Source: Rhizobium sp. Q54 (GTDB taxonomy: Bacteria; Pseudomonadota; Alphaproteobacteria; ATCC43930; CGMCC-115725). From it: a DNA stretch of 40,938 nucleotides. Below the pieces are notes generated by a model. It was given only the letters and a program-made list of their open reading frames with translations, was not told where the DNA came from and ran no database searches. Location: positions 1 to 40,938 of the forward strand of contig CAMATN010000034.1 of the NCBI GenBank assembly GCA_945861155.1, given 5' to 3'. Both the position numbers and the translations under genes were made by a program. Position 1 is the first letter of the stretch. The number at the start of each line of letters is the position of its first letter. This document shows, piece by piece, positions 1 through 40,938 of the stretch.

Positions 1-410
1 CCACGCGCGCCGCTCCGTCGCTTGTGAAGGCACTGCGCGACGCGCGCGGGTCCCCTCCATGGACTCCGGGGACGACCGCTCCTCAACCGCCGGTGTGGGT
101 CCCAATTGGGCGCTGATTCCGGGTCCCGCTTCCGCGCTGTTTGACAGTCTCCTATCTGATCGCGAGCGGACTCAGATCACGGGCGGCAGGAACCGCTCGA
201 TCTGCCATCTGCGTCATTCGCCGACCGCAGCACGTCCGTCTCGGATTAAAGAGTACTTTCCCAATGAGCGCAGCGCGGCTGCCCGCAGCCACGCCGCCGT
301 TACGCCCGGGCCTGCCCCCGAGGGTGTGCTGGCCGTTGTGTGCCTGGATAATCCGCGCGACAATACGGGGGCAAGGTCCGATGGACTTTCGCTGCGGTCA
401 CTGGGACCCC
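1..410. other. stretch with no recognised gene
   Basis: I recognise no gene here. Open frames exist on the plus strand (for example from 59 and 141), but their translations are Arg/Ser/Pro-rich, show no family motif, and run out of frame into the cupin gene that follows. No minus-strand frame of useful length is open. The composition is more mixed than in the housekeeping part of the window, which suggests decayed or intergenic DNA. The promoter of the following cupin gene should lie here, but I could not pick a convincing one. Confidence 0.5.
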
Positions 411-423
411 AGGAGGAATGCCC

Positions 424-765
424 ATGGCGTTTGTCAGATGCTATACCGGCACGGATGATCAGTCACACTTTGAGGACCTGGACCTGCTCCCACCTGACAT
501 CGAGAGGTCAATCGAGCAGGCCGCCAGCAGTATCACCTTCACGCGTTCGCCCAACGGCCGTTTCAGCGATTGGCACAATGCGCCGCGCCGCCAGTATGCC
601 ATTTTCCTCTCCGGAGGAGAGATGGAGGTCGTGATCGGCGATGGCACCACCCGGCGGTTCGGCCCTGGAGACGCTGTCCTGTTCGAAGACCTCACGGGAC
701 AAGGGCACACCAGTCGGAGCGTCGGTGGGGACCGCCTGACCGCTTTCGTGCCCTTGGCGGATTAG
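424..765 (+). CDS. small single-domain cupin protein
   Basis: This is a 113-residue protein with one cupin barrel. The core reads YAIFLSGGEMEVVIGDG, then RRFGPGDAVLFEDLTGQGH, matching the turn-and-strand pattern of cupin motifs 1 and 2. The usual motif 1 histidines are poorly kept: the stretch before the core reads FSDWHNAPRRQ. Metal binding is therefore uncertain. I chose the ATG at 424 because AGGAGG at 411-416 lies 7 nt upstream. The in-frame ATG at 418 is only 1 nt from that site. The gene stands alone, with about 200 nt of empty sequence after it. The substrate is unknown, and the family includes both enzymes and sugar- or effector-binding proteins. Confidence 0.75.
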   Translation: MAFVRCYTGTDDQSHFEDLDLLPPDIERSIEQAASSITFTRSPNGRFSDWHNAPRRQYAIFLSGGEMEVVIGDGTTRRFGPGDAVLFEDLTGQGHTSRSVGGDRLTAFVPLAD

Positions 766-973
766 CTCCTCCCGTGGGGTCGTGTACCCGATGGCGGCGG
801 ATCATGATTTCATCCCGAAAACCGGGCCGCTCATGCCACTTGACGGCCCTGGGTGCGCTTTGCCTCGCCGTTTGCTCGCCGCGTGAAACCGTATCTTTCT
901 GGTGAAATGCGCCCGCGGCTCCAAGACAGCTGGCACAGGACTTACAAAATGGAGATCTGGCGGACCCTGGACC

Positions 974-1624
974 TCAGGGATTCGCCCGTACGTACACCCC
1001 GGCAGAACCCGGTGCATGCGTCATGGCCTGCCGCATGCGCGGCGAATTGGGCGAGGAATGTTGCTGTTGCTCCTTCCACTCCGGGCTTTCGGGCACGGCG
1101 GTACTGGCAAATTCGTAGACCGTGCTGTAGCCGCTGGTACCCTCGATGACCCGATAGCGACGAGCGTAGATTACTCCCGGCACCTTGCGGTAGCCTGGCA
1201 CATATTCCCCACTGTACCAGGCGTTCCACTCCGCATCGACCTCGGCGGGGACGGACATGCGGCCAATCTGCAACACCGGCGCCATGCCACGCTCCGGCAT
1301 TTCCACGCCGTCCGGGTAAATCTGTTCCCCGACAATGCGTGTCAAATTCTTCCCAATTACGGACGGCGAGACTTTCTGTCCCCACGGCGTCCGCGGCCGG
1401 CTGGTAAACGCCGGCGTCTGCATCACCGCCACACTTTCCAGCTCATAGCATGCCAGGTACTGCGGGCCACCCTTGACCGCCTCGTAGCGGGAAGCTGAGA
1501 GAATGCCCGGCACCGACAGCAATTCCGGTAGATGTTCCTTGGTGTACCACTCGTTGAATTCCTCCGCGTGCTGGGCGTCGATATCAACGTACACCATGAA
1601 AATCCCGCGACCTTTTTGTGCCAT
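974..1624 (-). CDS. EthD-like protein with two tandem ferredoxin-like domains
   Basis: This 216-residue protein consists of two copies of a small dimeric alpha/beta-barrel-type unit. Copy one (about residues 10-75) contains EEFNEWYTKEHLPELLSVPG followed by SASRYEAV. Copy two (about 110-180) contains DAEWNAWYSGEYVPGYRKVP followed by YARRYRVI. The pattern E-x-NxWY...P...VPG...A.RY is typical of EthD/DUF4286-like proteins, usually encoded near catabolic enzymes. The start at 1624 is chosen because GGAGGAG lies about 7-8 nt upstream; the frame stays open to 1714, but that extension is Arg-rich and carries no motif. No signal peptide is visible. The neighbours do not indicate a pathway, and the function is unknown. 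Confidence 0.75.
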   Translation of the reverse strand: MAQKGRGIFMVYVDIDAQHAEEFNEWYTKEHLPELLSVPGILSASRYEAVKGGPQYLACYELESVAVMQTPAFTSRPRTPWGQKVSPSVIGKNLTRIVGEQIYPDGVEMPERGMAPVLQIGRMSVPAEVDAEWNAWYSGEYVPGYRKVPGVIYARRYRVIEGTSGYSTVYEFASTAVPESPEWKEQQQHSSPNSPRMRQAMTHAPGSAGVYVRANP

Positions 1625-1864
1625 ATGTCCGTCTCCTCCGTGAAGAGTAGCCACCATCGTTTTGCCTCGTCTCGTTGGCACCCGGTCCGCACGCCTGGAG
1701 CCCAGGAGAGACACGAGATGCCAACTGGGGAGCCATCTTAGGCGACATTCCCCAGATTCCGAGGCTGTTGAGCGCGATCTTCGGTCTCATCGAGGCACAC
1801 TGCAATGAAATTCAGGCGCAACGAGCCTCGTTATGGGATGCCTTTTGCTCCGTCGCCTTCAACG

Positions 1865-2053
1865 TCAATGTGCGCTCGGGCAGCGGTACATCGATAAGGG
1901 AGAGACGTTGATCGCGCCGTCGGCCCCGACTTTGTCCATCGCCGCCACCATCTCGTCGCCGGTGACGTGAGCGGGCCAGTTCGGCACCCTGGACCAGGAT
2001 CGTTTCGGCCGGTTCGCCTCGTGGGCATGGACCTGAGAATCGATGATCCTCAT
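1865..2053 (-). pseudogene. truncated amidohydrolase (amidohydrolase_2-type) N-terminus
   Basis: The frame starts MRIIDSQVHAHEANRPKRSW and continues with VPNWPAHVTGDEMVAAMDKVG and DGAINVSPLSMYR before stopping at 62 codons. This is the N-terminal strand of a TIM-barrel amidohydrolase; the DxQxH segment supplies the first metal-ligand positions in the family. Family members are about 270-300 residues, so roughly three quarters is missing. The two other minus-strand frames downstream do not resume the family sequence, so this looks like a truncation rather than one frameshift. About 240 nt of unassigned DNA separates it from the EthD-like gene, another sign that this edge of the window is decaying. 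Confidence 0.7.
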
Positions 2054-2146
2054 CGGGGAAGCTGCTCTGGGTTGCGGCTGAGCTTCGACATGCCTTTGAT
2101 GCGGCCACATTTTTTCGGGACCGCGGGGCGTCTCGCCCACCCGATG

Positions 2147-3272
2147 CTATCCCCCGCCGGCCACTGCGTCAGCGCCTTCGATGCGTTGGGCGAGCGCGGC
2201 GGCGAGGAAGCGGTCGAGGTCGCCGTCGAGCACCGCCGCCGGATTGCCGCTTTCGACCCCGGTGCGCAAATCCTTGACCATCTGGTAGGGCTGCAGCACG
2301 TAGGAGCGGATCTGGTGGCCCCAGCCAATATCGGTCTTGGTCGCGTTCATCGCGTCCACCACCGCCTCGCGCCTCTGCAATTCAGCCTCGTACAGCCGGG
2401 CGCGCAGCATGCCGAAGGCATGCGCCCGGTTCTGGTGCTGCGAGCGCTCGCTCTGGCATTGCACCACGATGCCGCTCGGCTGGTGGGTGATGCGGATCGC
2501 GCTGTCGGTCTTGTTGACGTGTTGCCCGCCGGCGCCTGACGCGCGATAGGTGTCGATGCGCAGATCCTTGTCGTTGATCTCGATCTCGATCTTCTCGTCG
2601 ATCACCGGGTAGACCCAGGCCGAGGCGAAGCTGGTGTGGCGCCGCGCGGCCGAATCAAAGGGCGAGATGCGCACCAGCCGGTGCACGCCGCTTTCGGTCT
2701 TCAGCCAGCCATAAGCATCGGGGCCGTTGACCCGGACCGTCGCCGATTTGAGGCCGGCGCCCTCGCCGGCGCTCTCCTCGAGCCACTCGACCTTGTAGCC
2801 ATGCGCCTCGGCCCAGCGCACATACATGCGCAGCAGCATCTCGGCCCAGTCCTGCGCCTCGGTGCCGCCGGCCCCGGCATGGACTTCGAGATAGCAATCG
2901 TTGCCGTCCGCTTCGCCCGACAACAGGCTCTCGACCTCGCGGCGGCGGGCTTCCTCGCGCAGCGCGTCGAGAACAGCCTCGGCGTCAGCGACGATCGCCG
3001 CATCGCCCTCGGCATCGCCCAGGCCGATCAGCTCGACCGCCTCCTCGACTTCGCGTTCGATGCGGCGATAGCTGTCGATCGCCCGGTCTAGCCGGGTGCG
3101 CTCGCGCAACAATTTTTGCGCCTCGGCCGGGTCGTCCCAAAGTTTGGGGTCTTCGGCCTTGGCGTTCAGTTCGGCGAGGCGACGATTTGCAACTTCCCAG
3201 TCAAAGATGCCTCCTCAGCAGCGCCAACGACTTGACTATGTCGTCAACGACCGCCTGTGTCTCGGCGCGCAT
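2147..3272 (-). CDS. prfB: peptide chain release factor 2 (expressed by +1 frameshift)
   Basis: RF2 recognises UGA and UAA stop codons and triggers peptide release in the ribosome. The product is 374 residues, made of 23 codons in the first frame (from ATG at 3272) and 351 codons after a +1 shift at CTT TGA C. The body holds the anticodon-mimic tripeptide SPF (in [12 protein letters not shown]) and the catalytic GGQ loop ([18 protein letters not shown]). The N-terminal coiled-coil region is complete only if the shift occurs; starting at the internal TTG near 3112 would lose about 50 residues. An AAGGA-type ribosome site lies about 8-10 nt before 3272. The gene is downstream of mrcA on the same strand, separated by a palindromic repeat. 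Confidence 0.96.
3200..3215 (-). promoter_or_regulatory. prfB programmed +1 frameshift site
   Basis: On the minus strand the sequence reads AGGAGG CAT CTT TGA C. AGGAGG (3215-3210) is an internal Shine-Dalgarno-like stimulator, CTT is the slippery codon and TGA (3203-3201) is the in-frame stop at codon 24. Skipping one T gives CTT GAC TGG and joins the main RF2 frame with no further stop. This is the established autoregulatory design: low RF2 slows termination at UGA and favours the shift. The 3-nt spacing between AGGAGG and CTT matches the classical site. Confidence 0.95.
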
Positions 3273-3305
3273 GTGCCTAGTTCCTTTAGTTGCCGGTTTA
3301 GAATT

Positions 3306-3387
3306 TGTCATCCCGGCGAAAGCCGGGATCCACCGGGCAGCCGCACGAGCGGTTGACGAATGGATCCCGGCTTTCGCCGGGATGACA
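3306..3387. repeat. palindromic repeat, family A copy 1
   Basis: This 82-bp element has perfect 27-bp inverted ends (3306-3332 and 3361-3387). The outer part reads TGTCATCCCGGCGAAAGCCG on the left, with its reverse complement on the right, around a 28-bp centre. It lies between the end of mrcA and the start of prfB, so a transcript from mrcA would carry a strong hairpin before prfB. Diverged copies are at 33684-33795 and 37599-37661. Confidence 0.9.
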
Positions 3388-3440
3388 CGAAGTAAGACGC
3401 AGGGTGATACCTCTAACTTGGATTGCCGATAACAACAACT

Positions 3441-5957
3441 TCAGTAGAGGCCGCCGGTTCCGCTTGCCGGGCTGGCGATGACCGGCGCGCCGGCGATTTC
3501 CTCGCCGGGGGCGGGCCGCAAGCCGCGGTCGCGGTCCTTGCCGGGCTCGGTGCCCGGCTTATAGCCTTCCCAGATCGCCGGCTCGCCGGGACCGGCGGGG
3601 AGACCCGTCGCCGGGTTGACCCGGTACATCCTGAGGCCGGGCGGAGTGCGGAACTCCTTCGGCGGCGCATCCTGCAGCGCGACGGTCATGAAATCGCGAA
3701 AGATCGGCGCCGCCAGATGGCCGCCCGTTGCGTCCGAGCCGAGGTTGACCGGCTCGTCATAGCCGACGAAAACCCCGGCGGCGAGGTCGGGGCTGAAACC
3801 GACAAACCAAGCATCCTGCCAGTCGTTGGTCGTGCCGGTCTTGCCGGCGATCGGCTTGCCGACCGATTTGACGATTGTGCCGGTGCCGCGCTGCACGACA
3901 CCTTCCATCATCTCGACGATCTGGAAGGCGGCGGCCGGGTCGGCGATCTGCTCGCGACCGTCGGGGACCGCCGGGACCGGCTGCTGTTTCCACTCGGCGT
4001 CGCGGCATCCCTCACAGGCCCGCTGATCGGCGCGGAAGATGGTCTTGCCGTTGCGGTCCTGGATGCGGTCGATCAGGGTCGGGGTGATGCGCTTGCCGCC
4101 ATTGTCGAGCATCGCGTACGCCGCGGTGTGACGCAGCGGCGTCGTCTCGCCGGCGCCGAGCGCCATCGAATACATCCGGGGCATGCGGTCCATGATGCCG
4201 AATTTCTCGATCGTCTGCGCGACCGCCTCGATGCCGACAGAGGCCGCGAGGCGGGCCGTCACGGTATTCAGCGACAATTCGAGCGCGACCCGCAGCGGCG
4301 TCGGCCCGCGAAATTTGTTGGCGTTGTAGTTCGACGGGGTCCAGGCCGGCATGCCCGGACCCTGGCTGATCGAAACCGGCGAATCGTCGACCAGGGTGGA
4401 CGGGGTGAAGCCGTTTTCGAGCGCCGTCAGATAGATGAACGGCTTGATCGACGATCCCGGCTGCCGCTTGGCCTGCGTCGCGCGGTTGAACTGGCTCAAT
4501 TCAAAGCTGAATCCGCCGCTCATCGCCAGCACCCGCCCGGTATGCGGGTCGAGCGCGACGAGGGCGCCCGACACATCGGGGATCTGGCGCAAATTGTAGA
4601 GCGGCGCTCCCGCGCCGCTGCCCAGCGTCTTCGGCTTCGCTGCCGCGGCCTTGCCGGTTTCCTTGCCGGCCTCCTTACCCGGCTCCTTGCCCATCTCCTC
4701 GGGCAGCGGCTCGACCAGCACGAGGTCGCCCGATTTCACGACATCGGCCGGGTTGCGCGGGTAGTTCCCGAGCGTGCCGTCGTCGCGCAGCGGCCGCGCC
4801 CACCGCATCTGGGCGAACGGGATGCGGCCGCTCTCGCCGCCCTTAAGCCCGATTGCCGCGCCGTCTGCTTCGGTTCGCAGCACCACCGCGAGCCGCCAGC
4901 CGACGCTCGCCGCGCCCGCCGGCAGCGGTTCGGGGTCGAGCCGGCGCGGCCAATTGGGGCCGGGATCGATCTGCCCGACGGCGCCGCGCCAGCCGCCCTT
5001 GCTTCGGTCATAGGCAATCAGGCCGTCGCGCAGCGCCTTGTCCGCGGCGATCTGCATACGCGGGTCGAGGCTGGTGCGCACCGACAGCCCACCCTGGTAG
5101 AGCGCTTTTTCGCCGTAGCGCGCCAATAGCTCGCGCCGCACCTCCTCGGCGAAATAGGGCGCGGTGACGATCTCCGCCTCCTCGCGCCGGCGCAGCGCCA
5201 GCGGCTGCGCCTTCGCGGCGGCGGCTTCGGCCGGGGTCGCATTGGCATCCTCGGTCATGCGGTCGAGCACCCAATCGCGGCGCCCCTTCGCCGCCTGCGG
5301 GAATCGCGCCGGGTGATAGTTGTTGGGCGCCTTCGGCAGCCCGGCGAGATAGGCCGCCTCGTCGAGCGTCAATTCGTCGAGCGATTTGTTGAAATAGGTC
5401 AGCGATGCGGCAACGACGCCATAAGCCCCGAGGCCGAGATAGATTTCGTTCAAATAGAGTTCGAGGATGCGATCCTTCGACAACGCTTGGTCGATGCGGG
5501 TGGCGAGCAGGATCTCCTTGACCTTGCGGCTGATCGACAATTCGTTCGTCAGCAGCATGTTCTTGGCGACCTGCATGGTGATCGTCGAGGCGCCGACCGG
5601 CCGGCGATTGCTGCGCCAACGGCCCACATCGGTCAGCGCGGCGCGCACCATCGAGAGCGGGTCGAACCCGTGATGACTGTAGAAATTCTTGTCCTCGGCC
5701 GACAGGAACGCCTTGATGACGCGCTTTGGGATCGCCGCGATCGGCACGAAAACCCGGCGCTCGGTCGCGTGTTCGGCGAGCAACCGGCCGTCGCCGGCAT
5801 GGACCCGCGTCGTGATCGGCGGCTCGTACCGCGCGAGCTGCTGGTAATCGGGCAGATCGCGACCGAAATACCAAAGGGTCAGGCCAACGAAGATGCCGCC
5901 GCCAATTGCCACCAGGACGATACAGATGAAAAGGAATCGAACGAGCTTGATCATCAT
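3441..5957 (-). CDS. mrcA: penicillin-binding protein 1A (bifunctional transglycosylase/transpeptidase)
   Basis: This class A PBP polymerises lipid II and cross-links peptidoglycan at the inner membrane. The 838-residue product has one N-terminal membrane anchor (about residues 6-30), then a GT51 domain: SAEDKNFYSHHG with catalytic Glu88, GASTITMQ, and ILELYLNEIYLG. An OB-like insertion follows, then a transpeptidase domain with SSIK (catalytic Ser502), SLN (Ser562 to Asn564) and KTGT (Lys706). I chose the start at 5957, the first of two adjacent ATGs, because it places the anchor at the N-terminus. The frame is open for another 156 codons, but that extension is not family-like, and the GGGAG-like site is about 15 nt away, which is long. 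It is divergent from rne and upstream of prfB. Confidence 0.95.
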   Translation of the reverse strand: MMIKLVRFLFICIVLVAIGGGIFVGLTLWYFGRDLPDYQQLARYEPPITTRVHAGDGRLLAEHATERRVFVPIAAIPKRVIKAFLSAEDKNFYSHHGFDPLSMVRAALTDVGRWRSNRRPVGASTITMQVAKNMLLTNELSISRKVKEILLATRIDQALSKDRILELYLNEIYLGLGAYGVVAASLTYFNKSLDELTLDEAAYLAGLPKAPNNYHPARFPQAAKGRRDWVLDRMTEDANATPAEAAAAKAQPLALRRREEAEIVTAPYFAEEVRRELLARYGEKALYQGGLSVRTSLDPRMQIAADKALRDGLIAYDRSKGGWRGAVGQIDPGPNWPRRLDPEPLPAGAASVGWRLAVVLRTEADGAAIGLKGGESGRIPFAQMRWARPLRDDGTLGNYPRNPADVVKSGDLVLVEPLPEEMGKEPGKEAGKETGKAAAAKPKTLGSGAGAPLYNLRQIPDVSGALVALDPHTGRVLAMSGGFSFELSQFNRATQAKRQPGSSIKPFIYLTALENGFTPSTLVDDSPVSISQGPGMPAWTPSNYNANKFRGPTPLRVALELSLNTVTARLAASVGIEAVAQTIEKFGIMDRMPRMYSMALGAGETTPLRHTAAYAMLDNGGKRITPTLIDRIQDRNGKTIFRADQRACEGCRDAEWKQQPVPAVPDGREQIADPAAAFQIVEMMEGVVQRGTGTIVKSVGKPIAGKTGTTNDWQDAWFVGFSPDLAAGVFVGYDEPVNLGSDATGGHLAAPIFRDFMTVALQDAPPKEFRTPPGLRMYRVNPATGLPAGPGEPAIWEGYKPGTEPGKDRDRGLRPAPGEEIAGAPVIASPASGTGGLY

Positions 5958-6474
5958 GGGCTGCGGCGCCGGCTCCCTTCGCTCGGGCGAGGCGCGCAAT
6001 TCCTCGCCTCCCGCGCGGCGGCGCCTCTTATGCGCCAACGCTGCGGCTATTCCAAGGCGGTTTTCAGCGTGCGTCCCCGCGTCAGAGGGCGCCTGCCGCC
6101 GCCCTGACGACCATCGCAGAGCGATCACTTTGCCATCGCATCGGTCTGCTCTGAGGAAATCGTTGTGACGGCGCGGTTTGCCCGGTACATTGCGTGATGC
6201 GAATCCGCCGACCGGGCAGGCGCCCGGCAGCGCTGCGACGCGCACCCGCATCAACGGCACGCTTCTTGCCGCCGCGCCGGGTTGCAGCGCCGGGCTGTGC
6301 AGATCGTATGAACCCGAAGCCGAGCGTGGTTGACGCGACGCCGATCCCTCAATTCCGCGACGCCATGACATCAAACGCCCTCGGCTTCCTCCCCAACAGC
6401 TTTCGTCCACACAGCACCGCGCCACCGGATCGCTTTACAGCGGCCGCAGCCGCGCGCCTGGGAGTTCTGCCCGA
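5958..6474. other. divergent intergenic region between mrcA and rne, likely rne leader
   Basis: There are 517 nt with no recognised gene. In several alphaproteobacteria a peptidoglycan amidase gene lies here, but I see none of its motifs. The rne side probably encodes a long 5' untranslated leader; RNase E autoregulates through its leader in E. coli. A short plus-strand frame from 6194 runs into rne out of frame and has no family signature. Confidence 0.5.
6163..6191 (+). promoter_or_regulatory. candidate sigma-70-type promoter for rne
   Basis: TTGTGA (6163-6168) and TACATT (6186-6191) are separated by exactly 17 nt. Each hexamer matches the sigma-70 consensus at 4 of 6 positions. Transcription from here would give a leader of roughly 275-280 nt before the rne ATG. 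It is a reasonable but unproven candidate. Confidence 0.3.
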
Positions 6475-9400
6475 ATGGCAAAGCGCATGCTTATCGACGC
6501 CGCCCACCCCGAAGAAACGAGGGTGGTCGTAACTGGCGGCACTCGCCTCGAAGAATTCGATTTCGAGTCGTCGACAAAAAAACAGGTCAAAGGGAATATC
6601 TATCTCGCAAAGGTAACCCGGGTCGAGCCGTCGCTCCAAGCCGCCTTTGTCGATTACGGCGGCAACCGTCACGGATTCCTGGCCTTTAGCGAGATCCACC
6701 CGGACTATTACCGAATTCCGGTCAGCGACCGGCATGGCCGCGAGTTTGAGCCGACGGATAGCGGATCGTCCGATACCGGCATCGAGGATTCCGGGGTGCC
6801 GCTCGCCGCGGCGCTGCCCGAGCCGGTGCGGCTGCCGGACATGACCGACGCGGACGATGAACCCGGCAGCGACGAGTTCGGCGAGACCGGTTCTGAGCCG
6901 CAGCCCGGCGGTGATCCCGGCGAACCTGCGGTGCCGGTGCTCGCGCAAGATTCGCCGGCCGACTGGGTCGATGCGTCGCTGGAGGCCGCGCCTGATGCCG
7001 CGTGGCTCCCGGCCGGCGCCCCCGAGGCGCAAACCTACCCGATGCAATTTCGCACTACGACCGACACGGATGCCGTGGCCGTGTCCGCAGCCTATCCGGC
7101 CGAACCTGGCTGGCAGCGCGAGGACGCGGCCTCCGCCGGTCGCGCCGCAGCATCGGTCGAGGTTGTCGAGGCGGCGTTGCGCGAGCCCCAGGCAATCGCG
7201 TTGCGCGCCGCCGAGGAGTCGCTGGTCTCCGCGGAAATCGGCGACATCGCCGGGCCGGCGTACGATCGCGCCGCTGCCGACATCGAGCCCTTTAATGGCG
7301 AGTTCGGCGACACCGAGCCGTTTGAAGCAAAGACTGTCGGGTCGCGGGGCTCCGAGTTGCGCGACCTCGATTCGGGCAGCGCCGAACCCGAGACCGTCGA
7401 GACCCTGGGCGGCGACGAGGTCGAGGAGGTCGAAGAGGCTGACGCCGAGCGCCGCAGCCGTTCGCATTCCTCGCGCCATTACAAAATCCAGGAGGTGGTC
7501 AAGCGGCGCCAGATCATGCTGGTGCAGGTCGCCAAGGAGGAACGCGGCAACAAGGGCGCGGCGCTGACCACCTATCTGTCGCTGGCCGGGCGCTATTGCG
7601 TGTTGATGCCGAACACCAGTCGCGGCGGCGGCGTCTCGCGCAAGATCGCCAGCATCCCCGACCGCCGCCGACTCAAGGAAATCCTCGAGGAACTCGAGAT
7701 TCCCGAGGGCATGGGCGTCATCGTGCGAACTGCCGGCGCCGAGCGCTCGAAGGCCGAGATCAAGCGCGATTACGAATACCTCTTGCGGCTGTGGAACGAG
7801 ATCCGCGACCTGACCCTCAAATCGACCGCGCCGGCGCTGATCTACGAGGAAGGCAATTTGATCAAGCGCTCGATCCGCGACCTCTACACCCGCGACATCG
7901 ACGAGGTGCTGGTCGAGGGCGAGGAGGGCTACAAGACCGCCAAGGCGTTCATGCGCACGCTGATGCCGAGCCATGCCAAGCGCGTCCAGCCCTACCGCGA
8001 CCCGCAGATCGGGCTGTTCCACCGCTTCCAGATCGAAAGCCAGATCGACGCGATCCACTCGCCGGTCGCCCAATTGCGCTCGGGCGGCTATGTCGTGATC
8101 AACCAGACCGAGGCGCTGGTCGCGATCGACGTCAATTCCGGCCGCTCGACGCGCGAGCGCAACATCGAGGAAACGGCGCTTCGCACCAACCTCGAAGCCG
8201 CCGAGGAGATCGCCCGGCAGCTGCGCCTGCGCGATCTCGCCGGGCTGATCGTCATCGATTTCATCGACATGGAGGAGCACCGCAACCAGGGCGCGGTCGA
8301 GCGCCGGCTGAAAGAAGCGCTCAAGAACGACCGCGCGCGCATCCAGGTCGGCCGCATCAGCCCGTTCGGGCTTCTCGAAATGTCGCGCCAGCGGCTGCGA
8401 CCGTCGCTCGCCGAGGCCTCGACCTTGCCCTGCCCGCATTGCGGCGGCACCGGGCTGATCCGCTCGGTCGAATCGACCGCGCTCTATGTGCTGCGCTCGA
8501 TCGAGGAGGAAGGCATCCGCCGGCGCTCGGCCGAGATCTGCGTCTATGTGCCGATCAATGTCGCGCTCTACATCCTCAACCAGAAACGCGAATCGCTGAA
8601 CGAGATCGAGGCGCGCTACGGCGTTCGCGTCATGATCGCGCAGGACGATTCGCTGATCCCGCCGAACTTCCGCCTTGAGCGGCTGCGCCCTTACGGCGAG
8701 GGCGAGGCGCCGCCGATGCGCCCGATCCAGGCGCCAACGGTAATCGACGACGAGGAGGAGGAGCCGGACGAGGCGGACGACCAGCCGGAGCCGCCGCGTC
8801 AACGGGAGCGGCCGGAGCGACAAGAGCGACAGGAGCGACAGGAGCAACCGGAAGGCGCCGATGCGCCCCCGCACGCGGCGAGCGAGACGGCGCCCGAGGA
8901 GGCAACCGAGGACGAACGCGGGCGTCGCCGGCGTCGGCGTCGCCGCCGGCGCCCGGACGACGCCCGCCCCGCGTCGGCAGCGGAGGCTCCAGAGGCCGGC
9001 GCCGCGGCGGAATCGAGCGAGGCCACCGGCGCGGACGAAGATGCGGAGCGCGAGAGCGAGAGCGAGGCCGAGCGGCGCCGGCGACGGCGCGGGCGGCGCG
9101 GCGGTCGGGTCCGCCTGCACCGGGACGAGCCGGCGGAGACCGACACCGCCGAGACGGCCGCCTCCGAGACGATCGAGATCGTCTCAACCAACGAGAACGA
9201 ACGCATCCGGGTCGAAACCGAGGCGCTGCCGCCGCTCGAAACGTGGTCGGCCGATGCCGGGTTCGAAGCGGCCAGCCTGGCGCCGCTCGCCGGCGAGGGC
9301 AGCGAACCCGCTCCAACCCGCGAGCAAAACCCGGAGGGAGATCGGGAGGGAGCGCGGGAGCAACCCCCGGAGCAATCCTCGGAGCGACCCTGGGAGCAGC

Positions 9401-9759
9401 CACCGGAGCAACCCTGGGAACGGACCTGGGAGCAAGCACGCGACGAGCAACCCGGCCGGAACGAGCCCGAGCCCGAGGTCGCGCCGACCGCCGAAGCCGA
9501 GCAGGGCATCCCGTTTGTCAGCCCAACCGAGCGAGCAATCGAGGAAGCTGCCGCGATGGCGCATGGGGCGCCTCACCACGTGCCGCAGCCACAGGGCGAG
9601 CCGCCGCAAGCGCTGCCGGAGGCCGAGTCGCTGCATGCGCCGCCGGCGCACGGGGACCTGGCGCACGCCGCGGCGGCGCGTTCTCCCGAGGACAGTCTCA
9701 CCGTGACCGAGAAACCGGCAAACCCGCGACGGGGCTGGTGGCAACGTCTGACTCAGTAG
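6475..9759 (+). CDS. rne: ribonuclease E (RNase E/G family, degradosome scaffold)
   Basis: This is the main endoribonuclease for mRNA decay and rRNA/tRNA processing. The 1094-residue product opens with MAKRMLIDAAHPEETRVVV and an S1 domain split after about residue 85 by an acidic insertion of roughly 245 residues; the S1 fold resumes near 332 (HYKIQEVVKRRQIMLVQV). The DNase I-like catalytic Asp residues are D552 (VAIDVNSG) and D595 (IVIDFIDM), 43 apart as in E. coli D303/D346. The zinc link is C653-PHC-656. From about 760 onward the chain is disordered, with Arg clusters and Glu/Gln/Pro repeats such as RQERQERQEQ, and ends PRRGWWQRLTQ, resembling the PNPase-binding tail described in Caulobacter. 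GGGAG lies about 10 nt before the ATG. Confidence 0.96.
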   Translation: MAKRMLIDAAHPEETRVVVTGGTRLEEFDFESSTKKQVKGNIYLAKVTRVEPSLQAAFVDYGGNRHGFLAFSEIHPDYYRIPVSDRHGREFEPTDSGSSDTGIEDSGVPLAAALPEPVRLPDMTDADDEPGSDEFGETGSEPQPGGDPGEPAVPVLAQDSPADWVDASLEAAPDAAWLPAGAPEAQTYPMQFRTTTDTDAVAVSAAYPAEPGWQREDAASAGRAAASVEVVEAALREPQAIALRAAEESLVSAEIGDIAGPAYDRAAADIEPFNGEFGDTEPFEAKTVGSRGSELRDLDSGSAEPETVETLGGDEVEEVEEADAERRSRSHSSRHYKIQEVVKRRQIMLVQVAKEERGNKGAALTTYLSLAGRYCVLMPNTSRGGGVSRKIASIPDRRRLKEILEELEIPEGMGVIVRTAGAERSKAEIKRDYEYLLRLWNEIRDLTLKSTAPALIYEEGNLIKRSIRDLYTRDIDEVLVEGEEGYKTAKAFMRTLMPSHAKRVQPYRDPQIGLFHRFQIESQIDAIHSPVAQLRSGGYVVINQTEALVAIDVNSGRSTRERNIEETALRTNLEAAEEIARQLRLRDLAGLIVIDFIDMEEHRNQGAVERRLKEALKNDRARIQVGRISPFGLLEMSRQRLRPSLAEASTLPCPHCGGTGLIRSVESTALYVLRSIEEEGIRRRSAEICVYVPINVALYILNQKRESLNEIEARYGVRVMIAQDDSLIPPNFRLERLRPYGEGEAPPMRPIQAPTVIDDEEEEPDEADDQPEPPRQRERPERQERQERQEQPEGADAPPHAASETAPEEATEDERGRRRRRRRRRRPDDARPASAAEAPEAGAAAESSEATGADEDAERESESEAERRRRRRGRRGGRVRLHRDEPAETDTAETAASETIEIVSTNENERIRVETEALPPLETWSADAGFEAASLAPLAGEGSEPAPTREQNPEGDREGAREQPPEQSSERPWEQPPEQPWERTWEQARDEQPGRNEPEPEVAPTAEAEQGIPFVSPTERAIEEAAAMAHGAPHHVPQPQGEPPQALPEAESLHAPPAHGDLAHAAAARSPEDSLTVTEKPANPRRGWWQRLTQ

Positions 9760-9767
9760 GGCGCGCG

Positions 9768-11129
9768 GTGCGCGACAACAAGCGGGGGGCGGCGTTGTCC
9801 CGGCGTGCGCTGCGGACCGCCGCCGCCCTATTGCTTGTCGCCGCGATGACCGCTCTCTCGGGATCGGCGCGGGCCGGCGCGTCGTCGATTCGCGATGCCG
9901 AGATCGAGAGCGACATCCGCACGCTGTCCAGCCCGATCTGGCGCGCCGCGGGCCTCGATCCCGGCGACATCGCGGTCTATCTCATTCAAGACAGCCAGCT
10001 GAACTCGTTCGTCGCCGGCGGCCAGGCGATCTTCATCAATACCGGACTGATCCTGCGCGCGGAAACTCCGAACCAACTGATCGGCGTTATCGCTCATGAG
10101 ACCGGGCACATCACCGGCGGCCATATCCTGCGGGCCAAGCAGGCGATGCGAAATGCCAGCATCGAGACCATCATCGCGATGGTGCTGGGCACCGCCGCCT
10201 CGGTCGCCGGAGGCAGCGGGGCGCCGCTGCTCGGCGCCTACGGCGTCGGCCAGCGCTCCTTTATGCGGTTCTCGATCGCCCAGGAGGCGACGGCCGACCA
10301 TGCCGCGCTTAATTTCCTCGACCGCTCCTGCCAGTCGGCGCGCGGCCTCCTGAGATTTTTCGAAATCCTGCAAAGCAACGAATTGTTGTCCGGAGACCGC
10401 CAGGAATCGTGGGTCCACACCCATCCGCTGAATTCCCAGCGGGCCCAGTATCTGCGCGACCATGTCCAGCGGGCGCGCTGCTCCGATGCGCCGGAACCGC
10501 CCGGTTCGGCCGAGATCATGCGTCGCATCAAGATCAAGCTGCAGGCCTTCCTCGATGCACCGTCGACGACCCTGGCTTCCTATCCCGAAACCGATTCGTC
10601 GGTCACCGCGCGCTATGCAAGGGCAATCGCCTATTACCGCATCCCCGATCTCGGCCGCGCGCTGCCGGCGATCGACGGCCTGATCCGCGATTTTCCGAAC
10701 AACCCCTATTACCGCGAACTCAAGGGCCAGATGCTGTTTGAGAACGGGCGGGGTCGCGAGGCGATCCGCCCCTATGAAGACGCGGTGCGCCTGGCGCCCT
10801 CGGCGGCGCTTCTGCGGATCGCGCTGTCGCAGGTCTATATCGAGACCGGCGACCCGGTGCTCAACAAACGCGCGATTGCCCATCTCAACGACGCCAGCCG
10901 CGAGGAGGGAAGGGATAGCCAGGTCTGGCGTTTTCTCGCCGTCGCTTATGGCCGCGACAACCAGATCGGCATGGCCGCGTTGTCGATGGCCGAGCAGTCG
11001 CTCGCCACCGGCAAGAAAAAGAACGCGCTGCAGGAGGCCACCCGGGCGCAGCGATTGCTGGCCCGCAACACGCCGGCCTTTTCGCGTGCCGAGGATATTC
11101 ACCGCGAGGCGGAGCGGCTCGACGATTGA
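9768..11129 (+). CDS. M48 family periplasmic metalloprotease with TPR-like C-terminus
   Basis: This 453-residue secreted protease resembles BepA/YfgC-type enzymes that act on outer-membrane proteins. A signal peptide (Arg-rich start, RTAAALLLVAAMTALSGSARA, cut after ARA) is followed by the zincin site H110-ETGH-114 and a third ligand at Glu173 in EATADHAALNF. After about residue 250 come helical TPR-like repeats (ARAIAYYRIPDLGRALPAID, YEDAVRLAPSAALLRIALSQ). I chose the GTG at 9768 because it begins just after the rne stop (9759), has AGGG 6 nt upstream and yields a clean signal peptide. The frame is open much further back inside rne, but that is a coding shadow. The DsbA-like gene follows 47 nt later. 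Confidence 0.88.
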   Translation: MRDNKRGAALSRRALRTAAALLLVAAMTALSGSARAGASSIRDAEIESDIRTLSSPIWRAAGLDPGDIAVYLIQDSQLNSFVAGGQAIFINTGLILRAETPNQLIGVIAHETGHITGGHILRAKQAMRNASIETIIAMVLGTAASVAGGSGAPLLGAYGVGQRSFMRFSIAQEATADHAALNFLDRSCQSARGLLRFFEILQSNELLSGDRQESWVHTHPLNSQRAQYLRDHVQRARCSDAPEPPGSAEIMRRIKIKLQAFLDAPSTTLASYPETDSSVTARYARAIAYYRIPDLGRALPAIDGLIRDFPNNPYYRELKGQMLFENGRGREAIRPYEDAVRLAPSAALLRIALSQVYIETGDPVLNKRAIAHLNDASREEGRDSQVWRFLAVAYGRDNQIGMAALSMAEQSLATGKKKNALQEATRAQRLLARNTPAFSRAEDIHREAERLDD

Positions 11130-11176
11130 GGTCGCGGCCGCCGCCGCGCTCGCCACCTGCCCGAGACGGAGTTTTC

Positions 11177-11947
11177 ATGGTCATGCGGTTTTGCCTCCGA
11201 TTGCGCTCCCTGCGACGGATCGCGCTCGCCTTGTGCCTGGGTGCGGCGGGGCTCCTGCCGACGACTTTGGGGACAGCCGCCGATTTCACGCCCGAGCAGC
11301 GCCAGGCGATCGAAGCGATCGTCCGCGACTATCTGGCCAAAAACCCCGATGTAATGCTGGATGCGCTGCAAGCGGCCGAGGACAAGATCAAGGTCGAGGC
11401 GCGCGACAAGGCGTCGGCGGCGCTGGTCACCCGGCGGCACGAGCTGCTCGACGATCCTGACGCGCCGATCGCCGGCAACCCGAAGGGCGACGTCACGGTC
11501 GTCGAGTTCTTTGATTACCGGTGCCCCTATTGCAAGCAGGTGGTGCCGGCGATCGACGCGCTACTCGCCGAGGACAAGCAGCTGCGCTTTGTCTTCAAGG
11601 AATTCCCCGTGCTCGGCGCCGATTCGGTGGTCGCGGCACGCGCCGCTCTGGCATCGCGCAAGCAGGGCAAGTACGACGCAATGCACCGCGCCCTGATGAC
11701 GACGAAGGGCCAGATCAACGCAGAGGCGGTCTTCAAAATGGCGGGGTCGGTGGGTCTCGATGCCGAGCGCTTGAAACGAGACATGGCCGACCCCGAAATC
11801 GACCGGATGCTGAAGGCCAACACCAAGCTCGCCGAGGCACTGGAGATCCGCGGCACGCCGGCCTTCGTCGTCGGCGACGAGATCGTGCCCGGCGCGATCA
11901 GCCTCAACGCCCTCAAGCAGCTGATCGCCGCCGCCCGGCAAAAATAG
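11177..11947 (+). CDS. DsbA/ScsC-like periplasmic thiol:disulfide oxidoreductase
   Basis: This 256-residue protein probably catalyses disulfide formation or isomerisation in the periplasm. The N-terminus has a hydrophobic signal region (RIALALCLGAAGLLPTTLGT, cleaved near TAA). Next is a helical segment like the ScsC N-terminal domain (FTPEQRQAIEAIVRDYLAKN), then a thioredoxin fold with C116-PYC-119 and the cis-proline loop GTPAFVVGD. I start at the ATG at 11177 with GGAG 5 nt upstream; an in-frame start at 11126 overlaps the peptidase stop but adds a Pro/Arg-rich stretch ahead of the signal peptide. It is probably co-transcribed with the M48 peptidase. Confidence 0.9.
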   Translation: MVMRFCLRLRSLRRIALALCLGAAGLLPTTLGTAADFTPEQRQAIEAIVRDYLAKNPDVMLDALQAAEDKIKVEARDKASAALVTRRHELLDDPDAPIAGNPKGDVTVVEFFDYRCPYCKQVVPAIDALLAEDKQLRFVFKEFPVLGADSVVAARAALASRKQGKYDAMHRALMTTKGQINAEAVFKMAGSVGLDAERLKRDMADPEIDRMLKANTKLAEALEIRGTPAFVVGDEIVPGAISLNALKQLIAAARQK

Positions 11948-11989
11948 GGCCGCACCGACGGGCTTGGCCGGAGCACAGCCGCCCGCGGC

Positions 11990-12180
11990 GCGTCCTTCGG
12001 GACGCCCGCGTCGCGGGTTCCTCAGCTCGAGCGCGGCGGAAACTCCTGCGGCAGGGCGCGCCACTGACAGCCGGTCCACAAGAGGCCGGTCCACACAGAA
12101 TCACAACCCACTGAAATCACCCAATTCATTTTGGGCCAGACTCTCAGGAGCGCCACAAAGGGGCGCGTCTCGAAGGACGC
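11990..12180. repeat. inverted repeat pair, GCGTCCTTCG family
   Basis: The left arm at about 11990-12025 begins GCGTCCTTCGGGACGC and ends in TCCTCAG. The right arm at about 12143-12180 begins CTCAGGAGCG and ends GCGTCTCGAAGGACGC. They are imperfect inverted copies separated by about 115 nt. Each arm can also fold on itself (GCGTC...GACGC). This resembles the interspersed repeats common in alphaproteobacterial genomes. It fills most of the 308-nt gap between the DsbA-like and DUF2244 genes. Confidence 0.7.
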
Positions 12181-12255
12181 ACGAGGATTACCCAGCTTGA
12201 AACTGAGACACTACCGGGCTTTGCGCCGATGCCCCGCGCGTCCTATCTTCGGCGC

Positions 12256-12780
12256 ATGAACGCGACCGCCGGCATCTTTTTCGAGCGCGTGTTGCAGCCG
12301 CATCGCAGCCTGCCCATGAGCGGCTTTCGGCTGCTAACGTTGCTGCTCGGCCTCGTCAGCCTGGCGATGGGCGTCGGCTTCATGGCGATCGGCGCCTGGC
12401 CGGTTTGCGGTTTTTTCGGGCTCGACGTCGCGTTGCTCTACCTGGCCTTCCGCATCAGCTATCGCAGCGCCCGGCAGCGCGAGATATTGCGGCTTTCCGG
12501 CGACGATTTCACGGTCGAGCAGGTCAGCGTCCGCGGCGAGCGCGTGATCTGGCGCTTTCAGCCGTTCTGGCTGCGCGTCGTCATTGAAGAGCGCCCGAAC
12601 GAGTCGAGCCGGCTGCTCGTCGCCTCGCACGGCAGGAGCCTCGTCATCGGCGACTTCCTGCCGGCGCCAACGCGGCGCGAACTCGCGTCCTCTCTGCGCG
12701 AGGCGCTGCTGCGCTGGCGCGCCGCCCTCAACCCCCAATCCGACGGGAGCAAGCTAAACGAGGCGGGCGGCGCGCCCTAG
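12256..12780 (+). CDS. DUF2244 family membrane protein
   Basis: This 174-residue protein has the DUF2244 layout. A short N-terminus (FFERVLQPHRSLPMSGFR) is followed by two membrane helices (about residues 28-46 and 50-67, LLTLLLGLVSLAMGVGFMAI and WPVCGFFGLDVALLYLAF). A cytoplasmic beta-rich tail contains EILRLSGDDFTVEQV and SLVIGDFLPAPTRRELASSL. The function is unknown; in other alphaproteobacteria it often sits near cytochrome oxidase or nth genes, but not here. The start is uncertain: 12256 begins MNATAG, and 12229 adds nine residues; neither has a good ribosome site. Its stop is 2 nt from the stop of the convergent cupin gene. Confidence 0.8.
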   Translation: MNATAGIFFERVLQPHRSLPMSGFRLLTLLLGLVSLAMGVGFMAIGAWPVCGFFGLDVALLYLAFRISYRSARQREILRLSGDDFTVEQVSVRGERVIWRFQPFWLRVVIEERPNESSRLLVASHGRSLVIGDFLPAPTRRELASSLREALLRWRAALNPQSDGSKLNEAGGAP

Positions 12781-12782
12781 GC

Positions 12783-13208
12783 TCAGCCGCCGCTCGCCGG
12801 CGCGGCGTATTCCTCGTCGCTGACGTGGTTGCCCCAGGCGGTGCCCTGCCCCTGCTCGCCGGCTTCCGACAGCGCCAGATGGGCGAACAGCCGATCGGGC
12901 GAAGCGCCGTGCCAGTGCAACGTATCGGGCGGGATGTTGACCGTATCGCCGGGGTTCAGCACTTGCGGCTTCTCGCCCTGGAAGCAGATGCGGCCGACCC
13001 CCGACAGGCAAAACAGCGTCTGCCCGACCGGATGGGCGTGCCACGCGGTGCGCGCGCCCGGTGTAAAGGTCACGACCGACCCGCCCATCCGCGACGGCGA
13101 CTCGGCGGTGATGACCGGATCCTGGAACACAACGCCGGTGAACGTCTCGGCGGCGCCCCGCCTCGTGGTGCGCGCCCCGGCGCGAATGACTCCGGCTTTG
13201 ACTGGCAT
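12783..13208 (-). CDS. cupin domain protein (quercetinase/YP-type, metal-binding)
   Basis: This is a 141-residue single-domain cupin. Motif 1 is WHAHPVGQTLFCLSGVGRI and motif 2 is LNPGDTVNIPPDTLHWHGAS, with the His-x-His and later His ligands present, so metal binding is likely. It resembles small cupins often annotated near carboxymuconolactone decarboxylases or alcohol dehydrogenases. I chose the start at 13208 because AAGGAGAAAG lies just upstream; the longer open frame has no family sequence. It is divergent from the DUF72 gene with 48 nt between starts, so the two promoters must overlap or be very short. The substrate is unknown. Confidence 0.85.
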   Translation of the reverse strand: MPVKAGVIRAGARTTRRGAAETFTGVVFQDPVITAESPSRMGGSVVTFTPGARTAWHAHPVGQTLFCLSGVGRICFQGEKPQVLNPGDTVNIPPDTLHWHGASPDRLFAHLALSEAGEQGQGTAWGNHVSDEEYAAPASGG

Positions 13209-13256
13209 GGCTTTCTCCTTGTTTGATGGCCGGTCCAGTTTACAACTGAATGAGCC

Positions 13257-14075
13257 ATGAAAAACAGCGGCGCCATTCGCATCGGCATCGGCGGCTGGGT
13301 ATTTCCGCCGTGGCGCGGCAGCTTCTACCCAGCGGGGCTGCGCCAGGCCGACGAACTCGCCCATGCCAGCCGGCGCGTCACGGGAATCGAGATCAACGGC
13401 ACCTTCTACCGCACCCAAATCCCATCGACATTTCGCAAGTGGCGCGACGAGACCCCCGACGATTTCGTCTTTTCGATGAAGGGGCTGCGCTATGTCACCC
13501 AGCGCGCCGATCTCGCGGCTTCCGGCCCGTCGCTTGAGCGCTTCTTCGCCAGCGGCTTGACCGAGCTCGGCGACAAGCTCGGCCCGGTGCTATGGCAATT
13601 CGCACCGTTCAAGCAATTCGACGAAGCGGATTTCGCCGCCTTTCTCGAATTGTTGCCGCACGAGATCGCGGGAAGGGCGATCCGCCACGTCGTCGAGGTG
13701 CGCCACCCGAGCTTCCGCGCCCCGGCCTTCTTCGACCTCTTACGCGGCCACCGCATCGCCGTCGCGCTGGTCGACGACGCCAAACACCCTTCCTTCGACG
13801 AATTGACCGCCGATTTCGCCTATCTCCGCCTGCGCTGCTGCGCCGAAGACGAACCCACCGGCTACCCCCCTGCCGCCCTCGACCACTGGGCCGAGCAGCT
13901 CGGCGCCTGGTCCGCCGAAGGCCGCGACTGCTTCCTCTACTTCATCAACGGCGCCAAAATACGCGCCCCCGCCGCGGCGCAAGCGCTGATCGAGCGGCTG
14001 GAGGCGATCACGGCCTCGGGAGCGTCTCGTGGTGTCATTTGCGCTGATGCGACGTCACCGATCGGTTCCGTTTAG
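13257..14075 (+). CDS. DUF72 (YecE-like) TIM-barrel protein
   Basis: This 272-residue protein has the DUF72 signature: IRIGIGGWVFPPWRGSFYP at the N-terminus, then IEINGTFYRTQIPSTFRKW, FSMKGLRYVTQ, LGPVLWQFAPFKQFDE, VEVRHPSF and a C-terminal YFINGAKIRAPAAAQAL. The fold is a TIM barrel related to metal-dependent sugar isomerases, and the biochemical role is not established. Length is normal. Its TAG (14073-14075) overlaps the TAA of the convergent FkbM gene (14072-14074), so the two 3' ends share bases. Confidence 0.92.
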   Translation: MKNSGAIRIGIGGWVFPPWRGSFYPAGLRQADELAHASRRVTGIEINGTFYRTQIPSTFRKWRDETPDDFVFSMKGLRYVTQRADLAASGPSLERFFASGLTELGDKLGPVLWQFAPFKQFDEADFAAFLELLPHEIAGRAIRHVVEVRHPSFRAPAFFDLLRGHRIAVALVDDAKHPSFDELTADFAYLRLRCCAEDEPTGYPPAALDHWAEQLGAWSAEGRDCFLYFINGAKIRAPAAAQALIERLEAITASGASRGVICADATSPIGSV

Positions 14076-15118
14076 TAGACTTCGACTTGATCCAGATGGA
14101 GGTAGTTCGCCTCGGCAAGCATAATTCGCACGAATTGCGCGGTCCGTCCGCCCACGAGTACCTGTAGGGGTCTGCCCCACAGCCCGCCAAAAAGACGTCC
14201 ACGTTGGGTATGCACCTCGCTCCAGGCTTTTCCGTCATTTGATATCTGGACCGTCAAATGCCGCGCACGATCAAAACACGCATCCAGGCGATTAAACACC
14301 CGAATTTCACGCAAACTGCGGATATCGCCGAGATCGACCTCCCACCACGGATTGTCCTCCAGCTGTGTATGAAAGCCGAAGCCGCCCGTCAATATCCCGT
14401 TGTTCCCGCCCTGCGCACCTTGCCCCGTGTAGTCGCTGCTAAGGCGGGCTGGTCTGTGAAGGGCCAGGTTTTCATCGTTATCGTATGCGCGCCACGCCGT
14501 CTTTCGTACGAAAAGCGCGTCCCCCCACTCACCCGCGTAAAAGTGAAGCCAATTCACCACGAAGCCTAACCCGCGGAGAAATTCTTCAATCTCGCGATAA
14601 GTACAGCCGCCGTCGTATAACGGGTAGTGGCAAACCTCGGCAAATACCGCATCAACCTTCTGTAAAACTTTCGTTGCACCCTTCAGGACCTTGAGTTCGG
14701 AACCTTGAGTGTCGAGCACCAGAAGATCAAAGCGCGCATCGGGAAAGCGGCTGCTGATCAGCAAGTCAAGTGTGGTTGTCAGGAGCCGTTCTGTGTTTGT
14801 ATAAGTGATGTCAGGATAAAGTCGGGCGTGTTCACCAAGGGGAAAGATGCTGGATGACGCGCCCTCGTTATTCGAAACATGGAACTCAACCAAATCGCCG
14901 TCAACGTCGGAACACAAGGCCTGGACTGCGACATGGCCAGGAAAATTACATACATGCGCCTGGAGTCTGTCGAATATGCCAGGTATCGGTTCGACATAGA
15001 CGCAGATATCGGGCCGGACAGCGTCATAGATCTCGGCCTCTTGACCAATATTCGCACCGACGTGGATGATGCCGGCCGGCTCAAAGCAGAGACACCTAAG
15101 CAATTCGACGGGGTTCAT
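14072..15118 (-). CDS. FkbM-family methyltransferase fused to an F5/8 type C (discoidin) domain
   Basis: Residues 1-210 are an FkbM-type SAM-dependent methyltransferase: SAM motif I IIHVGANIGQEAE (17-29), acidic residue E43 in YVEPIP, and LLVLDTQGSELKVLKG (132-147). Residues 217-348 are an F5/8C/discoidin beta-sandwich: NLALHRPARLSS, then WWEVDLGDIRSLREIRVFNR, a later SNDGKAWSEV, and a final LDQVEVY. Discoidin domains usually bind glycans or lipids, so the protein may methylate a sugar on a surface polymer. No signal peptide is visible. The DNA is visibly less GC-rich, with more AT-ending codons, than both neighbours, which suggests transfer. The ATG at 15118 lacks a strong ribosome site. Confidence 0.88.
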   Translation of the reverse strand: MNPVELLRCLCFEPAGIIHVGANIGQEAEIYDAVRPDICVYVEPIPGIFDRLQAHVCNFPGHVAVQALCSDVDGDLVEFHVSNNEGASSSIFPLGEHARLYPDITYTNTERLLTTTLDLLISSRFPDARFDLLVLDTQGSELKVLKGATKVLQKVDAVFAEVCHYPLYDGGCTYREIEEFLRGLGFVVNWLHFYAGEWGDALFVRKTAWRAYDNDENLALHRPARLSSDYTGQGAQGGNNGILTGGFGFHTQLEDNPWWEVDLGDIRSLREIRVFNRLDACFDRARHLTVQISNDGKAWSEVHTQRGRLFGGLWGRPLQVLVGGRTAQFVRIMLAEANYLHLDQVEVY

Positions 15119-15179
15119 TGAGGGAACTCTATTAAATCACACTCAGCCAGCCGTCCGCATTCAGCCGGCAGCACCGCGC

Positions 15180-16163
15180 TCATTCCGCCGCTTGCGTCAC
15201 GGGACGGCGCTTCGCCGGCTTCGGCCAGCGGGCGGCGACCCGCGGCAATACCTCGTCGATCAGCCGCTTGGTCTGGGCCATGATCTCGTCGTCGCCCTTG
15301 GCGGCCGGACGCAGGATGAATTTCGACACGCCGGCGTCGACATAGTCGGCGATGCGCGCGACGATCGCCTCGGCGTCGCCGATCGCGAAATAATGCTCGG
15401 GATCGCGCCCGGTGCGCTTCCTGTAGGCGTCGAACAACGGCGCCAGGGCCGGATCATCGGCCCCGCCGAAGCGGAACGGGATGCCGGCGCCGTAATGATC
15501 GTCGTCGATCGGGCGGCCCTCCGCGGCCGAAGCGGCGCGGATCGCGGCCACCACGACCGCGGCCTGCGCCGGCGTCTCGGGCCCCGCCTGCCAGCCCGTG
15601 CCGAGCCTCGCGGTGCGCCGGATCGCCGCCTCCGACGACCCGCCGATCCACATCGGCAGATCGGGCTGCACCGGTTTGGGCGACAGCGAGGCGCCCGACA
15701 AGTGGTAATGCACGCCCTCGAAATCGACCTTATCCTGCGACCACAGCAGCCGTATCACCTCGAGCCCCTCGTCGGTCTTGCGGCCGCGCGTCTTGGGGTC
15801 GAGGTTGAGGGTCTTCCATTCCGGCCCCAGCGGGCTGCCGATGCCGAAAGCCGGCAGCAGCCGCCCATCGGACAAAAAATCGATCGTCGCGCATTGCCGC
15901 GCCACCAAGACCGCATCGCGCATCGCCAGCGACAGCACGTTGACGCCGAACTTGATGCGCCGCGTGCGCCCGGCCAATGCCGCCATCACGCTCATGCATT
16001 CGAGGAACGGCGTCGGGCTGACCAGCCGGTCGGTCTGCCAGATCGAATCGACGCCGCCCGCCTCGCACAGATCGACCCAGCGCCAATAGGAAGCCGCGCC
16101 GGAAAACGGGAACTCCATCAGCCCGACCCCGATGGCGACCTTCTTGGGGACGTTGTTCGGCAT
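15180..16163 (-). CDS. LLM class (luciferase-like) flavin oxidoreductase
   Basis: This 327-residue protein has a bacterial-luciferase-like TIM barrel. Landmarks are VGLMEFPFSGAASYWRWVDL, GGVDSIWQTDRLVSPTPFLE, IKFGVNVLSL, FLSDGRLLPAFGIGSPLGPE and LPMWIGGSSEAAIRRTARLG. Such enzymes use reduced FMN or coenzyme F420; the sequence alone does not decide which, nor the substrate. AGGAG lies 9 nt before the ATG at 16163. It is divergent from a second LLM gene, with repeat C1 in the gap. The two are paralogues only at the fold level. Confidence 0.9.
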   Translation of the reverse strand: MPNNVPKKVAIGVGLMEFPFSGAASYWRWVDLCEAGGVDSIWQTDRLVSPTPFLECMSVMAALAGRTRRIKFGVNVLSLAMRDAVLVARQCATIDFLSDGRLLPAFGIGSPLGPEWKTLNLDPKTRGRKTDEGLEVIRLLWSQDKVDFEGVHYHLSGASLSPKPVQPDLPMWIGGSSEAAIRRTARLGTGWQAGPETPAQAAVVVAAIRAASAAEGRPIDDDHYGAGIPFRFGGADDPALAPLFDAYRKRTGRDPEHYFAIGDAEAIVARIADYVDAGVSKFILRPAAKGDDEIMAQTKRLIDEVLPRVAARWPKPAKRRPVTQAAE

Positions 16164-16235
16164 GGCGACTGGCTCCTTGTCTGTCGCGGCGAACTATGGC
16201 CCGATCGAGGGCAGATTGCCCAGCACCCTTCGGCT

Positions 16236-16324
16236 TGTCATTGCGAAGAGCCGCAGGCGACGACGCAATCCCGATGGGTAGGGCACCGGCGGCGCGAGAT
16301 TGTTTCGCTCCGCTCGCAATGACA
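16236..16324. repeat. palindromic repeat, family C copy 1
   Basis: This 89-bp element begins TGTCATTGCGAAGAGCCG and ends CGCTCCGCTCGCAATGACA, giving long imperfect inverted ends. It shares its outer TGTCAT/ATGACA with family A and B elements but has a different interior. It lies between two divergently transcribed LLM genes and ends about 20 nt before the ATG at 16346. Another copy is at 36975-37060. Confidence 0.85.
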
Positions 16325-16345
16325 TGGACGCGGGGAGAATAGGCG

Positions 16346-17380
16346 ATGCGCGTGTTCACGACGGTGCCGCAGCAGGATTTGCGCCGGGTCGGCGCCGCGG
16401 CGCGATCCGCCGAAGCGGAAGGCTATGACGGCATCATCGCGATGGAGAACCAGCACGACCCGTTCCTGGCGCTGGCCGTGGCCGGGGCGGCGACTGAGCG
16501 GGTCGAACTGCACACCGGCGTCGCGATCGCCTTTGCCCGCACCCCGATGGCGGTGGCGCAGGTCGGCTGGGACCTCGCCGGCTCGACCGGCGGGCGCTTT
16601 GTGATCGGGCTCGGCTCGCAGGTGCGCGCCCATAACGAGCGCCGCTTCTCGGTGCCGTGGACCCCGCCGGCGCCGCGCATGCGCGAATATGTCCAGGTGC
16701 TGCGCGCGATCTGGCAATGCTGGAAGACTGGCGACAAACCCGCCTACGAGGGCCAGCATTACAAATTCACGCTGATGACGCCGAATTTCACGCCGCCGCC
16801 GATCGACGCCCCGGCACCGGCCGTGATGATCGCGGCGGTCGGCCCGGCGATGCTGAGGGTCGCCGCCGAGGAATGCGACGGGGTCAAGCTGCACGGCTTC
16901 TGCACCAGGAAATACCTGACCGACGCGATCATGCCGAAGATCGAGGCCGGGCTCGCCAAATCCGGCCGCCCGCGCGCGCAATACGAGATTTCCGGCGGCG
17001 GGTTTCTGGCGACCGGCCCCGACGACGAGAGCGTCGCCCGCCGCTTCGAATGGGTGCGCCAGCGCGTCGCTTTTTACGGCTCGACCCCGGCCTATTACCC
17101 GGTGCTGGCGGTGCATGGCCTCGAAGACCTCGGCCTCAAGCTCAACGCGCTGGTGCGCCAGGGCAAATGGACCGAGATGGCCCAGGAAGTGCCCGATGAC
17201 GTGGCGCTGCTGTTCGCCGCCGTCGGCCGCCACGACGAGATCGTCGGCGCGATCGAACGCCGCTTCGGCGGCCTCGCCGACTCCCTCACCCTGCGCGGCG
17301 ACGGCGTCGGCGAGGTGCCGCCCGGCCTCGTCCAAGACATAAGCCGCCTGCCGCACCAATTCCGCGGGTTGCCGCGGTAA
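16346..17380 (+). CDS. LLM class oxidoreductase, TIGR03617-like
   Basis: This 344-residue luciferase-like protein has YDGIIAMENQHDPFLALAVA, VELHTGVAIAFARTPMAVAQ, GRFVIGLGSQVRAHNERRFS, then YVQVLRAIWQCWKTGDKPAY, and VMIAAVGPAMLRVAAEECDG. The set RAHNERRFS...PRMREYV...FYGSTPAYYPVL resembles the TIGR03617 F420-linked group, but cofactor and substrate are inferred. GGGGAG lies about 11 nt before the ATG. No flavin reductase or F420 gene is seen in the window. Confidence 0.9.
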   Translation: MRVFTTVPQQDLRRVGAAARSAEAEGYDGIIAMENQHDPFLALAVAGAATERVELHTGVAIAFARTPMAVAQVGWDLAGSTGGRFVIGLGSQVRAHNERRFSVPWTPPAPRMREYVQVLRAIWQCWKTGDKPAYEGQHYKFTLMTPNFTPPPIDAPAPAVMIAAVGPAMLRVAAEECDGVKLHGFCTRKYLTDAIMPKIEAGLAKSGRPRAQYEISGGGFLATGPDDESVARRFEWVRQRVAFYGSTPAYYPVLAVHGLEDLGLKLNALVRQGKWTEMAQEVPDDVALLFAAVGRHDEIVGAIERRFGGLADSLTLRGDGVGEVPPGLVQDISRLPHQFRGLPR

Positions 17381-17473
17381 CGTAGCTTATCGACCGATCG
17401 GCAGGGACAGCCGGGGCCTCGATCGGCAATCAGCTTTGATCCGCAAGCGGTCGTCAGCGCGGCAGGGGAACCG

Positions 17474-20400
17474 ATGGGCACCATCAACACGACGATTATC
17501 GGGGAAGTCACCCTTTCCTCGTCGGGTAGCTATAGCTCCCCGCTGACGATCACCGCGTCAGGCGCGGTCGACGCCGACGCGTCAGCGGCGATCTACGGCC
17601 CGGGGACGCAAGCCTGGACCGTCGTCAATGCCGGGATCGTCACCAACAGCAGCGCGACGGGAAACGGCATCGAACTGGACGCCGGCGGCTCGGTAACCAA
17701 CAACGCCGGCGGTACGATAGCCGCGTATTACGGCGTCGTGATCAACGGCACCGCCGGCGCCGTCACCAATGCCGGATACATCCAAGGTGCCGGCGGCAGC
17801 CTCGGCGTCGGGGTCTATCTGGCGGCGGGCGGCACCATAACCAATCAGGCCGGCGGCACGATTACCGGCCATTTTCAGGGGGTTTACGTCAGCGGAGCCG
17901 CCGGCGGCGTGACCAATGCCGGGTATATCAGGAGTACCATTGGTACCGGTGTCGCAATGCGAACAGCCGGCGCTGTCATCAATCAGGCTGGCGGCACGAT
18001 CGTCGGCGCTGATGTTGCTGTCGAGTTTCGATACGTGACGGGCACCGTCACCAATGCGGGTACGATCAGCGGCCTCGGCATCGAGGGCGTCCGCCTGTGG
18101 GATGGCGGCACCGTCGTCAATCAGAACGGCGGCGTGATCAGCGGCTTCAATTTTGGCATAACCGTCCTCGGGGCTCCGGGCTACGTGACAAATGCCGGGT
18201 ACATCGTCGGAACCGGCTACGCTGCCGCCATCGCCCTCACGTCGGGCGGTACGGTTGTCAATCAGGCCGGGGGCACGATTGCCGGCCCTGACGTTGGTGT
18301 AATCTGTGCATACGTGCCCGGCACCATCACCAACGCCGGAACGGTCAGCGGCGGCAGCGATGGCGTCCGCCTGCTCGCCGGCGGGCTCGTGACAAATCAG
18401 AGCGGCGGCAGGATCGTCGGCACGAGCTATTCTGGCGTCTATATCACGGGCGGCGACGGCACGGTCTCCAATGCCGGGTACATCCAGGGCACCGGCGGCA
18501 GCCTCGGCGTCGGGGTCTATCTGGCGGCGGGCGGCGCCGTCACCAATCAGGCCGGCGGCACGATTGCGGGTACCTACCGTGGCGTGTCTGCCGCAGGCGG
18601 CACGGTCGCGAACGAAGTCGGCGGGAAAATCATCGGCGGGCAGGGCGTTTACATCGACCAGTCCGCCGGCGGTGTAATTAATGCCGGATACATCCGTGGT
18701 AACATTTTGGGCGTCGAGCTCGCAGCCGGCGGGACGGTGGTTAATGCTGGCTGGATCGGGGTTTCGAACGGTAACGGTGTGCTCCTGGACAATGGAGGTA
18801 CCGTCATCAACCAGGCTGGCGGCACGATCCAGGTATCGGGTAATTATGGCATATACGTCAGCGGGGCCGCCGGCAGTGCGACCAACGCCGGGTCTATCCA
18901 CAGTGGATCACTTAGCGGTGTCGCAATGCGAGCAGGCGGCACTGTCACCAATCAGGCCGGCGGCGCGATCGTCGGCAATGGTTTTGGTGTCGAGTTTCGC
19001 TACGCGCCCGGCTACGCGCCCGGCACCGTCTTCAACGCCGGCACGATCAGGGGCTTCGGCCTCGACGGCGTTGACCTGCAGAATGGCGGCGTCGTCGTCA
19101 ATCAGCAGAGCGGCATGATCAGCGGCAATGGTTTTGGCGTATTCATCAGCGGGGCGCCGGGCTATGTGACAAACGCCGGGTACATCGTAGCTGCCGCGGT
19201 GGGCGTCTTCCTCCGTGCCGGCGGTATGGTTGCCAATCAGGCCGGTGGTACGATCACCGCCGGTAATGCTGGTGTCATGTCTATATTGGCGGCGGTCACC
19301 GTCACCAATGCCGGTACGATCAGCGGCGGCAATTTCTATGGCGTCGCCCTGTACGCCGGTGGGGTCGTAACGAACGAGGGTGGCGGTAGGATCGTCAGCA
19401 CGAGCAACGTCGGCGTCTATATCGCGGGTGGCGACGGGACGGTCACAAACGCCGGCTACATCCAAGGCACCGGCGGCGGCCTCGGCATCGGGGTCTATCT
19501 GGCGGCGGGCGGCACCGTCACCAACCAGGCGGGTGGTCTGATCGAGGGAAAGAGAAAAGGCGTCCACGTCCTGGGCAGCGCCGGGACGGTGACCAATCTC
19601 GGCTCGATCTCCGGGGGTGTCGGGGTGGCGATGTTCGCCGGCGGCCTCATCGTCAACGGGGCGAGCGGCGCGAGCGGCGCGGTGATTTCCAGCGGCAGCC
19701 TCGGCGGGGAGGTCGGCTTGCAGACGCTGTTCGTGCCGGCCACCGTCATCAATTACGGGACAATCGCCGGCGGCCTTTACGGCGTGCAGTCGTTTGCCGG
19801 CGGCACCTTCGACAATATGGGGCTGATTTCGGGAGGCTCTCACGGCGCCGGCTTTCAGGTTCAGCCGGCGACCGTCACTAATAGCGGCACGATCACCGCG
19901 AGGTACACGGGGCTCCTGCTCGCCGGCGGCACGCTCGACAACAGCGGCTTGATAGCGGCGTCGGACACTGGGGTTGGGATTTATCTCAACGGCGCGGCGC
20001 GCATCGTCAATCATGGATCGATTGCCGGCCAGGTCGGAATCTACCCGTTCGGGTTCGGCACGCCGGCGGAAACGACGCTGACCAATTATGGCGCGATCAC
20101 CGGGATAGGCAATTACGCCCGCGGCGTTTTTCTAAACGGCTCGGGCAGTCTGGTGGAGAATTTCGGGACCATTGCCGCCCCCGGGACCGGTGGGCAGGGC
20201 TTGTTAATAAACGGCGGCTCGGTCTCCAATAGCGCCACCGGTCTGATCGCCGGCCAGCGGTACGGTGCAGGGGCGAGCGGCACGATGCTCAATGCCGGGA
20301 CGATTGCCGCGACCGGCGCCGGCGGCATCGGGATAGTGTTCGGGGGGTCGCCCGACACCCTGACCAATTCCGGGGCGGTCGCCGGCGGCGGCCTCGCAGT

Positions 20401-21904
20401 GTCGTTCAGCGACGGCAACGACCGGCTGGTACTGAAGCCGGGGTTCAGCTTTTCCGGCGGCATCGACGGCGGCAGCGGCAGCGACACGCTAGAATTGGGC
20501 GGCGGCGCCGGCGCGCCGCTGACGGTCGATTACAACGCGCTGGGGCTGACCGATTTCGAGCAAGTGCGGTTCAGCACCGGCGGCTATGCCACGCTCAGAA
20601 TTACAAATAGCAGCGGCACGCTCGGGGTGGCGATCTCGGGGTTCGACGCGACGACCGAGACGATCGACCTGACCGGCATCGGCAGCGACGGCCGGGTCAC
20701 CAACAACGACACCTTGACCGACCGGGTCACCGTCACCGGGTCGCTCGGCAGCGTGACCTTGCAGTTCGACTCGATTGACGGGCTCCCTTTCACGACCAGT
20801 TCCGACGGCGCCGGCGGGACCAATTTCGCAATCGCCTGCTTCTGCCGCGGCACCCTGATCCTGACGCCGGACGGCGAGGTGCCGGTCGAGAAACTGGCGA
20901 TCGGCGACACGGTCTGCACATTGTCGGGGGTGCGGCCGATCAAATGGGTCGGCAAGCGCGCCTACGATCCGCGCTTTGTCGCCGGCAACCGCAATGTGCT
21001 GCCGATCCGGATCGAGGCCGGCGCGCTCGCCCACGGTGTCCCGGCGCGCGATTTGTGGGTCTCGCCCGAGCATGCGCTTTACCTGCGGCAGGTGCTGGTG
21101 CCGGCGCAGTTGCTGGTCAACGACGCCACCATCACCCAGCCCGAAAGCGTCGAGCGTCTGGAATACTTCCACATCGAGCTCGGCACGCATGATGTGATCC
21201 TGGCCGACGGGGCCGCGGCCGAAACCTACGTCGATTGCGACAACCGCAACATGTTTCACAACGAGCGCGAGTTCGCGCTGCTATACCCGGGCGAGATGCC
21301 GTCCCGCTGGGAATTTTGCGCGAGGAGAATGGCGGAAGGCGCGCCCGAGCTGGCCGCCATCCGCCGCGCTGTGCTGGCCCGCGTCAAGCTGTTCGACCGC
21401 TTCACCGACGATCCCGATTTACACCTCGTCGTCGACGGCATTGCGGTTCAGCCGCAGCTGATCGCCAACCGCCGCCTGTACCGTTTTGCAGTGCCCGCCG
21501 GCGGCCGATCGATCGTCCTTGCCTCGCGCAGTACCGTGCCGATCAAGATCGGACATTCGTCGGCTGACGGACGCCGCCTTGGCGTCGCCGTCGAACGGAT
21601 CGTGCTGCGCGGCACCGGTCTCAGTGTCGACATCGAGCCTGACTGTCCCGCGCTCTGCAATGGCTTCCACGACGCCGAACCTGGCTGCCGCTGGACCGAC
21701 GGCAAGGGCCATCTACCCGCGGGACTGATTGCCGCGTTCGGTGGCGACTTCGTGGTCGAAGTGCAGCTCGCCGACACCGAACTCGTCTACGGGCTGACGA
21801 CACGAGCTGCCGCAGATGCAGGTGGAAGCGTCAGAGAGGGGATCGTTGGCGACCGAAGCGAGTATATTCCCGCCGGAAAGTCGCTGATCGGATCCCGAGC
21901 ATGA
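17474..21904 (+). CDS. giant beta-helix repeat protein with RTX-like motif and C-terminal Hint domain
   Basis: This 1476-residue protein has no signal peptide. Residues about 45-980 are rungs of roughly 20 residues alternating around GGTVTNQAGGTI and GVTNAGYI, predicting a long right-handed beta-helix. One RTX-like calcium motif, GGSGSD (999-1004), follows. The Hint_2-type domain begins at Cys1122 or Cys1124 (ACFCRGTLILTPDGEVPVEK), with GDTVCTLSG, IKWVGKR and WVSPEHALYLRQVLVPAQLL. A conserved tail carries HDVILADGAAAETYVD and CRWTDGKGHLPAGL. Hint domains self-cleave at the N-terminal Cys, so the beta-helix could be released or attached elsewhere. The RTX-like motif and missing signal peptide suggest type I secretion, but no exporter gene is nearby. 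AGGGGA precedes the ATG. The stop overlaps the next start by 4 nt. Confidence 0.88.
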   Translation: MGTINTTIIGEVTLSSSGSYSSPLTITASGAVDADASAAIYGPGTQAWTVVNAGIVTNSSATGNGIELDAGGSVTNNAGGTIAAYYGVVINGTAGAVTNAGYIQGAGGSLGVGVYLAAGGTITNQAGGTITGHFQGVYVSGAAGGVTNAGYIRSTIGTGVAMRTAGAVINQAGGTIVGADVAVEFRYVTGTVTNAGTISGLGIEGVRLWDGGTVVNQNGGVISGFNFGITVLGAPGYVTNAGYIVGTGYAAAIALTSGGTVVNQAGGTIAGPDVGVICAYVPGTITNAGTVSGGSDGVRLLAGGLVTNQSGGRIVGTSYSGVYITGGDGTVSNAGYIQGTGGSLGVGVYLAAGGAVTNQAGGTIAGTYRGVSAAGGTVANEVGGKIIGGQGVYIDQSAGGVINAGYIRGNILGVELAAGGTVVNAGWIGVSNGNGVLLDNGGTVINQAGGTIQVSGNYGIYVSGAAGSATNAGSIHSGSLSGVAMRAGGTVTNQAGGAIVGNGFGVEFRYAPGYAPGTVFNAGTIRGFGLDGVDLQNGGVVVNQQSGMISGNGFGVFISGAPGYVTNAGYIVAAAVGVFLRAGGMVANQAGGTITAGNAGVMSILAAVTVTNAGTISGGNFYGVALYAGGVVTNEGGGRIVSTSNVGVYIAGGDGTVTNAGYIQGTGGGLGIGVYLAAGGTVTNQAGGLIEGKRKGVHVLGSAGTVTNLGSISGGVGVAMFAGGLIVNGASGASGAVISSGSLGGEVGLQTLFVPATVINYGTIAGGLYGVQSFAGGTFDNMGLISGGSHGAGFQVQPATVTNSGTITARYTGLLLAGGTLDNSGLIAASDTGVGIYLNGAARIVNHGSIAGQVGIYPFGFGTPAETTLTNYGAITGIGNYARGVFLNGSGSLVENFGTIAAPGTGGQGLLINGGSVSNSATGLIAGQRYGAGASGTMLNAGTIAATGAGGIGIVFGGSPDTLTNSGAVAGGGLAVSFSDGNDRLVLKPGFSFSGGIDGGSGSDTLELGGGAGAPLTVDYNALGLTDFEQVRFSTGGYATLRITNSSGTLGVAISGFDATTETIDLTGIGSDGRVTNNDTLTDRVTVTGSLGSVTLQFDSIDGLPFTTSSDGAGGTNFAIACFCRGTLILTPDGEVPVEKLAIGDTVCTLSGVRPIKWVGKRAYDPRFVAGNRNVLPIRIEAGALAHGVPARDLWVSPEHALYLRQVLVPAQLLVNDATITQPESVERLEYFHIELGTHDVILADGAAAETYVDCDNRNMFHNEREFALLYPGEMPSRWEFCARRMAEGAPELAAIRRAVLARVKLFDRFTDDPDLHLVVDGIAVQPQLIANRRLYRFAVPAGGRSIVLASRSTVPIKIGHSSADGRRLGVAVERIVLRGTGLSVDIEPDCPALCNGFHDAEPGCRWTDGKGHLPAGLIAAFGGDFVVEVQLADTELVYGLTTRAAADAGGSVREGIVGDRSEYIPAGKSLIGSRA
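17600..20400 (+). repeat. coding repeat array with a second-level duplication of about 970 nt
   Basis: The beta-helix part of the Hint protein is built from degenerate 60-nt rungs. Above that level a block of about 650 nt recurs. Block 1 (about 17890-18560) and block 2 (about 18850-19540) keep the same order of landmarks: YVSGAAG, GVAMR, VEFRY, GAPGYVTNAGYIV, GGDGTV and NAGYIQGTGG. GVAMR is offset by 969 nt and the YIQG segment by 978 nt. A further copy of the YIQG-GVYLAAGG segment starts near 17779. Block 2 contains a small tandem duplication encoding APGYAPG. Confidence 0.8.
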
Positions 21905-22941
21905 CCTACCCGACGCATCTGATCCCGACCACCGTCGTCGGCAGCTATCCGCAGCCGGATTGGCTGGTCGACCGCGGCGCGCTGGCGCATCACGGGGTGC
22001 CGAGGGTTGGGGCGCCCGACATCTGGCGGGTGGCCGAGCCGTGGCTCGAACAGGCGCAGGATGATGCGACCGCGCTGGCGATCCGCGACATGGAACGGGC
22101 CGGCATCGACATCGTCAGCGACGGCGAGATCCGCCGCGAAAGCTATTCGAACCGCTTCGCGCTGGCGCTCGACGGCATCGACGCCGAGCATCCGGGCCGG
22201 GTCGGACGCAGCGGCGGCGGCTCGACGCCGGTGCCGCGAATCGTCGGCAAAATCCGGCGGCACGGCCCGGTCGAATTGCGCGATGCCGAGTTTCTGCGCG
22301 CCCACGCCAGCCATGCGACCAAGATCACGCTGCCCGGCCCGTTCACCTTGTCGATGCAGGCCGAGAACGCCTTCTACGCCGACGAAGAGGAGATGGCGAT
22401 GGATTACGCCGTCGCCGTCAACGAGGAATTGCGGGCGCTGAAGGCGAGCGGCGTCGATGTCGTCCAGCTCGACGAGCCCTGGGTGCGCACCGCGCCCGAC
22501 AAGGCGGCGCGCTGGGGCATCGCGGCGATCAACCGCGCGCTTGAGGGCATTCCCGGCCCGACGATCGTGCATTTGTGCTTTGGCTACGCCGCGATGGTCG
22601 GCAACAAGCCGAGCGGCTACGCCTTTCTGGCGCAGCTCGCCGACACGCTCGCCACGCAGATCTCGATCGAGGTGGCGCAGCCGCGCCTCGATCTCGGCAT
22701 CCTCAAGGAATTGTCCGGCAAGACGATCCTGCTCGGGGTCCTCGACCTGAACGACCCGGCGGTCGAGACGGCCGATGAGGTCGCGGCGCGACTGCGCGCG
22801 GGGTTGCGGCATGTCGCGGCCGAGCGTCTCGTCGCGGCGCCCGATTGCGGCATGAAATACCTGCCGCGCGAGCGCGCTTTCGGCAAATTGCGGGCGCTCG
22901 CCGACGGCGCCGCGATCGTCCGGCGCGAGTTGACGGGCTGA
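21901..22941 (+). CDS. MetE-like cobalamin-independent methyltransferase, catalytic domain only
   Basis: This 346-residue protein corresponds to the C-terminal catalytic barrel of MetE. Zinc ligands are visible: H224 and C226 (HLCFG), E257 (SIEVAQP) and C316 (PDCGMKYL). VQLDEPW supplies the conserved Asp-Glu. The N-terminus TTVVGSYPQPDWLV is typical of the MetE/UroD superfamily. There is no N-terminal folate-binding half, so it may use another methyl donor, or act in thiol-ether cleavage as some short relatives do; I cannot decide. The ATG at 21901 overlaps the stop of the Hint protein (ATGA), implying translational coupling, an odd pairing. Confidence 0.88.
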   Translation: MTYPTHLIPTTVVGSYPQPDWLVDRGALAHHGVPRVGAPDIWRVAEPWLEQAQDDATALAIRDMERAGIDIVSDGEIRRESYSNRFALALDGIDAEHPGRVGRSGGGSTPVPRIVGKIRRHGPVELRDAEFLRAHASHATKITLPGPFTLSMQAENAFYADEEEMAMDYAVAVNEELRALKASGVDVVQLDEPWVRTAPDKAARWGIAAINRALEGIPGPTIVHLCFGYAAMVGNKPSGYAFLAQLADTLATQISIEVAQPRLDLGILKELSGKTILLGVLDLNDPAVETADEVAARLRAGLRHVAAERLVAAPDCGMKYLPRERAFGKLRALADGAAIVRRELTG

Positions 22942-23035
22942 GCGAAAACGGCGCTTTGTATTGTTCTTATTCCGTGGCGCTTTCCTGTGACAGCCTCGCG
23001 GCTTATCCTGGCGCGAAACGGGAGGGGTGAGGCGG

Positions 23036-23785
23036 ATGAGACCAATTGGCATCATCGCGGCGGCCATCGCCTGCATAATCGCCGTCGGAATAAGTGGTCT
23101 GAGCGCGCGCGCCGAGACCGTCGACCTGCTGCTCGTTCTCGCGGCCGATGTGTCGCGCAGCGTCGACGAGGAAGAATTCAACCTGCAACGCAAAGGCTAC
23201 GCCGCGGCGATGAACGATCCGCGCGTGATGCGCGCCATCGCCGGGGGCCGGCGCCACGCCATCGCGATCACCTTTATCGAATGGTCGGGGGCAGGCGAGC
23301 AGAGTGTTGTCGTCGACTGGACGGTGGTGCGCGACGAGGAGGCGGCGGCGGGGATTGCCGCGGCGATGCTTGCCGCGCCGCGGTCGTTCCTCGGCCGCAC
23401 CTCGATCAGCGCGGCGATCGATTTCGCGATCCAGCGCCTTGCCGTCGCGCCGGCGCAGGCCGATAAGCATATCATCGACATCTCGGGCGACGGCACCAGC
23501 AATGCGGGCCGCCCGGTTACCGAGGCGCGCGACGAGGCGGTTGCCGCCGGGGTCACGATCAACGGGCTGGCGATCATCAACAGTCGCAGCAACCCTGGCT
23601 ACGCCTTCCACACCGCGCCGCCGGGCGGGTTGCCCAAATACTTCGAGGAGAACGTGATCGGCGGGCCGGGAGCCTTTTTGTTGCAGGTCGAGGGTTTTGA
23701 CAGCTTCGCCGAGGCGATTACCCGCAAGCTCGTCGCCGAGATCGCCGGGAGACCGCCGATGCTGCAGACAACCGCGCTCCCTTAG
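23036..23785 (+). CDS. DUF1194 secreted von Willebrand A-like protein
   Basis: This 249-residue protein has a signal peptide (IGIIAAAIACIIAVGISGLS, cut after SARA near residue 26). The vWA-like domain keeps a MIDAS motif: D38-V-S40-R-S42, a later LGRTSIS and ISGDGTSN. DUF1194 proteins are common in alphaproteobacteria and of unknown function. I prefer the ATG at 23036 because GGAGGGG lies about 8 nt upstream; a GTG at 23027 sits inside that site. It is convergent with the tupA-like gene, with 20 nt between stops. No partner AAA or vWA-associated gene is adjacent. Confidence 0.9.
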   Translation: MRPIGIIAAAIACIIAVGISGLSARAETVDLLLVLAADVSRSVDEEEFNLQRKGYAAAMNDPRVMRAIAGGRRHAIAITFIEWSGAGEQSVVVDWTVVRDEEAAAGIAAAMLAAPRSFLGRTSISAAIDFAIQRLAVAPAQADKHIIDISGDGTSNAGRPVTEARDEAVAAGVTINGLAIINSRSNPGYAFHTAPPGGLPKYFEENVIGGPGAFLLQVEGFDSFAEAITRKLVAEIAGRPPMLQTTALP

Positions 23786-23805
23786 CCCGCGCGGATCTGC
23801 CGGGA

Positions 23806-24666
23806 TCACCGCGGCGCGGCGGCCGAGGGATAAAAGAGCTGCTCGCCGGCGACGCGAAAGGCGCCGATCGCCGCCTGCCCTTCCGGTGAAACGAGCCATG
23901 CGGCAAGGCGGTGCGCCGCGTCGAGCCTTACCTGTGGGTGCGACGCCGGGTTGAGCTCGATGACGTGATACCGGTTGATCAGACGCGGGTCGCCGGCGGC
24001 GAGGCCCGGGACCAGGATCGCCAGCGGCGCCTTGTTGCGAAAGCTGAGCCAGGTGCCGCGGTCGGACAGCGTATAGGCCGGCATCGCCGCGGCGGCATTG
24101 AGCGCCTGCCCCATACCGCCGCCGATATCGCGATACCAGCTCCCCGCCCCGCTCTTCGGGTCGATCCCGGCGGCTCGCCATAGCCGAAGTTCGAGTTCGT
24201 TGGTGCCGCTGCGGTCGCCGCGCGAGACAAAGGCCGCCTTTGCCTGGGCGATCGCGGTAAAGGCGGCGACGGCATCCTGCCCACCGCCGATCTGCGCCGG
24301 ATCGCCCGCCGGCCCGACCAGGATATAATCGTTCCAGGCGATCTGCCGGCGGCGGATGCCATGACCTTCCGCGATAAACTTGTCCTCGGCCTCGGGGTCA
24401 TGGACCAGGACCAGATCGGCGTCGCCGCGCCGCGCGGTGTCCAGCGCCTGCCCGGTGCCCTGCGCCAGAACCCGCACCGCGATGCCGCTGGCCTGGGTGA
24501 AGCCGGGCAGGATCGCGGCGAGTAGCCCCGAATTGTCGACCGAAGTCGTCGAGGCGAGCATGACCGCCGGAGCCTCCTTTGGCCCCGGCGGATCGGCGGC
24601 GCGGGCACTCGCAAGCGACACCAACGCGACAAGAACGGCCAGAGCCGCCAGCCGAGCATGGAACAC
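23806..24666 (-). CDS. tupA: tungstate/molybdate-type ABC substrate-binding protein
   Basis: This 286-residue periplasmic protein has a signal peptide (AALAVLVALVSLASARA). The TupA-type oxyanion site follows: MLASTTSVDNSGLLAAILPG, then VRVLAQGTGQALDTARRGDA, LVHDPEAEDKFIAEGHG, FVSRGDRSGTNELELRLW and YTLSDRGTWLSF. TTSVDNSG and SRGDRSGTN are the anion-binding loops typical of tungstate binders. The start is GTG at 24666, with GAGGA about 10 nt upstream. It is the second gene of a tupB-tupA pair (20-nt gap). It could feed the molybdenum hydroxylase near 34-37 kb, but that is inference. Confidence 0.9.
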   Translation of the reverse strand: MFHARLAALAVLVALVSLASARAADPPGPKEAPAVMLASTTSVDNSGLLAAILPGFTQASGIAVRVLAQGTGQALDTARRGDADLVLVHDPEAEDKFIAEGHGIRRRQIAWNDYILVGPAGDPAQIGGGQDAVAAFTAIAQAKAAFVSRGDRSGTNELELRLWRAAGIDPKSGAGSWYRDIGGGMGQALNAAAAMPAYTLSDRGTWLSFRNKAPLAILVPGLAAGDPRLINRYHVIELNPASHPQVRLDAAHRLAAWLVSPEGQAAIGAFRVAGEQLFYPSAAAPR

Positions 24667-24686
24667 GGGATTTCGTCCTCAAATTA

Positions 24687-25346
24687 TCAAGACGGGCGGC
24701 CGGCCAGCGCAAAGGCGGCCGCGCTGATCATCATCGTCAGCCCGATCAGCACGAAACCCAAGCCGAGCGCCAGCGGCAGGTCGCCTCGGGTCGTTTCGAG
24801 CACGATCGTCGTGGTCATGGTCCGCGTATAGCCGGCGATATTGCCGCCGACGACCAAAATCGCGCCGACCTCCGAGACGGTGCGGCCGAACCCGGCGAGC
24901 ACCGCGGTCAGCATGCTGAGCCGCCCCATCGCGATCAGCACCGGCACCGCCCGCCACCTGCTGGCGCCCAGATCCATCAGCGCGTCGCCGAAACCGGCCC
25001 ACAGATCCTCGGCCGCGCGATGGCTCAGCGCGGTGACGATCGGCAGGGCCAGCACCGTCTGCGCGATGACCATCGCCCCGGGCGAAAACAGCAGCCCCAG
25101 CGCGCCGAGCGGCCCCGAGCGCGACAGCATCAGATAAAGCACCAGGCCGACCACCGCCGGCGGCAATCCAAGCAGCGCGTTGATCACGATGATGACTGAC
25201 CGCCGTCCCGGGAAGCGCCAAATCGCCAGCGCCACTCCGAGCGGCAGGCCAAGCACCGCCGCGGCCACCGTCGCCGACAGGCTGACCGTGAGCGACAAGC
25301 CGATAATTTCCCACAACTCCCGGCTGGCGAAGGCCGCCAACAGCAT
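24687..25346 (-). CDS. tupB: tungstate/molybdate-type ABC transporter permease
   Basis: This 219-residue permease has about five membrane helices. The EAA loop is ALMDLGASRWRAVPVLIAMG, followed by FGRTVSEVGAILVVGGNI, the diagnostic TupB/MolB-type segment, and TRTMTTTIVLETTRGDLPLA. It forms the membrane channel for the TupA-bound oxyanion. In known systems an ATPase (TupC) completes the operon; none is visible on either side. Upstream, across a 181-nt gap, lies a divergent toxin-antitoxin pair. Gene order B-A rather than A-B-C is unusual. The transporter may share an ATPase encoded elsewhere. Confidence 0.9.
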   Translation of the reverse strand: MLLAAFASRELWEIIGLSLTVSLSATVAAAVLGLPLGVALAIWRFPGRRSVIIVINALLGLPPAVVGLVLYLMLSRSGPLGALGLLFSPGAMVIAQTVLALPIVTALSHRAAEDLWAGFGDALMDLGASRWRAVPVLIAMGRLSMLTAVLAGFGRTVSEVGAILVVGGNIAGYTRTMTTTIVLETTRGDLPLALGLGFVLIGLTMMISAAAFALAGRPS

Positions 25347-25497
25347 CGCGAAATCCTCAAACCGGCGCGATTGGCGCCGCGACTACACTCGCGCGGCGCG
25401 GTCGGGGCGGCAAGCTCCGGAGCGGCCGGTAGGGCAGGCTCGCGGCTCAGACCTCTCCGCACTGCGGGAGGTTTTCGCGGGTGACAGCCGCGCTTGA

Positions 25498-25525
25498 CCC
25501 AATGGTCGCCATTGGCGACACTGGG
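25498..25525 (+). promoter_or_regulatory. inverted-repeat operator overlapping a candidate TA promoter
   Basis: A perfect 15-bp palindrome, GTCGCCA-T-TGGCGAC (25505-25519), extends imperfectly to CCCA...TGGG arms. A -35-like TTGACC (25494-25499) and a weak -10-like GACACT (25517-25522) are 17 nt apart and flank it. The toxin ATG at 25528 has no Shine-Dalgarno site and would sit at the predicted start of transcription, suggesting a leaderless mRNA repressed by the XRE antitoxin. Confidence 0.45.
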
Positions 25526-25527
25526 CA

Positions 25528-25788
25528 ATGAGGCTGATCCTCCCGCCCGCCACGCTGAAGGGAATGGCCTCAATACCACAGCGCGATCAAGAAGCCCTGA
25601 TCGCGAAAGTTGAGGTGTTCGCCGCCGCCCCATTTGAACGGCACCCTTGGGTACAGAAGCTGGAGGGGCGCGATGATGTCGTGAGGGTTCGGCAAGGTGA
25701 CTGGCGGGCGGTCTGCCGCATCGACCGTGCGGAGAATACCGTTGTTGTCGACCTCGTCGCTCACCGTAGAGAGGTATATCGCCGATGA
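25528..25788 (+). CDS. RelE/ParE-superfamily toxin
   Basis: This 86-residue protein has the RelE fold pattern. A helical half (ASIPQRDQEALIAKVEVFAA) precedes a beta-sheet half with HPWVQKLEGRDDVVRVRQGD, WRAVCRIDRAENTVVVDLVA and HRREVYRR. The segment KLEG...D.VRVRQGDWRAVCRID and the terminal HRREVY are hallmarks of RelE-type ribosome-dependent mRNA interferases. The basic residues near the C-terminus would contact the mRNA. Its last codons overlap the antitoxin start (ATGA, 25785-25788). Toxin-first order is typical of HigBA-like modules. No Shine-Dalgarno site is visible upstream. Confidence 0.88.
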   Translation: MRLILPPATLKGMASIPQRDQEALIAKVEVFAAAPFERHPWVQKLEGRDDVVRVRQGDWRAVCRIDRAENTVVVDLVAHRREVYRR

Positions 25789-26168
25789 GCATCATCGATA
25801 CTGTGACCCTGACCCGCACTGAGTACGAGGCGCTGATAAGTGACATCGAAGATGCGGAAGATTTGGCGGCCGTTGCTGCCGCCGAAGCACGCGAAGCCGC
25901 GCTCGGCAAGAAGATCGCTCGCGCCGACTATCTCTCGATCGATCTCGTCAAGCGCCTCTCGCAAGGCGAGCACCCGATCCGCGTATGGCGGGCGCATCGG
26001 GGCATGACCCGGGAGGTGCTTGCCGCCGCCGCTGGCGTGGCGCCGAGCTATGTGAGCGAGATCGAGACTTGGCGCAAGCCCGGCAGCTTTGCCGCGATCG
26101 CCAAGCTGGCGACGGCGCTGCGGGTGTCGCTCGACGACATCGCAGCCTGGCTGAAGGCCGCTAAATGA
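25785..26168 (+). CDS. XRE-family antitoxin
   Basis: This 127-residue protein pairs with the RelE-like toxin. The N-terminal part (LTRTEYEALISDIEDAEDLA) is acidic and helical and resembles toxin-binding segments of antitoxins. Residues about 65-122 form a helix-turn-helix: PIRVWRAHRGMTREVLAAAA, GVAPSYVSEIETWRKPGSFA and AIAKLATALRVSLDD. It should neutralise the toxin and repress its own operon, probably at the palindrome 25505-25519. The 4-nt overlap implies translational coupling. Confidence 0.9.
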   Translation: MSIIDTVTLTRTEYEALISDIEDAEDLAAVAAAEAREAALGKKIARADYLSIDLVKRLSQGEHPIRVWRAHRGMTREVLAAAAGVAPSYVSEIETWRKPGSFAAIAKLATALRVSLDDIAAWLKAAK

Positions 26169-26259
26169 GAGTAGGCCCGCTCGCTGTTGCCGCGACGGTC
26201 GGGTTGAGCTAAACCGCGCCTCCGTTTGTTGGCCTCCATCAGTTGATTGAGCGAAGACG

Positions 26260-28227
26260 ATGCAGCAGCAACCCTCCACCGCCGAGGAGTCGGGCCACCG
26301 GGCGGTTCCGGCGCCAATCGCCGTGACCTTGCCGGACGGCAGAAGCCGCCAGTTTCCCGGCCCGATTACCGGCGCCGAACTTGCCGCGGCGATCGGTCCC
26401 GGCCTCGCCAAGGCGGCGATCGCGGTCCGAATCGACGGCAGGCCGCACGACCTCGCCACGATCATCGACCATGATTCGACGATCGCGATCATCACCCGCG
26501 ACATGCCGGAGGGGGTCGAGATCCTGCGCCATGACGCGGCGCATGTGATGGCCGAGGCGGTCAAGGAATTGTACCCCGAAACCCAGGTCACCTTCGGCCC
26601 GGCCACCGAGACCGGGTTCTATTACGATTTCGCCCGCGAGACGCCGTTCACCCCCGAGGACCTCGCGCGGATCGAGGAGCGTATGCGCGACATCGTGAAG
26701 CGCGACGAGCCGATCGCCCGCGAGGTGTGGGAGCGCGACCGCGCGGTCGCGTTTTTCGAGAGCGTCGGCGAGCGCTACAAGGCCGAGTATATCGGCGAGA
26801 TCCCGGCGCACGAGGAGATCAGCCTCTACCGCCAGGGCGATTTTGTCGATCTGTGCGTCGGCCCGCATCTGCCGTCGACCGGCCGGCTCGGCCAAGCCTT
26901 CAAGCTGATGAACGTGGCCGGCGCCTATTGGCGCGGCGACCCGAACAACGCGCAATTGCAGCGCGTCTACGGCACGGCGTGGCCGAACCAGAAGGAGCTC
27001 GACCAGCATTTGTTCCGGCTCGAGGAGGCCGAGCGCCGCGACCATCGCCGCCTGGGGCGTGAACTCGACCTGTTCCATTTGCAGGAGGAGGCGGTCGGCA
27101 GCGTCTTCTGGCACCCAAAGGGCTGGACGCTCTACCGCGCGATCGAGAGCTACATGCGGCGCCGGCTCGAAAAAGTCGGATATCAGGAGGTCAAGACCCC
27201 GCAACTGCTCGACCGCAGCCTGTGGGAGGCCTCCGGCCATTGGGAGAATTTCCGCGAGAACATGTTCATCGCCGAGAGCCGCGACGAGCGGGTGCTCGCG
27301 GTCAAGCCGATGAATTGTCCCGGCCACGTCCAGATCTTCCGCAACCGGCTGCGCAGCTATCGCGAATTGCCGTTGCGGCTCGCCGAGTTCGGCAGCTGCC
27401 ACCGCAACGAGCCCTCGGGCGCGCTGCACGGCATCATGCGGGTGCGCGCCTTCACCCAGGACGACGCGCACATCTTTTGCACCGAGGACCAGGTCACCGC
27501 CGAGGCCATCGCCTTCTGCGAGCTGCTACTGTCGATCTACCGCGATTTCGGGTTCGAGGACGTCGCGATCAAATTCGCCACCCGGCCGCCGGTGCGTGCC
27601 GGCGCCGACGCGACATGGGATGTCGCCGAACAAAACCTTGAAGCAGCGGTCAAGGCCGCCGGGCTGGCCTATACGCTTAACCCCGGCGAGGGCGCCTTCT
27701 ATGGCCCCAAGCTCGAATTCGTGCTGCGCGACGCGCTCGGCCGCGATTGGCAATGCGGCACCTTGCAGCTCGATTTCGTGATGCCCGAGCGGCTCGGCGC
27801 CTTCTATATCGGCGAGGACGGCGCCCGCCATCGACCCGTCATGCTGCACCGCGCGATTCTGGGCTCGTTCGAGCGCTTCATCGGCATCCTGATCGAGCAT
27901 TACGCCGGCAATTTCCCGCTATGGCTGGCTCCGGTCCAGGCCGTCGTCGCCTCGATCACCGACGAAGCGGCGGCTTACGCCGACGAGGTCGCGGGCGAAC
28001 TTGCCGCCGCCGGGCTGCGCGTCATCGCCGATACCGGCAACGAGAAGATCGGCTACAAGGTGCGCGAGCACAGCCTCGCCAAGATCCCGGTCATTATCGC
28101 CGTCGGCCGGCGCGAGGCGGAGCAGCGCGGCGTGTCGCTGCGCCGGCTCGGCAGCCCGGCGCAGGAAGCCCTTGCGCTTACCGACGCCGTTGCTAAATTG
28201 AATGCTGAGGCAGCCCCGCCGGGCTAG
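26260..28227 (+). CDS. thrS: threonyl-tRNA synthetase
   Basis: This class II synthetase charges tRNA-Thr. The 655-residue product has a TGS domain (about 18-80), an editing domain with H91-DAA-H95 and C199-VGP-H203, and a class II core. The core zinc ligand C353 lies in MNCPGH. Motif 2 is [12 protein letters not shown], and [18 protein letters not shown] contains a zinc histidine and motif 3. The anticodon-binding domain begins near [16 protein letters not shown]. The length is normal. A possible upstream promoter (TTGCCG 26187, TAAACC 26210, 17-nt spacing) is weak. infC follows after 60 nt. Confidence 0.97.
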
Positions 28228-28274
28228 CTTCAACCGTCTGCGCGCGAACGCCAAACGGCCTGTTCAACCACCGA

Positions 28275-28290
28275 GAGGAGAACCTACATA
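28275..28290 (+). promoter_or_regulatory. Shine-Dalgarno site and AUA initiation codon of infC
   Basis: GAGGAG (28275-28280) is followed by 7 nt and then ATA (28288-28290), in frame with the IF-3 coding sequence. The first in-frame ATG, at 28309, has no such site in front of it. IF-3 discriminates against non-canonical starts, and infC in many bacteria uses AUU for feedback control; AUA here would act the same way. Confidence 0.75.
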
Positions 28291-28824
28291 GCCAGACCAC
28301 CGTTCAATATGACGCCGACCCGCGAGGGGCCCCGCATCAACGAGGAGATCGCCGTGATGCGCGTGCGTCTCGTCGATGAGCGCGGCAACATGGTCGGGGT
28401 TGTCGGGCGCGCCGAAGCGCTCACCATGGCCGCCACTGCCGGCCTCGACCTGGTCGAGATCGCGCCCGGCGCCGATCCGCCGGTGTGCAAGATCCTCGAT
28501 TACGGCAAATTCAAATACGAAGAACAGAAAAAGAAGAACGAAGCTCGCAAAAAGCAGAAGATCATCGAGGTCAAGGAAATCAAGCTGCGTCCGAGCATCG
28601 ACGACCACGATTACGACGTCAAGATGCGCAGCATGAACAAGTTCATCGAGGAAGGTGACAAGGTCAAGGTGACCATGCGGTTTCGCGGGCGCGAACTGGC
28701 CCACCAGGAACTCGGCATGAACGTCTTGATGCGGGTCAGGGACGACCTCGACACGATCGCCAAGGTCGAGCAGATGCCGCGCATGGAAGGCCGCCAGATG
28801 ACGATGGTGGTGGCGCCGAGGTAG
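28288..28824 (+). CDS. infC: translation initiation factor IF-3
   Basis: IF-3 binds the 30S subunit, enforces start-codon fidelity and prevents premature subunit joining. From ATA at 28288 the product is 178 residues, beginning (I/M)[20 protein letters not shown]. The ARPPF-like start matches alphaproteobacterial IF-3 N-termini. The N-terminal domain includes [14 protein letters not shown] and [20 protein letters not shown], the linker is Lys-rich ([14 protein letters not shown]), and the C-terminal domain has [20 protein letters not shown] and [12 protein letters not shown]. Starting at the ATG at 28309 loses seven residues and lacks a ribosome site. rpmI and rplT, often downstream, are not here. 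Confidence 0.93.
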
Positions 28825-28835
28825 GCCGAACCAGA

Positions 28836-28852
28836 CTGTCGTCCCGGCGAAG
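28836..28852 (+). repeat. solitary family A repeat arm
   Basis: TGTCGTCCCGGCGAAGG starts 11 nt after the infC stop and matches the left end of the family A palindromes with one clear difference (TGTCGT for TGTCAT). No matching right arm follows, so this is a decayed or solo half element. Confidence 0.55.
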
Positions 28853-28925
28853 GCGGCGCCCCGCCTCTCACTGTCTGGCAAATCGATCGGTGGGTTCGGT
28901 CGTCGCCCCCTACGCTCTAATGATG

Positions 28926-29026
28926 GTCATTCCGGGGCCGCCCGAAGGGTGGAACCCGGAATCCATAAACACCGGCCTCTGGAATATGGATTCCGGGTTC
29001 GCCGCTGCGCGGCGCCCCGGAATGAC
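28926..29026. repeat. palindromic repeat, family B copy 1
   Basis: This 101-bp element begins GTCATTCCGGGGC and ends GCCCCGGAATGAC. Its inner arms are AACCCGGAATCCAT and ATGGATTCCGGGTT, around a centre reading AAACACCGGCCTCTGGAAT. It lies between the 3' ends of infC and the convergent CoA-transferase gene. The interior is nearly identical to the copy at 31085-31187, while the shoulder sequences differ. Confidence 0.9.
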
Positions 29027-29074
29027 AGCTGTGTGGACAGACGAGTTAGTCGATCGCTTTCTTGGCCTCTCAAT

Positions 29075-30226
29075 TCACCCGATGACCTTCGAGTCACGCA
29101 GCTGCTGCAATGTGGCGCGGTCGTAGCCGAGCAGCGCCGACAGCACTTCGTCAGTGTGCTGGCCGGGAGTCGGCACCGGGGCGACGCGGCCGGGGGTCTT
29201 CGACATCTTGATCGTGGCGCCCGGCAGATGCATCTCGCCGGCCAGCGCGTCGGGCATCTTGACCAGCATCTCGCGCTCCCACAGATGCGGGTCCTCGGCG
29301 GCCTGCGGGATGGTCTTGACCGGCGCGACCGGGATCTCGGCGGCCAGCAGTGTCGAGACGATGTGGTCGACAGTGTTCTCGGCGCACCATTTGGCGACCG
29401 CCAGCTTGCGTTCGTCGGCGTGCCCGACCCGGCTGGTGAACCCCGCGGCGCTGGCATTCTCGTCGCCGGTCGCGATGCGGATCAGCCGGCTCGCCATCTC
29501 GCGCCCCGAGGCGGAAATGACGACATGGCCGTCCTTGGCCTTATAGGGCGGCCGACCGCCCTCGCCGCCTTCCTGGCCGGTGGCGAGATAGTAGGAAAGC
29601 GGGATCTCGACCATCGTGAACGCCGAATCCAACAGACAGCAATCGACCAGCTGGCCCTCGCCGGTGCGATCGCGGTGGCGCAGCGCCGCCAGCGTACCGA
29701 TCGTCGCGTGCAGCGAGGTGTAGCGGTCGACGAGCGAGGTCGCGGCGCCGAGCGGTGTCCCGACCGGCGCCCCGGTCAGCGTCATCAGACCGCTCATCGC
29801 CTGGCCGAGCGGGTCGAAGGCCGGGCGCTCGCGATAGGGGCCGTATTGCCCGAAGCCCGACACCGAAACGAGGATGATGTCGCGCTTCAGCTTGCACAGA
29901 TCGTCATAGCCAAAGCCCATCTTCTCCATGACCCCGGGGCGGAAATTCTGCAGCACGATATCGGCGCTCGGCACCATCGCGGCGAATATCTCCTTGCCGC
30001 GCTCGGTGCGCATGTCGAGGCACATGCTCTTCTTGCCGCGGTTGTAGACCGAGAAATAGACGCTCTGGCCGCGCACCATGGGCTCCGATTTGCGCGTCTC
30101 CTCGCCGCCCAGTTTCTCGATCTTGATAACTTCGGCGCCGAGATCGGACAGGATCATCCCGCCGCGCGGGCCCGCCTGGTACCGCGCCAGCTCCAAAACC
30201 CGTACGCCGTCGAGGGATCCGCTCAT
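29075..30226 (-). CDS. class III CoA-transferase (CaiB/BaiF family)
   Basis: This 383-residue protein transfers CoA between carboxylic acids through a glutamyl/aspartyl thioester-type mechanism. The N-terminus LDGVRVLELARYQAGPRGGM is diagnostic. Next come LSDLGAEVIKIEKLGGEETR and VLQNFRPGVMEKMGFGYDDL. The catalytic Asp is D167 in SLVDRYTSLHATIG, and GEGQLVDCCLLDSA follows. The substrate is unknown. It is divergent from a crotonase-fold gene (88 nt between starts), so the pair likely acts in the same acyl-CoA route. Family B repeats flank the two genes. Confidence 0.93.
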   Translation of the reverse strand: MSGSLDGVRVLELARYQAGPRGGMILSDLGAEVIKIEKLGGEETRKSEPMVRGQSVYFSVYNRGKKSMCLDMRTERGKEIFAAMVPSADIVLQNFRPGVMEKMGFGYDDLCKLKRDIILVSVSGFGQYGPYRERPAFDPLGQAMSGLMTLTGAPVGTPLGAATSLVDRYTSLHATIGTLAALRHRDRTGEGQLVDCCLLDSAFTMVEIPLSYYLATGQEGGEGGRPPYKAKDGHVVISASGREMASRLIRIATGDENASAAGFTSRVGHADERKLAVAKWCAENTVDHIVSTLLAAEIPVAPVKTIPQAAEDPHLWEREMLVKMPDALAGEMHLPGATIKMSKTPGRVAPVPTPGQHTDEVLSALLGYDRATLQQLRDSKVIG

Positions 30227-30314
30227 CGCGCTGCTCCGAATGGGATGAACCAGTGATATGCTTCTCCCACCATATTGCGCCGGGCGACACCGGTAAGGGA
30301 AGGAGAGCCGAGCG

Positions 30315-31076
30315 ATGGCCTACGAATACATCCTGAGCGAGCGTCTTGATGGCGTCGCGCTGATCACGCTGAACCGGCCGGACAAGCTCAACGCGCTGAG
30401 CTTTCTGCTGATGCAGGAACTCGACGACGCGCTGACCGGGTACGAATCCGATGACGGGGTCAAGGCGGTAATCCTGACCGGCGCCGGCGCGCGCGCCTTT
30501 TCGGCCGGCGCCGACATTCACGAGATGGCCGGGCTGAGTTCGGAGGAACTGGCCGGCCGCACCGAGATCCGCGGCCAAATCAGCTGGCACATCGCGAGCT
30601 ATACGAAGCCGCTGATCGGCGCGATCAACGGCCTCGCCTATGGCGGCGCGGCGCTGCTGTCCTCCTCGCTCGATCTGCGCATCGGTTGCGAGAAGACACA
30701 GTTCCGCTTCCTGGCGGCGAGCTATGGGCGGGTCAATTCGTCCTGGTCGCTGCCGGCGCTGGTCGGCATGCCCAAGGCCAAGGAGCTGCTCTATACCGGG
30801 CGCGTCGTCGCCGCCGAGGAAGCCGAGCGCATCGGGCTGCTGAACCAGATCGTTCCAGCGGCGCGAGTCGTCGAGGCGGCGATCGAGATGGGCCAGACGA
30901 TCGCCAAGAACGACGCCCGAATGGTGCAGGGCATCAAGCGGCTGCTACACGAGGGCATGGGGCTCGATTGGCGGGGCCGCTATGACCTCGAGGACGAAGC
31001 GCGCGCGACCTACCTTTCAGCCGGCCACCCCCGCGACGGCTTCAAGGATTTTCTGGCGCGGAAGCCGGCGCGGTAA
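30315..31076 (+). CDS. enoyl-CoA hydratase/isomerase (crotonase) family protein
   Basis: This 253-residue protein has the crotonase fold. The first oxyanion-hole segment is ARAFSAGADIHEM (about 60-71) and the second is INGLAYGGAALLSSSLDLRI (104-123). In the catalytic segment, residues 130-150 read FRFLAASYGRVNSSWSLPALV. The position of rat hydratase Glu144 is not Glu, whereas E157 (KAKELL) aligns with Glu164. The reaction may therefore be isomerisation, hydrolysis or decarboxylation rather than classical hydration. AAGGAGAG lies about 10 nt before the ATG. It probably works with the divergent CoA-transferase. Confidence 0.9.
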   Translation: MAYEYILSERLDGVALITLNRPDKLNALSFLLMQELDDALTGYESDDGVKAVILTGAGARAFSAGADIHEMAGLSSEELAGRTEIRGQISWHIASYTKPLIGAINGLAYGGAALLSSSLDLRIGCEKTQFRFLAASYGRVNSSWSLPALVGMPKAKELLYTGRVVAAEEAERIGLLNQIVPAARVVEAAIEMGQTIAKNDARMVQGIKRLLHEGMGLDWRGRYDLEDEARATYLSAGHPRDGFKDFLARKPAR

Positions 31077-31084
31077 CACGAGTT

Positions 31085-31187
31085 TGTCATTCCGGGGCGC
31101 CGCGCAGCGGTGAACCCGGAATCCATAAACACCGGCTTCTGGAATATGGATTCCGGGTTCACGCCTGCGGCGTGCCCCGGAATGACA
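31085..31187. repeat. palindromic repeat, family B copy 2
   Basis: This 103-bp element begins TGTCATTCCGGGGCGCCG and ends CGTGCCCCGGAATGACA. The centre matches copy 1 in the same orientation apart from a C/T difference (ACCGGCTTCTGG here, ACCGGCCTCTGG there). It starts 8 nt after the crotonase stop and precedes the 3' end of the convergent HpaB-like gene. Confidence 0.9.
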
Positions 31188-31216
31188 GACGGGAACGAGA
31201 GTCTCTCCCGATTCGC

Positions 31217-32704
31217 TCAGCCCTTAGGGACTGACGGCGCCGTGTTGATCCGGCGCGGTGCCAGCGGCGCGGCCGGGATGCCGCTGACATCGATGTCCGG
31301 CATCGGCAGGTCGATCGCCCGCAGCACCGCGTTGGCCAGTTCGTTGTAGCTCCCGAAAGCCCGCCGCAGCCGGCCGCGCCATACCGGGACCCCGCCGCTC
31401 GCATGCAGCTCGAACGCCGATTCGCGGCCGTCGAGCGCCGAGGACACATGGTCGGCGGCGAGCTGCAATAAGGCGGCGCGCTGCCTCGCGGTATAGCCGC
31501 CGCCGCCAAAGGTTTCCTCGAGCCCGGCCGCCATCAGGGGATCGGCGAGATCGCTGTCGGTCGGGGCGACGACCAGCGACGAGCCCGGCACGATGCGCAG
31601 GATCTCCGAAATCCGCTGGCGCGCCTTCAAGATCGCGAGGCCGCCGGGCATCAAATGCTGGTAATTGGCGTGGCAGTTGCCGGCCACCGTAAAGGCCGGA
31701 TCGCGCTCGGCGGCGATCAGGCAGCTGCGCACGGTCTGCACCTCAACGACCAGGTCGACGAGGTACTCGACCGTCGGCTCGTGTTCCTTGAGGCCCATCG
31801 AATCGGCCAGGGCCAACCCGAGGCCCAGCGTGAACTCGGCCTTGGCCAGCCAGCCGTACAAATGATGCCACAGCAGCCAGGTGGCGATCGGCTCGGGCGA
31901 GGGTTCGACCAGAAACACCCGCTCCCACGGGATCATCACGTTTTCGAGCCACATCTGGCCGTCGAGTTCGTCGAAGCGATGGGTCAACGGCGCCGTGAAG
32001 GCGCTGTCGGCGCGCGCCGCGACCTTGCGGCAGATCGTCGTGACCCCTGGCGCCGCGACCGGCACGATAAAGCTGGCGTGGTGGTCGCCGATCCGGATGC
32101 CGTTCAGCGCGCCGACATAAACGTCCTCGGCGAAGGCCGGGCTCGTATGCATGCCGAGCTTGCCGCTGATGATCACTCCGGCATCGGTCTCGCGCACGAG
32201 CTTGAGCGCCGTCCGCTCGCGCGGGTCTTCGCGCATCCGGAAACCGATTGGGGCGGCGCCGCCGCAGAAGGTCAGGAACCGCCCGGTATCGGCGATCAGC
32301 TCGCGATACGCGCTCGCATCGGCGATCTGCTTCGGCGACACGTTGCGCTCCTGCACCGCGGTCAGGACGCCCATCGCGATCAAATTTCCATAGGCCGGGG
32401 TATGGGTGATGTTGCCGGCGCTGAGAAAGATCGTCCGGGCGAACGACCGTCCCATGCCGACCAGATCGTCGGAGGTCTTGGGCAGCACATAGGCCCAGGC
32501 GGTGGCGGTGCGGTCGGCGGCGGGCGGCGCGATCAGGGTGTCCTGCCAAGCGGGATCGAAATGACGGTCGTACCAGGCGACATATTCCTCGACCATCGCG
32601 CTTGTCGCCTGGTGGGTCGTCACATCCTCGACGAGACCCTCGCCGAGCACGAAAACCCGTCTCCCGTCACGCAGACTGTCGCGGTAATCGGCGCCGGTTC
32701 GCAT
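31217..32704 (-). CDS. 4-hydroxyphenylacetate 3-hydroxylase (HpaB) family flavin monooxygenase
   Basis: This 495-residue protein belongs to the FADH2-dependent HpaB family, related to acyl-CoA dehydrogenases. Landmarks are MRTGADYRDSLRDGRRVFVL at the start, KTSDDLVGMGRSFARTIFLS, TDAGVIISGKLGMHTSPAFA, FDELDGQMWLENVMIPWERV and MPGGLAILKARQRISEILRI. These enzymes hydroxylate aromatic or heteroaromatic rings, sometimes with ring opening, and need a separate flavin reductase, not seen here. I chose the ATG at 32704, with GGGGGGAG directly upstream. It lies 16 nt after the NMT1-like gene on the same strand, so they form an operon. The exact substrate is unknown. Confidence 0.9.
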   Translation of the reverse strand: MRTGADYRDSLRDGRRVFVLGEGLVEDVTTHQATSAMVEEYVAWYDRHFDPAWQDTLIAPPAADRTATAWAYVLPKTSDDLVGMGRSFARTIFLSAGNITHTPAYGNLIAMGVLTAVQERNVSPKQIADASAYRELIADTGRFLTFCGGAAPIGFRMREDPRERTALKLVRETDAGVIISGKLGMHTSPAFAEDVYVGALNGIRIGDHHASFIVPVAAPGVTTICRKVAARADSAFTAPLTHRFDELDGQMWLENVMIPWERVFLVEPSPEPIATWLLWHHLYGWLAKAEFTLGLGLALADSMGLKEHEPTVEYLVDLVVEVQTVRSCLIAAERDPAFTVAGNCHANYQHLMPGGLAILKARQRISEILRIVPGSSLVVAPTDSDLADPLMAAGLEETFGGGGYTARQRAALLQLAADHVSSALDGRESAFELHASGGVPVWRGRLRRAFGSYNELANAVLRAIDLPMPDIDVSGIPAAPLAPRRINTAPSVPKG

Positions 32705-32720
32705 GTCTCCCCCCTGTCGA

Positions 32721-33656
32721 TTACGCGCCGGAGCGCCAGAGATCGCTGAATTGGCTGGCGACGATGTCGGCATAGGCGACCTCGCCATCGAGCACGCCGA
32801 TATCGCGGGCGAAGCGGTTGATCGCTTCGACCGAGTGTTGGCTGATCGCGGCGTCGTAATAGGGCAGGTCGCGCTTGACGATCCCGGCGATCAGCCCGGC
32901 CTCGCGCGGCGGAAAGCGCCGGTGGCCGACGTCCGTAGCGCGCGCGGTGTCGTCTTTCAGCGCCCGTTGCGTCGCGACCAGGGCGCGGACCGCGGCGGCG
33001 GCGGTTTCCGGCGAACGCTCGATCAGCCGGTCGGTCGTCGCCAGCACCGGCATCGTAAAATCAAAGCACCCGGGCGGCCCGTCGCCGCGACGGACATCGA
33101 GCACGATCGAGCCGACCCCCGATGTGACGGCCAATTCGGTCGCCATGCCGTTGGCCCAGAACCCGTCGATCGTCCCCGCCGCCAGCGCCTCGGCCGCGGT
33201 CAGGCCGAAATTGACGGTGGTTCCGGTGGCTCCCGGCACCGGGCCGATGCGGATGTCGTCGCGCTGGGGGTCGAGTCCGGCGGCGGCGAGCAGCGCGCGC
33301 AGCCCCATCTCGACCCAGGGCGCGGCGCCGATGCGTCGGCCCTTGAGCCCGGCGAGGTCGCCGCGCGCGATGCCGAATTCGGCGCGCATCACCAGAAACC
33401 AATACATGCCTTGCGAGAGGGCGCCGAGCAGCTTGACGCCGCGCCATGCCGGAAACGCCGCGAGCGCGCCATGCGCCGCGCCGCCGACGAAATCAACGGC
33501 GCCGTCGCGCAACGCCGCGTAGGCGCGGTCGACCGGAAAGATCAGCTCGGCGGACACATCGAGCCCCTCGCGCTCGAAAAAGCCGAGCTCGGCCGCCGCC
33601 AGCGCCGGGAAATACGAGTTCGAGATCAGGTCCGGTATCGCGAGCTTCACGAGCAC
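32721..33656 (-). CDS. NMT1/THI5-like (SsuA-type) binding protein without signal peptide
   Basis: This 311-residue protein has the fold of periplasmic binding proteins for thiamine precursors, nitrate or sulfonates: LAIPDLISNSYFPALAAAEL, GFFEREGLDVSAELIFPVDR, AYAALRDGAVDFVGGAAHGA and LKGRRIGAAPWVEMGLRALL. The chain begins MLVKLAIPD, with the first beta-strand at residue 3, so there is no leader peptide. GTG at 33656 is the start, with GAGGAAGGGGG just upstream; an overlapping ATG is in another frame and stops at once. No permease or ATPase is nearby. It may be a cytoplasmic binding protein or enzyme working with the HpaB-like hydroxylase. Confidence 0.85.
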   Translation of the reverse strand: MLVKLAIPDLISNSYFPALAAAELGFFEREGLDVSAELIFPVDRAYAALRDGAVDFVGGAAHGALAAFPAWRGVKLLGALSQGMYWFLVMRAEFGIARGDLAGLKGRRIGAAPWVEMGLRALLAAAGLDPQRDDIRIGPVPGATGTTVNFGLTAAEALAAGTIDGFWANGMATELAVTSGVGSIVLDVRRGDGPPGCFDFTMPVLATTDRLIERSPETAAAAVRALVATQRALKDDTARATDVGHRRFPPREAGLIAGIVKRDLPYYDAAISQHSVEAINRFARDIGVLDGEVAYADIVASQFSDLWRSGA

Positions 33657-33683
33657 ATGCCCCCTTCCTCAAATTCCCCTGAA

Positions 33684-33795
33684 TGTCATCCCGGCGGAGG
33701 CCGGGATCCATCGTGCCACAGTTTCCAAACTTTGGGGCCTTTCCGGCGAGGGCATTTCTGCGGTGAAATGGATCCCGGCCTTCGCCGGGATGACA
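33684..33795. repeat. palindromic repeat, family A copy 2
   Basis: This 112-bp element has 27-bp ends with one mismatch (TGTCATCCCGGCGGAGGCC on the left, GGCCTTCGCCGGGATGACA on the right). The 58-bp centre differs from the other copies. It occupies most of the 160-nt gap between the divergent NMT1-like gene and the FAD-subunit gene, leaving only 21 nt before the latter's ATG, so the promoters on both sides must lie within or beside it. Confidence 0.9.
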
Positions 33796-33816
33796 CCGCG
33801 CTTTGGGAGCGTTGAC

Positions 33817-34683
33817 ATGACCCCGTTCGAGCTGGAGGAGCCGGTCTTGCTCGGTGCGGCGCTGGCGTTGCTCGATCCCGAGGATAGCTCGGTGCGGGCG
33901 ATCGCCGGCGGGACGGCGCTGATGCTGATGATGAAATCGGGGCTCTACCGGCCGCGCCGCCTCGTCAGCCTGCGCAAACTCGCCCCGGCGCTCGACGGCG
34001 TCCGCAGCGCGCCCGATGGCGGGATCGAGATCGGCGCGATGGTGCGGCTCAGCGACCTGCGGCGCTCGGCGGTGGTCCGCGCGGCGGCGCCAGTCATCGC
34101 CGAGACGCTGCTGACCCATTCCAACGTGCGGGTCCGCAACGTCGCGACGATCGGCGGCAACCTCGCGCAGGGCGACCCGCACATGGATTTGCCGCCGGTA
34201 TTGATCGCGCTCGGCGCCAGCGTCCGGCTCGCCGGTCCGGGCGGAGAACGCATTGTGCGGGTCGAGGATCTGTTGACCGGATATCTCGAAACCGTGATCG
34301 CCAATAACGAGCTGATCACCGCCGTGATCGTGCCGCCGCAGACGGGATGGCGGACGGCCTATGCCAAGGTCACGGCGCGCTCGGCCGATGACTGGCCGGC
34401 GCTCGGCCTGGCCGTCTCGGTTCGGGTCGAGGCCGGCATCGCGCGCGACGCCCGGATCGCGATCGGCGCCGCGACCGAGACCGCGATGCGTCTGCCCGGG
34501 ACCGAGGCGCTGCTGGCCGGTCGCGCCATCGACGATGCCCTGCTCCAAGAGGCCGGCCGCGCGGCGGCTGCCGAGGCGCCGGTCGTCGCCGACCACCATG
34601 GATCGGCCTCATATAAGCGCGTGCTGGTCGCGGTCCATCTCGGGCGCGCCCTGCGACAGACGATTGCGGGAGCCGAGCGATGA
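33817..34683 (+). CDS. molybdenum hydroxylase FAD-binding (medium) subunit
   Basis: This 288-residue subunit carries FAD and passes electrons between the 2Fe2S subunit and an acceptor. FAD-binding segments are AIAGGTALMLMMKSGLYRPR (about 28-47) and TIGGNLAQGDPHMDLPPVL (about 112-130). The preceding HSNVRVRNVA is also typical. There is no four-cysteine loop for the extra 4Fe4S cluster of benzoyl-CoA-type reductases. I chose the ATG at 33817 with GGGAG 7 nt upstream; an in-frame start at 33763 lies inside the repeat. Its stop overlaps the next start by 4 nt. Confidence 0.92.
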   Translation: MTPFELEEPVLLGAALALLDPEDSSVRAIAGGTALMLMMKSGLYRPRRLVSLRKLAPALDGVRSAPDGGIEIGAMVRLSDLRRSAVVRAAAPVIAETLLTHSNVRVRNVATIGGNLAQGDPHMDLPPVLIALGASVRLAGPGGERIVRVEDLLTGYLETVIANNELITAVIVPPQTGWRTAYAKVTARSADDWPALGLAVSVRVEAGIARDARIAIGAATETAMRLPGTEALLAGRAIDDALLQEAGRAAAAEAPVVADHHGSASYKRVLVAVHLGRALRQTIAGAER

Positions 34684-36974
34684 GCGACGCGACGCGCGTT
34701 TCCTCCGGCCAGATCGGGCGCTCATTGCCGCGCGTCGAAGCGCGCGCCAAGGTCACCGGCGCCGCCGAATACATCCACAATCTGCGCCTGCCCGGGATGC
34801 TCTACGGCAAGATCTGCCGCAGCACCGTGCCGCATGGCCGCATCCTCCGCATCGACGCCAGCGCGGCGGCGGCGATACCCGGCGTCCACCGCATCGTCAC
34901 GGCGGAAGATATCCGCACCGTGATCGCCGAGCCCTATTACGGCCCGGCGTTCCACGACCAGCCGATCCTCGCCGAGGGCAAGGTGCGCCATGTCGGCGAG
35001 CCGGTCGCGGTGGTGCTCGCCACCGACCCGCACATCGCCGAGGAAGCCGCGCAGGCAATCGTGGTCGAGTACGCGCCCCTGCCCGCCGTCTTCGACGAAA
35101 TCGAGGCGATGAATTCGGCGGCGATCGTCCATGACATCCTGAAGCCGGCCGGCACCTTCCCCGATCTGAAGCACCTCGCCGGCCGCAGCGGCACCAATGT
35201 CGCGCTCGATTTCCACCTGCGCCGTGGCGACACCGAGCGCGCCTTCGCCGCGGCCGAGCACATCTTCGAGCACAGCTTCCGCACCCAGCAGGTCATGCAC
35301 ACGCCGTTGGAGCCGCATGTCTCGCTGGCCGATGCCGCTGACGGCGGCGTCACGATCCACAGCGCGACGCAGACCCCCTCCTTTGTGCGGATCGAGATCG
35401 CACGGCTGCTGGGCTGGCCCGAGAACCGGGTGCGGGTCAAGACCGCGTTCCTCGGCGGCGGGTTTGGTGCAAAGGTCTACGTCAAGCTCGAAGCGCTGGC
35501 GGTGGCGCTGTCATTGCTCGCCCGCCGTCCGGTCAAGCTGGCGCTGACGATGGAGGAGCAGTTCTTCACGATCTCGAAGCACGCCAGCACCTTCCGCATC
35601 AAGAGCGCGGTCGACGGGCACGGCCATATCACCGCCCGGCAATGCCAAGTGTTCTACAATGGCGGCGCCTATGCCGATATCGGCCCGCGGGTCGCGCAGA
35701 AATCGGGGTTCACCGCGACCGGACCCTACGACATTCCCAATGTCGCGATCGATTCGTATGAGATCTACACCAACCGCCCGCCAGCCGGCGCGTTGCGCGG
35801 CTTTGGCGTGCCGCAGCTGGTCTGGGCCTATGAGAGCCACACCGATTTGATCGCTCGCGCGCTTGGGCGAGACCCGGTTGAGTTCCGCCGCCGCAACCTG
35901 CTGCGCGACGGCGCGCCGCAGGCCACCGGCACGGTCATGCGCGACGCCGCGATATCGGCGGTGCTCGATCGGCTCGCCGCGCGGCTCGCCTGGGACCAAC
36001 CCTTCGATCGTGGCGCCGGCACCCTGAAACGCGGCCGCGGCCTCGCGATCGGCTTCAAGGCCAGCATCTCGCCGACGACCTCGGTCGCGACCGTCGCGAT
36101 CGCCGCCGACGGCAGCTGCATCCTGTATTGCGGCACGGTCGATATGGGTCAGGGCTCGACCACCGCGATGGCGCAGATCGCCGCCGAAGCACTCGGCATC
36201 GAGGCCGAGGCGGTGCGGGTCGTCGCCCCCGACACCGATGTCACGCCCTACGACATGGGCACGCTGGGCTCGCGCTCGCTGTTCCATATGGGCAACGCGG
36301 TGCGGCTCGCGGCGCAAGACGCGCGCGACAAGCTCGCCGCGCTCGCCGCCGAGACCGGGGTGCCGCCGGGCGCCAATTTGCCGATCTCCGAGCAGTTCCG
36401 CCGCAAATACGGGATGCAGGCCGGCACGATCGTCGGCGCCGGCAGCTATATCCCGGCTTACGCGCCGCCCGACTCCGCCACGGGCCTGACCCCGAACGCC
36501 ACGCCGTTCTGGATGGTCGGCGGCGCCGGCGCCGAAGTTGAAATCGACACCGAGACCGGCCGGGTCCGCGTGCTGCGCCTCGTCAACGTCGCCGATGCCG
36601 GCACCCCAATCAACCCTGGGATCGTCGAAACCCAGCTGACCGGCGCGGCGATCATGCAGCTCGGCTTCACCCTCTTCGAGGAGATGCAGTTTACCGACGG
36701 CCAGCTGCGCAACCCGTCTCTGGCCGAATACAAGATCCCCGGCATCCGCGACATGCCTGACCGGATCGAGGCCGAAACGGTCGATTCGGCGCAACAGAGC
36801 GGCCCCTACGGTGCCAAGGGAGTCGGCGAAACCGGCACGTTCGCGGTGTCGCCGGCGATCGCCAATGCCATCGAAGACGCGGTCGGGGTGCGGATCAGCG
36901 AATTGCCGATCACCGCCGAGGCGGTCTACCGCGCCCTGCGCCGCGCCGCCGGCGACCAGCTGGAAGACCTGTGA
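34680..36974 (+). CDS. molybdenum hydroxylase large subunit (xanthine dehydrogenase family)
   Basis: This 764-residue subunit holds the molybdopterin cytosine-dinucleotide site. Landmarks are IGRSLPRVEARAKVTGAAEY, FLGGGFGAKVY, GALRGFGVPQ, VDMGQGSTTAMAQIAAEALG and the catalytic base E717 in GAKGVGETGTFAV. The active-site loop GALRGFG lacks the AYxCSFR cysteine of true CO dehydrogenase, so this is an aldehyde, aromatic or N-heterocycle hydroxylase of unknown substrate. Xanthine dehydrogenase and 4-hydroxybenzoyl-CoA reductase are relatives. It is translated with the FAD subunit (ATGA overlap); the 2Fe2S gene follows after repeat C2. Confidence 0.93.
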   Translation: MSDATRVSSGQIGRSLPRVEARAKVTGAAEYIHNLRLPGMLYGKICRSTVPHGRILRIDASAAAAIPGVHRIVTAEDIRTVIAEPYYGPAFHDQPILAEGKVRHVGEPVAVVLATDPHIAEEAAQAIVVEYAPLPAVFDEIEAMNSAAIVHDILKPAGTFPDLKHLAGRSGTNVALDFHLRRGDTERAFAAAEHIFEHSFRTQQVMHTPLEPHVSLADAADGGVTIHSATQTPSFVRIEIARLLGWPENRVRVKTAFLGGGFGAKVYVKLEALAVALSLLARRPVKLALTMEEQFFTISKHASTFRIKSAVDGHGHITARQCQVFYNGGAYADIGPRVAQKSGFTATGPYDIPNVAIDSYEIYTNRPPAGALRGFGVPQLVWAYESHTDLIARALGRDPVEFRRRNLLRDGAPQATGTVMRDAAISAVLDRLAARLAWDQPFDRGAGTLKRGRGLAIGFKASISPTTSVATVAIAADGSCILYCGTVDMGQGSTTAMAQIAAEALGIEAEAVRVVAPDTDVTPYDMGTLGSRSLFHMGNAVRLAAQDARDKLAALAAETGVPPGANLPISEQFRRKYGMQAGTIVGAGSYIPAYAPPDSATGLTPNATPFWMVGGAGAEVEIDTETGRVRVLRLVNVADAGTPINPGIVETQLTGAAIMQLGFTLFEEMQFTDGQLRNPSLAEYKIPGIRDMPDRIEAETVDSAQQSGPYGAKGVGETGTFAVSPAIANAIEDAVGVRISELPITAEAVYRALRRAAGDQLEDL

Positions 36975-37060
36975 TGTCATTGCGAGGAGCGCAGCGACGA
37001 CGCAATCTCGACCGGACGAGCGCGAGCGGGACGAGATTGCTTCGCTTCGCTCGCAATGAC
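36975..37060. repeat. palindromic repeat, family C copy 2, inside an operon
   Basis: This 86-bp element begins TGTCATTGCGAGGAGCGC and ends CGCTTCGCTCGCAATGAC. It starts at the base after the large-subunit stop and ends where the GAGGAAAG ribosome site of the 2Fe2S gene begins, so it is essentially the whole gap. In mRNA it would form a stable hairpin between two subunit genes. Confidence 0.9.
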
Positions 37061-37068
37061 GAGGAAAG

Positions 37069-37548
37069 ATGACCGCACCGCGCACGATCCACTTCACCCT
37101 GAACGGCGCCGCCGTCGCGGCGACGGTGATGCCGCATCAGAGCCTCGTCGAGCTGCTGCGCGAGCGCTTCGATCTGTTTGGCGCGCGCGAAAGCTGCGGC
37201 CAGGGGCTGTGCGGTTGCTGCACGGTGCTGGTCGACGGCCGCGCGGTGTCGTCCTGTCTTTACCTCGCCGCGTTTGTCGACGGAGCCGGCGTGACGACCG
37301 TCGAGCATCTCGCGGCGGACGGCGATCTCGATCCGGTGCAGGAAGCCTTCATCGAAACAGGCGCCTTCCAGTGCGGCTTCTGCACCCCGGGCTTTGTGCT
37401 GATGACAAAACAACTGCTCGACGAGATCCCCGACCCGAGCGACGACGACATCCGCCATTATCTCTCGGGCAATCTATGCCGCTGCGGCGCCTATCCCGAG
37501 ATCGTCGCCGCAGTCAAGCTCGCCGCCCGAAGGCAGCGCGGCGCATAG
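37069..37548 (+). CDS. molybdenum hydroxylase 2Fe-2S (small) subunit
   Basis: This 159-residue subunit has two [2Fe-2S] clusters. The plant-ferredoxin-type cluster uses C43, C48, C51 and C63 (ESCGQGLCGCC...SSC). The helical-domain cluster uses C102, C105, C137 and C139 (FQCGFCTPG...NLCRCGAYPE). All eight ligands are present. GAGGAAAG directly precedes the ATG. It completes the three-subunit enzyme with the two upstream genes in the order medium-large-small, as in cox-type operons. No maturation chaperone (CoxD, CoxF or XdhC type) is in the window. Confidence 0.95.
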   Translation: MTAPRTIHFTLNGAAVAATVMPHQSLVELLRERFDLFGARESCGQGLCGCCTVLVDGRAVSSCLYLAAFVDGAGVTTVEHLAADGDLDPVQEAFIETGAFQCGFCTPGFVLMTKQLLDEIPDPSDDDIRHYLSGNLCRCGAYPEIVAAVKLAARRQRGA

Positions 37549-37554
37549 TGGAAT

Positions 37555-37705
37555 TTCACCACGAAGACACGAAGAGCACGAAGACAACCGCCCAATTGTG
37601 TCATCCCGGCGAAAGCCGGGATCTATGTCGACCATGGATACCGGCTTTCGCCGGCATGACAATAGAGGGGACGGGGTCTCCTACTCTTCGTGTCTCCGTG
37701 GTGAA
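37555..37705. repeat. nested inverted repeats: family A copy 3 inside a CCACGAAGACACGAAG-type palindrome
   Basis: The outer arms are TTCACCACGAAGACACGAAG (37555-37574, continuing AG) and CTCTTCGTGTCTCCGTGGTG (37684-37703, continuing AA), matching at 21 of 22 positions. Inside lies family A copy 3 (37599-37661): TGTCATCCCGGCGAAAGCC to GGCTTTCGCCGGCATGACA, around a 9-bp centre. The complex fills the 159-nt gap between the converging 2Fe2S and SMP-30 genes. Confidence 0.9.
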
Positions 37706-37707
37706 CC

Positions 37708-38586
37708 TTAACCCCCGTTGCGGCGGTACCAATGACCCGGCAGGCCCGGCACCGTGACGCGCAGCGAATAGATCGAGGTGCGGGCGGTGAAGAACAGCGT
37801 CTTCATGTCGGGGCCGCCGAAGCACAGATTGGCCGGCACCTCCGGCGTCCTTATCACCCCGAGCTTCTCGCCGCCGGGGGCGAACACCCAGGTGCCGCCC
37901 GGCCCGGTGCAATAGACCCGGCCCTCGACATCGACCTTCATCCCGTCGGGCACGCCCTCTTTCTCGTCCGAGGACATATCGGCGAAGATGCGGCGGCGCA
38001 GCATGTTGCCGTCACTGTCGAGTTCGATCGCATGAATGTACATTGCCTGCCTGGTATTGGCGACGTAAAGCACGCGCTCGTCGGGCGAGAAGGCGAGCCC
38101 GTTCGGATACTCGAAATCGGCGACATGGCTGACCGACCCATCGGGCTTGACCCGGTAGACCGCGGACGGGTCGAGCTCGCGCTCGGGGAGCGGGATTCGC
38201 GACCCCGGATTGGTGAAATAGATGCTGCCGTCCGATTTGCAGACCAGATCGTTGGGCCGGCTGAGGCGCTTCCCCTCGAAGCGGTCCACGACCACCTCGG
38301 ACGAGCCGAATTTTCCATCCGCCGGCCAGCGCGTCAGCCGCCGGTTGCCGCCCTCGCACAGCACGAGACGCCCTTCGATGTCGAATGTCGTACCGTTGCC
38401 CTCGCCGGTGTTCTCGCGCAACAGCTCCGCCGCACCGCCCGGTTTGATCCGATAGAACCGGCTCGCCCGCACGTCGACGTAATAATAGAACCCGTCGGGA
38501 TGGTAGAGCGGCCCTTCGGTGAAAACGAACCCGGTCGCGAGGCGTTCGGCCTCGCCCTGCTCGACGATCTGCGACAGCCCGTTCAT
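37708..38586 (-). CDS. SMP-30/gluconolactonase/LRE family protein
   Basis: This 292-residue six-bladed beta-propeller is a probable metal-dependent lactonase. Metal-ligand segments are FVFTEGPLYHPDG (Glu near residue 24), GKRLSRPNDLVCKSDGSIYF (Asn), FEYPNGLAFSPDERVLYVAN (Asn) and GVPDGMKVDVEGRVYC (Asp). There is no signal peptide. GGGAG lies about 7 nt before the ATG at 38586. It converges on the molybdenum hydroxylase operon and is divergent from nnr. A lactone product of the nearby oxidation pathway is a reasonable but untested substrate. Confidence 0.92.
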   Translation of the reverse strand: MNGLSQIVEQGEAERLATGFVFTEGPLYHPDGFYYYVDVRASRFYRIKPGGAAELLRENTGEGNGTTFDIEGRLVLCEGGNRRLTRWPADGKFGSSEVVVDRFEGKRLSRPNDLVCKSDGSIYFTNPGSRIPLPERELDPSAVYRVKPDGSVSHVADFEYPNGLAFSPDERVLYVANTRQAMYIHAIELDSDGNMLRRRIFADMSSDEKEGVPDGMKVDVEGRVYCTGPGGTWVFAPGGEKLGVIRTPEVPANLCFGGPDMKTLFFTARTSIYSLRVTVPGLPGHWYRRNGG

Positions 38587-38660
38587 GTCTTGCTCCCTCG
38601 CGCTCGCGCCTTGTCGTATCCTAGGGTCCGCTTCGCGCCCTGTCCATTTCGGGAGGTCGG

Positions 38661-40259
38661 ATGACCGATCCGACCGATACCCGTCTGAGCGATTCGTGGC
38701 GGCGGCACGCGCTGCTGTCTCCGCGCGAGATGGGCGAGGCCGATCGGCTGACGATTGCCGGCGGGGTCCCCGGCGCGCTGTTGATGGAGAATGCCGGTCG
38801 GGCGGTCGCCGACGCTCTGACGCGGCGCTGGTCGCGGCGGCCGGCCGTCGTACTGTGCGGGCCCGGCAACAACGGCGGCGACGGGTTTGTCGCGGCGCGG
38901 ATCCTGGCCGAGCGCGGCTGGCCGGTGCGGGTGGCGCTGTTTGGCGAACGAGGGGCGCTCGCCGGCGATGCCGCCGCCGCGGCGGCGCGGTGGCATGGTC
39001 CTGTCGAGCCGCTCGGGGTGGCGAGCCTCGACGGTGCGGCCTTGGTTGTCGACGCGCTGTTCGGGGCGGGGCTGGCGCGTCCGCTCGCCGGGATCGCGCG
39101 CGACGCGATCGCCGCGCTCGATGCCCGGGGTTTGCCGGTGGTCGCGGTGGATGTGCCGAGCGGCGTCGACGGCGCCACCGGCGAGGTCCGCGGCATCGCG
39201 CCGCGCGCGGCGCTGACCGTGACGTTTTTCCGCAAGAAACCGGGTCATCTGCTGCTGCCCGGCAGCGCGCTGTGCGGCGCGACGCTGGTCGCCCCGATCG
39301 GCATCCCGGATTCGGTCCTTGACCGGGTCGCGCCGGATGTAGCGGTCAATCATCCGGAGTGGTGGCAGGCCGCGTTTCCGTGGCCCGGCCGCGACAGCCA
39401 CAAATATACCCGCGGCCATGCGCTGGTCGTCGGCGGCGCGGTGATGACCGGCGCCGGGCGGCTGGCGGCCTGCGCCGCGGCGCGGGTCGGCGCCGGGCTC
39501 GTCACGGTGGCGGCCCCGACGAGCGCGTTCGCGATCTATGCGGCGGCGTTGACCGGTATCATCGTCCAGCCGGTTCCCGGCCCGCCAGAGGGGTCGGACG
39601 GCGGGATCGCGGCGTTCCGCGCCTTGTTGGCCGATGCGCGGCGCAATGCGGCGCTGATCGGGCCCGGCGCCGGAATCTCACCCGCGACCCGGGAGAAAAC
39701 GCTGGCGATCCTCGCGGCGCGCAAGCGGGCGGTGCTTGACGCCGATGCGCTGAGCGTGTTCGCGGACGACCCAACGGTGCTTTTTGCGGCGATCCGGGCG
39801 CCCGATGTCCCCGTGCCGGTGTTGACGCCGCATCAGGGCGAATTCGCGCGGCTGTTCGCCCCCCGCCGCCCAAGGGAGGACCCAACGGCGTTCCCTGGCA
39901 TCGATCCCACCGCCGACAAGCTCGAACGCGCCCGTCGCGCCGCGCGGGCGAGCGGGGCGGTGGTGCTGCTCAAGGGCAGCGACACCGTCATCGCCGCACC
40001 CGACGGCCGCGCCGCGATCAACGAGGGAGCGCCGCCCGAGCTGGCGACCGCGGGGTCGGGCGATGTTCTCGCCGGCATCGTGTTGGGGCTGCTGGCGCAA
40101 GGCATGCCCGCTTTCGAGGCCGCAGCCGCGGCGGTGTGGCTGCACGCCGACGCCGCAGGCCGGCACGGACCCGGTCTCGTCGCCGAGGATCTGGTCACGG
40201 CGCTGCCGTGCGCGTTGGCAGCGCTGAAGACCCGTGCGTTGCGGCCGGCCCCGGCATAG
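38661..40259 (+). CDS. nnr: bifunctional NAD(P)HX epimerase/dehydratase
   Basis: Nnr repairs hydrated NADH and NADPH. The 532-residue product has an N-terminal epimerase domain (about 15-225; LLMENAGRAVADAL, VVLCGPGNNGGDGFVAARIL, VDVPSGVDGATGEV). The C-terminal ribokinase-like dehydratase domain (about 245-525) has HALVVGGAVMTGAGRLAACA, LTPHQGEFARLF, VVLLKGSDTVIA and the catalytic GSGDVLAGIVLGLLAQG. GGGAGG lies 6 nt before the ATG. It is divergent from the SMP-30 gene with 74 nt between starts. In other alphaproteobacteria this gene is often near glnB/glnA; not visible here. Confidence 0.95.
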   Translation: MTDPTDTRLSDSWRRHALLSPREMGEADRLTIAGGVPGALLMENAGRAVADALTRRWSRRPAVVLCGPGNNGGDGFVAARILAERGWPVRVALFGERGALAGDAAAAAARWHGPVEPLGVASLDGAALVVDALFGAGLARPLAGIARDAIAALDARGLPVVAVDVPSGVDGATGEVRGIAPRAALTVTFFRKKPGHLLLPGSALCGATLVAPIGIPDSVLDRVAPDVAVNHPEWWQAAFPWPGRDSHKYTRGHALVVGGAVMTGAGRLAACAAARVGAGLVTVAAPTSAFAIYAAALTGIIVQPVPGPPEGSDGGIAAFRALLADARRNAALIGPGAGISPATREKTLAILAARKRAVLDADALSVFADDPTVLFAAIRAPDVPVPVLTPHQGEFARLFAPRRPREDPTAFPGIDPTADKLERARRAARASGAVVLLKGSDTVIAAPDGRAAINEGAPPELATAGSGDVLAGIVLGLLAQGMPAFEAAAAAVWLHADAAGRHGPGLVAEDLVTALPCALAALKTRALRPAPA

Positions 40260-40295
40260 TCTGTCCATCTCTGCAACAGCCACTCGCGGGCAACC

Positions 40296-40938
40296 ATGAG
40301 CGATCGCGCCCCGTCCGGCTTTCTCGACGGCGTCTTCGACCGCACCCTGGCCAATCTGCGCAGCGCCTGGCGGGAGATCGCCCTCTCGACGCGCGGCGCC
40401 CTCTCCGGCGCGCCGCGCCCCGATCTGCCGGACGACGACCTGACCTGGATGCGCGAGCAGATGTTGAACTGTCTCGACGGGCGGGGCGGCGAGGTGACCG
40501 CGCGGGCGCGCGCGGCCGAATTGGGGCGCAGCTATCTCGCCCTCAACGCCGCCGGGCGCGAGCGCTTTCTGCGTCTCCTCGCAGAGGAATTCGATACCGA
40601 TCACGAGGCGGTCAGCCTGCATTGCGCGGCGCTGACGGCAGCGGCCGAAACAGCCGCGTCGGGCGACCCCGCCGCGCGCAACGCCGCCGCCCGCGCATTG
40701 CGCGCGGCGTTGACGCCGCCGCGCGTCACGTTGCTGCGCCAGTTCAACGCGCTGCCGGAGGGGGTCAAGTTCCTGGTCGATCGACGCGCCGAGCTGATCG
40801 GGTTTGCCGGCGGCGATCCGGCTCTACGCGGCCTTGCCGACGATTTGCGCGATCTGCTCGCCAACTGGTTCGATATCGGCTTTCTGGAATTGCGCCGGAT
40901 CACCTGGGATTCGTCCGCCGCCCTGCTGGAAAAGCTGA
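40296..40938 (+). CDS. malonyl-CoA decarboxylase, N-terminal part (runs off the window)
   Basis: The frame is open from ATG at 40296 to the last base, 214 full codons, without a stop. The sequence matches the helical N-terminal domain of malonyl-CoA decarboxylase: FLDGVFDRTLANLRSAWREI, MLNCLDGRGGEVTARARAAE, LLRQFNALPEGVKFLVDRRA and IGFLELRRITWDSSAALLEK. The enzyme converts malonyl-CoA to acetyl-CoA. The catalytic C-terminal acetyltransferase-like domain would lie beyond the window. It begins 36 nt after nnr on the same strand; no strong ribosome site precedes it. Confidence 0.88.
   Translation, partial: MSDRAPSGFLDGVFDRTLANLRSAWREIALSTRGALSGAPRPDLPDDDLTWMREQMLNCLDGRGGEVTARARAAELGRSYLALNAAGRERFLRLLAEEFDTDHEAVSLHCAALTAAAETAASGDPAARNAAARALRAALTPPRVTLLRQFNALPEGVKFLVDRRAELIGFAGGDPALRGLADDLRDLLANWFDIGFLELRRITWDSSAALLEKL

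Follow-up and report, generated by a model that had tools for sequence, protein, structure and literature searches.

The window, that is, the whole stretch of 40,938 nucleotides from Rhizobium sp. Q54 that was analysed, carries thrS and, 60 nt further downstream, infC encoding IF-3 (Table 1). The infC product scores 252.5 bits with TIGR00168 (cut-off 60) and also matches PF05198 and PF00707, both IF3 domains scoring above their cut-off, and IF3_C has only this single match in the genome. Eight of the nine E. coli IF-3 positions looked up, which we take to be functionally important, are identical here, including Y75, R99, R131 and R168, while position 34 differs. The closest named relative, taken from the best 80 of 580 matches, belongs to an uncultured alphaproteobacterium with 91% protein identity. 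Just 3' of infC, at 28926-29026, lies a palindromic repeat with 42-nt arms that are 83% complementary and 17 nt apart. This repeat gives 79 matches in its own genome with both strands counted, corresponding to about half as many places, and has a second copy in the window at 31086-31188; it resembles dispersed palindromic elements of intergenic regions.

Table 1. Coordinates of the features at the infC locus, given as positions in the window.
Feature	Position	Strand	Remark
thrS	26260..28227	+	TIGR00418, 682.9 bits; upstream of infC; start predicted
thrS stop codon TAG	28225-28227	+	in the infC frame
Shine-Dalgarno sequence GAGGAG	28275..28280	+	
Spacer AACCTAC, 7 nt	28281-28287	+	between GAGGAG and ATA
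ATA start codon of infC	28288..28290	+	presumably read as fMet
infC, IF-3, 178 aa from ATA	28288..28824	+	TIGR00168 and both IF3 domains
First downstream ATG	28309..28311	+	taken as internal Met8, not as start

The original prediction placed GAGGAG 7 nt ahead of an in-frame ATA and proposed this ATA, instead of the first ATG, as the start of infC; the description of the site is exact. The ATA is followed by the codons GCC AGA CCA CCG TTC AAT ATG, corresponding to ARPPFNM, and the frame stays open as far as the TAG at 28822-28824. Upstream of it, ATG, GTG, TTG and CTG are all absent from the 20 in-frame codons that separate the thrS stop from the ATA, and as the thrS stop lies in the infC frame itself, there is no translation run-in from upstream. 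The gene therefore presents an AUH codon behind a Shine-Dalgarno sequence without any canonical start that bears one. A standard gene caller would instead start at the ATG at 28309, which is the first ATG, GTG or TTG of the open reading frame and would give an IF-3 of 171 residues. Such a protein could work, since the IF3_N domain begins at residue 17 of the 178-residue form and thus past this ATG. No GGAG-like motif or other ribosome site was found ahead of this ATG, just as had been claimed.

Near relatives speak to the same choice. All 40 order-mates with a match carry either ATA (31) or ATC (9) as the called start. Three of them (L117 with ATA, L120 with ATA and L121 with ATC) are identical to L048, L052 and L049, respectively, and were left outside the order-mate tally, which hence counts 37 loci (29 ATA, 8 ATC). 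Among the 27 tallied order-mates with equal spacing, the position of the downstream ATG is never occupied by ATG, whereas one order-mate with TTG at this position counts toward a start there and two have CTG. When the relatives are aligned as originally proposed, the codons from 28288 to 28308 are conserved as protein. Comparison of codons +2 to +7 with the 27 order-mates yields 63 identical, 54 synonymous and 45 non-synonymous pairs without any stop, which argues against a start at the downstream ATG, whereas codons -14 to -5 yield 24 identical, 16 synonymous and 230 non-synonymous pairs, three of the latter being stops. Furthermore, in 139 of 238 loci the first ATG, GTG or TTG past the called start lies at or beyond the conserved Asn of the N domain, which speaks against an internal ATG start, and we regard translation from the ATG at 28309 as very unlikely. 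The proposal of an AUA start thus holds on the placement of the Shine-Dalgarno sequence, the conservation in relatives and the coding stretch after the ATA. An ATG turned into ATA by faulty sequencing or assembly might be considered for a window taken from an assembly of 226 contigs; given ATA at the homologous place in all seven genus-mates and ATA calls in 167 of the 246 distinct class loci described below, this is hardly credible. As a side observation, the infC of a Roseomonas (L106) carries CTG where its relatives carry ATA.

For the comparison across Alphaproteobacteria, infC loci were aligned at the conserved Asn of the N domain, the question being which codon the Shine-Dalgarno sequence points to. 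The alignment comprised the window plus 310 loci, 311 sequences in all, with L001 and L002 excluded as the window's own gene. Removal of 21 sequences that were identical in the compared stretch left 290, namely 246 from Alphaproteobacteria, including the window, and 44 others. Rule A chose among ATG, GTG, TTG, CTG, ATA, ATC and ATT by length and spacing of the Shine-Dalgarno match only, while rule B allowed any of the 64 codons located 5-7 nt past the aligned end of the strongest match. Rule A called ATA in 167, ATC in 51, ATT in 17, ATG in three, TTG in one and CTG in one of the 246 loci, leaving six without a call, and in 235 of them the called ATA, ATC or ATT stands behind a Shine-Dalgarno match of 4 bases or more. 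Rule B found these three codons in 195 of the 246 loci (ATA 148, ATC 38, ATT 9) and no NTG in frame; in the two other frames it gave ATA, ATC or ATT once and never, and NTG once each.

The set of 246 loci is rich in near relatives, and therefore we give more weight to an even class sample. The 80 named loci, being the best 80 of 580 matches (ATA 60, ATC 18, ATT 1, CTG 1), are weighted towards near relatives. For the even sample, 192 genomes were searched, 189 of which had a match; 132 loci were used among the matches listed (about 150 at most), so that fast-evolving lineages are under-sampled, and seven of these (5 ATA, 2 ATC) were removed as identical to other loci. The remaining 125 loci comprise 88 ATA, 27 ATC, 3 ATT, four doubtful ATG and three without a call; one further genome of the same draw (G198, with locus L302 and ATT) stands outside the 125. 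Eleven loci for which the rules gave no clean call, or a call against homology, were labelled by hand for the even-sample, tree and codon counts: L223 as ATA, L199 and L187 as ATC, L106 as CTG, L215, L231, L236 and L237 as questionable ATG, and L224, L239 and L242 as no call; before hand labelling, rule A itself had called ATG for L223 and TTG for L199. In the gene bodies of the even sample, ATA makes up 75 of 1132 isoleucine codons compared with 88 of the 118 AUH starts, an excess with a binomial P of 2e-77 if the loci were independent, which they are not. The assumption that AUA is the rarer infC start hence does not apply to this group, with the qualification that 13 of 17 further alphaproteobacterial loci picked from a phylum-wide draw have ATT and the other four ATA. 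Judged by N-termini and genome size, many of these ATT users probably belong to Rhizobiales and Rhodobacterales. The even draw spreads over families and species-rich ATT-using families weigh little in it; AUA is usual with families sampled evenly, and by species count it might not be.

Across the 118 even-sample loci with ATA, ATC or ATT, the ten codons ahead of the called start (-10 to -1) contain 74 scattered stops, whereas codons +1 to +9 are free of them. Ala occupies residue 2 in 69 and Arg residue 3 in 92 of these loci. Of 238 loci, 29 have an in-frame stop immediately before the start codon, and 104 lack any ATG, GTG or TTG in the frame that is open up to the conserved Asn. Counting against an AUH start are 62 of the 238 loci, in which the open frame extends upstream to a further in-frame ATG, GTG or TTG. 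An imperfect control for the rule was provided by thrS, which gave NTG in 33, ATA, ATC or ATT in seven, CTG in two and no call in 26 of 68 usable loci; seven of 68 compared with 235 of 246 for infC shows that the rule does not create AUH calls by itself. The E. coli K-12 control was called as ATT, as known. Unlike infC, thrS in this group (window position 26260, L032-L111) often has no Shine-Dalgarno match at its start (in 26 of 68, none precedes any of the candidate starts). A C just before the infC start (77 of 118) was dropped as a possible signal, as called thrS starts are alike in this respect (C before 17 of 33).

Four alphaproteobacterial infC genes (L215, L231, L236 and L237) have an apparent ATG start, three of the four in genomes of 1.4-1.9 Mb, and no Shine-Dalgarno sequence was found before the ATG of L236 and L237. 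These are possible losses of the non-AUG start, and with doubtful ATG calls in four of 125 class members a canonical start seems to be tolerated.

The start of E. coli infC is one of the known systems that the window resembles closely in arrangement: the gene is the same, thrS lies upstream and a Shine-Dalgarno sequence precedes an AUH codon. The two differ in the codon itself, AUA in the window and AUU in E. coli, and in the spacing from thrS, which is 60 nt here and 3 nt there. In E. coli, infC is followed by rpmI and rplT, and L20 controls this infC-rpmI-rplT operon. The only rplT match of the genome studied here lies on another contig (contig 69, 17685-18005) and the gene order is not kept, therefore E. 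coli-type L20 control is not expected to reach this infC. Changing AUU to AUG reportedly abolishes autocontrol in E. coli (Butler, 1987), which counts against a start codon that acts without feedback. Initiation at codons other than AUG, GUG and UUG is disfavoured by IF-3 (PMC4611024; PMC5472188), and in E. coli infC this discrimination makes a feedback loop (PMC5472188).

Modelled on this AUU start, the window infC would work as follows. A good Shine-Dalgarno sequence would bring the 30S subunit to the AUA, with which the initiator tRNA would pair imperfectly at the third base, and IF-3 would destabilise such imperfectly paired initiation complexes. Plentiful free IF-3 would then allow little new IF-3 to be made, while scarce IF-3 would let the AUA be used more, resulting in a negative feedback loop. 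Ribosomes of this organism probably initiate at the AUA, as judged from the sequence comparison, and repression of this AUA by IF-3 is suggested by analogy with E. coli. Taken together, we consider it highly probable that translation of infC begins at this AUA (28288), presumably under IF-3 negative feedback, as proposed. Around the start, no fold was seen in the leader that was better than in shuffled sequences (113-nt and 61-nt stretches, z 0.74 and 0.81), Rfam gave no match in the window at gathering score, and no site resembling a promoter or terminator turned up in simple scans of 26000-29200.

A different reading accepts the AUA as start and lets it merely fix a low constant level of IF-3 without feedback. 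Reporters of three other genes in S. aureus fit this view: expression from non-canonical starts was about 10% of that from AUG in poor medium and up to 30% for one of them in rich medium (PMC13009471). In addition, the texts covered contain no measured IF-3 feedback in Alphaproteobacteria. On the other side, a GTC-started Streptomyces protein is lowered by extra IF-3 (PMC5472188), and together with the E. coli result this makes a start without feedback unlikely in our view.

Other bacteria also start infC at codons other than AUG. A Ribo-Ret study reports AUA as the infC start of S. aureus and proposes that autoregulation acts there in the same way (PMC13009471); gene and start codon are thus the same as in the window, while the phylum is another one and the evidence is experimental there and comparative here. 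Further papers give ATC as the infC start of Streptomyces (PMC5472188), ATT as that of Xanthomonas with peptides found upstream of the annotated start (PMC5559785), and AUA among the listed bacterial start codons (PMC4611024); Streptomyces and Xanthomonas share the non-AUG start with the window and differ in the third base. Within the class, plasmid copies of infC in Azospirillum (L313-L316) have ATA at the homologous place. It is annotated as the start in three of four records (NZ_CP007796, NC_013860 and NZ_CP033323), whereas NC_016588 of A. lipoferum 4B contains the ATA but has its annotated start at an ATG located 23 codons downstream. The neighbours of these copies differ from those in the window; two of the four records show rpsU on the upstream side. 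Work by Babic in 1997 is said to be on Rhodobacter sphaeroides pifC.

Outside the class, rule A called ATT in 14, ATC in 14, ATA in 13 and GTG in one of the 44 other Pseudomonadota loci, with no call in two; these loci derive from 43 of 108 non-alphaproteobacterial genomes of the phylum draw plus E. coli. Rule B is weaker there, giving ATA, ATC or ATT in 18 of 42 and no NTG. On the IF3 tree of the 125 even-sample loci at least 28 start-codon changes are needed, and one reconstruction, on a tree that is short and poorly resolved, has 18 changes from ATA to ATC, two to ATT and three to ATG. Three of 23 changes leading to G corresponds to P 0.026 if the three third bases are equally likely, the ATG calls being doubtful. 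We do not claim clade-by-clade inheritance of ATA versus ATC, as the start-codon states show little phylogenetic signal (28 changes compared with a mean of 31.2 and a minimum of 25 in 300 label shuffles). Likewise, users of ATA and ATC do not differ clearly in the GC content of the locus retrieved (medians 0.582 and 0.568, respectively). Together with the four doubtful ATG among the 125 loci, changes of the third base between A, C and T that seldom lead to G fit selection for IF-3-repressible codons, which is suggestive. Whether AUA is the ancestral and default infC start of Alphaproteobacteria, with drift among A, C and T and G kept out by selection for IF-3 repressibility, is a reading on which we are evenly balanced, the ATT in 13 of the 17 further loci having made it slightly less likely.

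In its basic form, the start of infC at a non-AUG codon with feedback by IF-3 is well known, and the window infC belongs with the known non-AUG infC starts open to IF-3 repression. Less familiar are the wide use of AUA in the class and the rarity of G as its third base; a statement that AUA is usual for alphaproteobacterial infC was not found in the titles and abstract openings of the open-licence literature. Gene callers restricted to ATG, GTG and TTG will mis-start IF-3 in this class, as seen from the 104 loci without such a codon before the conserved Asn and from the one Azospirillum record with an internal ATG as annotated start. With AUA spread so widely, a preference of one AUH codon over another becomes testable in many species, and if AUA is indeed ancestral, the class would represent a natural experiment on AUH codons that are equal for feedback, together with lineages that lost the feedback.
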